DNA from: Aquibium sp. A9E412
Lineage (GTDB): Bacteria > Pseudomonadota > Alphaproteobacteria > Rhizobiales > Rhizobiaceae
Assembly (NCBI RefSeq): GCF_030398335.1
Contig: NZ_JAOAOP010000013.1
Span: 1 to 64,000, forward strand
DNA length: 64,000 nt
Direction: 5' to 3'
The notes beneath the pieces are model-generated. The model was not told the origin of the DNA. It made no database searches and saw nothing but the letters and a program-made list of their open reading frames with translations. The position numbers were made by a program, and so were the translations under genes. Below, one piece after another: positions 1-64,000 of the stretch; positions within the stretch are counted from its first letter, which is position 1, and every line of letters begins with the position of its first letter.

Positions 1-621
1 GGCCGGCCGCTCGTCATCCGCGCCGACGACTTCCGCTACCGGCGCTACCGCCAGCGCACCGAATCGACGGCCATCTTCGCCGTCGACGCCTCCGGCTCGA
101 CGGCGCTCGAGCGGCTCGGCGAGGCCAAGGGCGCGATCGAGCTCCTGCTCGGCGACTGCTACGTGCGGCGCGACCATGTCGCGCTCATCGCCTTTCGCGG
201 CGCGCGCGCCGAGATGCTGCTCGAGCCGACGCGCTCGCTGACCCGCGCCAAGCGCTCGCTGACCGGGCTGCCGGGCGGCGGGCCGACGCCGCTCGCCGGC
301 GGCATGATGCGCTCGCTCGAGCTCGCCGCCCATCTGCGCCAGAAGGGCCAGGCGCCGCTCGTCATCCTGATGACCGACGGGCGCGGCAACGTGGCGCTCG
401 ACGGCAGCGCCGACCGCGCCGCGGCGCGGCGCGACGCCGAGCGCGTGGCGCGCCAGGGTGCGGCGCTCGGCGTGCGAACGGTGCTGATCGACATCGCGCG
501 CCGGCCGCGCGAGGAGGCGCGCAGCCTCGCCGACGCCATGCACGCCGACTACTGCCTGCTGCCGCGCGCCGACGCGGCCGCCGTCTCCGGCCTCGTCGCC
601 GGCTATCTCAGGGCCGGCTGA
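1..621 (+). CDS. bchD: Magnesium chelatase subunit D, C-terminal part
   Basis: This is the end of the D subunit of magnesium chelatase, which with BchI and BchH inserts Mg2+ into protoporphyrin IX, the first committed step to bacteriochlorophyll. The reading frame is open from base 1 and its start lies left of the window. The visible part is an integrin-I (VWA) domain: the MIDAS motif FAVDASGST near residues 29-37 and the second metal-site segment LMTDGRGN near residues 123-130. The gene is followed after 2 bases by bchO, the usual order bchI-bchD-bchO, so bchI is expected just outside the window. Confidence 0.95.
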   Translation, partial: GRPLVIRADDFRYRRYRQRTESTAIFAVDASGSTALERLGEAKGAIELLLGDCYVRRDHVALIAFRGARAEMLLEPTRSLTRAKRSLTGLPGGGPTPLAGGMMRSLELAAHLRQKGQAPLVILMTDGRGNVALDGSADRAAARRDAERVARQGAALGVRTVLIDIARRPREEARSLADAMHADYCLLPRADAAAVSGLVAGYLRAG

Positions 622-623
622 GC

Positions 624-1535
624 GTGGCCGGCGCCTCCAGCGCGCGGCCCGACTGGGAGACCGACGGGCGCGACTGGCCGAACCGTTCGGCGAGCCGCTT
701 CGTCGAGGCGGCCGGCTACCGCTGGCACGTGCAGCGCGCCGGCGCGGCGGCCGCTCCGCTCATGCTGCTGGTGCACGGCACCGGCGCGGCCACCCACTCG
801 TTCCGCGACCTCTTGCCGCTTCTCGCCGCGCATTTCGACGTCGTCGCCTTCGACCTGCCGGGCCACGGCTTCACCGCGTCGCTTGGCGGCGACGACCTGT
901 CGCTCGCCGGCATGGCGGCGAGCGTCGGCGGCCTGCTCACCGCGCTCGACGTGGCGCCGGCCTTCGCGCTCGGCCATTCGGCCGGCACCGCAATCCTCAT
1001 CCAGATGGCGCTGGACGGGCGCATCGCGCCGGCCCGCCTGTTCGGCCTCAACAGCGCGCTGCGGCCGATCGAGGGCAACGCCTTCTTCTCGCCGATGGCC
1101 AAGCTGCTGTTCCTCAACCCGCTGGTGCCGCGGCTCTTTTCCTGGCGCGCGCGGCACGGCGGCGTCGCCGGCACGCTGCTGTCGGCGACCGGCTCGTCGG
1201 TCGATGCGGCCGGTCAGCGCCACTACACCATGCTGCTCGAGCACCCCGCCCATGTCGCCGGCGCGCTCGGCATGATGGCGCGCTGGGACCTGGTGCCGCT
1301 GGTCGAGCGGCTGCCGCGGCTCGCCGTGCCGCTGACGCTCATCGTGGCGGAGGACGATCCGATGGTGCCGGCCGAGGTGTCGCGCCGCGCCGCGGCGCGC
1401 GCCGCGCAGGGCGAGGTGGTGGCGCTGACGAGCGGTGGCCACCTCCTGCACGAGGCCGAGCCGGCGCTGATCGTGCGTCTCGTCCTGCAGCGCACCGGCG
1501 CGTCGGCGCGGCGTGCACAGGGCGACTTGCGCTAG
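624..1535 (+). CDS. bchO: Magnesium chelatase accessory protein, alpha/beta hydrolase
   Basis: An alpha/beta-hydrolase-fold protein of 303 residues that is always found next to bchD in photosynthesis clusters and is assigned as a magnesium chelatase accessory protein; its exact chemistry is not established. The sequence shows the oxyanion-side motif LLVHGTG near residue 50 and the nucleophile elbow GHSAG near residue 117; a C-terminal GGHLLHEAEP carries the expected catalytic histidine. The GTG start at 624 lies two bases after the bchD stop, so translation is probably coupled. Its stop lies 28 bases before crtI. Confidence 0.92.
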   Translation: MAGASSARPDWETDGRDWPNRSASRFVEAAGYRWHVQRAGAAAAPLMLLVHGTGAATHSFRDLLPLLAAHFDVVAFDLPGHGFTASLGGDDLSLAGMAASVGGLLTALDVAPAFALGHSAGTAILIQMALDGRIAPARLFGLNSALRPIEGNAFFSPMAKLLFLNPLVPRLFSWRARHGGVAGTLLSATGSSVDAAGQRHYTMLLEHPAHVAGALGMMARWDLVPLVERLPRLAVPLTLIVAEDDPMVPAEVSRRAAARAAQGEVVALTSGGHLLHEAEPALIVRLVLQRTGASARRAQGDLR

Positions 1536-1554
1536 AACAATTTACAGTCTTAAC

Positions 1555-1572
1555 TGTCAACGAATGATGACA
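1555..1572. promoter_or_regulatory. PpsR/CrtJ operator at the crtI start
   Basis: TGTCAACGAATGATGACA is an exact TGT-N12-ACA palindrome. Both candidate crtI ATG codons lie inside it. Eight bases upstream an ACA half-site (1544-1546, within ACAGTCTTAACTGT) sits at the spacing seen for paired operators in this window. Confidence 0.85.
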
Positions 1573-3096
1573 GTCCACGTCCCTTCCGCCACGCTTCCCG
1601 GCGCCACGGACCGCCGCCCGCACGCGGTGGTCATCGGCGCCGGTTTCGGCGGGCTGGCGGCGGCCGTCCGGCTCGGCGCGCGCGGCTACCGCGTCACCGT
1701 CGTCGACCGGCTCGAGCAGCCCGGCGGCCGGGCGAGCGTCTTCGAGCAGGACGGCTTCCGCTTCGACGCCGGCCCGACCATCGTCACCGCGCCCTTCCTG
1801 TTCGAGGAGCTGTGGGCGCTGTGCGGCAAGCGGATGGCCGACCATGTGACGCTGAAGCCGCTGTCGCCGTGCTACACGCTGCGCTTCGCCTGCGGCGAGA
1901 GCCTCGCCTGCCACGCCGAGGCGGCGGCGATGGAGGCGGAGGTCGCGCGCCTCAGCCCCGGCGACCTGGCCGGCTACCGCCGCTTCATGGCCGAGAGCGA
2001 GGCCTGCTTCCGCACCGGCTTCCAGGGCATGGTCGACCGCCCCTTCCCGACCCTTTCCAGCATGCTGCGGGCGCTGCCGGCGCTGCTCGCCCGGCGCGCC
2101 GACCGCTCGGTGCACGCGCTGGTCGCGCGCCACGTGCGCGACGCGCGGCTGCGCATGGCGCTCAGCTTCCATCCGCTGTTCATCGGCGGCAACCCGATGC
2201 GCACGAGCGCCCTCCTCAGCCTGATCTCCCATCTCGAGCGGCAGTGGGGCGTGCACTACGCGATGGGCGGCACCGGCGCGCTGGTGCGCGGCCTGGTCGA
2301 CCTGGTCGCCGGCCAGGGCGGCCGGCTGCGGCTTTCCACCGAGGTGCGCGAGATCGTCGTGCGCGACGGCGCGGCGCGCGGCGTGCGGCTTGCCGGCGGC
2401 GAAACGCTTGCCGCCGACATCGTGGTGTCGAACGCCGATGCCGCGTGGACCTACCGGCATCTCGTGCCGGCCCGCCACCGGCGCCGCTGGACCGACCGGC
2501 GGCTCGACCGCGCCGCCTACTCGATGAGCCTCGTCGTGTGGTATTTCGGCACGCGGCGGCGCTACGAGGAGGTCGGCCACCACACCATCATGATGGGCCC
2601 GCGCTATGGCGGGCTGCTCGCCGACATCTTCGACCGCAAGGTGCTGGCGGAGGATTTCAGCCTCTATCTGCACCGCCCCTCGGCCAGCGACCCGTCGGTC
2701 GCGCCGCCGGGCTGCGACGCCTTCTACGTGCTGGCGCCGGTGCCCAACCTCGACGCGGAAATCGACTGGCAGAGCGCCGCCGAGCCCTACCGGCAGCGCA
2801 TCCAGGCGCATCTCGAGGCCAACCTGCTGCCCGGCCTCGGCGCCGAGCTCGCGACCTCGCGCCTGATGACGCCGCTCGACTTCCGCGACCGGCTGCTGTC
2901 GCTCAAGGGCGCGGCCTTCGGCTTCGAGCCGCGGCTCACCCAGACCGCGTGGTTCCGGCCGCACAACGCCAGCGAGGAGATCCGCGACCTCTATCTGGTC
3001 GGCGCCGGCACGCATCCGGGCGCCGGCATGCCCGGCGTGCTCGCCTCCGCGCGCATCCTCGACACGGTGCTCGACCATGCCGGCGCCGTACGCTGA
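1564..3096 (+). CDS. crtI: Phytoene desaturase
   Basis: FAD-dependent phytoene desaturase (510 aa), which converts phytoene to neurosporene or lycopene at the inner membrane. The N-terminal dinucleotide-binding motif VVIGAGFGGLAAAVRLG and a C-terminal FAD segment (LVGAGTHPGAGMPGVL) are present, both diagnostic of the CrtI family. Two adjacent ATG codons (1564, 1567) are the only sensible starts, because the conserved fold begins about 20 residues later. No Shine-Dalgarno sequence precedes them. A perfect TGT-N12-ACA operator (1555-1572) covers the start codons. The end overlaps crtB by 20 bases. Confidence 0.95.
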   Translation: MMTVHVPSATLPGATDRRPHAVVIGAGFGGLAAAVRLGARGYRVTVVDRLEQPGGRASVFEQDGFRFDAGPTIVTAPFLFEELWALCGKRMADHVTLKPLSPCYTLRFACGESLACHAEAAAMEAEVARLSPGDLAGYRRFMAESEACFRTGFQGMVDRPFPTLSSMLRALPALLARRADRSVHALVARHVRDARLRMALSFHPLFIGGNPMRTSALLSLISHLERQWGVHYAMGGTGALVRGLVDLVAGQGGRLRLSTEVREIVVRDGAARGVRLAGGETLAADIVVSNADAAWTYRHLVPARHRRRWTDRRLDRAAYSMSLVVWYFGTRRRYEEVGHHTIMMGPRYGGLLADIFDRKVLAEDFSLYLHRPSASDPSVAPPGCDAFYVLAPVPNLDAEIDWQSAAEPYRQRIQAHLEANLLPGLGAELATSRLMTPLDFRDRLLSLKGAAFGFEPRLTQTAWFRPHNASEEIRDLYLVGAGTHPGAGMPGVLASARILDTVLDHAGAVR

Positions 3097-4129
3097 GCCG
3101 CGGCCGCTCTCGGCCGCCGATCGCGCCGCCTGCCGCGCGGCGATCCGCGCCGGCTCGAAATCCTTCCACGCCGCCTCGCTGCTGCTGCCGCCGCGGGTGC
3201 GACCGGCCGCGCGCGCGCTCTATGCCTTCTGCCGCGCCTCCGACGATCTCGTCGACTGCGAGGCCGGCCCGGGCGGCGCCGTCGCCGCGCTGCGCGCGCG
3301 GCTGGCCGCCATCTATGACGGCCGGCCGGCCGATCTCCTCGCCGACCGCGCCTTTGCCGCGGTGGTCGCCGCGCACCGCATCCCGCGCACCCTGCCCGAG
3401 GCGCTGATCGAGGGCTTCGCCTGGGACGAGGCCGGCCGCCGCTACGACACGCTCGACGCGCTGCTCGCCTACGCCGCGCGCGTCGCCTCGACCGTCGGCG
3501 TGATGATGACGCTGATCATGGGCCGGCGCGAAGCGGCGGTGCTGGCGCGCGCGGCCGATCTCGGCCTCGCCATGCAGCTCACCAACATCGCCCGCGACGT
3601 CGGCGAGGATGCGCGGCGCGGCCGCGTTTACCTGCCCGCCGCGTGGCTCGCCGAGGTCGGGCTCGACGCCGAGGCGCTGATCGCCGCGCCGCGCCACGGA
3701 CCGGCGCTCGCCGCCGTCGTGCGGCGGCTGGTGGAGACGGCCGACGGCTTCTACGCCGCCGCGCTCGGCGGCGTCGCCGGCCTGCCGCTCGGCTGCCGGC
3801 CGGCGATCCGCAGCGCCGCGCTGATCTATCGCGAGATCGGCCGCGAGATCGCCCGCGCCGGCTTCGACAGCGTCGGCGGCCGGGCGCGCACCGGTACGCT
3901 GCGCAAGCTCGAGCTGATGGCCTATGCGACGGCCACGCCGTTCCGCTTCGTGCCGGTCGGCGCGGCCCCCGCCCATCCGGCGGTGCGCGCGCTGGTCGAG
4001 GCGGCGGCCGAGCCGGCGGCCGACGCGCCGCGCGGCTTCGACGCCCGGTTCGGCCGCTTCATCGAGCTGATGCACGCCTCGGAGCTGCGTCAGCGGCAGT
4101 GGACGGCGGCCGCGCGCGGCCGGGCCTGA
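3077..4129 (+). CDS. crtB: Phytoene synthase
   Basis: Phytoene synthase (350 aa) condenses two geranylgeranyl diphosphates to phytoene via prephytoene diphosphate, the first carotenoid step. It shows the squalene/phytoene synthase signatures: KSFHAASLLLP near residue 25, the first Asp-rich motif ASDDLVDCE near residue 54, and the second motif TNIARDVGEDARRGRVYLP near residue 172. The ATG lies inside the crtI end, a crtI-crtB coupling that is standard in photosynthesis clusters and implies coordinated synthesis of substrate and product. Confidence 0.96.
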   Translation: MPAPYAEPRPLSAADRAACRAAIRAGSKSFHAASLLLPPRVRPAARALYAFCRASDDLVDCEAGPGGAVAALRARLAAIYDGRPADLLADRAFAAVVAAHRIPRTLPEALIEGFAWDEAGRRYDTLDALLAYAARVASTVGVMMTLIMGRREAAVLARAADLGLAMQLTNIARDVGEDARRGRVYLPAAWLAEVGLDAEALIAAPRHGPALAAVVRRLVETADGFYAAALGGVAGLPLGCRPAIRSAALIYREIGREIARAGFDSVGGRARTGTLRKLELMAYATATPFRFVPVGAAPAHPAVRALVEAAAEPAADAPRGFDARFGRFIELMHASELRQRQWTAAARGRA

Positions 4130-4133
4130 GCCG

Positions 4134-4325
4134 GTGTTCGCGCAGTATTTCGGGCTGATCGAGGCGGTCTTCGTCTTCGGCCTGGCGCTCGCCTTCTATG
4201 TCTGGCAGATGCGCAGCCTGAAGCGCGACGTGCGCGCCCGCGAGGCGCGCGAGGCGGCGGCGCGGCGCACGACCGAGGCGGCGCGCGACGAGGCCAAGGA
4301 CCCGGACGAGTCACACCGCGCGTGA
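4134..4325 (+). CDS. Small membrane protein downstream of crtB
   Basis: A 63-residue protein with one predicted membrane helix (FGLIEAVFVFGLALAFYVW, about residues 6-24) followed by a basic then charged, Arg/Glu/Ala-rich cytoplasmic tail. The start is GTG, four bases after the crtB stop. Small proteins of this type sit after crtB in several proteobacterial photosynthesis clusters, but I know no established function. Operon position suggests a link to carotenoid synthesis. The last 15 bases overlap the end of crtC on the other strand. Confidence 0.65.
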   Translation: MFAQYFGLIEAVFVFGLALAFYVWQMRSLKRDVRAREAREAAARRTTEAARDEAKDPDESHRA

Positions 4326-5291
4326 GCCGGTCCGTCGCGGCATGCGGAAGGGCAGCATCAGCTTGACCAGCGGCGAGCCGAAGCGGTGGCCGGAAAAGCT
4401 CTCATGCATCATCGTCACCGGCTCGCCGAAGAGCCGCGTGGCGACCAGCGAGCGGGTGTAGAACGGCCCGTCCTCCAGCGTGCGGCGCACCGCCGGCAGC
4501 GCGCCGGCATCGCCGTGGCCGTAGCGCGCGACGCCCCAGAAGCCGGCCGCAAGCCGCGTGCGCACCGGCGCGTCGACCGGTTCGGCCTCGCCGCCCGGCG
4601 GCACGCGCAGCGCCAGGCAGCGGCGGTGGCCGGTCGCCTCGGTCGTGTCGTAGACGATCGCCGCGCCGCCGTCGGCAAGCCGCGCGCGCGCCCAGTCCCA
4701 GCGCGCGAAGCCGGTCTCGAGCGGCGCCTCGCCCCAGTTGCTGTCGAGATAGCCGTGGCCACGCCAGCGCGGCCCGTCTGCGCCGCAGTCGAGCGCGATG
4801 TCGGCTGTCGGCGCCACCGGCCACCAGCGGTGCCGGCCCGCCGCGTCGATGTCGAAGACGCGGCCGGTGACGGCTCGCGGCGTCACGCGGATCGTGCCGC
4901 GCATGCGCCGCGGCCACCACTGGCGCGGCGGCCGGGGCAGGCTCACCTCGTCGAAGGCGACGGTCAGCGTCGTGCCGTCCCAGGCAAGCGCGCTCGGGCC
5001 GACGCGGAACGTGCCGGCGTCGCGCGCCAGCGCCGCCCGGCCGCGCTCGGTCATCGACCAGCGGTCGGCGCCCGGCGCATAGAGCGCGACGTTGATGCAC
5101 ACGTGATCGTCCGGCCGGCGGCGACCGGCCCAGGCATAGTAGGGCGAGAACACCGAGCCGACGAAGGCGATGACGGTGAGGCCGTAGCGGCCGCACGCGC
5201 TCAGGCCGTCGACGTACCACCAGAGATAGCCGCCGGGCGGAACCGCGGCGTCGAAGCGCGGTCCGCTGCCAGGCGCTCCGCCGCCAGCCAG
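4311..5291 (-). CDS. crtC: Carotenoid 1,2-hydratase, start uncertain
   Basis: CrtC adds water across the C-1,2 double bond of neurosporene or lycopene derivatives, the first tailoring step to spheroidene or spirilloxanthin. Family hallmarks are visible: FDAAVPPGGYLWWYVD, FVGSVFSPYYAWAG, HVCINVALY, YLDSNWGEAPLE and a late GPFYTRS. The frame has no ATG, GTG or TTG before the conserved PPGGYLWWYVD block; the first conventional start is a GTG inside FVGSVFSPYYAW, which would delete that block. The start given (CTG at 5291) is nominal. The gene overlaps the end of crtD by about 90 bases, so it may be translated by coupling. Confidence 0.85.
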   Translation of the reverse strand: MAGGGAPGSGPRFDAAVPPGGYLWWYVDGLSACGRYGLTVIAFVGSVFSPYYAWAGRRRPDDHVCINVALYAPGADRWSMTERGRAALARDAGTFRVGPSALAWDGTTLTVAFDEVSLPRPPRQWWPRRMRGTIRVTPRAVTGRVFDIDAAGRHRWWPVAPTADIALDCGADGPRWRGHGYLDSNWGEAPLETGFARWDWARARLADGGAAIVYDTTEATGHRRCLALRVPPGGEAEPVDAPVRTRLAAGFWGVARYGHGDAGALPAVRRTLEDGPFYTRSLVATRLFGEPVTMMHESFSGHRFGSPLVKLMLPFRMPRRTGSRAV

Positions 5292-6772
5292 CCGGAAAGC
5301 GCGGCCATCGGCACGCCCGGCCCCGGATGCACGCTGCCGCCCGCCAGGTAGAGGCCGGGCAGCCGGCTCGCCGCTCCCGGCCGCTGGAAGGACGCCATCC
5401 AGCCATGCGCGGCGCGGCCGTAGAGCGCTCCGCCGGTCGCCGGATAAAGCCGTTCGAAATCGCCCGGCGTCGTCGCCGCCGGCGGCGCCGCCGGCTCCAG
5501 CGTCAGGCCGCAGCGCGCGGCCTGGGTCAGCGTCCTGTCCAGCCATCGTTCGGTCTCGCTTGCATCGTCGGGGCGCCGGTCGCCGTCGGCCGGCGCGTTG
5601 ATCAGGCAGAAGAGCCGTTCGCCGGCGGCCGCCCCCGGCGCCTTGGCGTGCCGCGTCTGCGGCCGGCCGGCATCGTCGCGGTCGGGCGCGCACAGATAGA
5701 CGGTCGGCCGGTCCGGCACGCGGCGCCGGCGGAAGATCGCCTCGAACTCGGCCCGGTAGTCGTCCGAAAACAGCACCGTGTGGTGCGCCGGGGTGAAGCC
5801 GCGCGCCCGGCCGGCGAAGGCGAAGGTGACGGCCGACAGCGAGCGCGCCGGCGGCGCAACCGGCTTCAGCCCGGTCGCCAGATCGCCGAGCCGGCCGGCG
5901 GCGAGCGCCGAGACGTCGCCGTTGAAGACGACCGCGCCGGCGGCCAGCTCGCTGCCGTCGGCAAGCCGCACGCCGGCGGCGCGGCCGCCGCGGACGGTCA
6001 CGGCGGCGACCGGGGTGCGGCAGCGGATGACGACGCCGAGACGCTCGGCCACGCGCGCCAGCGCGGCGGCGAGCGCGGCCATGCCGCCCTCGACCAGCCA
6101 CACGCCGGCCTGCTCGACATGGGCGACCAGCATCAGCGTGGCCGGCGCGGCGAAGGGCGACGACCCGCAATAGGTGGCGTAGCGGCCGAAGAGCTGGCGC
6201 AGCCGCGGGTCCGTGAAATGCGTGCCGAGCGCCGACCACAGCGTCGAGAACGGCTTGAGCGCCAGCATCGCCGGCAGCCGCGCGGCGCCGACGCGCGCAG
6301 CCAGCTCGAACGGGCCCGGCCGGCTGGCGGCGATGTAGCTCGCCTCGAGCGTGCGGTAGATGCCGGCCGCCTCGGCGCAGAAGCGGCGATAGCCCTCGGC
6401 GTTGCGCCGGTCGGAGAAGGCGGCGATCGCCGCCGCGCTGCGCTCCACGTCGGCGAAGAGATCGAGCCGCGTGCCGTCCGGCCAGGCGTGGCGGGCAAGG
6501 GTTGCGGCCCGGGCGATCGCGAGCTCGGCTTCCGGCGTCGTGCCGGCGGCGGCGAGGATGCGGTCGAACACCCACTTCATGGTGAACACGGTGGGGCCGG
6601 CATCGACCGGACCGGCCGGCGTGTCGCGGGTGCGGACCTTGCCGCCCGGCCGCGCCCGGCTTTCCAGCACCAGCACCTCGAAGCCGCGCGCGGCCAGGCC
6701 GATCGCCGCCGTCAGCCCGGCGACGCCGGCGCCGACCACCACCACCCGGTCGCGGTTTCGCACCGCCTGCAT
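5201..6772 (-). CDS. crtD: Hydroxyneurosporene/methoxyneurosporene desaturase
   Basis: CrtD (523 aa) is a CrtI-like FAD desaturase that introduces the C-3,4 double bond into hydroxylated carotenoids after CrtC. The N-terminal nucleotide-binding motif VVVGAGVAGLTAAIGLAARG and the C-terminal GLYLAGGSVHPGPGVPMAAL are clear. Position between crtC and a divergent crtE identifies it as CrtD rather than a second CrtI. The ATG at 6772 faces crtE across a 100-bp region with one perfect and one near-perfect PpsR operator. It overlaps crtC downstream. Confidence 0.93.
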   Translation of the reverse strand: MQAVRNRDRVVVVGAGVAGLTAAIGLAARGFEVLVLESRARPGGKVRTRDTPAGPVDAGPTVFTMKWVFDRILAAAGTTPEAELAIARAATLARHAWPDGTRLDLFADVERSAAAIAAFSDRRNAEGYRRFCAEAAGIYRTLEASYIAASRPGPFELAARVGAARLPAMLALKPFSTLWSALGTHFTDPRLRQLFGRYATYCGSSPFAAPATLMLVAHVEQAGVWLVEGGMAALAAALARVAERLGVVIRCRTPVAAVTVRGGRAAGVRLADGSELAAGAVVFNGDVSALAAGRLGDLATGLKPVAPPARSLSAVTFAFAGRARGFTPAHHTVLFSDDYRAEFEAIFRRRRVPDRPTVYLCAPDRDDAGRPQTRHAKAPGAAAGERLFCLINAPADGDRRPDDASETERWLDRTLTQAARCGLTLEPAAPPAATTPGDFERLYPATGGALYGRAAHGWMASFQRPGAASRLPGLYLAGGSVHPGPGVPMAALSGWLAAERLAADRASTPRFRPAAISGGTSTA

Positions 6773-6810
6773 CGTCGGGCCAGCCTCCGCGTTGACTTTT
6801 CGTCCACCTG

Positions 6811-6828
6811 TGTCAATCTAATTTTACA
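6811..6828. promoter_or_regulatory. PpsR/CrtJ operator between crtD and crtE
   Basis: TGTCAATCTAATTTTACA, an exact TGT-N12-ACA match in the 100-bp divergent crtD/crtE region, followed 8 bases later by a second near-match. Confidence 0.88.
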
Positions 6829-6836
6829 CTGTTGCT

Positions 6837-6854
6837 TGTCGATGTAAATTGACG
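6837..6854. promoter_or_regulatory. Second PpsR-like site before crtE
   Basis: TGTCGATGTAAATTGACG, matching TGT-N12-ACA at five of six fixed bases, 8 bases after the perfect site. Such 8-bp-spaced pairs favour cooperative CrtJ binding in Rhodobacter. Confidence 0.65.
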
Positions 6855-6872
6855 CTTCGCCGGGAGGACGCC

Positions 6873-7739
6873 ATGGAGACGCAACGCATCGAGCGCAGCC
6901 TTGAGCGGGCGGTCGCCTTCGCCACGCCCGGCGGCGCGCCGCCCAAGCTCGCCGCCGCGCTGCGCTACGCGGTGTTTCCCGGCGGCGCGCGCGTGCGGCC
7001 GCGGCTGTGCCTGGCCGTGGCCGGTGCGTGCGGCGACCCGACGCCGCAGGCGGCCGACGCGGCGGCCGCGGCGATCGAGCTCCTGCACTGCGCCTCGCTG
7101 GTGCACGACGACCTGCCGTGCTTCGACGATGCCGGGCTGCGGCGCGGCAAGCCCTCGGTGCACGCGGCCTATGGCGAGCCGATCGCGCTTCTGGCCGGCG
7201 ACGCGCTGATCGTGCTCGCCTTCGAGACGATCGCGCGCGAATGCGCCACGCTGCCGGCGCGCATGGGGCCGCTGGCGGCCACCGTCGCGCGCGCGGTCGG
7301 CATGCCGCACGGCATCGTCGCCGGCCAGGCCTGGGAGAGCGAGGCCGACATCCCGCTCGCCGAGTACCACCGCGCCAAGACCGGCTCGCTGTTCACCGGC
7401 GCGGCGGCGGCCGGCGCGATCGCCGCCGGCGCCGACCCGCAGCCCTGGATGGCGGTCGGCGGCACGCTCGGCGCCGCCTACCAGGTCGCCGACGACCTGC
7501 GCGACCTCGTCGCCTGCGACGGCGAGACCGGCAAGCCGTGCGGCCAGGACGCGCAGAACGGCCGGCCCAACGCGGCCGCCGCGCTCGGCGTGGCGGGCTG
7601 CGTGGCGCGGCTCAACGACCTGGTCGAATCGGCGGCCGCGGCGATTCCCGACTGTCCCGGCGCCGGCATGCTCAGCGAGCTGATCCGCAGCGAGGCCAAG
7701 CGGCTGATGCCGGAGAAGCTGGCGCTGAGCGCCGCCTGA
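6873..7739 (+). CDS. crtE: Geranylgeranyl diphosphate synthase
   Basis: Trans-prenyltransferase (288 aa) making geranylgeranyl diphosphate for both carotenoids and the bacteriochlorophyll tail. It shows the first Asp-rich motif LVHDDLPCFDDAGLRRGKP near residue 75 and the second QVADDLRD near residue 206. A TTG at 6849 would extend the frame by eight residues, but the ATG at 6873 has a good ribosome site (GGGAGG at 6862-6867) and is preferred. Divergent from crtD; crtF follows after four bases. Confidence 0.93.
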   Translation: METQRIERSLERAVAFATPGGAPPKLAAALRYAVFPGGARVRPRLCLAVAGACGDPTPQAADAAAAAIELLHCASLVHDDLPCFDDAGLRRGKPSVHAAYGEPIALLAGDALIVLAFETIARECATLPARMGPLAATVARAVGMPHGIVAGQAWESEADIPLAEYHRAKTGSLFTGAAAAGAIAAGADPQPWMAVGGTLGAAYQVADDLRDLVACDGETGKPCGQDAQNGRPNAAAALGVAGCVARLNDLVESAAAAIPDCPGAGMLSELIRSEAKRLMPEKLALSAA

Positions 7740-7743
7740 GGCG

Positions 7744-8916
7744 ATGCTTCCGCGCGCCGGACCGATCGCCAGCCGGCCGCCGGCCGACGGCCGCACGTCG
7801 TCGCTCGGCGCGCGGCTTGCCGCCTGGCGCACACGGCTCGTCGGCGACCCCGCCTTCCAGCGCTGGGCGGCGCGCTTCCTGCCGACGCGCGGCCTGGCCC
7901 GGCGCCGCTCGGCGGCGCTGTTTCGCATCACCGCCGGCTTCGCCTACACGCAGGTGCTCGCCGCCTGCGTCGCGCTCGACCTGTTCGGCCAGCTGGCCGG
8001 CGGGCCGCGCAGCGAGGCCGCGCTCGCCGCCGCCACCGGCGTGCCGCGCCGGCGGCTGCAGCAATTGCTGGCCGCGGCGCAGGCGCTGGAGCTGATTCGC
8101 GCCGGCCGCGACGGCACATGGGCGCTCGCGGATTTCGGCGCCGTGGTCGCCGGCAATCCGGGCATCCGCGCCATGATCGGCCACCACGCCATGCTCTACC
8201 GCGACCTGGCCGATCCGGTGGCGCTGCTGCGCGGCGAGGCGGGCGAGACGGAGACGGCGCGCTTCTGGGCCTATGCCGGCCGGCGCGAGGCGGCCGACAC
8301 CGCCGTCGACGACGACGCGGCGGCGGCCTATTCGCGGCTGATGCGCGCCAGCCAGGACCTGGTGACGGCGGAGGTGCTCGACGCCTACCCGCTCGGCCGG
8401 CATCGCGTGCTGCTCGACGTCGGCGGCGGCGACGGCGCCTTCCTGGCCGCGGCCGGGCGCCGGCACTCCCGCCTCGCGCTGCGGCTGTTCGACCTGCCGG
8501 CGGTCGCCGGGCGGGCCGAGGCGCGGCTCGCCGCGGCGGGGCTTGCGACGCGCAGCGCGGTGACCGGCGGCAACTTCTTCACCGACCCGCTGCCCGGCGG
8601 CGCCGATCTCGTCACCCTGGTGCGGGTCCTGTGCGACCACGAGGACGAGGCGGCGCTGGCGCTGCTCGGCAACGTGCGGGCGGCGATGCGCGGCGGCGAC
8701 ACGCTGCTCGTCGCCGAGCCGATGGCGGCCGGGCGCGGCGAAGGCGACGCGCTCGCGGCAGCCTATTTCAGCGTCTACTTCCTGGCCATGGGCGCCGGAC
8801 GCAACCGCAGCCCGCAGGCGCTGATCGCGCTTCTGCGCCAGGCCGGCTTCGCCTCGGCCCGGCTGCGCGCCACGCGCAACCCGCTGTTCGCCCGGCTGAT
8901 CGTCGCCCGCGCTTGA
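7744..8916 (+). CDS. crtF: Demethylspheroidene O-methyltransferase
   Basis: S-adenosylmethionine-dependent O-methyltransferase (390 aa) that methylates the C-1 hydroxyl group made by CrtC, giving methoxy carotenoids. The N-terminal winged-helix dimerisation region is followed by the SAM motif VLLDVGGGDGAFLAA near residue 223 and the catalytic-region segment VLCDHEDEAAL near residue 297. It forms an operon with crtE. The following 115 bases carry two PpsR operators and the bchC promoter. Confidence 0.93.
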   Translation: MLPRAGPIASRPPADGRTSSLGARLAAWRTRLVGDPAFQRWAARFLPTRGLARRRSAALFRITAGFAYTQVLAACVALDLFGQLAGGPRSEAALAAATGVPRRRLQQLLAAAQALELIRAGRDGTWALADFGAVVAGNPGIRAMIGHHAMLYRDLADPVALLRGEAGETETARFWAYAGRREAADTAVDDDAAAAYSRLMRASQDLVTAEVLDAYPLGRHRVLLDVGGGDGAFLAAAGRRHSRLALRLFDLPAVAGRAEARLAAAGLATRSAVTGGNFFTDPLPGGADLVTLVRVLCDHEDEAALALLGNVRAAMRGGDTLLVAEPMAAGRGEGDALAAAYFSVYFLAMGAGRNRSPQALIALLRQAGFASARLRATRNPLFARLIVARA

Positions 8917-8936
8917 CCGGCGCGGCCCGTCCTGTG

Positions 8937-8954
8937 TGTAAAAATAAATTGACA
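8937..8954. promoter_or_regulatory. PpsR/CrtJ operator 1 before bchC
   Basis: TGTAAAAATAAATTGACA, exact TGT-N12-ACA, first of two exact sites separated by 8 bases upstream of bchC. Confidence 0.9.
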
Positions 8955-8962
8955 CTTAGTAA

Positions 8963-8980
8963 TGTCCATTTAGGATTACA
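8963..8980. promoter_or_regulatory. PpsR/CrtJ operator 2 before bchC
   Basis: TGTCCATTTAGGATTACA, exact TGT-N12-ACA, 51 bases before the bchC ATG. Together with the site 8 bases upstream it reproduces the tandem-operator layout of the Rhodobacter bchC promoter. Confidence 0.9.
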
Positions 8981-9031
8981 AGCGAGAGGCAAAGGCCGGC
9001 GCCCAATGCCAGGCGGGCCTGAAGCGAAGCG

Positions 9032-9973
9032 ATGAACACAACCGCAGTAGTGCTCGACAAGCCCCGCAGCATCGGCCTGGAAGGCCTGACGCTGCTGGAC
9101 GCCGGCGAGCGCGACGTCGTCATCGACGTTGCCTGGAGCGGCATCAGCACGGGCACCGAGAAGCTTTTGTTCGAGGGCGCCATGCCACCCTTCCCCGGCA
9201 TGGGCTATCCGCTGGTGCCCGGCTACGAGGCGGTCGGCCGCATCGCGCAGGCCGGCGCGCAGTCGGGCCGCAGGGCCGGCGACATGGTGTTCGTGCCCGG
9301 CGCGCGCTGCTTTCGCGGCGTCAACGGGCTGTTCGGCGCCACCGCCTCGCGGCTGGTCGTCGCCGGCGAGCGCGCGGTCGTCGTGCCCGAGCCGCTCGGC
9401 GAGGATGCCGTGCTCCTGGCGCTCGCCGCCACCGCGCACCACGCGCTCCGGCTCGACGGCGCGCCGCCGCCCGATCTCGTCATCGGCCATGGCGTGCTCG
9501 GCCGGCTCCTGGCGCGTGTCGCGCTGGCGCTCGGCTTCGCCGCGCCGACCGTGTGGGAGCGCGACGCGGCGCGGCGCGACGGCGCGCGCGGCTATCGGGT
9601 GATCGACGGCGCGGCGGACACGCGCAGCGACTATCGCGCCATCATCGACGCGAGCGGCGATCCGCATGTGCTCGACACCGCGATCGCGCATCTGGCGCCG
9701 CGCGGCCACATCACGCTGGCCGGCTTCTACGGCGCGCCGCTCGGCTTCGCCTTTCCGCCGGCCTTCATGCGCGAGGCGCGCATCGCGATCGCCGCGGAGT
9801 TCACGCCCGACGACACGCGCGCCGTTCTGGCGCTGGCGGCCGACGGACGCCTGCGGCTCGACGGGCTGATCACCCACCGCGCAGCGGCCGCCGACGCACC
9901 GGCCGCCTATGCCACCGCCTTCGGCGACCCGGCCTGCGTGAAGATGGTTCTGGACTGGAGGACGAGCGCATGA
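9032..9973 (+). CDS. bchC: Bacteriochlorophyllide a dehydrogenase
   Basis: BchC (313 aa) oxidises the C-3 hydroxyethyl group of the chlorin/bacteriochlorin to acetyl, one of the last steps to bacteriochlorophyllide a. It is a compact member of the medium-chain alcohol dehydrogenase superfamily: GISTGTEKLLFEG and FPGMGYPLVPGYEAVGRI in the N-terminal half, and a short Rossmann part (VIGHGVLGRLLARV near residue 150). First gene of the bchCXYZ-puf run; its stop overlaps the bchX start (ATGA). Confidence 0.95.
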   Translation: MNTTAVVLDKPRSIGLEGLTLLDAGERDVVIDVAWSGISTGTEKLLFEGAMPPFPGMGYPLVPGYEAVGRIAQAGAQSGRRAGDMVFVPGARCFRGVNGLFGATASRLVVAGERAVVVPEPLGEDAVLLALAATAHHALRLDGAPPPDLVIGHGVLGRLLARVALALGFAAPTVWERDAARRDGARGYRVIDGAADTRSDYRAIIDASGDPHVLDTAIAHLAPRGHITLAGFYGAPLGFAFPPAFMREARIAIAAEFTPDDTRAVLALAADGRLRLDGLITHRAAAADAPAAYATAFGDPACVKMVLDWRTSA

Positions 9974-10977
9974 GCGAGGCAATGGCCGACTACAACAGCC
10001 GTGCCGCCTACGAGCGCCTGCGCGAGGAGGCCGCCTTCGAGCCCGACCCGGTGCACACCGGCGAGCCGGCCCGGCAGACGCAGATCATCGCCATCTACGG
10101 CAAGGGCGGCATCGGCAAGAGCTTCACGCTCGCCAATTTGTCCTACATGCTGGCCCAGACCGGCAAGAAGGTGCTGCTGATCGGCTGCGACCCCAAGTCG
10201 GACACCACGTCGCTCTTGTTCGGCGGGCGCGCCTGCCCGACCATCATCCAGACCGCCTCGACGAAGAAGGAAGCCGGCGAGGAGGTCGCCATCGGCGACG
10301 TCTGCTTCAAGCGCGACGGCGTCTTCGCCATGGAGCTCGGCGGCCCCGAGGTCGGCCGCGGCTGCGGCGGGCGCGGCATCATCCACGGCTTCGAGACGCT
10401 CGAGAAGCTCGGCTTCCACGACTGGGACTTCGACTACGTCCTGCTCGACTTCCTGGGCGACGTGGTGTGCGGCGGCTTCGGCCTGCCGATCGCCCGCGAC
10501 ATGTGCCAGAAGGTCGTCGTCGTCGGCTCCAACGACCTGCAGTCGCTCTACGTCGCCAACAATGTGTGCTCGGCGGTGCAGTATTTCCGCAAGCTCGGCG
10601 GCAATGTCGGCGTCGCCGGCATGGTGGTCAACAAGGACGACGGCACCGGCGAGGCGGCCGCCTTCGCGCGCGCCGTCGGCATCCCGGTGCTGGCCGCCGT
10701 GCCGCAGCACGAGGACATCCGCCGCAAGAGCGCCAACTACCAGATCATCGGCCATCCGACCGGCCGCTGGGGGCCGCTGTTCGAGGAGCTGGCGACCAAT
10801 CTGTGCGGCGCGCCGCCGGTGCTGCCCGAGCCGCTGTCGCAGGACGACCTGATCGGCCTGTTCGACACCGAGCAGACGGGCGGCGACGTGGTGCTCGAAC
10901 CGGCCACGCCGGAAGACATGTGCCCGGCCGCCGCGCTCGACCGCGCCTCCCTCGAAGTCATCTACGACACGGTGTGA
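9970..10977 (+). CDS. bchX: Chlorophyllide a reductase iron protein subunit
   Basis: BchX (335 aa) is the NifH-like ATP-dependent electron donor of chlorophyllide a oxidoreductase (COR), which reduces ring B to the bacteriochlorin. The P-loop [12 protein letters not shown] lies near residues 38-49. The two cysteines that bridge one [4Fe-4S] cluster across the homodimer are seen in GRGCGGRGI and [10 protein letters not shown]. The start chosen overlaps bchC by ATGA. bchY follows after six bases. Confidence 0.96.
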   Translation: MSEAMADYNSRAAYERLREEAAFEPDPVHTGEPARQTQIIAIYGKGGIGKSFTLANLSYMLAQTGKKVLLIGCDPKSDTTSLLFGGRACPTIIQTASTKKEAGEEVAIGDVCFKRDGVFAMELGGPEVGRGCGGRGIIHGFETLEKLGFHDWDFDYVLLDFLGDVVCGGFGLPIARDMCQKVVVVGSNDLQSLYVANNVCSAVQYFRKLGGNVGVAGMVVNKDDGTGEAAAFARAVGIPVLAAVPQHEDIRRKSANYQIIGHPTGRWGPLFEELATNLCGAPPVLPEPLSQDDLIGLFDTEQTGGDVVLEPATPEDMCPAAALDRASLEVIYDTV

Positions 10978-10983
10978 CCGGTG

Positions 10984-12537
10984 ATGGACGACCCCCGCCC
11001 CGCCCGTGATGCCGAACGCCCGGATGCCGCCGAGCCGGAGAGCGCGGGTGCGGCCGACGGGCTCGGCTGCCACGCCGGCGCGGAGCGCATGAAGGCGGCC
11101 GCCCGGGCCGCCGGCAAGGCGCAGATGCTGGAGCGCTTCGAGGCCGACTATCCGAAGGGGCCGCACGACCAGCCGCAGTCGATGTGCCCGGCCTTCGGCT
11201 CGCTGCGCGTCGGCCTGCGCATGCGCCGCGTGGCGACCATCCTGTCGGGCTCGGCGTGCTGCGTCTACGGCCTCACCTTCACCGCCCATTTCTACGGCGC
11301 GCGGCGCACCGTCGGCTATGTCCCGTTCAGCTCCGAGACGCTGGTCACCGGCAAGCTCTACGAGGACATCCGCGACGCGGTGCACGCGATGGCCGATCCG
11401 GCGCTCTACGACGCCGTCATCGTCACCAATCTGTGCGTGCCGACGGCCTCCGGCATTCCGCTGCAGATGCTGCCGCGGGAGATCGACGGCGTGCGCATCG
11501 TCGGCATCGACGTGCCGGGCTTCGGCGTGCCCACCCATGCGGAGGCCAAGGACGTGCTGTCGGGCGCGATGCTGCGCTACGCCCGCGAGGAGGCGCAGGC
11601 CGGCCCCGTGCAGGCGCCGCGCCAGGCGCGCGGCGACCGGCCGACGGTGACGCTGGTCGGCGAGATGTTCCCGGCCGACCCGGTGAGCATCGGCGCGCTG
11701 CTCGAGCCGATGGGGCTTGCCGCCGGCCACACCGTGCCGGTGCGCGAATGGCGCGAGCTCTACGGCGCGCTCGACTGCGCGGCGGTCGCCGCCATCCACC
11801 CCTTCTACACCGCCACCTTCCGCGAGTTCGCCGCCGCCGGGCGGCCGGTCGTCGGCTCGGCGCCCGTCGGCGCGGACGGCACCGACGCCTGGCTCAAGGC
11901 GATCGGCGAGACCTGCGGCGTCGGCGCGCGCGCCGTCGACGACGCGCGCAACCGCGCGCTCGCCGCCGTCCGCGGCGCGCTGGCCGACAATCCGGTCCGC
12001 GGCCGCATCACCCTGTCGGGCTACGAGGGCTCCGAGCTGCTCGTCGGCCGGCTGCTCGTCGAGGCCGGCGCCGACCTGCGCTATGTCGGCACGGCCTGCC
12101 CGAAGACGCCGCATTCGGCCGAGGATGCCGCCTGGCTCGAGGCGCACGGCGTGCACGTCGCCTACCGCGCCTCGCTGGAGACCGATCTCGCCGCCTTCGC
12201 CGAGTTCCGCCCCGATCTCGCCATCGGCACCACGCCGGTGGTGCAGAAGGCCAAGGAAGCCGCCACCCCGGCGCTCTACTTCACCAACCTGATCTCGGCG
12301 CGGCCGCTGATGGGCCCGGCCGGGGCCGGCGCGCTGGCGCCGATCGTCAACGGCGCGATCGCCAACAAGCCGCGCTTCGACGCCATGAGCGCCTTCTTCG
12401 AAGGGGTCGGCGCTGGCGACGCGGCGGGCGTCTGGCAGGACGTGCCGGCCGACCGCTCCGCCTTCCGCAAGAAATACGCCGCGCGCACGCGCACCGCGCG
12501 CAACGCCGTCGATTCCGGGGAGGCGGTGGGATGCTGA
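10984..12537 (+). CDS. bchY: Chlorophyllide a reductase subunit Y
   Basis: NifD-like subunit (517 aa) of the BchY-BchZ catalytic component of chlorophyllide a reductase. Cysteines for the shared [4Fe-4S] cluster are visible in SMCPAFGSL and [12 protein letters not shown] near residues 61-97. A GTG directly before the ATG would add one residue. The C-terminal seven bases overlap bchZ, implying coupled, stoichiometric translation of the two partners. Confidence 0.95.
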
Positions 12538-13979
12538 TCCTCGACCACGACCGCGCCGGCGGCTACTGGGGCTCCGTCTACGCCTTCACCGCCATCAAGG
12601 GGCTGCAGGTCATCATCGACGGCCCGGTCGGCTGCGAGAACCTGCCGGTCACCTCGGTGCTGCACTACACCGACGCGCTGCCGCCGCACGAGCTGCCCAT
12701 CGTCGTCACCGGGCTCGGCGAGGACGAGCTTGGCCAGCACGGCACCGAGGCGGCGATGAAGCGCGCCCGCGAGACGCTCGATCCCAACCTGCCGGCCGTC
12801 GTCGTCACCGGCTCGATCGCCGAGATGATCGGCGGCGGCGTGACGCCGGAGGGCGCCAACATCCAGCGCTTCCTGCCGCGCACCATCGACGAGGACCAGT
12901 GGCAGTCGGCCGACCGCGCGCTGAAGTGGCTGTGGACCGAGTTCGGCCCGAAGAAGGGCAAGGCGCGCCCGCCGAAGCCGCGCAAGGCGGGCGAGAGGCC
13001 GCGCGTCAACATCGTCGGGCCGATCTACGGCACCTTCAACATGCCGTCCGACCTGGCCGAGCTGCGGCGCCTCGTCGAAGGCATCGGCGCCGAGGTCAAC
13101 ATGGTCTTCCCGCTCGGCAGCCATCTGGCCGATGTCGGACGGCTGGCCGACGCACAGGCCAATGTGTGCCTCTACCGCGAGTTCGGCCGCGCGCTGTGCG
13201 AGGCGCTCGACCGGCCGTACCTGCAGGCGCCGATCGGCATCCACTCGACCACCGCCTTCCTGCGCAAGCTGGGCGCGATCCTCGACCTCGACCCCGAGCC
13301 CTTCATCGCGCGCGAGAAGCACACGACGCTGAAGCCGATGTGGGACCTGTGGCGCTCGGTCACGCAGGACTTCTTCGCCACGGCGAGCTTCGCCATCGTC
13401 GCCGGCGAGACCTACGAGCGCGGCATCCGCAACTTCCTGGCCGAGGAGATGGGCCTGCCGTGCACCTTCGCGGTGCAGCGCCGCCCCGGCGTCAAGCCGG
13501 ACAATGCGCGCGTGCGCGCCCTGGTGCGCGACAAGCCGCCGCTCATCCTGTTCGGCTCCTACAACGAGCGGCTCTACCTCGCCGAGGCCGGCGGCCGGGC
13601 GATCTACATTCCGGTCTCCTTCCCCGGCGCCATCATCCGGCGCCACACCGGCACGCCGGTGATGGGCTATTCCGGCGCCGCCTGGCTGATCCAGGAGGTC
13701 TGCAACGGCCTGTTCGACGCGCTGTTCAACATCCTGCCGCTCGGCAGCGAGCTCGACGCCATCGAGCCGACGCCGGCGCGCCCGGAGATGGCCTGGGCCG
13801 AGGCCGCCAAGAGCGCGCTCGACGAGAGCCTGGCCAGCGAGCCGGTGCTGATCCGCATTTCCGCCGCCAAGCGCATCCGCGACGCCGCCGAGGCGGCGGC
13901 GCGGCGCGAGGGGCACGAACGAGTCGAGGCCGAGCATGTGCGCTCGGCCCGCCGGACGGTCGCTGTGGGGGCGGCCTGA
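12531..13979 (+). CDS. bchZ: Chlorophyllide a reductase subunit Z
   Basis: NifK-like partner (482 aa) of BchY. The N-terminal [17 protein letters not shown] and [17 protein letters not shown] carry the cluster cysteine; [14 protein letters not shown] and the C-terminal PxxR-rich helical tail match BchZ. The ATG lies within the end of bchY. A 57-bp gap with a GC-rich imperfect hairpin (about 13990-14014) separates it from pufQ, so the puf genes can be read through from the bchC promoter. Confidence 0.95.
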
Positions 13980-14036
13980 CGGCACGGGTGCGGGCGGCGA
14001 ACGGCCGCGCCCGCGAAGGCAAGGAGGAACCTCGCA

Positions 14037-14267
14037 ATGGCCATCGCAAGATCCAGGCGCGCCGGCCTGCCGCGCGCCGCGAATGCCCGGGACCGGCTGG
14101 AATACCGGCTCCTGGTGGCGCTGTCCTTCGTGTTGTGCCTCGGCGTGGCCGCGGTGCGGCGCCTCCTGTCGGGCGGCCGCGCCGCCGAGGGAAGCGGCCG
14201 CCAGTCGGTCATCGCCGAAGCACGGTCTGCGGCCCATGCGGCCGTCGGCTACGCCTTCATCGCGTAG
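14037..14267 (+). CDS. pufQ: PufQ, bacteriochlorophyll-linked assembly protein
   Basis: A 76-residue protein at the head of the puf genes. The single hydrophobic segment [16 protein letters not shown] (about residues 23-38), flanked by Arg-rich ends, and the position between bchZ and pufB identify PufQ, a small membrane protein that stimulates bacteriochlorophyll formation or delivery in Rhodobacter. AAGGAGG at 14020-14026 is a strong ribosome site. Sequence conservation in this family is low, so the call rests on size, topology and location. Confidence 0.85.
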
Positions 14268-14278
14268 CCATTCGCCCT

Positions 14279-14299
14279 TGCCGGGGTCCAAACCCGGCA
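14279..14299 (+). other. Stem-loop between pufQ and pufB
   Basis: TGCCGGG and CCCGGCA form a perfect 7-bp stem around a 7-base loop, 12 bases after the pufQ stop. No T-run follows, so it is not an intrinsic terminator. By analogy with Rhodobacter puf mRNA it may mark a processing or 5'-end protection site for the pufBA message. Confidence 0.5.
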
Positions 14300-14386
14300 G
14301 ACGCCGTAGGCGGGTCGCTGCGCGTCCGTCGCCGGCACCCGCGTCGCGGGGGGAACCGCGGCAGCTCAAGACTGGAGGTGACGTTA

Positions 14387-14608
14387 ATGGCTGGTCCGAA
14401 CGACGTCTCACTTTCGGGTCTGACCGAAAGCGAAGCGCAGGAGTTCCACAAGTACTTCATCCAGGGCTTCCTGATATTCACGGCGATCGCGATCGTCGCG
14501 CATATCCTGGTCTGGATGTGGCGCCCGTGGATCCCGGGCCCCGACGGCTACGCCGCCCTTGACGGCGTCAGCCAGACGGTCTCGGCGCTCCTGCCGATGG
14601 TCGCATAG
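14387..14608 (+). CDS. pufB: Light-harvesting complex 1 beta chain
   Basis: LH1 beta polypeptide (73 aa) of the core antenna ring. The family signature is clear: [15 protein letters not shown], then the membrane helix ending [14 protein letters not shown], in which the His ligates the antenna bacteriochlorophyll and the W-x-x-W-x-P-W pattern follows. The C-terminal extension after GPDGYAALD (about 20 residues) is longer than in many LH1 beta chains. A strong ribosome site (GGAGGTG) precedes the ATG; pufA follows after 11 bases. Confidence 0.96.
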
Positions 14609-14619
14609 GAGGAACGCAA

Positions 14620-14817
14620 ATGTGGAGAATCTGGATGCTGTTCGACCCGCGCCGCGCGCTGGTCGGGCTCTCGGTCTTCCTGTTCGCGCTTGCGCTCCTG
14701 ATCCACTTCATCCTGCTGAGCACGGAACGCTTCAACTGGCTCGAGGGACAAGCCGTCACCTCGAGCGTTGAGCAGACCCTCTCGGCGCCGGTTGAAGTGC
14801 CGCGGCTCATCGGATGA
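14620..14817 (+). CDS. pufA: Light-harvesting complex 1 alpha chain
   Basis: LH1 alpha polypeptide (65 aa). [17 protein letters not shown] at the cytoplasmic end and the helix with the bacteriochlorophyll-ligating His in [19 protein letters not shown] are diagnostic. With PufB it forms the ring around the reaction centre. AGGAGG precedes the ATG. Large hairpins immediately downstream separate it from pufL, the standard device for making more antenna than reaction-centre protein. Confidence 0.96.
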
Positions 14818-14828
14818 CCACCCGATAG

Positions 14829-14887
14829 GGCGGCGGGCGGGGCTCCTGCCGGCCGGACCCCGGTCCGGCGGCAGCCCGCCCGCCGCC
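14829..14887 (+). other. Large stem-loop between pufA and pufL
   Basis: A 13-bp perfect outer stem (14829-14841 with 14875-14887) continues, with two small left-arm bulges, through CTGCCG and CCGGACC pairs to a tight loop, giving a very stable GC-rich hairpin. No T-run follows. In Rhodobacter the equivalent intercistronic hairpins protect the 3' end of the pufBA message from exonucleases. The same role is inferred here. Confidence 0.8.
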
Positions 14888-14904
14888 AAACCGCCTCATC
14901 CAGC

Positions 14905-14921
14905 GGCAGGCACGTCCTGCC
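14905..14921 (+). other. Second stem-loop upstream of pufL
   Basis: GGCAGG and CCTGCC form a perfect 6-bp stem with loop CACGT, 25 bases before the pufL ATG. It probably acts with the larger hairpin just upstream in mRNA processing. Confidence 0.55.
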
Positions 14922-14945
14922 GATGCCTAGCGTGGAGGGACGACC

Positions 14946-15791
14946 ATGGCGTTGCTCAGCTTCGAACGGAAGTACCGCGTGCGCGGCGGCACCCTCGTCG
15001 GCGGAGACCTGTTCGACTTCTGGGTCGGGCCGTTCTACGTCGGCTTCTTCGGTGTCACGACGATCTTCTTCACGGCCCTCGGCACGGCGCTCATCGTCTA
15101 CGGCGCCGCGCTCGGGCCGACCTGGAACATCTGGCAGATCTCGATCGCGCCGCCCGACATCAGCTACGGCCTGGCGCTGGCGCCGCTCACGGAGGGCGGG
15201 CTGTGGCAGATCATCACGATCTGCGCGCTCGGCGCGTTCTGCTCCTGGGCGCTGCGCGAGGTCGAGATCTGCAGGAAGCTGGGCATCGGCTACCACGTGC
15301 CGGTCGCCTTCGGCTTCGCCATCTTCGCCTACTTCACACTGGTGGTGATCCGCCCGCTGCTGCTCGGCGCCTGGGGGCACGGCTTTCCCTACGGCATCTT
15401 CAGCCATTTGGACTGGGTGTCGAACGTCGGCTACCAGTACCTGCACTTCCACTACAACCCGGCGCACATGATCGCGGTGTCGTTCTTCTTCACCACGACG
15501 CTGGCGCTGTCGCTGCACGGCGCGCTGATCCTGTCGGCGGCCAATCCCGGCCGCGACCGGCTGGCGCCCGGCCGCCAGGCCGAGGTCAAGACGCCGGAAT
15601 ACGAGGACACCTTCTTCCGCGACACGATCGGCTATTCGATCGGCACGCTCGGCATCCACAGGCTCGGCCTCGTGCTGGCGCTCAACGCCGGCTTCTGGAG
15701 CGCCGTGTGCATCGTCATCAGCGGTCCGTTCTGGAACGAGGGCTGGCCGCAGTGGTGGTCGTGGTGGCTCGACCTGCCCTTCTGGAGCTGA
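14946..15791 (+). CDS. pufL: Photosynthetic reaction centre L subunit
   Basis: L subunit (281 aa) of the type-II reaction centre, an integral membrane protein with five helices. [17 protein letters not shown] is the typical N-terminus. The special-pair region [20 protein letters not shown] and the non-haem iron and quinone region ([14 protein letters not shown], later [14 protein letters not shown]) carry the expected histidines. GGAGGGA lies before the ATG. pufM follows after 11 bases. Confidence 0.98.
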
Positions 15792-15802
15792 GGAGACCGG
15801 CC

Positions 15803-16780
15803 ATGCGCGAATATCAGAACATCTTCACGGCGGTGCAGCTTCGCGGACCGATCGAGCCCGGCATCCCGCTGCCGGCGGGCGACAGCCCGCGCACCGGCCA
15901 GGGCGGCGTCGAATACTGGTTCGGCAAGATCGGCAACGCCCAGGTCGGGCCGATCTATCTCGGCTTCATCGGCACGATCTCGATCGTGTGCGGCACCATC
16001 GCCTTCGTCATCATCGGCCTCAACATGTGGGCCTCGGTCGGCTGGGACCCGATCCAGTTCGTGCGCCAGCTCTTCTGGCTGGCGCTCGAGCCGCCGCCGG
16101 CCGAGTACGGCCTCGAGATCCTGCCGCCCCTGCAGGAGGGCGGCTGGTGGCTGATCGCCGGCTTCTTCCTCACCACCTCGGTGATCCTGTGGTGGGTGCG
16201 CATGTACCGGCGCGCCCGCGCGCTGGAGATGGGCACGCACGTGGCCTGGGCGTTCGCCTCGGCGATCTTCCTGTTCCTCAGCCTCGGCTTCATCCGGCCG
16301 CTGCTGATGGGCAGCTGGGCCGAGGCGGTGCCGTTCGGCATCTTCCCGCATCTCGACTGGACCGCGGCGTTCTCCATCCGCTACGGCAACCTCTACTACA
16401 ACCCCTTCCACGCGCTCTCGATCGTCTTCCTGTACGGCTCGGTGCTGCTGTTCGCCATGCACGGCGCCACCATCCTGGCCGTCAGCCGCTACGGCGGCGA
16501 GCGCGAGATCGAGCAGATCGTCGACCGCGGCACCGCGTCGGAGCGGGCGGCGCTGTTCTGGCGCTGGACGATGGGCTTCAACGCCACCATGGAATCGATC
16601 CACCGCTGGGCCTGGTGGTTCGCCGTGCTGACGCCGCTGACCGGTGCCATCGGCATCCTTCTGAGCGGCACCGTGGTCGACAACTGGTACCTTTGGGGCA
16701 TCAAGCACGGCATCGTGCCGCCGGCGCCCGACCTGTGGCCCGACGTCGCCGATCCGGCCCTGTCAGGAGGCACACAATGA
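15803..16780 (+). CDS. pufM: Photosynthetic reaction centre M subunit
   Basis: M subunit (325 aa). [16 protein letters not shown] is the typical start; the special-pair helix [40 protein letters not shown] and [19 protein letters not shown] carry the bacteriochlorophyll and iron ligands. Its stop overlaps the pufC start (ATGA). The sequence reaches the C-terminal [14 protein letters not shown] with no pufX-like gene after it. Confidence 0.98.
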
Positions 16781-17922
16781 GACTGTGGATTCCTTTCGCC
16801 GCCGGCGCCGGCGCGCTGCTGACGATCGCCAGCATCGTGGGGGCCGACTGGGACCTGCCGCCGGTCGAGACCGTCGGGGTCGGCTATCCGGGCTCCGGCA
16901 TGGTTCTGGTGCAGGATGTCGAGGAGAGCGCGGCGCTGGCCGCCGCCAACGTGCCGCCGCCCTCGCCCTACACGCCCGATCCCGAGGGCGAGCGGGCCTC
17001 CGAGTTCTACGAGAACGTGCAGGTGCTGGGCGACCTGTCGGTCGACGAGTTCAACCATCTGATGGCCTCGATCACCGAATGGGTCTCGCCCGAGCAGGGT
17101 TGCGCGTACTGCCACGACATCGAGAACCTGGCCTCCGACACCGTCTACACCAAGGTGGTCGCCCGCCGCATGATCCAGATGAACCAGACGGTCAACGCCG
17201 ACTGGACGGACCATGTCGGGCAGGCCGGCGTGACCTGCTACACCTGCCACCGCGGCAATCCGGTGCCGGAAAACGCCTGGTCGACCGGCGCGCCGGAGCC
17301 GGCGCCGGCCGGCGGCATGGCCGGCTACACCGGCAGCCAGAACCGCGTGGCCGAGGTGACGGCCTACTCGTCGCTGCCGCACGAGGCGCTCGAGGCCTAC
17401 CTGCTCGAGGACCGGCCGATCCGCGTGCATTCGTCCACGGCGCTGCCGACCGGCGAGAACCAGGCGGACATCAAGGACACCGAATGGACGTGGGCGCTGA
17501 TGATGCACATGTCGCGCGGGCTCGGCGTCAACTGCACGGCCTGCCACAACTCGCGCGCCTTCAACGACTGGGACGAGAGCCCGCCGCAGCGCGTCACCGC
17601 CTGGCACGGCATCCGCATGGTGCGCGAGATCAACAACGCCTATCTGACGGGCCTGGCGCCGGTGTTCCCGGACAACCGGCTCGGCCCCGAGGGCGACGTG
17701 CTCAAGGCCAACTGCGCGACCTGCCACAACGGCCAGCTCAAGCCGCTCAACGGCGTGTCGATGCTGGAGGACTACGTCAACTCGCTGACCCGCAAGATCA
17801 GCACCGAGGTGCCCGACTTCGAGAGCTACCGGCCGGGCGAGACCGAGCTGCTGGCGCCGGGCTCGACGTCGGACGCCGGCCCGGCGCGGCCGGCGGCCTC
17901 GTCCTACGCCGCGGCCGAGTAG
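16777..17922 (+). CDS. pufC: Tetrahaem cytochrome c of the reaction centre
   Basis: Periplasmic cytochrome subunit (381 aa) that re-reduces the photo-oxidised special pair. Four haem-binding motifs are present: CAYCH (residue 109), CYTCH (154), CTACH (253) and CATCH (313), so the full tetrahaem form is encoded. The N-terminal helix (about residues 4-22, [19 protein letters not shown]) is followed by GADWD without a lipobox cysteine. The subunit is therefore probably held by an uncleaved membrane anchor rather than by lipid as in Blastochloris. Last gene of the puf run; a terminator follows. Confidence 0.97.
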
Positions 17923-17968
17923 CCGGGCGACGACAGGGCGCCGCGCCCCGCGGGGCGGCGCCGGCTTC

Positions 17969-18000
17969 GGGGCGCGACCGCCGGTCGCGCCCTTCTTCTT
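17969..18000 (+). terminator. Intrinsic terminator after pufC
   Basis: A perfect 10-bp stem GGGCGCGACC (17970-17979) and GGTCGCGCCC (17983-17992) with a 3-base loop is followed by TTCTTCTT on the plus strand, about 47 bases after the pufC stop. It fits a Rho-independent terminator of the bchC-puf transcript. On the minus strand there is no T-run, so it does not serve idi. Confidence 0.85.
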
Positions 18001-18064
18001 GCGTGCGATGCTGCGAAAAGGCCGCGCGGGCTGCCGGCGGCCAGGGCGCGCGCCACGCCGCCCC

Positions 18065-18583
18065 TCAGATCACCAGGTCGGCGAAGCGCTCGACGTAGAT
18101 GCGGAACCACGGGGTGAAGGCGTCGGGCCGTGCGGCGATCTCCTCGCGCAGCGCCGCCGGGGCGACCCAGCGCGTCGCCGACACCTCCTGCGGGTCGGGG
18201 CGGATCGCCAGCCGCGCACGGTCGGCCTGGCCGACATACATCGTCACCTTCTCGTGCTCGTGCAGCCCGCCGCCGACATCGGCGGCATATTCGACCACGC
18301 GGCGGCGCTCGAGCGGCACCGAGAAGCCGAGCTCCTCGCGCAGCCGCCGGTCGGCGCAGTCGGCCAGCGATTCGTTCCAGTGCGGATGGGTGCAGCAGGT
18401 GTTGGCCCACAGCCCGCCGCAGTGATACTTGCGCGCCGCGCGGCGCTGGATCAGCAGCTCGCCGCGGTCGAACACGAAGACCGACACGGCCAGATGGAAG
18501 ACCGCGTCGGCATGGGCGCGCAGCTTCTCGATGGGAAACAGCGAGCCGTCGGCCGCGATCGCGGGAATGATGATGTCGCTCAA
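18065..18583 (-). CDS. idi: Isopentenyl-diphosphate delta-isomerase, type I
   Basis: Type I (Nudix-fold) isomerase (172 aa) that interconverts isopentenyl and dimethylallyl diphosphate, feeding CrtE and the phytol branch. The active-site cysteine region GLWANTCCTHPHWNE, the Nudix-like RRLREELGF and the acidic metal-binding segment HEHEKVTMY are visible. An idi gene in the photosynthesis cluster is also known from Rhodobacter. It lies 109 bases after hemA on the same strand and is probably the last gene of the bchF-puh transcript. Confidence 0.95.
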   Translation of the reverse strand: MSDIIIPAIAADGSLFPIEKLRAHADAVFHLAVSVFVFDRGELLIQRRAARKYHCGGLWANTCCTHPHWNESLADCADRRLREELGFSVPLERRRVVEYAADVGGGLHEHEKVTMYVGQADRARLAIRPDPQEVSATRWVAPAALREEIAARPDAFTPWFRIYVERFADLVI

Positions 18584-18692
18584 GGCTTCGCCCTCGCGCT
18601 TGCGGACAGCGGGCGGACGGCCATCTGCCGGCCGCTGCGGCTGCCGGCGGGCGAGGCCGCCCGGCCGGGCCGGTCCTGCCGCCCCTGCCCCG

Positions 18693-19910
18693 TCAGGCCA
18701 CCGCGCGGGCGAGCGCGCAGCGCGACCACAGCTCGTTGAGCGCGCCGACCAGATGGTCGATGTCGGCGTCCGAGTGCAGCGGGGTCGGCGTGATGCGCAG
18801 CCGCTCGGTGCCCTTGGGCACCGTCGGATGGTTGATCGGCTGCACGTAGATGCCGTGGTTCTCCAGAAGCAGGTCGGAGATCCACTTGCACTTGGCCGCG
18901 TTGCCCACCATCACCGGCACGATGTGGCTCGGATTGGGCATGTGCGGGATGCCGGCGGCGTCGAGCAGGCTGCGCACCCGGCGCACCCGCTCCTGGTGGC
19001 GGCGGCGCTCGAACTCGCTCCGCTTGAGATGGCGGATCGAGGCGGCCGCGCCGGCCGCCAGCGCCGGCGGCAGCGCCGTCGTGAAGATGAAGCCCGAGGC
19101 GAAGGAGCGCACGAAGTCGACCAGCGCGGACGACGCGGTGATGTAGCCGCCCATCACGCCGAACGCCTTGCCGAGCGTGCCCTCGATGACGGTGAGCCGG
19201 TCCATCAGGCCCTCGCGCTCGGCCACGCCGCCGCCGCGCGGGCCGTAGAGGCCGACGCCGTGCACCTCGTCGAGATAGGTCATCGCGCCGTGGCTGTCGG
19301 CGACGTCGCAGATCTCCTTGATCGGCGCGATGTCGCCGTCCATCGAGTAGACGCTCTCGAAGGCGACCAGCTTCGGCCGCTCGGGGTCGTCGGCCGACAG
19401 CAGCCGGTCGAGATCCTCGGGCGAATTGTGCTTCCACACGCGCTTGTCGGCGCGGCTGTGGCGGATGCCCTCGATCATCGAGGCGTGGTTGAGCGCGTCG
19501 GAATAGACGATGCAGCCGGGAATCTTGCTCGCCAGCGTGCCGAGCGCGGCCCAGTTGGACACGTAGCCCGAGGTGAAGATCAGCGCCGCCTCCTTGCCGT
19601 GCAGGTCGGCGAGCTCGGCCTCGAGCAGCGCATGGTCGTGCGTCGTGCCGGAGATGTTGCGCGTGCCGCCGGCGCCCGCGCCGCAGCGGTCGATCGCCTC
19701 CTTCATCGCGGCGCGCACGATCTCGTTCTGGCCCATGCCGAGATAGTCGTTCGAGCACCACACCGTCACGTCGTGCGTGGAGCCGTCGTCGCGGTAGCGG
19801 GTGGCGCGCGGAAAGTCCCCGGCGTGACGCTCCAGCTCGGCGAAGACGCGGTAGTTGCCCGCCTCGCGCAGGCCGTCGAGCGCCTGTTCGAAAAACCGGT
19901 TCATGTCCAT
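18693..19910 (-). CDS. hemA: 5-aminolevulinate synthase
   Basis: Pyridoxal-phosphate enzyme (405 aa) condensing glycine and succinyl-CoA to 5-aminolevulinate, the first tetrapyrrole step in Alphaproteobacteria. Family motifs include [13 protein letters not shown] near residue 45, [24 protein letters not shown] and the PLP lysine in [13 protein letters not shown]. The ATG overlaps the puhE end by 10 bases, so precursor supply is tied to the reaction-centre assembly operon. Confidence 0.97.
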
Positions 19911-20824
19911 GACGTGCCTCCCGTTCTAGGCGCGGCCGGGGCTGGACCGCGCCGCTTCGCATAATCGACTGGAAGGGCGGCGCGGTGGGGCGATGTCGCC
20001 CGCGCCCCCTTCAACACCACACGCCTGCCGATCGCAAGGGGCGCGTGGCCCCCTGCGGCATCACGTTCGTCCGCGGCCGGCGCCATCCACGCCCAAGACA
20101 GCGCGTCGGGCACCGGCAGCACCAGGAAGAAATGCTCGGCGATCGCCAGGCCGGCAAGGGCGGCGATCAGCGTCGCGGCGACCGCCAGGTGCAGCGCCTC
20201 GGCCGTCGCCGCCAGGTAGCAGAAATAGCCGAACGGCACCGCCGCCAGCGCGATGATCGCGGCGAAGGCGCGGCTCGTGCGGTCGGTGCGGAAATAGCTC
20301 GTCAGGTAGTCGAGATGCGGCGGGATCAGGCCGCTGACGGAGAACGGCGCGCCGAGGAAGATCGTCAGCTTGGCGCTGACGCGCATGCCCCACAGGACGA
20401 GGAAGGTCCACAGCCCCGCCTGGTTCGGCGCGCCCCACACGAGCAGCGCCACCAGGCCGGCCGACGCCAGGATGGCGAGCTCGTGGTCGCGCAGCGTGGC
20501 GAAGGCGGCTGCGAAGCGCCGCCAGCCGGTCAGCTCCGGCGGACAGGGCGTGCGCCGCGGGCCGGTGACGAAGCCGAAGAGGAAGGCGATCTCGTGCCAG
20601 GCCCACACGGCGAGCGCCGACAGGAAGGCGAGGTAGACGCCGGCCAGGCTCTCCTGGCGCGCCGTCCAGGCAAGGCCGGCGAGCCCGGCCAGGGCGAGCG
20701 CGGTGAAGCCGGCAAGGACCAGCCGCGGCCGCGCCGCGCCGCGCCGCGCGGCGAGGAAGACGAAGCCGGTGGAGACCCACCAGACGACGACGGCGACCAG
20801 CACTGCGGCGGCGAGATGGGCCAC
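19901..20824 (-). CDS. puhE: Photosynthetic complex assembly protein PuhE
   Basis: A polytopic membrane protein (307 aa) of the PuhE/DUF3623 family, which in Rhodobacter modulates bacteriochlorophyll synthesis and reaction-centre assembly. The N-terminal [36 protein letters not shown] and [15 protein letters not shown] with [10 protein letters not shown] are family-typical. A GTG start at 20824 with GGGAGG upstream is the only good start: it follows acsF by 14 bases. The Pro/Arg/Ala-rich C-terminus overlaps hemA and looks unconserved. Confidence 0.9.
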
Positions 20825-20838
20825 CGGCGCCTCCCTTC

Positions 20839-21927
20839 CTACCAGACCGGCTCGAGCCGGCCGTCGGCCGGCACGGCGTTGTGCTTGGCCGGAATGGCGT
20901 ACAGGCGGGCGAAGTTGAGCGCGGCGGCCGCGCCCCAGAAGCCCTTGCGCAGGCGCCCGCCGAGGCCGCCGTCGGCATCGGCGCGCGCCATCGCCTGGCC
21001 GATGCGGTTCATCCGCTTCAGCCCGGCCACGAAAGCCGGGTTGTCGAGATCGAGCACCAGCGGAAAGACCTGGCGCGAGATCTCGCTGGTCAGCCGGAAG
21101 ACGCGCATGTCGTACTCGTCGATCTCGATGCCGAGGCCGCGGTGGAAGGCCGGGCGGGCATGGTCGCGCACATACATGGTGGCGAAGACGGCGAGCAGGA
21201 AGAACTTGATCCACAGCTTGTTGCGCCCGGAGGTCAGCCGCGGGTCGGTGCGCATCAGCAGCGAGAACGCCTCGCCGTGGCGGAACTCGTCGTTGCACCA
21301 CTTCTCGAACCACTTGAAGATCGGGTGGAAGCGGTTTTCGGGATGCCGCTCGAGGTGGCGGTAGATCGTGATGTAGCGCGCGTAGCCGATCTTCTCCGAC
21401 AGGTAGGTGGCGTAGAAGATGAACTTCGGCTTGAAGTGGGTGTACTTCTTGGCCTTGGCGAGAAAGCCCATGTTGACGCCGATGCCGAACTCCTTGAGCG
21501 CGTCGTTGATGAAGCCGGCATGGCGCGACTCGTCGCGGCTCATGAAGCCGAACAGCTCGCAGATGTCCTTGTTGGTGCCGCGCCGCTTCATCTCCTTGTA
21601 GAGCACGCAGCCGGAAAACTCGGCCGTCAGCGAGGAGACCAGGAAGTCGATCAGCTCCTTGCGCAGGTCCTCCGGCAGGCTGTCGAGGTCGAGCGTCTCC
21701 CACTCCTCGGTGCGCTTGAAGTGGCCCTTGTTGGGGTCGGCGCGCATCTCGGCGAGCAGCGCGTCCCATTCGGCGCGGATCGGCGACACGTCGATGCGGT
21801 CGAGCTCGTCGAAGTCGGTCGTGTAGAAGCGCGGGTTGAGCATCGTCGATTCGAGCGCGGTGCGCGTCGTCTCGTTCTGCTCATCGAAGCCAGCGGCCGG
21901 GGCCGCGGGGTTGACGTGCGTGTTCAT
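20839..21927 (-). CDS. acsF: Mg-protoporphyrin IX monomethyl ester oxidative cyclase
   Basis: Oxygen-dependent diiron enzyme (362 aa) that forms the isocyclic ring E of protochlorophyllide. Diiron ligands occur in the ferritin-like motifs [23 protein letters not shown] and [11 protein letters not shown]. The start MNTHV overlaps the preceding small gene by ATGA. Presence of AcsF, with no anaerobic cyclase BchE in this window, indicates that bacteriochlorophyll can be made with oxygen, as in aerobic anoxygenic phototrophs. Confidence 0.96.
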
Positions 21928-22229
21928 AGCGTCGCCCTTTCGGAAAAGGAGAATTCGCACAGCTCCATGAACTCCAGGTCGCCGGTGGCGCGCGTCCAGG
22001 CGCGCTCGAGCCGGCTCGCCCGGGTGATCGTGGCGTTGCGGCGGAAGGTCTGCGCCTGGCCATAGGGCACGGCCACGGGCGCGCCGTGCACCAGCACCTC
22101 GTCGCCGGGATGCACCACCACGCCGCCGTCGAAGCGCACATGCGCGGCCAGGCTGTCGAAGGTGTTGTTGATCTCCACCGTGCAGGGCACTTCGATCCGC
22201 TGCCGGCGGAAGGGGCTCTTGAGCTTCAT
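21924..22229 (-). CDS. Conserved small protein between puhC and acsF
   Basis: A 101-residue soluble-looking protein ([20 protein letters not shown] at the start; a beta-rich core [20 protein letters not shown] resembling a small barrel; then an Arg-rich helix). Comparable short genes occur at this place, before acsF, in many photosynthesis clusters. I know no assigned function. Start and stop overlap puhC and acsF by four bases each, so it is fully embedded in the operon and likely translated with them. A role with the cyclase or in assembly is inference from position only. Confidence 0.75.
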
Positions 22230-22714
22230 CGCGCGATCCTCCCCGGGCTGTCGAGAAACTGGGCGAAGGCGGCCGCATTGTCGGCCCCGAAGGCGTCGAG
22301 ATAGATGCGTTCGCCGGTTGCGGTGTCGGACAGCGAGATCGCCCCGCTGTCCCAGCGGATCAGCCGGTAGGGCTTGTCGGCGGCCGCGCCGGCGGCCAGG
22401 CGCATGCGCGCCAGCGGGCGCAGCGCGCCGCGCACGAAGCCGCCCTCGCCGGCCGGAAAGACGGCGACGGTGGCGCCCGAGCGCGCGTCGGCGACGACCA
22501 CCGTGTCGTCGTCGTGGCGGGTCAGCACGATGTCGCGGATCGCCTGCGGCGTGCCGAGCGCCACGCGCACGGTGCCGATGCCGGTCGTCTGGCCGAACAC
22601 GATGGCGCCGGCGGCGAACAGCACCAGCCCGATGGCGGCGAACAGCGGGTAGCGCGGAAAGCGCGGCGCGCGGCGGCCGGGCGCGATGGCGGGAACGCGG
22701 GCGGCTGCGGTCAT
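22226..22714 (-). CDS. puhC: Photosynthetic complex assembly protein PuhC
   Basis: PuhC (162 aa, the same length as Rhodobacter capsulatus Orf162b from memory) is a bitopic membrane protein needed for efficient reaction-centre/LH1 organisation. One N-terminal helix ([20 protein letters not shown], about residues 22-41) is followed by a periplasmic domain with [21 protein letters not shown] and the family-typical [34 protein letters not shown] lies upstream of the ATG. Confidence 0.9.
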
Positions 22715-22737
22715 CGTCTTTCTCCTCCCTGCCCCGG

Positions 22738-23415
22738 CTACTCGGCCGCCAGGCGCGCGGCGGCCAGCACCTCGCCGTCGATGTCGGCGCAGGCCGGACG
22801 GCCGGCCGGCCGGTCGGCCACGCCCACCGTCTTCTCCAGCTCGGCGGCGAGCAGCGCGGCCACCCGGTCGACGTCGGCAAGGCAGATCAGCGCCGGCTCG
22901 GGACGGGCGAAGCGCCACGGCCGGTTGTGCGGCCACAGCATCAGCCAGGAGAACTTGTAGTCCTCCTTGAGCGCCAGCGTGATCGTGCCGCTGCCGTCGC
23001 GCTCGCGCTGAACCGCGGCCGACGCGATGTTGGCGAACGGCACGTTGAGCGTGATCGACAGGCCGACACCGATGCGCATGACGATGCGCGCATTGGTGAT
23101 CGTGTAGAGCGTCGTCTTCTGCACGCCGAGACCGAACAGCTCGAACAGCGCCAGCCCGATGGCGCCGAGCAGCGCCAGCACGCCGACGGCGAACAGGATC
23201 GAGCCGGCGGTGCGGCCGTCGGCATAGCCGGCCAGCGCCGCCCAGCCGGCCAAGAGAACGAAGTAGCCGGCGAGCCAGCGCGTCTTCAGGATGCGGCGGG
23301 CGACGAGACGGCCGGACGGACGCCCCTGCCAGACGATGAACTCGCCCTCGGGCGGCCGTTCGGGCAGGCCCGGCAGCGGCTCGTGGTCGTGCTCGCGGGC
23401 GACGGGCTCGGTCAT
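22738..23415 (-). CDS. puhB: Photosynthetic complex assembly protein PuhB
   Basis: PuhB (225 aa) is a membrane protein with a PH-like domain that acts as a reaction-centre assembly factor. The sequence gives LPERPPEGEFIVWQGRPSG, two to three membrane segments between residues 47 and 95, the PH-type core TTLYTITNARIVMRIGVGL and FSWLMLWPHNRPWRFARPEP. The start overlaps the puhA stop (ATGA). Confidence 0.92.
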   Translation of the reverse strand: MTEPVAREHDHEPLPGLPERPPEGEFIVWQGRPSGRLVARRILKTRWLAGYFVLLAGWAALAGYADGRTAGSILFAVGVLALLGAIGLALFELFGLGVQKTTLYTITNARIVMRIGVGLSITLNVPFANIASAAVQRERDGSGTITLALKEDYKFSWLMLWPHNRPWRFARPEPALICLADVDRVAALLAAELEKTVGVADRPAGRPACADIDGEVLAAARLAAE

Positions 23416-24203
23416 AGCAGGGCCTCCTGGCGCTTCGGCGTGGCGTAGAGCTGGCCGCCGCCGTAGTAGGCGACGACGCGCTCCTCCTCGAGCCGCGTCA
23501 CCTGGTCGGGGGCGGCGAGGCCCGGCACGTTGGCGAACTGCGCCGCGGTGATGGCGTGCACGTAGACCACGCGCTCGGCCCCGCGGGCGCTGCGGAAGAC
23601 GCTGAAGTTGATCGGCAGCAGCACGCTGCGCGCCTCCTCCCCGCCGTCGGTCAGCGCGACCTCGAGATAGCGGATCAGATGCTCCTCCATGTCGACCCAG
23701 ATGTCGCGGACGGTGCCGGCCAGCACGCTGTCGCAGCCGACGACCCGCATGCCGCGCGGATCGGGGTCCTCGCTCGCCACCGTGACCTCGGGAGCGACCC
23801 GCATCGGCACGATGCGCGGCGCGCCGCGCGCGGTGACGTCGGGCCGGTCCGCGCGCTCGGCCCACGAGCCGGGGCCGACGCCGGCCAGCATCGGGTCGCC
23901 GGTCGGCACCGAGGCCGCGCCGGAAAAGGCGGCGGTGCGGGTGGTCGAGATGGCGCGGGTGTCGCGGCTGCCGTCGGGCACGCGCACGTCGGGGTGGCCG
24001 TGGCCGATGACGAAGGTCTTGGCCGGCGGCACGAACAGGAAGCCGTGCTTGTTGTAGCGGCCGGTCACGTCGTCCTCGAGCGGATAGCCCTCGCGCCGGT
24101 CCTCCTGGCGCAGATACCAGATGAGGCCCGCGAAGAAGACCCAGAACGCGTACAAGGTGACCTGCGCAACGTCGATATTCCCGACAATCGATCCGGTTTC
24201 CAT
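23412..24203 (-). CDS. puhA: Photosynthetic reaction centre H subunit
   Basis: H subunit (263 aa): a single N-terminal helix (VAQVTLYAFWVFFAGLIWYL, residues 12-31) followed by RQEDRREGYPLEDD and a large cytoplasmic PRC-barrel domain that covers the quinone side of the L and M subunits. The GTVRDIWVDMEEHLIRYLEV segment is the PRC-barrel core. GGGAGG lies before the ATG. A 24-base gap separates it from lhaA. Confidence 0.97.
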   Translation of the reverse strand: METGSIVGNIDVAQVTLYAFWVFFAGLIWYLRQEDRREGYPLEDDVTGRYNKHGFLFVPPAKTFVIGHGHPDVRVPDGSRDTRAISTTRTAAFSGAASVPTGDPMLAGVGPGSWAERADRPDVTARGAPRIVPMRVAPEVTVASEDPDPRGMRVVGCDSVLAGTVRDIWVDMEEHLIRYLEVALTDGGEEARSVLLPINFSVFRSARGAERVVYVHAITAAQFANVPGLAAPDQVTRLEEERVVAYYGGGQLYATPKRQEALL

Positions 24204-24227
24204 GACGGACCTCCCGTGGCTAGCGGC

Positions 24228-25670
24228 TCATCCCGGCAGATCGGCGAGGCCGAAGCGGGACAGCCGGTCACGACCCTTCGCGAACCGCCTTCCGGCGAGC
24301 GGTCCGAGAACGGCCAAACTGACGAAAAGCAATGCGATCTCCAGATGGTAGACGGTGTTGTAGCCGGTCGACGGCGTGACCAGCGCGGCACCCAGCGCGC
24401 CGTCGAGGGCGAGCGCGTTGACCGCATCGCGGATGATGCCGCCGAGCGCTAGGCCGACGCCGATGGCCGTCGCCTGCACCGCGCTCCACGCGCCGATGGC
24501 AAAGCCGCTGTCGGTGCGCTCGGCCAGCTCCATCGCCGCCAGCATGGTGCCGACGGCGAACAGGCCGCTGCCGAAGCCGATCACCGCCGTGCCGGCGCGG
24601 AACAGCGCCGCCGAGGCGAGCGGCCCGGCGAAGATGACGGCCGAGAAGGCGGCGATGCCGGCGAGCGCGCCGAGGGCGGCGACGCGGTGCATGTCGAAGC
24701 CGCCGGCGAGCAGCCGGCCGGCGAGCGCGAAGCCGGCCAGCGTGCCGGCCGCCCACAGCGCGGTGAGCAGCGTCGTCTGCGCCACGGTGAAGCCGAGGAT
24801 CTCCGCACCGTAGGGCTCGAGCAGCACGTCCTGCATGCTGAAGGCGGCCGAGCCGAGGCCGACGCCGACGAGCAGCCGCGGCGTGCGCGGATCGGAGCGG
24901 TAGAGCGCGAAGACCTCGGCGAAGCGCGGCCGCGGCCGGTCGGGCCGGGTGCGCTGCGGGTCGCGCGGCTCCTGCTTCCACAGCGCGGCGACGTTGAGCA
25001 GCACGGTGACGACGGCGGCCCCCTGCACGACCTGGATCAGCCGCTTGGGCGAGAACTCGGCAAGCAGCAGGCTGAAGGCGAGCGAGGCGGCGATCATGCC
25101 GACCAGCAGGACGACGTAGACCAGCGCCACCACGCGCGGCCGGTTGCGCTCGGCCGACAGGTCGGTGGCGAGCGCCAGGCCGGCGGTCTGCGCCATGTGC
25201 ATGCCGAGGCCGGTGAGCAGGAAGGCGGCGGCCGCGGCGACCGGACCGGCCCATGTCGGCCCCAGCGTCTGCGACTGCAGAAGCAGCAGCGCGAAGGGCA
25301 TGATGGCGAAGCCGCCGAACTGCAGCAGCGTGCCGAGCCAGACATACGGCACGCGGCGCCAGCCGAGCACCGAGCGGTAGGTGTCGGAGCGGTGGCCGAT
25401 CAGCACGCGCAGCGGCGCGGCGAGCACCGGAATGGCGACCATCAGCGCCACCAGGCTGGTCGGCACGCCGAGTTCGACGATCATCACCCGGTTGAGCGTG
25501 CCGGTCAGAAGCACAGCGGCCATGCCGACGGAGACCTGGAACAGCGACAGCCTGAGCAGCCGGCCGAGCGGCAGGTCCGGCGAGGCGGCGTCGGCGAACG
25601 GCAGGAAGCGCGTTCCCACCGACTGCCAGAACGCCACCATGCGTCCGCCTGCAGAGGCCCGACCGATCAT
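24228..25670 (-). CDS. lhaA: LH1 assembly protein LhaA, PucC family
   Basis: A major-facilitator-like membrane protein (480 aa, about 12 helices) of the BCD/PucC family. Family hallmarks are LTGTLNRVMIVELGVP, the loop RVLIGHRSDTYRSVLGWRRVPYVW and AFSMQDVLLEPYGAEILGF. Location between bchM and puhA identifies LhaA, required for normal LH1 assembly, possibly by delivering bacteriochlorophyll. The ATG at 25670 overlaps the bchM stop by four bases. Confidence 0.94.
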   Translation of the reverse strand: MIGRASAGGRMVAFWQSVGTRFLPFADAASPDLPLGRLLRLSLFQVSVGMAAVLLTGTLNRVMIVELGVPTSLVALMVAIPVLAAPLRVLIGHRSDTYRSVLGWRRVPYVWLGTLLQFGGFAIMPFALLLLQSQTLGPTWAGPVAAAAAFLLTGLGMHMAQTAGLALATDLSAERNRPRVVALVYVVLLVGMIAASLAFSLLLAEFSPKRLIQVVQGAAVVTVLLNVAALWKQEPRDPQRTRPDRPRPRFAEVFALYRSDPRTPRLLVGVGLGSAAFSMQDVLLEPYGAEILGFTVAQTTLLTALWAAGTLAGFALAGRLLAGGFDMHRVAALGALAGIAAFSAVIFAGPLASAALFRAGTAVIGFGSGLFAVGTMLAAMELAERTDSGFAIGAWSAVQATAIGVGLALGGIIRDAVNALALDGALGAALVTPSTGYNTVYHLEIALLFVSLAVLGPLAGRRFAKGRDRLSRFGLADLPG

Positions 25671-26368
25671 CGCCTGGCCACCTCCATCGCATGCGAGATG
25701 TAGAAGCCGCAGTCGACGCGCTCCACCGGGCGCGGCTGCCAGCCGCCGAGCGCCGGCTCGGCCGAAAGCCGGCGGACCATGGCGCGCGGCGCCACCGGCT
25801 CGATGGCCGGCGCGCGGTCGGCGCGCGGGAACAGGCGGCCGGCCATGTGCATGGCGAGGAGCAGCGGCGTCGCCGGCGCCACGGTAAAGACGATCGCGCG
25901 CTCGGTGCGCTCGGCCAGCCGCGCCACCGCGGCGACCGCGTCGGCGGCGCGATAATGAATGAGCGAATCCATCGCCACCACCGCGTCGAAGCGGCCGTGC
26001 TCGGGCGCCAGCATGTCGCCGGCCCGGAACGTCACGCGGCCCGGCCCGGCGATCGCCGGCGCGGTCTCGGCGGCGAAGCGCACCATCTCCGGCGACAGGT
26101 CGATGCCGGTGACGTCGGCGCCGCGGCGCGCCAGCGCGACGGCGAGATGGCCGGCGCCGCAGCCCGCGTCGAGCACGCGCCAGCCGGCGAGGTCGTCCGG
26201 CAGCCGTGCGGCAAGCGCGCGGCGCATCGCCGCGCGGCCCTCGCGCACCGTCGCGCGGATGCGGCTCAGCGGCTCGTCGGAGGCGAACCTCTTCCAGGCG
26301 TCGACCGCCGTGCGGTCGAAATAGACCTCCAGCTCGCCGCGCCGTCTGAGATAGCTCGCTCCGGCCAT
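25667..26368 (-). CDS. bchM: Mg-protoporphyrin IX O-methyltransferase
   Basis: SAM-dependent methyltransferase (233 aa) that esterifies Mg-protoporphyrin IX, giving the substrate of AcsF. The SAM motif VLDAGCGAGHLAVALARRG lies near residues 65-83, and DVTGIDLSPEMV follows. The N-terminal YFDRTAVDAWKRFASDEPLS and the C-terminal ISHAMEVAR are typical of BchM. It lies 10 bases after bchL and is coupled to lhaA. Confidence 0.95.
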   Translation of the reverse strand: MAGASYLRRRGELEVYFDRTAVDAWKRFASDEPLSRIRATVREGRAAMRRALAARLPDDLAGWRVLDAGCGAGHLAVALARRGADVTGIDLSPEMVRFAAETAPAIAGPGRVTFRAGDMLAPEHGRFDAVVAMDSLIHYRAADAVAAVARLAERTERAIVFTVAPATPLLLAMHMAGRLFPRADRAPAIEPVAPRAMVRRLSAEPALGGWQPRPVERVDCGFYISHAMEVARR

Positions 26369-26378
26369 CGTCCGCGTC

Positions 26379-31004
<4,626 letters not shown>

Positions 31005-31033
<29 letters not shown>

Positions 31034-32546
31034 AGAGCGTCTCGACGGTGATGGGGTTCAGACCGCGCTCGGCGGCAAACAGCTCGGTGTTGCGGCGCGC
31101 CCGGCCGCGCACGAAGAACGGGATCTTCTTCAGCTCGCTCTCGGCGTCGGAGGTCCAGGCGGGCGCGCGCTCCTCGGCGCCGTCGGCCGGCGGCGCGGCG
31201 GCCGGCGCCGCCGTCTCGAGCGCGGCCAGATGCGAGGCGTCGGCCTGGTCGTTGAACTCGAAGTCCTCGCGGAACATGCCGAGCAGATGCTCCTCGAGGC
31301 CCATCATCAGCGGGTGCACCCAGCTGTCGAAGATGACGTTGGCGCCCTCGTGGCCCATCTGCGGCGAGTGGCGGGCGGGAAAGTCCTGCACGTGGACGGG
31401 CGCCGAGATCACCGCGCAGGGCACGCGCAGGCGCTTGGCGACGTGGCGTTCCATCTGCGTGCCGAGCACGAGCTCGGGCTGGCTGGCGACGATGGCGGCC
31501 TCGACGTCGAGATGGTCGTCGGTGATCAGCGGCTCGACGCCGTGCTCGGCGGCCGCCGCGCGCACCTGGCGGGCCTGCTCGCGCGCATAGGTGCCGAGAC
31601 CGCAGACGCGGAAACCGAGCTCGTCGCGGGCGATCCGCGCGGCGGCGACCGCGTGCGTGGCGTCGCCGAAGATGAAGACGCGCTTGCCGGTCAGATAGTT
31701 GGAATCGATCGAGCGCGAGTACCACGACAGCCGCTCGTCGGCGCCGTCGAGCGCGGGCGCGGGATCGACGCCGGCCAGCTCGGCCACCTGCATGACGAAG
31801 TCGCGCGTCGCGCCGACGCCGATCGGCACCGTGTCGACCGCCGGCTGGCCGTATTCGCGCGTCAGCCAGCGCGCCGCCGGCTCGGCGATCTCGGGATAGA
31901 GCACGATGTTGAAGTCGGCCTCGGGCAGCCGCGTCAGGTCATGCGGGCTGGCGCCGAGCGGCGCCACCACGTTGACCGGCACGCCGATCGCGTCGAGCAG
32001 CTTTCGCACCTCGACGAGGTCGTCGCGGTTGCGGAAGCCGAGCGCGGTGGGGCCGAGGATGTTGCAGCGCTTCGGCGCAGCGGCTTCGCGCTGCGGCCGT
32101 TCGCGACCGCCGGCGAAGCCGCGCACCAGGCGGTAGAAGGTCTCGGCCGCGCCCCAGTTCTCCTTCTTCTGGTAGGAGGGCAGCTCGAGCGGCACCACCG
32201 GAATGTCGAGGCCGAGCGCCTTCGACAGGCCGCCGGGGTCGTCCTGCAGCAGCTCGGCCGTGCACGAGGCGCCGACCAGCATGGCCTGCGGCCGGAAGCG
32301 CTCGGCCGCCTCGCGGCAGGCGCGCTTGAACAGCTCGGCGGTGTCGCCGCCCAGATCGCGCGCCTTGAAGGTGGTGTAGGTGACCGGCGGCCGCGCCTTG
32401 CGCCGCTCGATCATGGTGAACAAGAGGTCGGCATAGGTGTCGCCCTGCGGCGCGTGCAGCACGTAGTGCAGGCCGTGCATGGCGGTGGCGACGCGCATGG
32501 CACCGACATGCGGCGGGCCCTCGTAGGTCCATACGGTGAGCTGCAT
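31005..32546 (-). CDS. bchB: Protochlorophyllide reductase subunit B
   Basis: NifK-like subunit (513 aa) of dark-operative protochlorophyllide oxidoreductase. The N-terminus [20 protein letters not shown] is diagnostic. Asp36 in [11 protein letters not shown] occupies the position of the unusual aspartate ligand of the NB cluster known from the Rhodobacter structure. The C-terminal [20 protein letters not shown] is also family-typical. It lies three bases after bchN. Confidence 0.96.
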
Positions 32547-32549
32547 GGC

Positions 32550-34465
<1,916 letters not shown>

Positions 34466-34467
<2 letters not shown>

Positions 34468-34483
34468 TAATGCAGTATTTACA
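34466..34483. promoter_or_regulatory. Second PpsR-like site between bchF and ppaA
   Basis: CGTAATGCAGTATTTACA matches five of six fixed bases and overlaps the neighbouring site by two bases, unlike the 8-bp spacing elsewhere. It could be a weaker or alternative site. Confidence 0.5.
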
Positions 34484-34676
34484 AACCCGCCTGCCTGCGT
34501 CATTCTGATCCTGTTAACTGGACCCGCCGACAGGGCAGAGCGTCCATCCGGGGCCGCAACCGCGCGAGGCGCGCACCAGGCCCGACGCTCCCGCTCCGCT
34601 TGACGCGCCCAGGCATCACGCGGGGACCGAGCGTCGCGCCCGCGGCGCCGTCCGCCATCCGGCCCGAGGATGGACC

Positions 34677-35549
34677 ATGAACGACGACAGCCTGCACACC
34701 GAGCGCACCTGGCAGCCCGCCCCGGTCGACGACTTCGCCTGCTTCGAGGCGGCGGCGCGGCCGACCGCCGAGATCCTCGCCGAGGCGATTCGCGGCGAGG
34801 TGCTGCGCGAGGTGGCCGTGCGGCTGAGCCGGCGGCTGGCGCTGCTCGAATCGCCGCGCCGGCAGACGGAGATGCGCGTCGAGGAGTTCAAGAAGCTGCT
34901 GCTCGCGCCGCCCGATGCGAGCCGCTTCGACCCGCTCGCCTATCTCGACACCATGCGGCTGGAGACCGACGACAAGCTGATGTTCCTGGAATCGGTGGCG
35001 CGCAGCCTGGGCGACGACTGGGCCGAGGACAGCCGCAACTTCCTGGAGGTGACGATCGCCATGGGCCGGCTGCAGTGCGTGCTGCGCCGGGTGTGCCAGT
35101 CCGAGCGGCGGTTTCTCGCCGGCGACTGCGCCGGCTCGGTGCTGCTCGCCGTGCCGCCGGGCGAGGAGCACGGCTTCGCGCAGTGCCTTCTGGAGGAGCT
35201 TTTCCGCGCCTGCGGCTGGGACACGATGCTCGTGCAGCCGCAGTCGACGGCCGACATCCGCGTCCACCTGGAGCGGGCGCGGTTCGACATCGTGTGCTTC
35301 TCCTGGGCGAGCGGCTTCCTCGCGCCGCAGGTCTCCGAGACGCTGCGTCTGGTCGAGCGCATGCCCCGGGCGCGGCGGCCCGTCGTCATCGCCGGCGGCT
35401 ACTCCGCCGAGCGCCGGTCGGGCTGGCTCGTGCGCCACGGCGTTGACTGCATCTGCGAGACCACTTATCTCGCATTGAAACGGGCTCAGGAATGCGTGGC
35501 CGCGCGACGCTCAACCGCCGCGCTGCCGCTGCGGGTTCAGGGCCCCTAG
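34677..35549 (+). CDS. ppaA: Cobalamin-binding antirepressor PpaA/AerR
   Basis: A 290-residue regulator of the AerR/PpaA family, which binds cobalamin and modulates the repressor PpsR/CrtJ. The C-terminal two-thirds has a B12-binding fold: VLLAVPPGEEHGFAQCLLEE with His165 at the place of the cobalamin-ligating histidine, FDIVCFSWASGF, and RRPVVIAGGYS. The N-terminal 110 residues are helical and basic. It directly precedes ppsR, the conserved arrangement. The ATG at 34677 lacks a strong ribosome site. Confidence 0.9.
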   Translation: MNDDSLHTERTWQPAPVDDFACFEAAARPTAEILAEAIRGEVLREVAVRLSRRLALLESPRRQTEMRVEEFKKLLLAPPDASRFDPLAYLDTMRLETDDKLMFLESVARSLGDDWAEDSRNFLEVTIAMGRLQCVLRRVCQSERRFLAGDCAGSVLLAVPPGEEHGFAQCLLEELFRACGWDTMLVQPQSTADIRVHLERARFDIVCFSWASGFLAPQVSETLRLVERMPRARRPVVIAGGYSAERRSGWLVRHGVDCICETTYLALKRAQECVAARRSTAALPLRVQGP

Positions 35550-35571
35550 AGAACCGGGACCGAAAGCGCAT

Positions 35572-36990
35572 ATGGACGATCGGATCTCACGATCAACCCA
35601 TCGCACCTTCAGCGAATCTGAAGAGCTCTTCGCTTCGGTCGGCGGCAACATCGCTTCCTATCTGGCCTCGATCGGCTCGGACATCTCGCTGGTGCTGAGC
35701 CTCGACGGCGTGATTCGCGACGTCGCCTACCGCGACGCCGGTCTCGAGCGCTACGGCATCGACGACTGGATCGGCAAGCGCTGGCAGGACACCGTCACGC
35801 CGGAGAGCGTGGAGAAGATCTCCGCGCTGATCGACGAGAGCGCCAAGGGCATGACGACGCGGCGCCGGCAGGTCAACCACCCGGCCAAGGGGCTGCCCGA
35901 CCTGCCGGTCGACTACACCGTCATCGCCATCGAGGGCCTGCCCTACCGCGTCGCGCTCGGCGACGACCTGCGCACGCTGGCGGAGATCCAGAGCCAGCTC
36001 GTGCGCGCCCAGCTCGAGCTCGAGCGCGAGTACCGCAAGATCCGCGAGGCAGAGACGCGCTACCGCACCGTGTTCCAGAAATCCGATCAGCCGATCCTGA
36101 TCGTCGACGGCGCGGAGCGGCGCATCGTCGACGCCAACCTGTCGGCGGTCAAGCTGCTCGGCCGGCCGCTGCAGAAGCTGATCGGCGAGGCGCCGACCAG
36201 CTTCCTGGAGCGCTCGGAGCGCGAGAGCGCGGCCGAGGCGCTGAGCGAATCGCAGCACAGCGGCACCGCCAAGCTGATCCGCTCCAGGCTCAGCGAGCCC
36301 GGCGCCGAGCAGCTCATCTCCATCGATCCGTTCCGAGAGAACGGCCGCAACAACCTGCTCCTGCGCTTCATCGACAGCGAGCCGGGCGAAGGCGTGCCCG
36401 GCGAGGACCTGTTCCAGACCCTGCCGGAAGGCCTGGTGCGCACCGACATGAAGGGCGTGGTGCGCGACACCAACGACCAGTTCCTCGACCTGGTCAGCGT
36501 GCTCAACAAGGACCGCATCGTCGGCCGCAACCTGAACAACTGGCTGGGCGCCTCGCCGGTCGACATGAACGTGCTCCTGTCGCGGCTGCGCGAGGAGGGC
36601 CAGGTGCGCCAGTTCTCCACCGTGGTGCGCGACGAGCTCGGCGGCAGCCGCTCGGTCGTCGTCTCGGCCGGCGTCTACCACGGCAACGGCGAACCGATGA
36701 TCGGCCTGCTGATCGCCGAGGCGCCGCGGCGCGAGAGCGCGGTGCCGGCCATGCAGCCCGGCGGCCTCGCCTCCGGCTCGTCCGACTTCTCGCAGCTCGT
36801 CGGCCGCGTGCCGCTCAAGGAGCTGATCCGCGAGGCCGTCGACGTCATCGAGAAGATGTGCATCGAGGCCGCGCTGCGCCAGACCGACAACAACCGCGCC
36901 TCGGCGGCCGACATGCTCGGCCTCAGCCGGCAGAGCCTCTACATCAAGCTGCGCCGCCACGGGCTGGAGAACTTCGGGTCGGGAAGCTGA
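35572..36990 (+). CDS. ppsR: Photosynthesis gene repressor PpsR/CrtJ
   Basis: Redox- and light-responsive transcription repressor (472 aa) that binds TGT-N12-ACA. Domain order: N-terminal domain (about 20-140), a long linker helix (ELEREYRKIREAETRYRTVF), PAS1 (about 160-270), PAS2 (about 280-385), and a Fis-type helix-turn-helix at the end (CIEAALRQTDNNRASAADML, SRQSLYIKLRRHGL). The only cysteine in the protein is Cys430, in the DNA-binding domain, matching the C-terminal redox cysteine of Rhodobacter; the PAS-region cysteine is absent. Its own upstream gap (22 bases after ppaA) has no operator. Confidence 0.95.
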   Translation: MDDRISRSTHRTFSESEELFASVGGNIASYLASIGSDISLVLSLDGVIRDVAYRDAGLERYGIDDWIGKRWQDTVTPESVEKISALIDESAKGMTTRRRQVNHPAKGLPDLPVDYTVIAIEGLPYRVALGDDLRTLAEIQSQLVRAQLELEREYRKIREAETRYRTVFQKSDQPILIVDGAERRIVDANLSAVKLLGRPLQKLIGEAPTSFLERSERESAAEALSESQHSGTAKLIRSRLSEPGAEQLISIDPFRENGRNNLLLRFIDSEPGEGVPGEDLFQTLPEGLVRTDMKGVVRDTNDQFLDLVSVLNKDRIVGRNLNNWLGASPVDMNVLLSRLREEGQVRQFSTVVRDELGGSRSVVVSAGVYHGNGEPMIGLLIAEAPRRESAVPAMQPGGLASGSSDFSQLVGRVPLKELIREAVDVIEKMCIEAALRQTDNNRASAADMLGLSRQSLYIKLRRHGLENFGSGS

Positions 36991-37003
36991 CGCAGCCGAC
37001 GGG

Positions 37004-37021
37004 CGTCAACTTTTTTTTACA
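37004..37021. promoter_or_regulatory. PpsR-like site upstream of bchG, distal
   Basis: CGTCAACTTTTTTTTACA matches five of six fixed bases and lies just after the ppsR stop codon, 17 bases before the perfect site. Confidence 0.55.
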
Positions 37022-37038
37022 TGCGCCGGCCGCCGACA

Positions 37039-37056
37039 TGTCAATATAGATTGACA
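37039..37056. promoter_or_regulatory. PpsR/CrtJ operator before bchG
   Basis: TGTCAATATAGATTGACA is an exact TGT-N12-ACA and also an extended palindrome (TGTCAAT/ATTGACA). It lies 29 bases before the bchG ATG and would control bchG, the PucC-family gene and bchP. Confidence 0.9.
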
Positions 37057-37085
37057 CTCGACCATGCCGCGCCTAGCATCCGGGC

Positions 37086-38012
37086 ATGGTCGCGCCTTCC
37101 GTCACACGGCCGGCCGCGACGGTGCCCGCACCCGGCGCGGTGCTGTCGCTGCTCAAGCCGATCACCTGGTTTCCGCCGATGTGGGCCTATGGCTGCGGCG
37201 CGCTGTCGGTCGGCGCGGCGAGCGGCGCGCGCTGGCCCTACGTGCTGGCCGGCGTGCTTTTGGCCGGGCCGCTGGTGTGCGGCACCAGCCAGGCCGTCAA
37301 CGACTGGTTCGACCGCGAGGTCGACGCCATCAACGAGCCCGACCGGGTGATCCCGTCGGGCCGCGTGCCCGGCCGCTGGGGGCTCGGCATCGCCGTCGCC
37401 TGGACGGCGCTGTCGCTCGCGGTGGCGAGCCTGCTCGGACCCTGGGTGCTGGTCGCCGCGGCACTCGGCCTGGCGCTCGCCTGGATGTACAGCGCGCCGC
37501 CCTTCCGCCTCAAGCGCAACGGCTGGATCGGCAACGCCGCCGTCGGCTTCTCCTACGAAAGCCTGCCGTGGCTGACCGCGGCGGCGGCCGCGCTCGGCGG
37601 CTTTCCGCCGCTCGAGGTGGTGCTCGTCGCGCTGCTCTACGGCCTCGGCGCGCACGGCATCATGACGCTCAACGACTTCAAGTCGATGGAAGGCGACCGC
37701 CGCATGGGGCTCGCCTCGCTGCCGGTGCAGCTCGGCGCGCGCGGCGCGGCGGCGCTGGCGAGCGGCGTCATGGCCGCCGCCCAGCTCGCCGTCGTCGCCC
37801 TGCTCGTCCTGTGGCAGCAGCCCTGGCACGCCGCCGCGGTCGGCCTGCTGCTCGGCGCGCAGGTGGCCTGCATGGCCCGGCTGCTGCGCGACCCGGCCCG
37901 CTTCGCGGTGTGGTACAGCGCCGTCGGCGTCGGCCTCTACGTGCTCGGCATGGCGGTCGCAGCGCTCGCCCTGGCGGCGCTCGGCGCCAGCGCGGCGGCG
38001 GCGGGCGCATGA
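37086..38012 (+). CDS. bchG: Bacteriochlorophyll a synthase
   Basis: Membrane prenyltransferase (308 aa) of the UbiA family that esterifies bacteriochlorophyllide a with geranylgeranyl or phytyl diphosphate. The first Asp-rich motif NDWFDREVDAINEPDRVIPS and the second LNDFKSMEGDRRMGLASLPV are present, with about eight hydrophobic helices. A perfect PpsR operator lies 29 bases before the ATG. The stop overlaps the next gene (ATGA). Confidence 0.96.
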   Translation: MVAPSVTRPAATVPAPGAVLSLLKPITWFPPMWAYGCGALSVGAASGARWPYVLAGVLLAGPLVCGTSQAVNDWFDREVDAINEPDRVIPSGRVPGRWGLGIAVAWTALSLAVASLLGPWVLVAAALGLALAWMYSAPPFRLKRNGWIGNAAVGFSYESLPWLTAAAAALGGFPPLEVVLVALLYGLGAHGIMTLNDFKSMEGDRRMGLASLPVQLGARGAAALASGVMAAAQLAVVALLVLWQQPWHAAAVGLLLGAQVACMARLLRDPARFAVWYSAVGVGLYVLGMAVAALALAALGASAAAAGA

Positions 38013-39364
38013 CCGCGCCGGCGGCATCGGGCGCGGCGCGCGGCCTCGGCTGGGTCGCCATTGCGCGGCTCGGCCTGGTGCAGGCCGCGCTCGGCTCGAT
38101 CGTGGTGCTGACGACCTCGACGCTCAACCGCGTGATGGTGGTCGAGCTGGCGCTCGCCGCCGTGGTGCCCGGCCTGCTCGTCGGGCTGCACTACGCGGTG
38201 CAGATCGCGCGGCCGCTGTGGGGCCACGGCTCCGACGTCGGCGGCAGCCGCACGCGCTTCATCCTCGGCGGGCTGGCGCTGCTGGCGCTCGCCGGCACCG
38301 GCGCGGCCGCCACCACCTTCCTGTTCGAGCGCGGCTTCTGGCCGGGCTTCCTCGCCGCCCTCGCCTGCTTCACGCTGATCGGCGTCGGCATCGGCGCCTC
38401 CGGCACCTCGCTGCTCGCGCTGCTCGCCAGCCGCACCGCGCCGGCGCGCCGGCCGGCGGCGGCGACCATCGTGTGGATGATGATGATCCTCGGCATCGTC
38501 GTCACCGCGCTGGTGTCGGGCAGCTTCCTCGATCCCTACTCGCACGGCCGCCTGGTCGCCGTCACGGCCGCCGCCGGCACGCTCGCGCTGGCGATCGCCG
38601 CGCTCGCGGTGACCGGCATCGAGCGGCGCGCGGCGGTCGCGGACAGGCCGGCCGAGGCGGGGCCGGCGCCGCGCTTCTCGGAAAGCCTGGCGGAGACCTG
38701 GGCCGATCCGCGGGCGCGACTGTTCACCGTCTTCGTCTTCGTGTCGATGCTCGCCTACAGCATGCAGGACCTGATCCTGGAGCCGTTCGCCGGCTTCCTG
38801 TTCGCCATGACGCCGGGCGAGACGACGCGGCTTTCGGGCACCCAGCACGGCGGCGTGTTCATCGGCATGGCGCTGGTCGGGCTGGTCGGCAGCCTGCTGG
38901 CGCGGCGCCGGCCGGAGGTGCTCAGGCTGTTCACCGTCGGCGGCTGCATCGGCTCCGGCCTGGCGCTCGCCCTGCTCGCCGTATCGGCCTCGCTGGCGCC
39001 GGCCTGGCCGCTCAAACTCAACATCTTCGCGCTCGGGCTGGCCAACGGCGCCTTCGCCGTCGCCGCCATCGGCACCATGATGGCGCTCGCCGGCGCCGGC
39101 CGGCCGGCGCGCGAGGGCATCCGCATGGGGCTGTGGGGCGCCGCGCAGGCGGTCGCCTTCGGCCTCGGCGGCTTCCTCGGCACCGTGGCGGTCGACGTCA
39201 CCCGCGCGCTGACCGGCGACGTGGCGCTGTCCTTCGCCATCGTCTTCACCGGCGAGGCGGCGCTGTTCGTCGCCGCCGCCCTCATTGCCCTGCGCGTCGG
39301 CGTGGCGACGCGCGGCGAAGGCCCGGCGCCCGCCGCCGCGGCCCCCCTCCAGCCCGCGGAGTAG
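38009..39364 (+). CDS. PucC-family transporter between bchG and bchP
   Basis: A 12-helix PucC/BCD-family protein (451 aa), a paralogue of LhaA in this window. Shared signatures are TSTLNRVMVVELALAAVVPG, IARPLWGHGSDVGGSRTRFI and AYSMQDLILEPFAGFLFAM. The equivalent gene in Rhodobacter is called bch2/orf428. It may move or hold (bacterio)chlorophyll pigments for complex assembly; this is inferred from relatives. Coupled to bchG by ATGA and followed by bchP after four bases. Confidence 0.9.
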   Translation: MTAPAASGAARGLGWVAIARLGLVQAALGSIVVLTTSTLNRVMVVELALAAVVPGLLVGLHYAVQIARPLWGHGSDVGGSRTRFILGGLALLALAGTGAAATTFLFERGFWPGFLAALACFTLIGVGIGASGTSLLALLASRTAPARRPAAATIVWMMMILGIVVTALVSGSFLDPYSHGRLVAVTAAAGTLALAIAALAVTGIERRAAVADRPAEAGPAPRFSESLAETWADPRARLFTVFVFVSMLAYSMQDLILEPFAGFLFAMTPGETTRLSGTQHGGVFIGMALVGLVGSLLARRRPEVLRLFTVGGCIGSGLALALLAVSASLAPAWPLKLNIFALGLANGAFAVAAIGTMMALAGAGRPAREGIRMGLWGAAQAVAFGLGGFLGTVAVDVTRALTGDVALSFAIVFTGEAALFVAAALIALRVGVATRGEGPAPAAAAPLQPAE

Positions 39365-39368
39365 CGCC

Positions 39369-40559
39369 ATGACCGGAAGCGCCTGGGACGTCATCGTGGT
39401 GGGCGGCGGCCCGGCCGGCGCCACCGCCGCCGCGCGGCTCGCCGGGGCCGGCCGCAGCGTGCTGCTCGTCGACCGCGAGGGCCGCACCAAGCCGTGCGGC
39501 GGCGCCATCCCGACGCGCGCCATCCGCGACTTCGCCATCCCGCCGGAGCTGCTCGCCGCGCGCGTGCGCAGCGCACGCATCATCGCGCCGAGCGGCCGCG
39601 CGATCGACATGCAGATCGGCGACCTCGGCTATGTCGGCATGGTCGACCGCGACGTGTTCGATCCGTGGCTGCGCGACCGCGCGGCCGCCGCCGGCGCCAC
39701 GCGGCTTGCCGGCACCTTCCGCGCGCTCGCGCGCAACCGCGACGGCACGGTGACCGTGACCGTGGCGCCGAAGGACCGCAGCCCGCCGGTGCACCACCGG
39801 GCGCGCGCGGTGATCGGCGCCGACGGCGCCAACTCGGCGGTGCGGCGCGCCGTCTTCGGTCCGGCCAAAACGCCGCCCTACGTCTTCGCCTACCACGAGA
39901 TCGTCAAGTCGCCGGCCGGCGCGACGGAGGCCTTCCGCCCCGACCGCTGCGACGTCGTCTACGACGGCGCCATCTCGCCCGATTTCTACGGCTGGGTGTT
40001 TCCGCATGGCGGCCAGACGAGCATCGGCTGCGGCACCGCGGTCAAGGGGCACAGCCTCAAGGCGGCGACGCGGCGGCTGCGCGCGGAGGCCGGCCTGGCC
40101 GAGGCCGAGACGGTGCGCGAGGAAGGCGCGCCGCTGCCGCTCAAGCCGATGCGGCGCTGGGATGACGGGCGCAACGTGGTGCTGGCCGGCGACGCGGCCG
40201 GCGTGGTGGCGCCGTCGTCGGGCGAAGGCATCTACTATGCCATGCTCGCCGGCACGCTGTGCGCCGAGGCCGCCGAGAGCCTGCTCGCCACCGGCCGCGC
40301 CGGCGCGCTGAAGGCGGCGCGGCGGCGCTTCATGCGCGAGCATGGCCGCGTCTTCCTGGCGCTCGGCCTGATGCAGTGGATCTGGTACCGCAGCGACAAG
40401 CGCCGCGAGCAGTTCGTCGCCATGTGCGCCGACGCCGACGTGCAGCGGCTGACCTGGGAGGCCTATCTCAACAAGCGCCTGGTGCGGCGCGAGCCGATGG
40501 CGCACATGCGCGTGTTCTTCAAGGACCTGCAGCAGCTCCTCGGCCTGGCGGCGCGCTGA
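39369..40559 (+). CDS. bchP: Geranylgeranyl reductase
   Basis: FAD enzyme (396 aa) that reduces geranylgeranyl-bacteriochlorophyll or its diphosphate to the phytyl form. The dinucleotide-binding motif DVIVVGGGPAGATAAARLAG, KPCGGAIPTRA, and the second FAD segment VVLAGDAAGVVAPSSGEGIY are diagnostic of the BchP/ChlP group. Third gene of the bchG operon. Confidence 0.95.
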   Translation: MTGSAWDVIVVGGGPAGATAAARLAGAGRSVLLVDREGRTKPCGGAIPTRAIRDFAIPPELLAARVRSARIIAPSGRAIDMQIGDLGYVGMVDRDVFDPWLRDRAAAAGATRLAGTFRALARNRDGTVTVTVAPKDRSPPVHHRARAVIGADGANSAVRRAVFGPAKTPPYVFAYHEIVKSPAGATEAFRPDRCDVVYDGAISPDFYGWVFPHGGQTSIGCGTAVKGHSLKAATRRLRAEAGLAEAETVREEGAPLPLKPMRRWDDGRNVVLAGDAAGVVAPSSGEGIYYAMLAGTLCAEAAESLLATGRAGALKAARRRFMREHGRVFLALGLMQWIWYRSDKRREQFVAMCADADVQRLTWEAYLNKRLVRREPMAHMRVFFKDLQQLLGLAAR

Positions 40560-40642
40560 GGCATGGCGGGGCGCGCACGGCCGGCCCGGCGGGCTTCGCC
40601 CCGCGGCACCGCGGCGCGGCCGGCCGCCGGCCGGACGGCGTG

Positions 40643-40945
40643 ATGCCCGGCTGGCTCGAGCCGCTGTTTGCCGGCGGGCGCATCGCCGAGCTGGCGATGG
40701 CGGTGCTCGTGGTGGAAGGCGCGCTCCTCGCCTGGCTGGTGCGGAGCGCCGCCTGGCGGCGGCTTCTGCTCGTCAACGCGCTCGCCGGGCTCGCCCTGCT
40801 CGGCGCGCTGCGCGCCGCGCTGCTCGACGCCGGCCCGGTGTGGCTGGCGCTGTGGCTGGCGGCCGGGCTTGCCGCGCATGTCGCCGACGTGATCCTGCGG
40901 CTGAAGCAGGCGCGCGCCGGCCGGCCGAAGCCACGCGCCCCGTAA
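40643..40945 (+). CDS. Small membrane protein downstream of bchP
   Basis: A 100-residue protein with about three hydrophobic helices (AELAMAVLVVEGALLAWLV, LLLVNALAGLALLGALRAAL, VWLALWLAAGLAAHVADVI) and a basic end. I do not recognise a named family. It lies 83 bases after bchP on the same strand, so it may be co-transcribed. An earlier GTG at 40640 would add one residue. It ends 18 bases from the convergent tspO. Confidence 0.6.
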   Translation: MPGWLEPLFAGGRIAELAMAVLVVEGALLAWLVRSAAWRRLLLVNALAGLALLGALRAALLDAGPVWLALWLAAGLAAHVADVILRLKQARAGRPKPRAP

Positions 40946-40963
40946 GGAACGCGCGGGTCCCCC

Positions 40964-41437
40964 TCACGCACCGCGCACGGCCTCGCGCGGGTTCATGCTC
41001 CAGACCTGCCAGTTGAGCGCGCCGGCCAGGCTGACCCACACCAGATAGGGCACGAAGCACAGCGCCGCCCACAGCGAGACCGGCCAGGCGACCAGGATGA
41101 AGCCGGCGATCGACAGCCAGAGCAGCGTGACGTCGGCAAACGCGATGTCCATGCGCCGGCGGCCGAAGAACAGCCACGACCAGGCGGCGTTGAAGACAAG
41201 CTGCGCGCCCCACAGCGCCACCGCCAGGCCCCAGCCGACCTCGCGCCACACCAGCCAGCCGGCCAGCGCGATCAGCACGTAGAGCGTCGTCCAGACGACG
41301 GGAAACGCCCAGTCGGGCGGCGTCCAGCCGGGCTTGTCCAGCGATTCGTACCACGCCCCCGGCTTGAAGATGGCGCCGGACGCCGCCGCGGCGACGACGA
41401 GCACGACGAAGACGGCGAGACTTGCAAGGTCACTCAT
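40964..41437 (-). CDS. tspO: TspO/CrtK tryptophan-rich sensory protein
   Basis: TspO/MBR-family membrane protein (157 aa, five helices), a porphyrin/sterol-binding protein that in Rhodobacter affects pigment gene expression under oxygen. Tryptophan-rich motifs KPGWTPPDWAFPVVWTTLYVL and NAAWSWLFFGRRRMDIAF are diagnostic. Its ATG has a good ribosome site (GAAGGGA). The same frame is, however, open upstream through the EamA transporter, so the protein could also be made as the C-terminus of a fusion. This reading assumes independent initiation. Confidence 0.9.
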   Translation of the reverse strand: MSDLASLAVFVVLVVAAAASGAIFKPGAWYESLDKPGWTPPDWAFPVVWTTLYVLIALAGWLVWREVGWGLAVALWGAQLVFNAAWSWLFFGRRRMDIAFADVTLLWLSIAGFILVAWPVSLWAALCFVPYLVWVSLAGALNWQVWSMNPREAVRGA

Positions 41438-42550
41438 GGCGTCCCTTCTCCGGCCGGTGCGGCGCGTTCGAGCGGTCCCGGCGCCGGCCGGGCCGCGTCC
41501 GGTCCGCGCGCGTCGGCCGAGTTCGGCCCGCCGCGGACGGGTTGTCAAGCGCCGTCGGCTTCCACGCCGGCGGGACGCGCCGGTTCCGCCCGCGCCGCCC
41601 GGCGCGGGCGATGCGCTGGCAAGCCGCAGCGCCAGCACCAGGAGACCCACGCCGAGCAGCGCCGGCCAGCCCGGCACCTCGCCGAACAGCAGCACCGACA
41701 GCGCCGCCCCGCCGACCACGGCGACGTAGTTCGCCTGCGCGGCGAAGCTGCCGCCATGGCCACGCGCCAGGCGGAAGAACAGCACCAGCGCGACGAGCTC
41801 GGCCGCCACGATCAGCCAGACCGACGGCAGGCCGGCCAGGGCGACCAGATCGCCCCCCGTTCCGCCGCGCATGACGGCGAGGCCGGCGAAGACGGCGAGC
41901 GCCACATAGGCCTGGCCCTGGGCGACCTGCAGGTTGTCGGCGGCGCCCGGCCAGGCGGCGGCGATGAACAGCACATAGGCGGCGTAGAGAACGGGAATCG
42001 CGAAGGCGGCGACGATCCACAGCGGCGCCGCGCCGGCCGGCGCATCGGGTGCGGCCGGCAGCGCGGCGATGACCAGCGCCGTGGCGAGGAAGCCGGCGAC
42101 CACGCCGACGACGCGCCGCGGGCCGGCCGGCTCGAGCCGCAGGACGAGCGCGATGAAGACGGTCCAGACCGGCGCGCTGGTCACCACCAGCACGAACAGC
42201 AGTCCCGGCAGGTGGCGCGCGACGATAAGCTCCACCGCGAAGGGCGCCCCGAAGCCGACCACGCCGGCCACGAGGTAGAAGCGCAGGTGCCGGCGCGTGG
42301 CCGGCGGCCAGCGGCCGCGCAGCCCGTTGACCAGCGTCACCAGCAGCGCCACGCCGGCGGTCGCCACCAGCGCCACGTCGAAGGCGGCGGCGCCATGCGC
42401 GGTGGCGGCCTTGATGGCGATCAGCCGCACCGCCCAGGCGAGGCCGAGCGCGACGAGCAGCGCCAGCGCCACGGTCCCCGGAGCGCTGCCGGAGATGCCG
42501 ATGCCGGCGGCTGCATCGCCGCCTGGCGCCTTTTTCCTCGGTGAGACCAT
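40964..42550 (-). CDS. EamA/DMT-family transporter, frame continuous with TspO
   Basis: From the ATG at 42550 about 310 codons encode a ten-helix drug/metabolite transporter: two EamA repeats, with WAVRLIAIKAATAHG and GAPFAVELIVARHLPGLL in the first and YVAVVGGAALSVLLFGEVPG in the second. The frame does not stop there. It runs through an Arg/Thr-rich stretch of about 60 residues (about 41435-41615), unlike a membrane protein, into TspO, giving a 528-residue product. Either this is a real EamA-TspO fusion, or a stop has been lost or a base misread near 41600. A SoxR-type promoter faces the start. Confidence 0.7.
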   Translation of the reverse strand: MVSPRKKAPGGDAAAGIGISGSAPGTVALALLVALGLAWAVRLIAIKAATAHGAAAFDVALVATAGVALLVTLVNGLRGRWPPATRRHLRFYLVAGVVGFGAPFAVELIVARHLPGLLFVLVVTSAPVWTVFIALVLRLEPAGPRRVVGVVAGFLATALVIAALPAAPDAPAGAAPLWIVAAFAIPVLYAAYVLFIAAAWPGAADNLQVAQGQAYVALAVFAGLAVMRGGTGGDLVALAGLPSVWLIVAAELVALVLFFRLARGHGGSFAAQANYVAVVGGAALSVLLFGEVPGWPALLGVGLLVLALRLASASPAPGGAGGTGASRRRGSRRRLTTRPRRAELGRRARTGRGPAGAGTARTRRTGRRRDAMSDLASLAVFVVLVVAAAASGAIFKPGAWYESLDKPGWTPPDWAFPVVWTTLYVLIALAGWLVWREVGWGLAVALWGAQLVFNAAWSWLFFGRRRMDIAFADVTLLWLSIAGFILVAWPVSLWAALCFVPYLVWVSLAGALNWQVWSMNPREAVRGA

Positions 42551-42607
42551 CGCGATCCGGCTCCGTGCATTGCGGCCGGCGGCTTTCGCGCCGCGGCAAG
42601 GCGTGGC

Positions 42608-42638
42608 ACCCTGCCACCTCAACCTTTCTTGAGGTCAA
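42608..42638 (-). promoter_or_regulatory. SoxR box within a 19-bp-spacer promoter
   Basis: CCTCAACCTTTCTTGAGG (42617-42634) is an 18-bp palindrome matching the enterobacterial SoxR box CCTCAA-N6-TTGAGG. Read on the minus strand it lies between a -35 TTGACC (42638-42633) and a -10-like CAGGGT (42613-42608) separated by exactly 19 bases, the over-long spacing of MerR-family activated promoters. The promoter points to the EamA-TspO frame; soxR starts 18 bases on the other side. Confidence 0.88.
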
Positions 42639-42652
42639 GGGGAAAGAACCGC

Positions 42653-43102
42653 ATGCCGAACGCAAGACCGCGGGCCACCGATGCCCTGTCGGTGGGCGAG
42701 CTCGCCGCGCGCAGCGGCGTCGCCGTCTCCGCCATCCATTTCTACGAGCGCGAGGGGCTGATCGCCGGCTGGCGCACCGGCGCCAACCATCGGCGCTTTC
42801 ACCGCAGCACGCTGCGCCGGCTCGCGGTCATCCGCATCGCCCAGCGGCTCGGCCTCCCGCTTGCCGAGATCGGCAACGCGTTCCGGGCGCTGCCGGACGA
42901 CCATGCGCCCGACGCGCGGGCCTGGCAGCAACTGTCGGGCCTGTGGCGCGGCGATCTCGACCGGCGCATCGCCGAGCTCACGCGGCTGCGCGACCAGCTC
43001 GACTTCTGCATCGGCTGTGGCTGCCTGTCGATGAAGACATGCCCGATTTACAACCCAGACGATGCGCTCGCCGAACGCGGGCGGGGCGCACACCGCTTCT
43101 GA
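42653..43102 (+). CDS. soxR: Redox-sensing activator SoxR
   Basis: MerR-family regulator (149 aa). The N-terminal helix-turn-helix LSVGELAARSGVAVSAIHFY and the dimer helix are followed by the [2Fe-2S] motif C119-x2-C122-x-C124-x5-C130, the same numbering as in Escherichia coli SoxR. Outside enterics SoxR usually controls a few transporters and redox enzymes directly. Here a SoxR box lies immediately upstream, facing the divergent EamA-TspO frame. GGGGAAAG lies before the ATG at 42653. Confidence 0.96.
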   Translation: MPNARPRATDALSVGELAARSGVAVSAIHFYEREGLIAGWRTGANHRRFHRSTLRRLAVIRIAQRLGLPLAEIGNAFRALPDDHAPDARAWQQLSGLWRGDLDRRIAELTRLRDQLDFCIGCGCLSMKTCPIYNPDDALAERGRGAHRF

Positions 43103-43317
43103 CGCGACGCATGGCCGTGCGCGGCGGGGGCGGCGCGGGGTAAGAAAAAAATATTGCATCTGCATATGCTTGCAAAAAAACGGTACGGAACCGCACTGAG
43201 ATACCACACTGGTGTGCTCGGCCACTTCCCCAACGTCACACGCGGACAGTTTTAACAGCCCGCCTTACGGGCGATTAATCTATCCATGGTTGCATGTCCC
43301 GGACGAGGAGGTGGGGC
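43103..43317. promoter_or_regulatory. AT-rich upstream region of the tadE-like gene
   Basis: The 215 bases between soxR and the TadE-like gene include the most AT-rich stretch near here (43142-43180, two A-runs around TTGCATCTGCATATGCTTGC, with an internal GCATATGC palindrome). No intrinsic terminator for soxR is visible. A promoter for the TadE/TadG pair is likely in this region, but I cannot assign -35/-10 elements with confidence. Confidence 0.35.
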
Positions 43318-43746
43318 ATGTCATCCATGAAGATTCAGTCGTTCTGCCGACGGTGCGAGGGAACCTCTGCCGTCGAATTCGCACTGATCGCGCCGGTCTT
43401 CGTGCTGATCCTGATGGGCATGACGGCCTTCGGCATCTATCTCGGCGCGAGCCACTCGATCCAGCAGATCGCCGCCGATGCGGCGCGCTCGGCGGTCGCC
43501 GGCCTCAGCGCCGACGAGCGCGAGACCATCGTGGCCGGCTTCGTCAGGGAGCGCGCCGGCGGCTATCCCTTCGTCGAGGCCGACCGGCTTGCCGTCAGCG
43601 TGATCGACAGCGATGACGGTCGCGCCGTCTCGATCTCGGTGCGCTACGACGCGCGCAACCTGCCGATCTGGCGCTTCGCCGCCGGTCTGCCGCTGCCGCC
43701 GGTCGAGATCGGCCACCAGTCGGTGATCACCGTGGGAGGCGTGTGA
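43318..43746 (+). CDS. TadE-like pseudopilin-type membrane protein
   Basis: A 142-residue protein with the TadE/TadG-family N-terminus: a short basic leader, then CEGTSAVEFALIAPVFVLILMGM with the conserved Glu inside the hydrophobic segment. The rest is extracytoplasmic, predicted beta/alpha. The ATG at 43318 is chosen over 43294 because AGGAGGTGGGG lies directly before it. It overlaps the next gene by one base. No prepilin peptidase, secretin or Tad ATPase gene is nearby. Confidence 0.82.
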   Translation: MSSMKIQSFCRRCEGTSAVEFALIAPVFVLILMGMTAFGIYLGASHSIQQIAADAARSAVAGLSADERETIVAGFVRERAGGYPFVEADRLAVSVIDSDDGRAVSISVRYDARNLPIWRFAAGLPLPPVEIGHQSVITVGGV

Positions 43747-45455
43747 TGCGTGCGCTGCTCCATCGTTTCGGCCGCCGGGTCGCCGGGTTCGTCCGCGCCA
43801 GCGGCGGCAACGTCGCGCTGATGACGGCGGCGACCGCACCGGTCGTGCTCGGGCTGGCGGCGGTCGCCGTCGACGAGGGCACGCTTTATCTCGAGCGCCG
43901 CCAGGTGCAGGCGGCAACGGACCTAGCCGCGATCATGGCCGCCGCCGAGATCGACACCGCCGAAGCGGCCGCCCGCGCGGTCCTGCGCGACCAGGGCCTG
44001 CTGGCCCGCGTGTCGGACGGCAGCGAGACCGCCGGCGGCGACGGCGAGGATCCGCTCGCGGTGGTCAAGGGCCGCTACACCGCCGATCCCACGCTGACGG
44101 TCGAGCAGCGCTTCGTGGCCGGCGCGGAGCCGGCCAACGCCGTCAAGGTGACCTTCGCGACGACGGGCACGCGCCATTTCTCGCAGCGGCTGTTCGCGCC
44201 GCCGCGGCTGTCGGCTTCGGCGGTCGCCAGCACCGAGGCGCATGCCGCCTTCTCCGTCGGCACCCGGCTCTTGCGCCTCGACGGCGGCATCGTCAACGCG
44301 CTGCTCGGCGGACTGACCGGCTCGGAGATCGCGCTCGACGTGATGGACTACGAGGCGCTGCTCGACGCCGACGTCGACCTTCTGACCGTGCTCGACACGC
44401 TGGCTCTGTCGCTCGACCTCGAGGCCGCCACCTATGAGGACCTGCTCGACACCGAGATCGGCATCAATGCGCTGGCGACGGCCATCGAGGCGGTGCCGGG
44501 GCTCGAGCGCGGCGCGCGCAACGCGCTCTCCCGGCTGGCGCGGCAGACCGCCGGCGCCGACCACGGCATGTTCCTGCTCGGCGACCTGGTGACGCTGGCG
44601 CCGCTCGCCGACAAGCAGATCGGCCTGCGCAGCCCCGGCCTGGCGCTGAAGGCCGGCGTGCTCGACCTCGTGCAGGCGGCGGCGGTGGCGGCCGGCGGCG
44701 GCCACCAGCTCGCCCTCGACCTCGGCGCCGGCATCCCCGGGCTGCTCGAGGCGCAGGTCGAGCTGGCGATCGGCGAGCCGCCGCAAAACTCCGCGCCGTT
44801 CGGCGTCGGCGAGGTGGGCGACACGGTGCACACCGCCCAGACGCGGCTCTACGTCGCCCTGAAGATCGGCGGCGAGGGCGTCCTGCGCGGGCTCGCCGTG
44901 CGGCTGCCGATCTATCTGGAGGTGGCGCACGCCCAGGCGCGGCTGACCGACATCGCCTGCGGCAGCTCCGGCGCCAGCGCGACCGTCGCGGCGAGGCCCG
45001 GCGTCGCCGACCTGCGTGTCGCGGGGCTCGACATGCATCGCTTCGCCGACTTCTCGTCAAAGCCGCATTTCGACGACGCCGACATCGTGCGCGCGCCGCT
45101 GATCCGCGTCACCGGCTCGGCCCGCGTCGCGGTCGAGGAGCAGACGGCGACGTCGCTGCGCTTCACCGCGCGCGAGATCGCCGACGGCGAGACGAAGACG
45201 GTGTCGACGCGCGATCTGGTGACGTCGATCGCCTCGTCGCTGATCGAGGATCTCGACCTCGACGTGCGCATCCTCGGCCTCGATCTCGGGCTGTCGGGCC
45301 TGGTGCGGCTGACGGTCGGCAACCTGCTGCTCGCCGTCGCGCCGGCCGTCGACGGCGTGCTCAACGCCGTGCTCGACCTCCTCGGCGTCTCGGTCGGCCA
45401 GGCCGACGTGCGGGTGACCGGCGCAAGCTGCGGCCAGGCGGTGCTGGTGCAGTAG
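43746..45455 (+). CDS. TadG-like pilus-assembly protein
   Basis: A 569-residue protein with a TadG-type N-terminus (ASGGNVALMTAATAPVVLGL, then LERRQVQAATDLAAIMAAAE) and a long extracytoplasmic part. It contains repeated hydrophobic/acidic stretches such as LLDADVDLLTVLDTLALSLD and LDVRILGLDLGLSGLVRLTV. Co-translated with the TadE-like gene. Function outside a complete Tad locus is unknown; it could serve a Tad machine encoded elsewhere. It ends 34 bases from the convergent epimerase. Confidence 0.78.
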   Translation: MRALLHRFGRRVAGFVRASGGNVALMTAATAPVVLGLAAVAVDEGTLYLERRQVQAATDLAAIMAAAEIDTAEAAARAVLRDQGLLARVSDGSETAGGDGEDPLAVVKGRYTADPTLTVEQRFVAGAEPANAVKVTFATTGTRHFSQRLFAPPRLSASAVASTEAHAAFSVGTRLLRLDGGIVNALLGGLTGSEIALDVMDYEALLDADVDLLTVLDTLALSLDLEAATYEDLLDTEIGINALATAIEAVPGLERGARNALSRLARQTAGADHGMFLLGDLVTLAPLADKQIGLRSPGLALKAGVLDLVQAAAVAAGGGHQLALDLGAGIPGLLEAQVELAIGEPPQNSAPFGVGEVGDTVHTAQTRLYVALKIGGEGVLRGLAVRLPIYLEVAHAQARLTDIACGSSGASATVAARPGVADLRVAGLDMHRFADFSSKPHFDDADIVRAPLIRVTGSARVAVEEQTATSLRFTAREIADGETKTVSTRDLVTSIASSLIEDLDLDVRILGLDLGLSGLVRLTVGNLLLAVAPAVDGVLNAVLDLLGVSVGQADVRVTGASCGQAVLVQ

Positions 45456-45489
45456 GCGCCGCTGCGGCACGCCCCTCGCGAAGCCGTCC

Positions 45490-46464
45490 TTACCGCGCCG
45501 TCGCGTGATAGGCGCGGAACCAGGCGACGAAATCGGCGATGCCGTCGGCGAGCGGCACCGTCGGGCTGTAGCCGAGGTCGCGCGCGGCCAGCGCGATGTC
45601 GGCGCAGGTGCGCGTCACGTCGCCGGCCGGCTTCGGCGCCATCTCCATCACCGCGCGGCGGCCGGCGGCGCGCTCGATCGCGGCGATGAAGTCGAGCAGC
45701 CGCACGGGCCGGTTGTTGCCGAGATTGTAGAGCGGCGCCGTCGCATCCGGCCGCGCCAGCAGCCGGTCTGTCACCGCCACCACGCCGGCGGCGATGTCGT
45801 CGACATGGGTGAAGTCGCGCTCCATGTCGCCGCCGTTGAACACCTTGATCGGTCGGCCGGCGAGGATCGCGTCGGTGAACAGCCACGGCGCCATGTCGGG
45901 CCGGCCATAGCGGCCGTAGACGGTGAAGAAGCGCAGCCCGGTCGTCGTCAGCCCATGGATCTGGCCGTAGGCGTGGGCGATCAGCTCGCCCGAGCGCTTG
46001 GTCGCCGCGTAGACGGAGACCGGCCTCGCGGCCGGCGCGTCCTCGGCGAACGGAACCGGCGAATCGTCGCCATAGACCGACGAGGACGAGGCGTAGACCA
46101 CCGGCAGGCCGCGCGCGGCGGCCAGCTCGAGCACGGACACCTGGCCGGCCACGTTGGCGTGAACGTAGGCGTGCGGGTTCTCCACCGAGTAGCGCACGCC
46201 CGCCTGGGCGGCCAGATGCACGATCGCGTCGAGCTTTGCCGTCCCGTCGCCGAGCGCCCCGGCCAGGTCCGGCCGCGCCACGTCCATCTCGTGGAAGGTG
46301 AAGCCCGCGTGCCCGGCGAGCTCGGCCAGCCGCGCCCGCTTCAGCGCGACCGGGTAGTAGGGGTTGAGGTCGTCGAGCCCGACCACGGTGTCGCCGCGCG
46401 CCAGGAAGCGGCTCGCCGCGTGGAAGCCGATGAAGCCGGCCGCGCCGGTGAGAAGCACCCTCAC
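45490..46464 (-). CDS. UDP-glucuronate 4-epimerase
   Basis: Extended short-chain dehydrogenase (324 aa) that interconverts UDP-glucuronate and UDP-galacturonate. NAD motif LLTGAAGFIGFHAASRFLARG, DDLNPYYPVALKRARL (typical of this subgroup), AAQAGVRYSVENPHAYVHAN and the catalytic VYAATKRSGE are present. The start is GTG at 46464; an ATG is not available before the nucleotide fold. Divergent from the UDP-glucose dehydrogenase gene that supplies its substrate. Confidence 0.9.
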   Translation of the reverse strand: MRVLLTGAAGFIGFHAASRFLARGDTVVGLDDLNPYYPVALKRARLAELAGHAGFTFHEMDVARPDLAGALGDGTAKLDAIVHLAAQAGVRYSVENPHAYVHANVAGQVSVLELAAARGLPVVYASSSSVYGDDSPVPFAEDAPAARPVSVYAATKRSGELIAHAYGQIHGLTTTGLRFFTVYGRYGRPDMAPWLFTDAILAGRPIKVFNGGDMERDFTHVDDIAAGVVAVTDRLLARPDATAPLYNLGNNRPVRLLDFIAAIERAAGRRAVMEMAPKPAGDVTRTCADIALAARDLGYSPTVPLADGIADFVAWFRAYHATAR

Positions 46465-46581
46465 CGGCCCGCCTCCGCACGGCGCGGCGCGCCCGGGCGG
46501 CGCGTCACATTGCCTTGCGCGCGGGCATGTGCAATGGGAGCCGCGCAAGCGCGGACCAGCAGCAGGAACAGGGGCGGCTCG

Positions 46582-47892
46582 ATGCGAATATCCATGATCG
46601 GGACCGGCTATGTGGGACTGGTTTCGGGCGTCTGCTTCGCGGAGTTCGGCTACCACGTCAACTGCGTCGACCAGAACCACGGCATCATCGACCGGCTGAA
46701 CGGCGGCGAGCTGACCATCTACGAGCCGGGGCTGGAAGACCTGCTGCGCAAGAACGTGGCCGAGGGGCGGCTCACCTTCACCACCGATCTGGCGGCGGCC
46801 GTGGCGGAGTCCGACGTCGTGTTCATCGCCGTCGGCACGCCCTCGCGGCGCGGCGACGGCGAGGCCGACCTGCAATACATCTTCGCCGCCGCCGAGGCGA
46901 TCGCCCTGGCGATGCGGCCCAACACCACGGTCGTCATCAAGTCGACCGCCACCGTCGGCACCGCGGCCGCCGTCGCCGAGCGCATCGCCGCCGCGCGGCC
47001 CGACGTGCCGTTCTCCATGGTGTCGAACCCGGAGTTCCTGCGCGAGGGCTCGGCGGTGGAAGACTTCATGCGTCCCGACCGGGTGGTGGTCGGCGCGCGC
47101 GACGACAACGGCCGCGCCGTCATGCAGCGCGTCTATCGGCCGCTCTACCTGCGCGAGACGCCGCTCGTCGTCACCTCGCTGGAGAACGCCGAGCTGATCA
47201 AGTACGCCTCGAACGCCTTCCTGGCGATGAAGGTGACCTTCATCAACCAGCTCGCCGACCTGTGCGAGCGGGTCGGCGGCAACGTGCAGGACGTCGCCAA
47301 GGCGATCGGCATGGACCGGCGCATCGGCTCGAAGTTCCTGCATCCGGGGCCCGGCTTCGGCGGCTCGTGCTTTCCCAAGGACACGCGCGCCTTCGCCGCC
47401 ATCGGCCGCCGCTTCGAGGCGCCGCAGCGTCTCGTGGAGACCGTCGTGGCGGAGAACGAGCAGCGCAAGAAGCGCATGGGCGAGCGCATCCTGTCGTTCC
47501 TCGCAGAGCCCGCCGCGGCCACGGTCGCCGTGCTCGGCGTCTCCTTCAAGCCCAACACCGACGACATCCGCGAGGCGCCCTCGCTCGACATCATCGCCGC
47601 GCTCACGGCCGCCGGCGTCACCGTGCGCGCGCACGATCCCGCCGCGATGGCGGCGGCCAGCCGCGCCCTCGACGGCGTTGCCTGGTGCGGCTCGCCCTAC
47701 CAGGCGGCCGAGGGGGCCGACGCGGTGGCGCTCCTGACCGACTGGAACGCCTATCGCGCGCTCGACCTGACGCGCATCGCCGGGCTGATGCGCGGCCGCA
47801 TCTTCTTCGACGCGCGCAACGTCTACCAGCCGGCCGACCTCACCGACACCGGGCTCGCCTACCACTCGGTGGGCCGCCCGCCGATCGGGTAG
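46582..47892 (+). CDS. UDP-glucose 6-dehydrogenase
   Basis: NAD-dependent dehydrogenase (436 aa) oxidising UDP-glucose to UDP-glucuronate. N-terminal MIGTGYVGLVSGVCFAEFGY, VGTPSRRGDGEADL, SNPEFLREGSAVEDF and the catalytic cysteine in PGFGGSCFPKDTRA identify it. The C-terminal domain has GVSFKPNTDDIREAPS. Likely gene symbol ugd/rkpK-type. It provides uronic acid for the surface polymer; the next gene starts 25 bases later. Confidence 0.94.
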   Translation: MRISMIGTGYVGLVSGVCFAEFGYHVNCVDQNHGIIDRLNGGELTIYEPGLEDLLRKNVAEGRLTFTTDLAAAVAESDVVFIAVGTPSRRGDGEADLQYIFAAAEAIALAMRPNTTVVIKSTATVGTAAAVAERIAAARPDVPFSMVSNPEFLREGSAVEDFMRPDRVVVGARDDNGRAVMQRVYRPLYLRETPLVVTSLENAELIKYASNAFLAMKVTFINQLADLCERVGGNVQDVAKAIGMDRRIGSKFLHPGPGFGGSCFPKDTRAFAAIGRRFEAPQRLVETVVAENEQRKKRMGERILSFLAEPAAATVAVLGVSFKPNTDDIREAPSLDIIAALTAAGVTVRAHDPAAMAAASRALDGVAWCGSPYQAAEGADAVALLTDWNAYRALDLTRIAGLMRGRIFFDARNVYQPADLTDTGLAYHSVGRPPIG

Positions 47893-47917
47893 CGCCGGCG
47901 ATGCCGGCCGGCCCGTC

Positions 47918-48847
47918 ATGAGCGTGCTCGTCACCGGGGCGAGCGGCTTCATAGGCGGCGCCGTCGCCCGCCACCTCGCCGCGCAGGGCCGCACCGTACG
48001 TCGCGCCGGCCGCGCGCCGCTGCGCCCCGGCATCGACGTCGCGCTGCCGCCGGCCGACGCGGCGGACGCCGCCTTCGACGCGCTGATGGCCGGCGTCGAC
48101 GACGTGGTGCATTGCGCGGGGCTGGCCGATGCGCGCGGCCGCACGGAGGCCGAGCTTCACGCGGCGAACGCGCGGCTTGCCGAGCGGCTCGCGGCGGCGG
48201 CGGCGCGTGGCGCCGGCGGCCGCTTCGTCCTCGTCTCGTCGATCCGCGCGGTGGCCGGCGCCGGCTTCAGCGGCACCATCGACGCGGCCACCGCGCCTCA
48301 GCCGGCGGGCGCCTACGGCCGCTCCAAGCTTGCCGGCGAGCGCGCCGCGACGGCCGCCTACGCGGCGCGGCCGGGCGATCTCTCGGTGCTGCGCCTGCCG
48401 GCCGTCTACGGGCCGGGCATGGGCGGCTTCCTGGGCCGCCTGCTGGCGCTGTCGGAGACGCCGCTGCCGCTGCCGCTCGCCGGGCTTGCCGGCCGCCGGC
48501 CGCTGGTCGACGTCGCGGCCGTGGCCGGGGCGGTCGCCTGCCTGCTCGATGCCGCGGTGGCGCCGCAGCCGGTGCATGTGGCAAGCGACCAAACGGCGCT
48601 GACGCCGGGCGAGATCGTCGCCGCCTTCCGCCGCGGCCGCGGCCGCTCCGCGCGGCTGTTCGCGCTGCCCGGGCGGCTCGTCGGCGCGGCGGCGGCCGTC
48701 ACCGGCAGACGGGCGCTCTGGCAGGCGCTGCAGGCCGACCAGAGCTGCGACGCGCGGCCGCTGGCACTGCTCGGCTGGCATCCGGTGGCCGACAGCCGGC
48801 CGCGGCTCGCCGCGCTGGCCGCCGCGCACGCGCGTCAGTTGGGATAG
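47918..48847 (+). CDS. NAD-dependent sugar epimerase/reductase
   Basis: Extended short-chain dehydrogenase/reductase (309 aa) of the nucleotide-sugar epimerase or 4-ketoreductase type. It has LVTGASGFIGGAVARHLAAQ, VHCAGLADARG, VSSIRAVAG and catalytic YGRSKLAGERA. The exact substrate cannot be read from sequence; relatives act on UDP-N-acetylhexosamines beside WbpM/WecA-type genes, which fits the neighbouring dehydratase. Its last 13 bases overlap that gene tail to tail. Confidence 0.8.
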   Translation: MSVLVTGASGFIGGAVARHLAAQGRTVRRAGRAPLRPGIDVALPPADAADAAFDALMAGVDDVVHCAGLADARGRTEAELHAANARLAERLAAAAARGAGGRFVLVSSIRAVAGAGFSGTIDAATAPQPAGAYGRSKLAGERAATAAYAARPGDLSVLRLPAVYGPGMGGFLGRLLALSETPLPLPLAGLAGRRPLVDVAAVAGAVACLLDAAVAPQPVHVASDQTALTPGEIVAAFRRGRGRSARLFALPGRLVGAAAAVTGRRALWQALQADQSCDARPLALLGWHPVADSRPRLAALAAAHARQLG

Positions 48848-50757
48848 GCGCCCTGCTCCTGCGCGCCCGGACCGGCCGGCCACAAGGCGGCCTCGCCCTC
48901 GCCCGCCGGCTGCTCGATCAGGAAGTCGAACAGCAGGCGCCGCACCTCCGCCTCGTCGCTGCGCTCCACCGCCTCGCGCATGCGCGCCAGCATCAGCGGC
49001 ACCCGGTCCGACAGGCCGTCGGGCCGGCGCGCGCGCAGGATCTTGGGATGCGGCGTGCGCGCGACGCTGGCGCGGTGGTAGAACAGCTCCTCGTGGATCT
49101 TCTCGCCCTCGGCGAGGCCGATCGTGACGATCTCGATGTCGCCATGCGGATTGTCCGGGCCGCGCACGGTGAGACCGGCCAGCATGATCATGTCCTCGGC
49201 GAGATCGCGGATGCGGATCGGATCGCCCATCTCGAGCAGCAGCACGTCGCCGGCCTCCGACAGCGCGCTCGCCTGGACGATCAGCTCGGCCGCCTCGCGC
49301 ACCGACATGAAGTAGCGCGTCGTCTCATCGTGCGTGATCGTCACCGGGCCGCCGCTGGCGATCTGCTCCTTGAACAGCGGCACGACGGAGCCGCTCGAGC
49401 CGATGACGTTGCCGAAGCGCACCGCCGCATAGCGCGTGCCGTGGCCGCGGGTCGCGGTCTGCTGCGCGTAGTGGCGCACGATGAGCTCGGCCCAGCGCTT
49501 GCTGGCGCCCATCACGCTCTTCGGATGAACCGCCTTGTCGCTTGAGATCAGCACGAAGTTGTCGACGCCGAACTCCTGCGCGGCATCGGCCAGCACATGC
49601 GTGCCGAAGACGTTGTTGCGCACGCCCTCGATCTTGTTCCGCTCGACCATCGAGACGTGCTTGTAGGCGGCGGTGTGGTAGATGGTGTCGACATGCTCGG
49701 CGCGCAGCGTGCGCCGCACCAGCGCGGCGTTGGTGATGGAGCCCAGCACGGGCACCACCGGGCAGGTGCACAGCGCCTTCAACTCGCGCGACATCTCGTA
49801 GAGGCCGTGCTCGTTGACCTCGAGCAGCACCAGCTTGGCCGGATTGTTGCGCACGATCGTGCGGCAGAGCTGCGAGCCGATGGAGCCGGCCGCGCCGGTG
49901 ACGAGAATGGTGCGGCCCTCGATCATCTGGCGCATCAGGCCGAGATCGGCCGGCACCGGCGAGCGGCCGAGCAGGTCGTCGAGATCGATGTCGCGGATGT
50001 AGCTGACCAGATAGCGGCCGGCCGCCAGGTCGGCGATGGCCGGCAGGATGCGCATCTTGACCGGCAGGGCGCCGAGGCGCGCCACCAGCTCGCGGTTGTC
50101 GGCCCCCGCCTGGGACGTGATGACCACTTCCTCGATGCCGAAATTGGCCACCACCGACTCGAGCTGCGAGGGCGAATAGACCCGCAGGCCGAGGATATCC
50201 ATCCCGAACAGGCCCGGATTGTCGCTGACGAAGCCCATCACCTGGCGATCGCCGGCCGAGCGCAGCGCGTCGGCAAGCTGCACGCCGGCATCGCCGGCGC
50301 CGTAGATCAGCATGCGCTTGACGCTGTCGCCGTTCTTCTCGCCGTGGCGCAGCAGCCATTTCAGGGTGAAGCGGCTGCCGGTGACAGCGAGCACGGAGAT
50401 GATCCAGTAGAGCAGCGGAATGCTGCGCGGAATGCCCTCGATGCCGGTCATCTGGGTGAGGAAGGCGAGGCTGACGAGCGCCAGCGTCGCGAAGGTCACC
50501 GCCTGGACGATAGTCCAGATGGCGCGCTCGGGCAGATAGCGCAGCACCGAGCGGTAGAGGCCCATGCGCACGAAGATCGGGATCGTGACGAGCGGCGCGG
50601 CGAGGAAGAACAGCGCCTGCTGCAGGTTCGGCACGAAGAGCTGGTCGAGGCGGATCGAGAAGGCCGCCCACATGATCGCGATGAGGCCGAAGACGTCGGC
50701 CACGAGCAGCACCAGGCGCTTGGCCCGGCGCGGCCGCTCGGCGATCCAATGGCGCAT
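48835..50757 (-). CDS. WbpM/CapD-like nucleotide-sugar 4,6-dehydratase
   Basis: Large membrane-bound dehydratase (640 aa): four N-terminal helices, a CoA-binding-like Rossmann domain (LIYGAGDAGVQLADALRSAG near residue 150), then the catalytic domain with LVTGAAGSIGSQLCRTIVR. The active-site motif is VMGASKRWAE, with Met replacing the usual Tyr, as in WbpM. It likely makes a UDP-4-keto-6-deoxy-HexNAc for polysaccharide. The ATG at 50757 is given. A TTG at 50769 with GGAGGG seven bases upstream may be the true start, adding four residues. Confidence 0.9.
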   Translation of the reverse strand: MRHWIAERPRRAKRLVLLVADVFGLIAIMWAAFSIRLDQLFVPNLQQALFFLAAPLVTIPIFVRMGLYRSVLRYLPERAIWTIVQAVTFATLALVSLAFLTQMTGIEGIPRSIPLLYWIISVLAVTGSRFTLKWLLRHGEKNGDSVKRMLIYGAGDAGVQLADALRSAGDRQVMGFVSDNPGLFGMDILGLRVYSPSQLESVVANFGIEEVVITSQAGADNRELVARLGALPVKMRILPAIADLAAGRYLVSYIRDIDLDDLLGRSPVPADLGLMRQMIEGRTILVTGAAGSIGSQLCRTIVRNNPAKLVLLEVNEHGLYEMSRELKALCTCPVVPVLGSITNAALVRRTLRAEHVDTIYHTAAYKHVSMVERNKIEGVRNNVFGTHVLADAAQEFGVDNFVLISSDKAVHPKSVMGASKRWAELIVRHYAQQTATRGHGTRYAAVRFGNVIGSSGSVVPLFKEQIASGGPVTITHDETTRYFMSVREAAELIVQASALSEAGDVLLLEMGDPIRIRDLAEDMIMLAGLTVRGPDNPHGDIEIVTIGLAEGEKIHEELFYHRASVARTPHPKILRARRPDGLSDRVPLMLARMREAVERSDEAEVRRLLFDFLIEQPAGEGEAALWPAGPGAQEQGAYPN

Positions 50758-50769
50758 CCTAGAGAGCAA

Positions 50770-51068
50770 GACACGCCCTCCGATGCATGGCCGGAGACCA
50801 CCGGCCGCCCATCCCGGGCGCCCCTTCCGGCCTGCCGGCACCGCCGGCCGGGCTCCGGGACACACGGGCAGACAGATCGCCCGTACGCAACCAGCTTCGC
50901 AACGTCAAACGCAACCAACCCCCTTCTTCGCAAGCCGCCGCCCCCGCCCCGGCGACGACCTCCGATTGTTCTTGGTTTTGCTTATCTTAGCACATTATGC
51001 CACGAACATGCCGCAATTGTGACACGATTGCGGCATTGCCGCCAACGCAGCGGGCAATCGACGCCGTC
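50770..51068. promoter_or_regulatory. Gene-free region upstream of the WbpM-like gene
   Basis: About 300 bases between the cysQ end and the dehydratase start, both on the minus strand. The left two-thirds is GC-rich with no recognisable coding. The right third is AT-richer and holds the perfect 10-bp inverted repeat at 51008-51036 plus TTATCTTAGCACATTATG, where a minus-strand promoter may lie. I see no convincing T-tract terminator. Confidence 0.4.
51008..51036. repeat. Perfect 10-bp inverted repeat, possible operator
   Basis: ATGCCGCAAT and ATTGCGGCAT are exact inverted copies separated by nine bases (TGTGACACG). The element lies 250 bases upstream of the dehydratase start and 33 bases after the cysQ stop. 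Lack of a T-run on either strand argues against a simple terminator; an operator or mRNA 3'-end hairpin are both possible. Confidence 0.6.
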
Positions 51069-51914
51069 TCAACGCGCCACGGCATGGCAGCCGGCTTCGG
51101 CGACGAACCAGGGATTGGCGAAGTCGCTGTCGTGCGGCTGGTCGCGCTTGCCGTAGGCGAGCGGCCGGCCGTCGAGGGTGAGCGTGCGGCCGCCGGCCGC
51201 GCGCAGGACCGCGTCGCCGGCCGCGGTGTCCCACTCCATGGTACGGCCGAACCGCGGGTAGAGGTCGGCGCGGCCGCTCGCCAGCATGCAGAACTTGAGC
51301 GACGAGCCGACCGCCATCAGCTCGGCGCCGGGAAAGCGGGCGATGAAGGCATCGGTCTCGGCGGTGCGGTGCGAGCGGCTGGCGACGATGACCGGCGGCT
51401 CGGGCGCACCGCGCACCGCGATCGCACCGCGCGCGACGACACGCGCGCCGTCCTCGACCGTGGCCGCCTCGGCCCGGTCGGGCCTGGCCGCGAACAGGGC
51501 GCTGCGCGCCGGCGCGTAGACGACGCCGAGCTCGGGCACGCCGCCGCGCACCAGCGCGATGTTGACGGTGAAGTCGTCGCGCCGGTTGACGAACTCGCGC
51601 GTGCCGTCGAGCGGATCGACCAGCAGGAAGGCACCGTCGAGCGCCGGCGGCACGCGGCCGGCGGCGACCGATTCCTCGGCGACCACCGGCACCTGCGGGC
51701 ACAGCCGGGCGAGCCCGCGCAGGATGATCGCCTCGGCCGTGGTGTCGGCCTCGGTGACCGGCGAGGCGTCGGCCTTCTCGCTCACCGACACGCCGCGCGC
51801 GTAGCACGCCATGATCGCGCGGCCGGCTTCGAGCGCCAGCTCCTCGAGCCCGGCGACGAGGTCCGCGTCAGCCGGCTGCGCCGGCCGCGCCGCCGCGCCC
51901 TCCCCGCTCAGCAA
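51069..51914 (-). CDS. cysQ: 3'(2'),5'-bisphosphate nucleotidase CysQ
   Basis: Inositol-monophosphatase-fold phosphatase (about 281 aa) that hydrolyses PAP or PAPS, clearing the by-product of sulfotransfer or sulfate reduction. Metal-binding motifs: [38 protein letters not shown] and [17 protein letters not shown]. No ATG or GTG is suitably placed. A TTG at 51914, preceded by GGGAG and overlapping the cysNC stop, is the best start. Together with cysD and cysNC it forms a complete PAPS unit. Confidence 0.9.
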
Positions 51915-53818
51915 TAGCCTTGCTCCCGCAGCCAGGCCTCGATCGCCTCGACCATCTCCTCGGGCGTGCGGTTGAGTGTCTCCAGATGCACCTCGGCCGC
52001 CTCCGGCGGCTCGTAGGGCGAATCGACGCCGGTGAAGTTCTTGATCTCGCCCTTGAGCGCGCGGGCGTAGAGACCCTTGGGATCGCGCCGCGCGCACTCC
52101 TCGAACGGCGTGTCGACGAAGATCTCGACGAACTCGCCCTCGCCCATCAGGTCGCGCGCCATGCGCCGCTCGGCGCGGAACGGCGAGATGAAGGAGACGA
52201 ACACCATCAGCCCGGCATCCGCCATCAGGCGCGCGACCTCCGCCACGCGGCGGATGTTCTCCACGCGGTCCTCCTCGGTGAAGCCGAGGTCGCGGTTGAG
52301 GCCGTGGCGCACGTTGTCGCCGTCGAGCAGATAGGTGTGCCGGCCGGCGACGTGGAGCTTCTTTTCCAGCAGGTTGGCGATGGTCGACTTGCCCGAGCCC
52401 GACAGGCCGGTGAACCACAGCACGACCGGCTTCTGGTGCTTGAGCGCGGCACGCGAGCCCTTGTCGACGTCGAGCGCCTGCCAGTGGATGTTCTCGGCGC
52501 GGCGCAGCGGGTGCAGGATCATGCCGGCGCCGACCGTGGCGTTGGTCAGCCGGTCGATCAGGATGAAGCCGCCGGTGGTGCGGTCGTCGGCGAACCGGTC
52601 GAAGGCGATCGGCGCCTGCAGCGACAGGTTGCACACGCCGACCTCGTTGAGCTCGAGCGACTTGGCCGCCTCGTGCGCGAAGTTGTTGACGTTGACGCGG
52701 TACTTGAGCTCCGACACCGTGGCGCTGGTCTGGTCGACCTCGGTGCGCAGGATGTAGGAGCGGCCGGGGATCATCGCGTGCTCGTCGAACCACACGACGT
52801 TGGCGGCGAACTGGTCGGCGACGTGCGGCCGGGCGTCGGGCGCGACCAGCATGTTGCCGCGCGACACCTCGATCTCATCCTCGAGCACCAGCGTGACCGC
52901 CTGGCCCTCGACGGCCTCCTCGAGGTCGCCGTCCTGGGTGACGATGCGCGCGACGCGCGAGCGCTTGCCCGACTTGGCGACCACCACCTCGTCGCCGGCG
53001 GCGACGCGGCCGGCGGCCACCGTGCCGGCAAAGCCGCGGAAGTCGAGATTGGGGCGGCTGACATACTGCACGGGAAAGCGCAGCGGCCGCGCGGCGGCGT
53101 CGCGCTCGACCTCGACGGTCTCGAGATGCGACAGCAGCACCGGCCCCTTGTACCAGGGCATGCGGTCGGAGCGGCCGGTCACGTTGTCGCCGAAGCGCGC
53201 CGACATGGGGATCGGCACGATCGACTGGAAGCCGAGATCGGCGGCGAAGCCGCGATAGTCCTCGACGATCTGCTCGAACACGTCCTCGGCATAGTCGACC
53301 AGGTCGATCTTGTTGACCGCCAGCACGATGTTGCGGATGCCGAGCATCGCGGCGATGATCGAGTGGCGCCGCGTCTGGCGCAGCACGCCGGCGCGCGCGT
53401 CGACCAGCACGATCGCCAGGTCGGCCGTCGAGGCGCCGGTCGCCATGTTGCGCGTGTACTGCTCGTGGCCGGGCGTGTCGGCTACGATGAACTTGCGCTT
53501 GTCGGTGGCGAAGAAGCGATAGGCGACGTCGATGGTGATGCCCTGCTCGCGCTCGGCCTCCAGCCCGTCGACGAGCAGCGCGAAGTCGATGTCGGTGCCC
53601 ACCGTGCCGTGCTTGCGCGAATCGCTCTCCAGCGCGGCGAGCTGGTCCTCGAAGATCAGCTTGGTGTCGTAGAGCAGCCGGCCGATCAGCGTCGACTTGC
53701 CGTCGTCGACCGAGCCGCAGGTGAGGAAGCGCAGCAGCGTCTTGCCGGACTGCGCCGCGAGATAGGCGCGGATGTCCTCGGCATCGGGCAGTGCGGCGGC
53801 GGTGGCGAGATCGTCCAT
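51908..53818 (-). CDS. cysNC: Bifunctional sulfate adenylyltransferase subunit 1 / APS kinase
   Basis: CysN-CysC fusion (636 aa). The N-terminal GTPase ([17 protein letters not shown] near residue 35, [20 protein letters not shown]) drives ATP sulfurylase with CysD. The last 190 residues are APS kinase ([36 protein letters not shown]), which makes PAPS. The cysteine-free P-loops are intact. It follows cysD after one base. Fusion of this type, NodQ-like, is common in Hyphomicrobiales. Confidence 0.96.
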
Positions 53819-53819
53819 C

Positions 53820-54725
53820 TCAGAAATACCCCTCGCGCTTCTTCTTCTCCATGGAGCCGGCCTCGTCCTTGTCGATCAGCCGGCCCTGACGCTCGGAGGT
53901 GCGCGCCGTCAGCATCTCGGCGACGATCGCCTCCAGCGTGTCGGCCTGCGAATCGATGGCGCCGGTCAGCGGGTAGCAGCCGAGCGTGCGGAAGCGCACC
54001 ATGCGCTCCTCGACGCGCTCGTCGGGGCGCAGCTTCATGCGCGCGTCGTCGACCATGATCGTCATGCCGTCGCGGTCGACCACCGGCCGCCTCTTGGCGT
54101 AGTAGAGCGGCACGATCGGAATGTTTTCCTGCAGGATGTACTGCCAGATGTCGAGCTCGGTCCAGTTCGACAGCGGGAAGACGCGGATCGATTCACCCGG
54201 CGCGATGCGGGTGTTGTAGATCTTCCACATCTCCGGGCGCTGGTTCTTGGGGTCCCAGGCGTGCGCGGCGTTGCGGAAGGAGAAGATGCGCTCCTTGGCG
54301 CGCGACTTCTCCTCGTCGCGCCGGGCGCCGCCGAAGGCGGCGTCGAAACCGTGCTTGTCGAGCGCCTGGCGCAGCGCCACCGTCTTCATGATGTGGGTGT
54401 GGGTGTTGGAGCCGTGGTCGAACGGGTTGATGCCGTCGCGCACACCGTCCTGGTTGATGTGGACCAGCAGATCGAAGCCGCGCTCGGCCGCCATGCGGTC
54501 GCGGAACTCGATCATCTCGCGGAACTTCCACGTCGTGTCGATGTGCATGAAGGGAAAGGGCGGCCGCGCCGGATAGAAGGCCTTGAGCGCCAGATGCAGC
54601 AGCACCGAGGAATCCTTGCCCACCGAATAGAGCATCACCGGCTTGGAGAAGGTCGCGGCGACCTCGCGGAAGATGTGGATCGATTCCGCTTCGAGCCGGT
54701 CGAGATGGCTGAGGGGCTTGGTCAT
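53820..54725 (-). CDS. cysD: Sulfate adenylyltransferase subunit 2
   Basis: PP-loop ATP pyrophosphatase (301 aa), catalytic subunit of ATP sulfurylase. [20 protein letters not shown] carries the PP-loop; [14 protein letters not shown] and [20 protein letters not shown] are typical, and the protein ends in the conserved KKKREGYF. First gene of cysD-cysNC-cysQ. Upstream (54726-54909) there is no clear promoter; a small CAAGGC/GCCTTG hairpin at 54812-54826 is present. Confidence 0.96.
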
Positions 54726-54909
54726 GCTCGGGCCTCAAACACTGGATTGCGTGCAGGCACGCGCTTTCCGCAACGGCAGCCAGCCTTTTCTATCGGCCGG
54801 TGCCGCAAATTCAAGGCGAAGCCTTGCTCGATAGGGGCCGCTCCGCGGCGGTTCGTTCCCGCCCGGCCCCGATGGGGGCAACTTTCTGCCCGGGCCGGCG
54901 CGGCGCCTC

Positions 54910-56055
54910 TCACCGGGCGGCCGCGTGGCGCAGGCCGGCCGGCGCCAGCACGGCGCGCACCGCCTCGATGATGCGGTCCTGGTCGTCGGCCGCCAGATAG
55001 GGGTGCATCGGCAGGCACAGGATGCGCGCCGACAGCCCCTCGGAAACCGGCAGCCCGTGCGGCGCGCGCGGACAGTGCGCATAGGCGCGCTGCAGGTGCA
55101 GCGGCTTCTCGTAGTAGACCACCGAGGGGATGCCGGCCTCGGCGAGGCCGGCGCGCAGCCGGTCGCGATCCTCGCACTCGATGGCGAACTGCGCCCAGGC
55201 CGAGCGGCTGCCGGCCGGCACCCGCGGCACCCTGGCGACGTCGCCCAGGCCGGCGATGTAGCGCCGGGCGACCGCCTCGCGGCGCTCCATCTCGTCGGGC
55301 AGGATGGCGAGCTTCTCGATCAGGATCGCCGCCTGCAGCGTGTCGAGGCGCGAATTGAGGCCGACGCGCACATTGTCGTACTGGCCGTTGCCCTTGCCGT
55401 GAAAGGCGATCGAGCGCAGCACCTCGGCGAGGTCGGCGTCGTCGGTCATCATCGCGCCGCCGTCGCCGTAGCAGCCGAGCGGCTTGGCCGGATAGAAGCT
55501 GGTGCCCGCGACGCGGCCGAAGCTGCCGCAGCGCCGGCCGTCGCGCACGCCGCCGATCGACTGCGCCGCGTCGGAGACGATGACGAGATCCTCGCGCAGG
55601 GCGATGCGCTCGAGGGCCGCATAGTCGGCCGCCTGGCCGAACAGGTCGACCGGAATGATCGCCCGCGGCACCAGCCGTCCCTCGGCGCGAACGGCCGCGA
55701 GCGCCGCCTCCAGGCTCGCGACATCGATGTTGTAGCTGTCCGGCTCGACGTCGACGAAGACCGGCTCGGCCCCGGCGAGCGCCACCACCTCGGCGGTGGC
55801 GGCGAAGGTGAAGCTCGGACAGAACACCGCGTCGCCGGGACCGATGCCGAGCGCGCGCAGCGGGATGTGCAGCGCGTCGGTGCCGTTGGCGCAGGCGACC
55901 ACCTGGCCGACGCCGAGGAACTCGGCCAGCCGCTTCTCGAACTCGGCGACTTCCGGGCCGAGGATGTAGCGGCCGCTTTCCACCACGCGCGCGATCGCGG
56001 TGTCGAGACGCTCGCGGATGCGCGCGCGCTGGGCCTGGAGATCGATGAACTGCAT
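54910..56055 (-). CDS. DegT/DnrJ/EryC1-family sugar aminotransferase
   Basis: PLP-dependent aminotransferase (381 aa) for keto-sugar nucleotides. MQFIDLQAQRARIRERLDTA opens the conserved fold; ACANGTDALHIPLRALGI, DAAQSIGGVRDGRRCGSFG and the lysine in SFYPAKPLGCYGDGGA are diagnostic. It could aminate the 4-keto product of the WbpM-like dehydratase. A start at 56100 preceded by AAGGA would add 15 residues and cannot be excluded. The gene is divergent from the phosphomannomutase. Confidence 0.9.
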   Translation of the reverse strand: MQFIDLQAQRARIRERLDTAIARVVESGRYILGPEVAEFEKRLAEFLGVGQVVACANGTDALHIPLRALGIGPGDAVFCPSFTFAATAEVVALAGAEPVFVDVEPDSYNIDVASLEAALAAVRAEGRLVPRAIIPVDLFGQAADYAALERIALREDLVIVSDAAQSIGGVRDGRRCGSFGRVAGTSFYPAKPLGCYGDGGAMMTDDADLAEVLRSIAFHGKGNGQYDNVRVGLNSRLDTLQAAILIEKLAILPDEMERREAVARRYIAGLGDVARVPRVPAGSRSAWAQFAIECEDRDRLRAGLAEAGIPSVVYYEKPLHLQRAYAHCPRAPHGLPVSEGLSARILCLPMHPYLAADDQDRIIEAVRAVLAPAGLRHAAAR

Positions 56056-56290
56056 GGGCGCCCCGTGCTGCGGGCCGGCGGTCGCCGCCGGACCTGACAT
56101 GCCGTCCTTAGAAAGCGCCGCGCCGCTTGGCAACCGGGGCGCCGCTTCAATCTCTCGCGCGTCGCTGTCACACGACTTGAACGGCCGGCGCCGCACCGCC
56201 CGGGCGCCGGCGCGATTGCGATTGCGTCACGCGCGATCCATGCCTAACACCGGCAGGACACCCGTTGGCAACGGCAAAGGACAGCACCCG

Positions 56291-57646
56291 ATGAACTCGC
56301 CCTTCAAGGCCTACGACGTGCGCGGCCAGATCCCGGCGGCGATCAACGCCGCCTTCGCCTACCGGTTCGGCCAGGCGACGGCCGAATTCCTGAAGGCGGA
56401 CGCCGTCGTCGTCGGCCACGACATGCGCATGGACAGCCCCGCCCTTGCCGCGGCCCTGTCGCAGGGCCTGCTCGACAGCGGTTGCGACGTCCTGCCGGTC
56501 GGCCAGTGCGGCACCGAGGAGGTCTATTTCCACACCGCGCGCTCGGGCGCCGATGCCGGGCTGATGGTGACGGCGAGCCACAACCCGCCCGACTACAACG
56601 GCTTCAAGATGGTGCTGAAGGGCGCCGCGGCGGCGACGCGCGACAACGCCTTCGCCGCCATCGAGGAGATGGTCTATGCCGACCGCGCCATGCCGGCGGT
56701 CGACGACTATGCCAGGCGCGGCGTCGTGCGGCCGCTGCAGGATCGTGCCTCCTATGTCGAGCGGCTGCTCGGCGAGGTCTCCGGCCACGCGCTGAAGCCG
56801 CTCAAGATCGTCTGCCATGCCGGCAACGGCTGCGCCGGACCGATCATCGACCTGATCGAGCCGCACCTGCCCTTCACCTTCATCAAGGTCGACCACGAGC
56901 CCGACCCGACGCTGCCCAACGGCGTGCCCAACCCGCTGCTGCCGGAAAAGCGCGAGCGGGCGAGCCGCGCGGTGGTCGAGCACGGCGCCGATCTCGGCAT
57001 CGCCTTCGACGGCGATTTCGACCGCTGCTTCCTCTACGACCATCACGGCCGCTTCGTCGAAGGCTACTACCTGGTCGGCATGATCGCCCAGCGCATGCTG
57101 CGCGATCATCCCGGCGCGACGATCCTGCACGACCCGCGGCTGACCTGGAACACGATCGACATCGTCGAGCGCGCCGGCGGAGTCGCCAAGGCCTGCCGCA
57201 CCGGCCACGCCTTCTTCAAGCAGATGATGCGCGAGGAGGACGCCGTCTATGGCGGCGAGATGAGCGCCCACCACTACTTCCGCGACTTCGCCTACTGCGA
57301 TTCGGGCATGCTCGCCTGGCTCGACGTGGTCACCGAGCTGTCGGCGACCGGCACCAGCCTGGCCGAGCTCCTGGAAGAGCGCATCGCCGCCTTCCCCTGC
57401 TCCGGCGAGATCAACTTCACCGTATCCGACGCCAAGGCGGTGCAGCAGCGGCTGGCCGAGCGCTATGCGGCGCAGGACCCGCAGGTCGAGACGCTCGACG
57501 GCCTGGGGCTGGTGTTCGACGACTGGCGCTTCAACGTGCGCGCGTCGAACACCGAGCCGCTGCTCAGGCTCAACGTCGAGACGCGCGGCGACCAGGCGCT
57601 GCTCAAGGCCAAGGTGGACGAGCTGACGGCGCTGATCCGCGCCTGA
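56291..57646 (+). CDS. manB: Phosphomannomutase/phosphoglucomutase
   Basis: Alpha-D-phosphohexomutase (451 aa) that interconverts hexose-6- and hexose-1-phosphates. The phosphoserine loop VTASHNPPDYNGFKMV, the metal loop IAFDGDFDRCFLYD, the sugar-binding YGGEMSAHHYFRDF and the phosphate-binding RASNTEPLLRLNVE occur in the correct order. AAAGGA precedes the ATG. Convergent with manC; together they turn mannose-6-phosphate into GDP-mannose. Confidence 0.94.
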   Translation: MNSPFKAYDVRGQIPAAINAAFAYRFGQATAEFLKADAVVVGHDMRMDSPALAAALSQGLLDSGCDVLPVGQCGTEEVYFHTARSGADAGLMVTASHNPPDYNGFKMVLKGAAAATRDNAFAAIEEMVYADRAMPAVDDYARRGVVRPLQDRASYVERLLGEVSGHALKPLKIVCHAGNGCAGPIIDLIEPHLPFTFIKVDHEPDPTLPNGVPNPLLPEKRERASRAVVEHGADLGIAFDGDFDRCFLYDHHGRFVEGYYLVGMIAQRMLRDHPGATILHDPRLTWNTIDIVERAGGVAKACRTGHAFFKQMMREEDAVYGGEMSAHHYFRDFAYCDSGMLAWLDVVTELSATGTSLAELLEERIAAFPCSGEINFTVSDAKAVQQRLAERYAAQDPQVETLDGLGLVFDDWRFNVRASNTEPLLRLNVETRGDQALLKAKVDELTALIRA

Positions 57647-57647
57647 G

Positions 57648-57747
57648 GCGTTTGCAGGCGAAGTGGAAACCGGTTCGCCGTCGGCAAACGCGTTGAAATG
57701 AAAAGTCAGAGCCGATCTGCGAATCCGCGAACATCAGAACGGCTCTG
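57648..57747. repeat. Palindromic intergenic repeat between manB and manC
   Basis: Two nested inverted repeats: GCGTTTGC (57648-57655) with GCAAACGC (57684-57691), enclosing GAAGTGGAAACCGGTTCGC, and CAGAGCCG (57707-57714) with CGGCTCTG (57740-57747), extended by TCTG/CAGA. The order and sequence resemble intergenic palindromic repeats found widely in Hyphomicrobiales genomes (from memory, not searched). It separates two convergent genes and may terminate both. Confidence 0.75.
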
Positions 57748-57759
57748 GCGCGCGGCCGG

Positions 57760-59175
57760 TCAGCCCTTCTCGAGACGGCCGTAGCGGTCCTCCAGCCGGA
57801 CGATGTCGTCCTCGCCCAGATAGGAGCCCGACTGCACCTCGATCAGCTCGAGCGGGATCTTGCCTGGGTTCTCCAGCGCATGCACCTCGCCGAGCGGGAT
57901 GTAGGTCGACTGGTTCTCGCCGAGCAGCACCGTCTCCTCGCCCTTCTGCACGCGGGCGGTGCCGCGCACCACCACCCAGTGCTCGGCGCGATGGTGGTGC
58001 ATCTGCACCGACAGCTTGGCGCCCGGCTTCACGGTGATGCGCTTGACCTGGTGGCGGTCGCCGAGATCGATCGAATCGTAGTGCCCCCACGGGCGGTAGA
58101 CGATGCGGTGCGTCAGATGCTCGGCGCGGCCGTTGTCGCCGATCGTCTCGACGATCTTCTTGACGTCCTGGGCGCGCGCGCGATCGGCGACGAGCACCGC
58201 ATCCGGCGTCTCGACCACGACGAGGTCCTCCACGCCCACCAGCGCCACCAGCCGCCGGTCGGCGCGCACGAGCGAGTTGCGCGCGTCGAGCGCCAGCACG
58301 TCGCCGGCCAGCACGTTGCCGGCCGCGTCCTTGTCGCTGATCTCCCACAGCGCATCCCACGAGCCGATGTCGCTCCAGCCCGCGTCGAGCGGCACCACGG
58401 CGGCCGCGCCGGTCTTCTCCATCACCGCATAGTCGATGGAATCGCTCGGCCCGGCGGCGAAGGGCCCGGCGGCGACGCGCACGAAGTCCATGTCGACCGC
58501 CGCCCCCGCATAGGCGGCGCGGCAGGCCGCGAGGATCGCCGGCGCATGCCGCTCGAGCTCGCCGAGATAGACGCCGGCGCGGAACAGGAACATGCCGCTG
58601 TTCCAGTAGTAGTCGCCCGACGCGACGAAGGCCTCGGCCGTCGCGGCGTCCGGCTTTTCCTCGAAGCGGTCGACCGCATGGCCGTCGTCGCCGAGCGGCG
58701 CGCCGCGGCGCACGTAGCCATAGCCGGTCTCGGCGCGCTGCGGCACGATGCCGAAGGTCACCAGCCGGCCCGCCTCGGCCAGCCGCACCGCCTTCGCCAC
58801 GCTCGCCTGGAAGGCGGCGACGTCGACGATCAGGTGATCGGCGGCCAGCACGAGCAGCAGCGGGTCCTCGCCGCCGGCCGTCGCATGCAGCGCCGCCAGG
58901 GCGATCGCCGGCGCGGTGTTGCGGCCGACCGGCTCGAGGATCACGGCGGCCGCGTCCTGGCCGATCTGGCGGAGCTGCTCGGCGGCCAGGAAGCGGTGCT
59001 CCTCGTTGCACACGACGAGCGGCGCTGCCGCGTCGAGCCCGGACAGGCGCGCCGCGGTCTCCTGCAGCATGGTGCGCTCGCCGGTCAGCGCGCAGAACTG
59101 CTTGGGATAGAGCTTGCGGGACACCGGCCACAGCCGCGTCCCCGACCCGCCCGCCATGACCACCGGCACCAGCAT
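57760..59175 (-). CDS. manC: Mannose-1-phosphate guanylyltransferase / mannose-6-phosphate isomerase
   Basis: Two-domain enzyme (471 aa): an N-terminal nucleotidyltransferase ([39 protein letters not shown]) making GDP-mannose, and a C-terminal cupin of the type-II mannose-6-phosphate isomerase ([39 protein letters not shown]). The ATG at 59175 has AGGAGGGG upstream; a longer frame exists but lacks a ribosome site. Confidence 0.95.
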
Positions 59176-59447
59176 CGCATCCCCTCCTGCCAGGTCCCGC
59201 GCCGGCCTTCGCACGCGCTGCCCGTGCGCCGACACACCTCGTGGGATGACCCAGTAGCACGGGCATGTCTAGAAAAAGTTGCCGAGCGCGCACAGCGGCT
59301 CCGCGCCCTGTCGTTGCAAAATTGGGGTTGCTCGCCGGCAATGCCGTGCTATCGCAGGTCGGTCTCCCCGGCAGGCGCTGCGGGCCACCGCCCGGCCCCC
59401 CTGGCGCATGCCGCCGGCAGTCCGGTTCGACGTCTGGAAAGCGCCAC

Positions 59448-60611
59448 ATGCCCGCGATCCTGGTCATCTGCAACGACGGCGACTACTTCCTGCGCCACCG
59501 CGTTGCGGTGATCGACGATCTGGTGGCGCGCGGCTTCGACGTCACCGTGGTGACCGGCGGCACGCCGATCCCCGCCGCGGCACGCGCGGGCTGGCACTAC
59601 ATCCACCTGCCGGTCGAGCGCTTCCGGTTCCATCCGGTGCACGACATGCGGCTGGTGCGCGTGACGCGGCGGCTGATCGGCGAGCTGCAGCCCGTCGCGG
59701 TGCACCTCATCACGCTGAAGCCGGCCGTCTTCGGCGGGCTCGCGGCGCTGACGGCGCGCATGCGCGGCCGCGTGCTCGTCACCATCCCCGGCCTCGGCCG
59801 GCTGATGGCGCCCGACCTGGCCGGTCGGCAGCGGCGCGGCACCCCGGTGCGCTGGCTGGTCGAGCGGGCGATCCGGCTGATCTCCGCGCGGCCGAACGTG
59901 CGCTTCACCTTCGAGACGGCGGCCGACCGGGCGCACTGGCTGAAGCGCGGGCTGGTCAGCGCGGACAAGGCGCATGTGGTCAGCGGTGCCGGCGTCGACC
60001 CGCAGCTCTACCGGCCGGCCGACCGCCAGCCGGCAGAGCGGCCGCTGCGCGTCCTGTTCGCCTCGCGCCTGCTGCGCGCCAAGGGGCTCGACCTGTTCGT
60101 CGACACCGCGCGGCGCCTCGGCGGCCGGTCCGACGCCGCGTTCGCGGTCGCCGGCATGCTCGATGCCGGCGACCCGGACGGCCTGGCGCCGGAGACACTG
60201 GCCGCCGAGCCGGCCATCCGCTTTCTCGGCCGCGTCGACGACATGGCGGGCCTGCTGCGCCAGACGGACGTGGTGTGCCTGCCGACGCGCTACGGCGAGG
60301 GCATCCCGCGCATTCTCATCGAGGCGGCGGCGAGCGGCGTGGCCTGCGTGGCGAGCGACCTGCCGGGCTGCAGCGCGATCGTGCGCGACGGCGAGACGGG
60401 GCTGCTCGTCGCGCCGGGGCCCGACATGGGCGCGGCGCTGACGGCGGCGGTGGCGCGCTATCTCGACGAGCCGCAGCTCGCCGCGCGGCACGGCGCGGCC
60501 GGACGGGCGCTCTTCGAGGCGGGCTCGTTCGACCAGCAGAGCGTCGTGCTGCAGTTCGCTAGGCTGCTCGGCATCGAGGACGCCGAGCGGCCGACGACGG
60601 CCGGCACCTAG
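59448..60611 (+). CDS. Glycosyltransferase, family 4 type
   Basis: GT-B glycosyltransferase (387 aa). The N-terminal half has VICNDGDYFLRHRVAVIDDL and the segment HLITLKPAVFGGLAAL; the C-terminal nucleotide-sugar domain has LFASRLLRAKGLDLFVDTAR and the E-x7-E motif in YGEGIPRILIEAAASG. Donor and acceptor cannot be predicted. The upstream 272-base gap to manC (divergent) holds both promoters, but I see no clear consensus elements. Confidence 0.85.
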   Translation: MPAILVICNDGDYFLRHRVAVIDDLVARGFDVTVVTGGTPIPAAARAGWHYIHLPVERFRFHPVHDMRLVRVTRRLIGELQPVAVHLITLKPAVFGGLAALTARMRGRVLVTIPGLGRLMAPDLAGRQRRGTPVRWLVERAIRLISARPNVRFTFETAADRAHWLKRGLVSADKAHVVSGAGVDPQLYRPADRQPAERPLRVLFASRLLRAKGLDLFVDTARRLGGRSDAAFAVAGMLDAGDPDGLAPETLAAEPAIRFLGRVDDMAGLLRQTDVVCLPTRYGEGIPRILIEAAASGVACVASDLPGCSAIVRDGETGLLVAPGPDMGAALTAAVARYLDEPQLAARHGAAGRALFEAGSFDQQSVVLQFARLLGIEDAERPTTAGT

Positions 60612-60833
60612 ACAAAAGGCTGGGTGGCGCCGGCGAAACGGGTTCTTCTAACCTGCGGCGAAACCGGCTACAGGATGCGCGGATCAGCCGTCGGGCGGCC
60701 GGCCGCCCGGCGCCGCGCGGCGCAGCGACCGCGCGACGAGGGCTCGATCCGACGGCCTGCCGGCGGCAGGTGACAGCGCCGGAGGACGGTCGCGCGCGAT
60801 CCGTTCCGGCCGAACGAGTGGAGCGACGGCCTG

Positions 60834-61619
60834 ATGCCCATAATGATCGACGCAGATTCGCGATCCCTCACCACGGTCGCAGCGCGACGCACCGCGCGCG
60901 GACGGCGCCCGGCGGCGCGGCGGCTCGGCCTTTGCGCGGCGGCACTGTGGGCGGGGCTGGCGGCCGCCCAGGCGCAGCAGACGGTCGTCGTCGAGCCCGG
61001 CGACAGCCTGTCGGAAATCGCGCTGCGCGTGCTCGGTGACGGCAACCGGTGGCCGGAGATCTGCGCCGCCAACACCGCCGTGCTCGGCGAGAACTGCGAC
61101 GTGCTGCTGATCGGCACCGAGCTCGTGGTGCCCGGCGGGGAGGACCAGGCGGCGACGCCGCAACTGCCCGCCCTCGACGGCGACTACGTGGTGCGCCTGG
61201 GGCGGGCCGAGGCGGAGACGCTGCAGGTTCCCGACGGCATTTCGGTCGAGCGGCGCGGCGACGCGCTCGTCGCCTCCGGCAGCGTCTCCGAGCCGTCGTC
61301 GGCCGGCCGCACCGCCGGCCTCTCGCTGCGCCTGCCGGACTCGCTCGAGCTCGCGGCGAGCGGCAGGACGGTGCGCGTGTCGCTGCTCGCCGCCGCCGCC
61401 GACGGCGCGGCCGTGGCGATTGCCTATTCGACGTCGGAGGTGGGCAACAGCGGCTGGCGCACGCTCACGCTTTCCGCCACGCCGGCCGTCGTCTCCTTCG
61501 ACTACGCGGTGCCGCAGGGCAAGCCGCGCGGCGGCGACTATGTCGGCATCCTGCCCGACCCGCAGGCGACCGGCCAGTCGGTGACGCTCTACGGGCTCAG
61601 CGTGGAGGTCGTCGATTGA
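60834..61619 (+). CDS. Exported LysM-domain protein
   Basis: A 261-residue protein with a twin-Arg-rich N-terminus, a hydrophobic segment (LGLCAAALWAGLAAAQA) and a likely signal-peptidase site after AQA, near residue 48. A LysM domain follows (VVVEPGDSLSEIALRVLGDG through GTELVVPGG, about 51-100). The C-terminal 130 residues look like a beta-sandwich (GWRTLTLSATPAVVSFDYAV), possibly carbohydrate-binding. It directly precedes an export permease, suggesting a periplasmic or cell-wall role in polymer export. Function unproven. Confidence 0.7.
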   Translation: MPIMIDADSRSLTTVAARRTARGRRPAARRLGLCAAALWAGLAAAQAQQTVVVEPGDSLSEIALRVLGDGNRWPEICAANTAVLGENCDVLLIGTELVVPGGEDQAATPQLPALDGDYVVRLGRAEAETLQVPDGISVERRGDALVASGSVSEPSSAGRTAGLSLRLPDSLELAASGRTVRVSLLAAAADGAAVAIAYSTSEVGNSGWRTLTLSATPAVVSFDYAVPQGKPRGGDYVGILPDPQATGQSVTLYGLSVEVVD

Positions 61620-61678
61620 GCCTCGCCTCGCCCGCTCCCGCCGCAGACCGCGCGCCAGCCAGCAGCAGAAGGCACGGC

Positions 61679-62437
61679 ATGACCCGCAGCATGAGCCGCA
61701 TCCTCTACCTCACCTGGTTCACCTTCGCGATCCAGTACCGCCGCACCGTGCTGGGGCCGCTGTGGCTGCTGGTCGGGCCGAGCCTGTTCGTGGCCGTGCT
61801 CGGCCTGCTGTTCAGCGAGGTCTACGGCATCGCGGCCGCCGTCTACGTGCCGCATCTGGCGATCGGCCTCGTCGTGTGGAACCTGATCGCCGGCGTCGTC
61901 AACGGCGGCGCCACGGTGTTCGCGCGCTACCGCGGCCAGGTGCTGCACGGCGGCATGTCGCTCGCCGAGATCCTCGCCGTCGACGGCTTGAAGACGGTGA
62001 TCCAGTTCCTGCATCAGGCGCTGATCGCGGCGGCGGTGATGGCGCTGTTCGGCGTGCCGCTGACGCTTTATTCCGCGCTCGCCCTGCTCGGCTTCGCGCT
62101 GCTCGTCTACAATTGCGGCTGGTTCCTGTTCTTCTTCGGCGTCGTCGGCAGCCGCTTCCGCGACGTCGGCGAGATCGTCTCGGCGATCATGCGCATCGCC
62201 TTTCTCGCCACGCCGATCATCTGGATGCCGGGCGAGGCCGGACGCGGCGGCGTGCTCGGCGCCTTCCTCACCTACAACCCCTTCTACCACTTCCTGGAGA
62301 TCGTGCGCGCGCCGCTGCTCGGCAACCCGATCTCGCCGGTGACCTGGCTGGCGGTCGGCGGCATCAGCGTGATCGGCACGGTGCTGGCGGCGATCGTCTA
62401 CCGCGGCTATTCGCGCTACGTGCCGCTGTGGGTGTGA
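61679..62437 (+). CDS. ABC-2 type polysaccharide export permease
   Basis: Six-helix ABC-2 permease (252 aa) of the KpsM/Wzm type that exports capsule or O-antigen chains. The N-terminal IQYRRTVLGPLWLLVGPSLF is the family hallmark, and NPFYHFLEIVRAPLLGNPIS the C-terminal one. Its ATPase partner is very likely the partial gene at the right edge, which lies on the opposite strand with a glycosyltransferase in between. Confidence 0.9.
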   Translation: MTRSMSRILYLTWFTFAIQYRRTVLGPLWLLVGPSLFVAVLGLLFSEVYGIAAAVYVPHLAIGLVVWNLIAGVVNGGATVFARYRGQVLHGGMSLAEILAVDGLKTVIQFLHQALIAAAVMALFGVPLTLYSALALLGFALLVYNCGWFLFFFGVVGSRFRDVGEIVSAIMRIAFLATPIIWMPGEAGRGGVLGAFLTYNPFYHFLEIVRAPLLGNPISPVTWLAVGGISVIGTVLAAIVYRGYSRYVPLWV

Positions 62438-62557
62438 GGCGGCCGGGCGGCACCGGCGCGCGCCGGTCTGCCTTTCGCGGCATCGCGGACCCGCTCCAAG
62501 TTATCGTTTGACGCCTTTGCCGACGGCGGACCGGCTCCCGCTTCGCCCGGAAGCGCC

Positions 62558-63673
62558 TCAGCCGAGCAGCGGCATCAGGCCGTCGACGAAGCGCGCCCAG
62601 GCGGGCTGCGGCCGGTGGCGGGCGAGCGCGGCCGCACCCAGCCGGCCGGCCAGCGCCGGCTCGTCGGTAAAGCGCGCGAGCAGCGCGGCGAGCGCGCCGG
62701 CATCGGCCCGCGCGGCCAGCATCCCGTCGACGCCGTGCTCGACCTGCTCGGCGATGCCGCCGACCGGCGTGGCGACGACGGCGCGGCCGCGCGCCTGGCA
62801 CAGCGGCACCAGGCCCGACTGGGTCGCCTCGCTGTAGGCAAACAGCACCAGGTCGGCGGCGTCGATCTCCGCGACCAGCGCGCGCTCGTCGAGCCATTCG
62901 AGGCGCAGCGCGACGTCGTCCATCGCCCGCGCGCGGGCGAGCCAGGGCGGATCGTCGGCCGCGCCGGCGATGCGCAGCGCCAGCGGCCGGCCGGCGAGCG
63001 CGGCCACCGCGTCGAGCGCGGTCTCCACGCCCTTGTAGCCGCGGATGCGGCCGGTCACCAGCACGCGCAGCGGCCCGTCTCGCGCCGCCGGCGGGGCGGC
63101 CGGCGGCGGCAGGTCGAGATCGGCGAAGGCGAAGGGCGGGTGGAACAGCGGCACCACCGTGCCGCCGGCGGGGCCCGGCGGGCCGGCGGCGGCCAGCGCG
63201 TCGGCCATGAAGCGCGACAGGGTGACGACGGCGCGGCTGTGCGCCACGACGCGGCGCTGCAGCCGGTAGACGGCGTGGTGGCGGTCGCCGCGGTGCGGCC
63301 GCATGTCGTGCACCACGGTGACGAGCGGGATGCGCAGGGCGCCGAGCCGGGCGGCGACGAACGGGTCGAGATAGCCCGGCATGGCGCAGATCGCGGCGGC
63401 CGGCCGCGCCGCGGCGAGCCGGCCGGACAGCCGGGCGAGCGTCACGGGCAGCCGGCCGGCCTGCAGCGCGAGGCCGGCAAGGCCGCTGCCGCCGGCCACG
63501 TGATGGCCGTCGGGGCACAGCCCGGCCAGGCCCTCGAAGCTCTCGGCCGCGCGCGACAGCGACAGGATCGGCCGCGCGCCGGCGGCGGCCAGGGCGGCGG
63601 CGAGCTCGGCGGCGAAGCGCGGCCCGGCGCCGCGCCGGCCCCACTGCCAGACGAAGACGGCAGGCTGCGCCAT
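62558..63673 (-). CDS. Glycosyltransferase, family 4 type
   Basis: GT-B fold glycosyltransferase (371 aa). LRVLVTGRIRGYKGVETALD opens the C-terminal domain; FAYSEATQSGLVPLCQARGR and ATPVGGIAEQVEHGVDGML cover the donor-binding region. The first Glu of the usual E-x7-E is in SEATQSG and the second is replaced by Cys/Gln, so it is an atypical member. It follows the ABC ATPase after 29 bases on the same strand, implying one transcript. Confidence 0.8.
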   Translation of the reverse strand: MAQPAVFVWQWGRRGAGPRFAAELAAALAAAGARPILSLSRAAESFEGLAGLCPDGHHVAGGSGLAGLALQAGRLPVTLARLSGRLAAARPAAAICAMPGYLDPFVAARLGALRIPLVTVVHDMRPHRGDRHHAVYRLQRRVVAHSRAVVTLSRFMADALAAAGPPGPAGGTVVPLFHPPFAFADLDLPPPAAPPAARDGPLRVLVTGRIRGYKGVETALDAVAALAGRPLALRIAGAADDPPWLARARAMDDVALRLEWLDERALVAEIDAADLVLFAYSEATQSGLVPLCQARGRAVVATPVGGIAEQVEHGVDGMLAARADAGALAALLARFTDEPALAGRLGAAALARHRPQPAWARFVDGLMPLLG

Positions 63674-63702
63674 GGTCTAGGAACGGACGGCCGCGCGCGG
63701 CC

Positions 63703-64000
63703 TCACGCGGCGGCCCCCGCAGCGGCGGCCGGCGTGCGGTAGTGCGCCAGCGCCTCCTCGATGGGGCCGAGAAAGGCGACGCGGCCGCCGTCGAGCACCA
63801 TGCCGGTGGTGCACAGCCGGCGCATCAGCGCCATGTTGTGGCTGGCCAGCACCAGGCCGCGGCTTTCCGAGACGAGCTGCTCCATGCGCCCGCGCACCTT
63901 GTCGAGGAAGCCCTGGTCGCCGGCGCCGATCCACTCGTCGAGCAGCAGGATGTCGGGCTCGACCGCCGTCGAGATGGCGAAGGCGAGGCGCATGCGCATG
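63703..64000 (-). CDS. Polysaccharide ABC transporter ATP-binding protein, C-terminal part
   Basis: The last 98 residues of an ATPase; the start lies beyond the window. MRMRLAFAISTAVEPDILLLDEW continues the signature motif into Walker B, followed by the D-loop and the switch histidine in VLASHNMALMRRLCTTGMVL. The end GRVAFLGPIEEALAHYR is typical of KpsT/Wzt/TagH-type exporters. Partner of the permease at 61679-62437. Confidence 0.88.
   Translation of the reverse strand, partial: MRMRLAFAISTAVEPDILLLDEWIGAGDQGFLDKVRGRMEQLVSESRGLVLASHNMALMRRLCTTGMVLDGGRVAFLGPIEEALAHYRTPAAAAGAAA

Follow-up and report, generated by a model that had tools for sequence, protein, structure and literature searches.

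A soxR gene lies at the edge of a photosynthesis gene cluster in the window, the 64,000-nucleotide stretch of Aquibium sp. A9E412 DNA analyzed here, and is transcribed divergently from a gene for an EamA-family exporter behind which tspO follows on the same strand. This arrangement raises the question of whether SoxR controls the exporter, and whether such control would extend to tspO and thereby to photosynthesis, both of which had been proposed in a preliminary description of this DNA.

42653..43102, plus strand: soxR, encoding a [2Fe-2S] MerR-family redox sensor of 149 aa (TIGR01950, cysteines, PDB 2zhg)
42617..42634, no strand assigned: SoxR box CCTCAA-N6-TTGAGG, CCTCAACCTTTCTTGAGG, exact, kept at soxR in other bacteria
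42638-42633, minus strand: -35 hexamer TTGACC of the predicted EamA promoter, near-invariant among 27 non-redundant soxR loci
42613-42608, minus strand: -10 hexamer CAGGGT of the predicted EamA promoter, with TAGGGT at the equivalent place in Paracoccus loci
41606..42550, minus strand: EamA/DMT-family exporter (PF00892), given as the portion that has homologues, about 315 aa starting at ATG 42550
41438..41605, minus strand: spacer of 168 bp between EamA and tspO, across which the frame stays open, probably non-coding
40964..41437, minus strand: tspO (crtK-like) of the photosynthesis cluster (PF03073), with its own ATG at 41437 and the Shine-Dalgarno sequence GGAGAAGGG

Judged from its sequence, the product of 42653-43102 is a bona fide SoxR. 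In a family-model search the protein scored 200.2 bits against TIGR01950, above the curated cut-off of 116.9, and residues 4-147 were aligned with E. coli SoxR (PDB 2zhg) with E=9e-51. The CxxCxCx5C motif for the [2Fe-2S] cluster is complete, with C119, C122, C124, and C130 at exactly the positions first described. A search of the genome returned this protein as the only one above the SoxR family cut-off.

The palindrome had been described as lying inside a TTGACC-19 bp-CAGGGT promoter pointing away from soxR into EamA, and this was borne out, the promoter being on the minus strand and the exact box standing between the two hexamers, whose 19-bp spacer is over-long. CAGGGT is a weak match to the sigma-70 consensus, yet retains the A of position 2 and the T of position 6; it differs by one base from the TAGGGT of Paracoccus SoxR promoters. 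The box at 42617-42634 is the sole match in the window at up to two mismatches. By chance, about 0.001 exact boxes are expected in the window; for the 4.28-Mb genome the expectation is 0.066, and two were observed. For the -35 hexamer and box combined (TTGACCTCAA-N6-TTGAGG), about 0.0001 sites are expected per genome, and the only exact ones present are those two. Apart from the EamA promoter, no promoter of the genome combines a SoxR site with a gene that follows it. A weak box at C15:1880, between aldehyde dehydrogenase and LysR-type genes, was rejected as a SoxR site, as TTTTCC replaces the -35 hexamer.

The same architecture was found at soxR loci of other Alphaproteobacteria and of Beta-, Gammaproteobacteria, and Actinomycetota, where the box lies about 20-120 bp 5' of the conserved SoxR start. 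When the 27 non-redundant loci were aligned on the box, nearly all had a TTGAC(C) -35 hexamer, a 19-bp spacer, and a direction away from soxR, with A at position 2 of the -10 hexamer in 25 of them. The genes divergent from soxR at these loci, named as read off their sequences, encode MFS pumps, NADPH-dependent FMN reductases, VOC proteins, superoxide dismutase, RidA, and SDR proteins, and of these the MFS, flavin reductase, VOC, superoxide dismutase, and RidA genes are typical SoxR targets. One genome, G009, has a reading for an Fe/Mn superoxide dismutase divergent from soxR with a one-mismatch box (L014; equivalent place in L146, 8476-8918), a classical defence gene directly adjoining soxR.

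The exporter itself gave a modest match to PF00892 (E=6.5e-8, 33.4 bits versus a gathering score of 28.2), and its GC content by codon position (0.80/0.53/0.93) has coding periodicity. A profile of its subfamily retrieved no sequence match from the PDB. The closest relatives were found in G020 (42% identity) and in family f40 (35-37%), with few more among nearly 1,200 genomes of the order, class, and phylum, which by sequence comparison makes the window's EamA a member of a rare subfamily. Its relatives in G020, G075, and G115 have neither box nor soxR. Among 60 relatives and 397 order, 385 class, and 398 phylum genomes, the soxR-EamA-tspO order was absent, and the soxR-EamA pair was found outside the window only in G150, a member of the same order but of a distant family; the pairing is thus rare. 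In G150, an EamA protein 37% identical to that of the window is encoded divergently from soxR across a perfect box, CCTCAACTAAGGTTGAGG (L096, L097); of two EamA copies there, only this one faces soxR, and the other has no box. A tblastn search of plasmids with the G150 EamA gave no match. An overlapping MATE-type efflux gene lies 3' of the SoxR-box-EamA pair in G150 (L097, 6833-9732), so that one promoter may place two unlike exporters, EamA and MATE-type, under SoxR.

In a SoxR tree that also included E. coli SoxR, the G150 soxR was sister to the MFS-linked soxR of G032 (100/100) and apart from that of the window. The EamA-SoxR pairing therefore probably arose twice, and on the simplest reading of the sequences this exporter type came under SoxR on two occasions. 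Since promoter geometry, exact box, adjacency to soxR, conserved architecture, and the second SoxR-box-EamA pair all agree, the proposed direct activation of an efflux-type transporter by SoxR is well supported, and we are confident, on sequence grounds, that the locus holds a SoxR-driven EamA exporter, a classical exporter switch of known kind. For the further suggestion that the exported metabolite is a pigment precursor we found no evidence.

Whether SoxR control might reach photosynthesis turns on tspO, and on the cluster of which it is part.

40643..40945, plus strand: membrane ORF of 100 aa between bchP and tspO, with an ORF of similar type in the same place in two relatives
39360..40559, plus strand: bchP, geranylgeranyl reductase, at the photosynthesis-cluster edge (TIGR02023, 470 bits)
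35572..36990, plus strand: ppsR, photosynthesis repressor (TIGR02040, 387 bits)

TspO matched PF03073 with 138.8 bits (E=1.4e-40) and structures of R. sphaeroides-type TspO with E of about 1e-32, and scored 161 bits against NCBIfam NF047825, below the cut-off of 180. Photosynthesis clusters include this gene as a standard member (PMC6052148, PMC6739100). G003 and G024, both photosynthetic and from the same family, share the order ppsR-bchG-pucC-bchP-small membrane ORF-tspO with the window; their TspO proteins are 63-66% identical to that of the window, and these two genomes have no SoxR above the family cut-off, no EamA, and no box at tspO. With the cluster order kept, and soxR, EamA, and box missing, tspO evidently arrived as part of the photosynthesis cluster; the sequences are most simply read as making the soxR-EamA pair a later neighbour. 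The small membrane ORF between bchP and tspO, of 95-100 aa, thus occurs in three photosynthetic family members (the window; L130, 9022-9306; L131, near 9130-9404). PpsR/CrtJ-type TGT-N12-ACA sites are enriched in the window, with 10 found versus 2.6 expected; they include 37039-37056, which precedes bchG, the tandem sites 8937-8954 and 8963-8980, and 6811-6828 and 1555-1572.

The alternative that fares best is a single operon of EamA and tspO driven by SoxR, such that redox-cycling stress would raise TspO and adjust pigment synthesis or tetrapyrrole handling. In its favor, tspO is on the same strand 168 bp 3' of EamA, and the absence of any terminator-like site in this interval, which also has no sigma-70-like site, makes read-through possible. 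No PpsR-type TGT-N12-ACA site was found near tspO, and control of tspO by PpsR was set aside for this reason. Moreover, work of Yeliseev and Kaplan, as cited by PMC4237140 and PMC4585239, assigns TspO of R. sphaeroides a regulatory role in the expression of photosynthesis genes. Against an operon, tspO stands without soxR, EamA, or box in the same-order relatives G003 and G024, the other tspO loci of relatives that were scanned are all free of a SoxR box, and tspO may have promoters of its own. We regard such an operon as possible but somewhat unlikely. Absence of the box from relatives with the same gene order counts against the tspO and photosynthesis part of the original proposal; the EamA part is unaffected, as the EamA gene is absent there. 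TspO is a separate protein encoded by a native photosynthesis-cluster gene and is no established SoxR target, leaving read-through from EamA into tspO as the sole route by which SoxR could be linked to photosynthesis. The claimed link thus came out weak, and we hold a SoxR-TspO-photosynthesis connection to be doubtful. It is unlikely that read-through from the EamA promoter puts tspO under SoxR and lets a redox-cycling sensor directly reset pigment and tetrapyrrole regulation.

The box might instead serve only soxR autoregulation, with EamA a neighbour by chance after a rearrangement. Consistent with this, the box of the trmL-linked soxR in relatives, G028 among them, faces away from soxR without a divergent gene. 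However, about 50 bp separate the predicted transcription start from the EamA start, and in G150 an EamA of this subfamily has an unrelated soxR as its partner; we therefore consider an autoregulation-only box very unlikely. The second perfect box of this genome, on contig C69 (43079-43096; L103, 5080-5097), stands behind trmL in the arrangement TTGACC-19-TATCTC with no soxR adjoining. In five family members (L143, L145, L150, L156, L159) soxR adjoins trmL, and in four of these hemF and petA lie close by, as at trmL in this genome. The C69 box is therefore probably what remains of a site from which soxR was lost or moved. Between this orphan box and hemF (L103, about 5220-5330), a remnant resembling a stomatin/SPFH C-terminus with an in-frame TAG was noted by eye. 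The branch of the window's SoxR in the tree is long and without firm placement; either soxR was relocated to the edge of the photosynthesis cluster, or a new copy arrived and the original was then lost.

EamA and TspO do share one open frame, as first described (40964-42622, minus strand, 552 codons), and the assembled sequence has no stop codon between them, as expected if a single fusion protein of 10+5 helices were translated under SoxR. The open frame is nonetheless no evidence of fusion. The linker is 83% GC, and by our own calculation, chance alone would leave 56 codons of such composition without a stop about 70% of the time. Its GC content by codon position (0.79/0.93/0.79, versus 0.65/0.52/0.94 in TspO) carries no coding signature, the EamA homologue of G020 ends where the linker starts, and homologous TspO proteins begin at the place equivalent to ATG 41437, for which a Shine-Dalgarno sequence is present. 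EamA-type carriers are expected to have a cytoplasmic C-terminus. Joining one to TspO would be awkward, as the N-terminus of R. sphaeroides TspO is outside (PMC4237140). With a GC-rich linker that lacks coding periodicity and a TspO with its own start, a fusion is highly improbable, and EamA and TspO are, from their sequences, more likely two separate proteins, whose open frame may reflect loss of a stop codon or an error in the assembly.

On the reading we favor, a SoxR-driven EamA exporter, SoxR dimers would occupy the one box that separates soxR from EamA, and reduced SoxR would keep the over-long 19-bp promoter closed. Redox-cycling compounds would oxidize the [2Fe-2S] cluster of SoxR, and the resulting distortion of the DNA would allow EamA transcription. 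SoxR bound near the soxR start would at the same time restrain its own synthesis. EamA would presumably export a small molecule that is redox-active or toxic in some other way, and the EamA transcript may continue into tspO. Such read-through would couple a sensor of redox cycling to a photosynthesis regulator; in its absence, the locus would be an ordinary SoxR exporter switch.

The preliminary description knew of no such regulon, but its closest counterpart has been tested experimentally. At mfsA-soxR of S. maltophilia, one box with a 19-bp spacer serves both genes, and the exporter mfsA is activated while soxR is repressed (PMC4411124). Both loci have a single box common to soxR and a divergent exporter, placed between the -35 and -10 hexamers of the exporter and just upstream of soxR. 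They differ in that the exporter here is of the EamA/DMT rather than the MFS type, tspO lies downstream, a photosynthesis cluster adjoins, and the present case is drawn from sequence. Transporters are likewise the usual targets of non-enteric SoxR (PMC4146615). The SoxR regulons of Pseudomonas aeruginosa and Streptomyces coelicolor are, as here, small and without soxS, and comprise transporters and enzymes that modify small molecules (PMC4146615), whereas the genome studied here has one such promoter with a gene behind it and a different transporter family. SoxR activating an exporter is thus already known, and the novelty is limited to the transporter family, EamA/DMT, which would join the transporters placed under SoxR with two unlinked cases. 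In a full-text literature search, with much subscription literature outside its coverage, no paper joined SoxR to TspO or EamA in this way. Compared with tspO/crtK of alphaproteobacterial photosynthesis clusters (PMC6052148, PMC6739100), the tspO of the window is of the same TspO family and is likewise a cluster member, but it occupies the bchP edge instead of a position behind crtIB, and it follows a gene with a predicted SoxR promoter.
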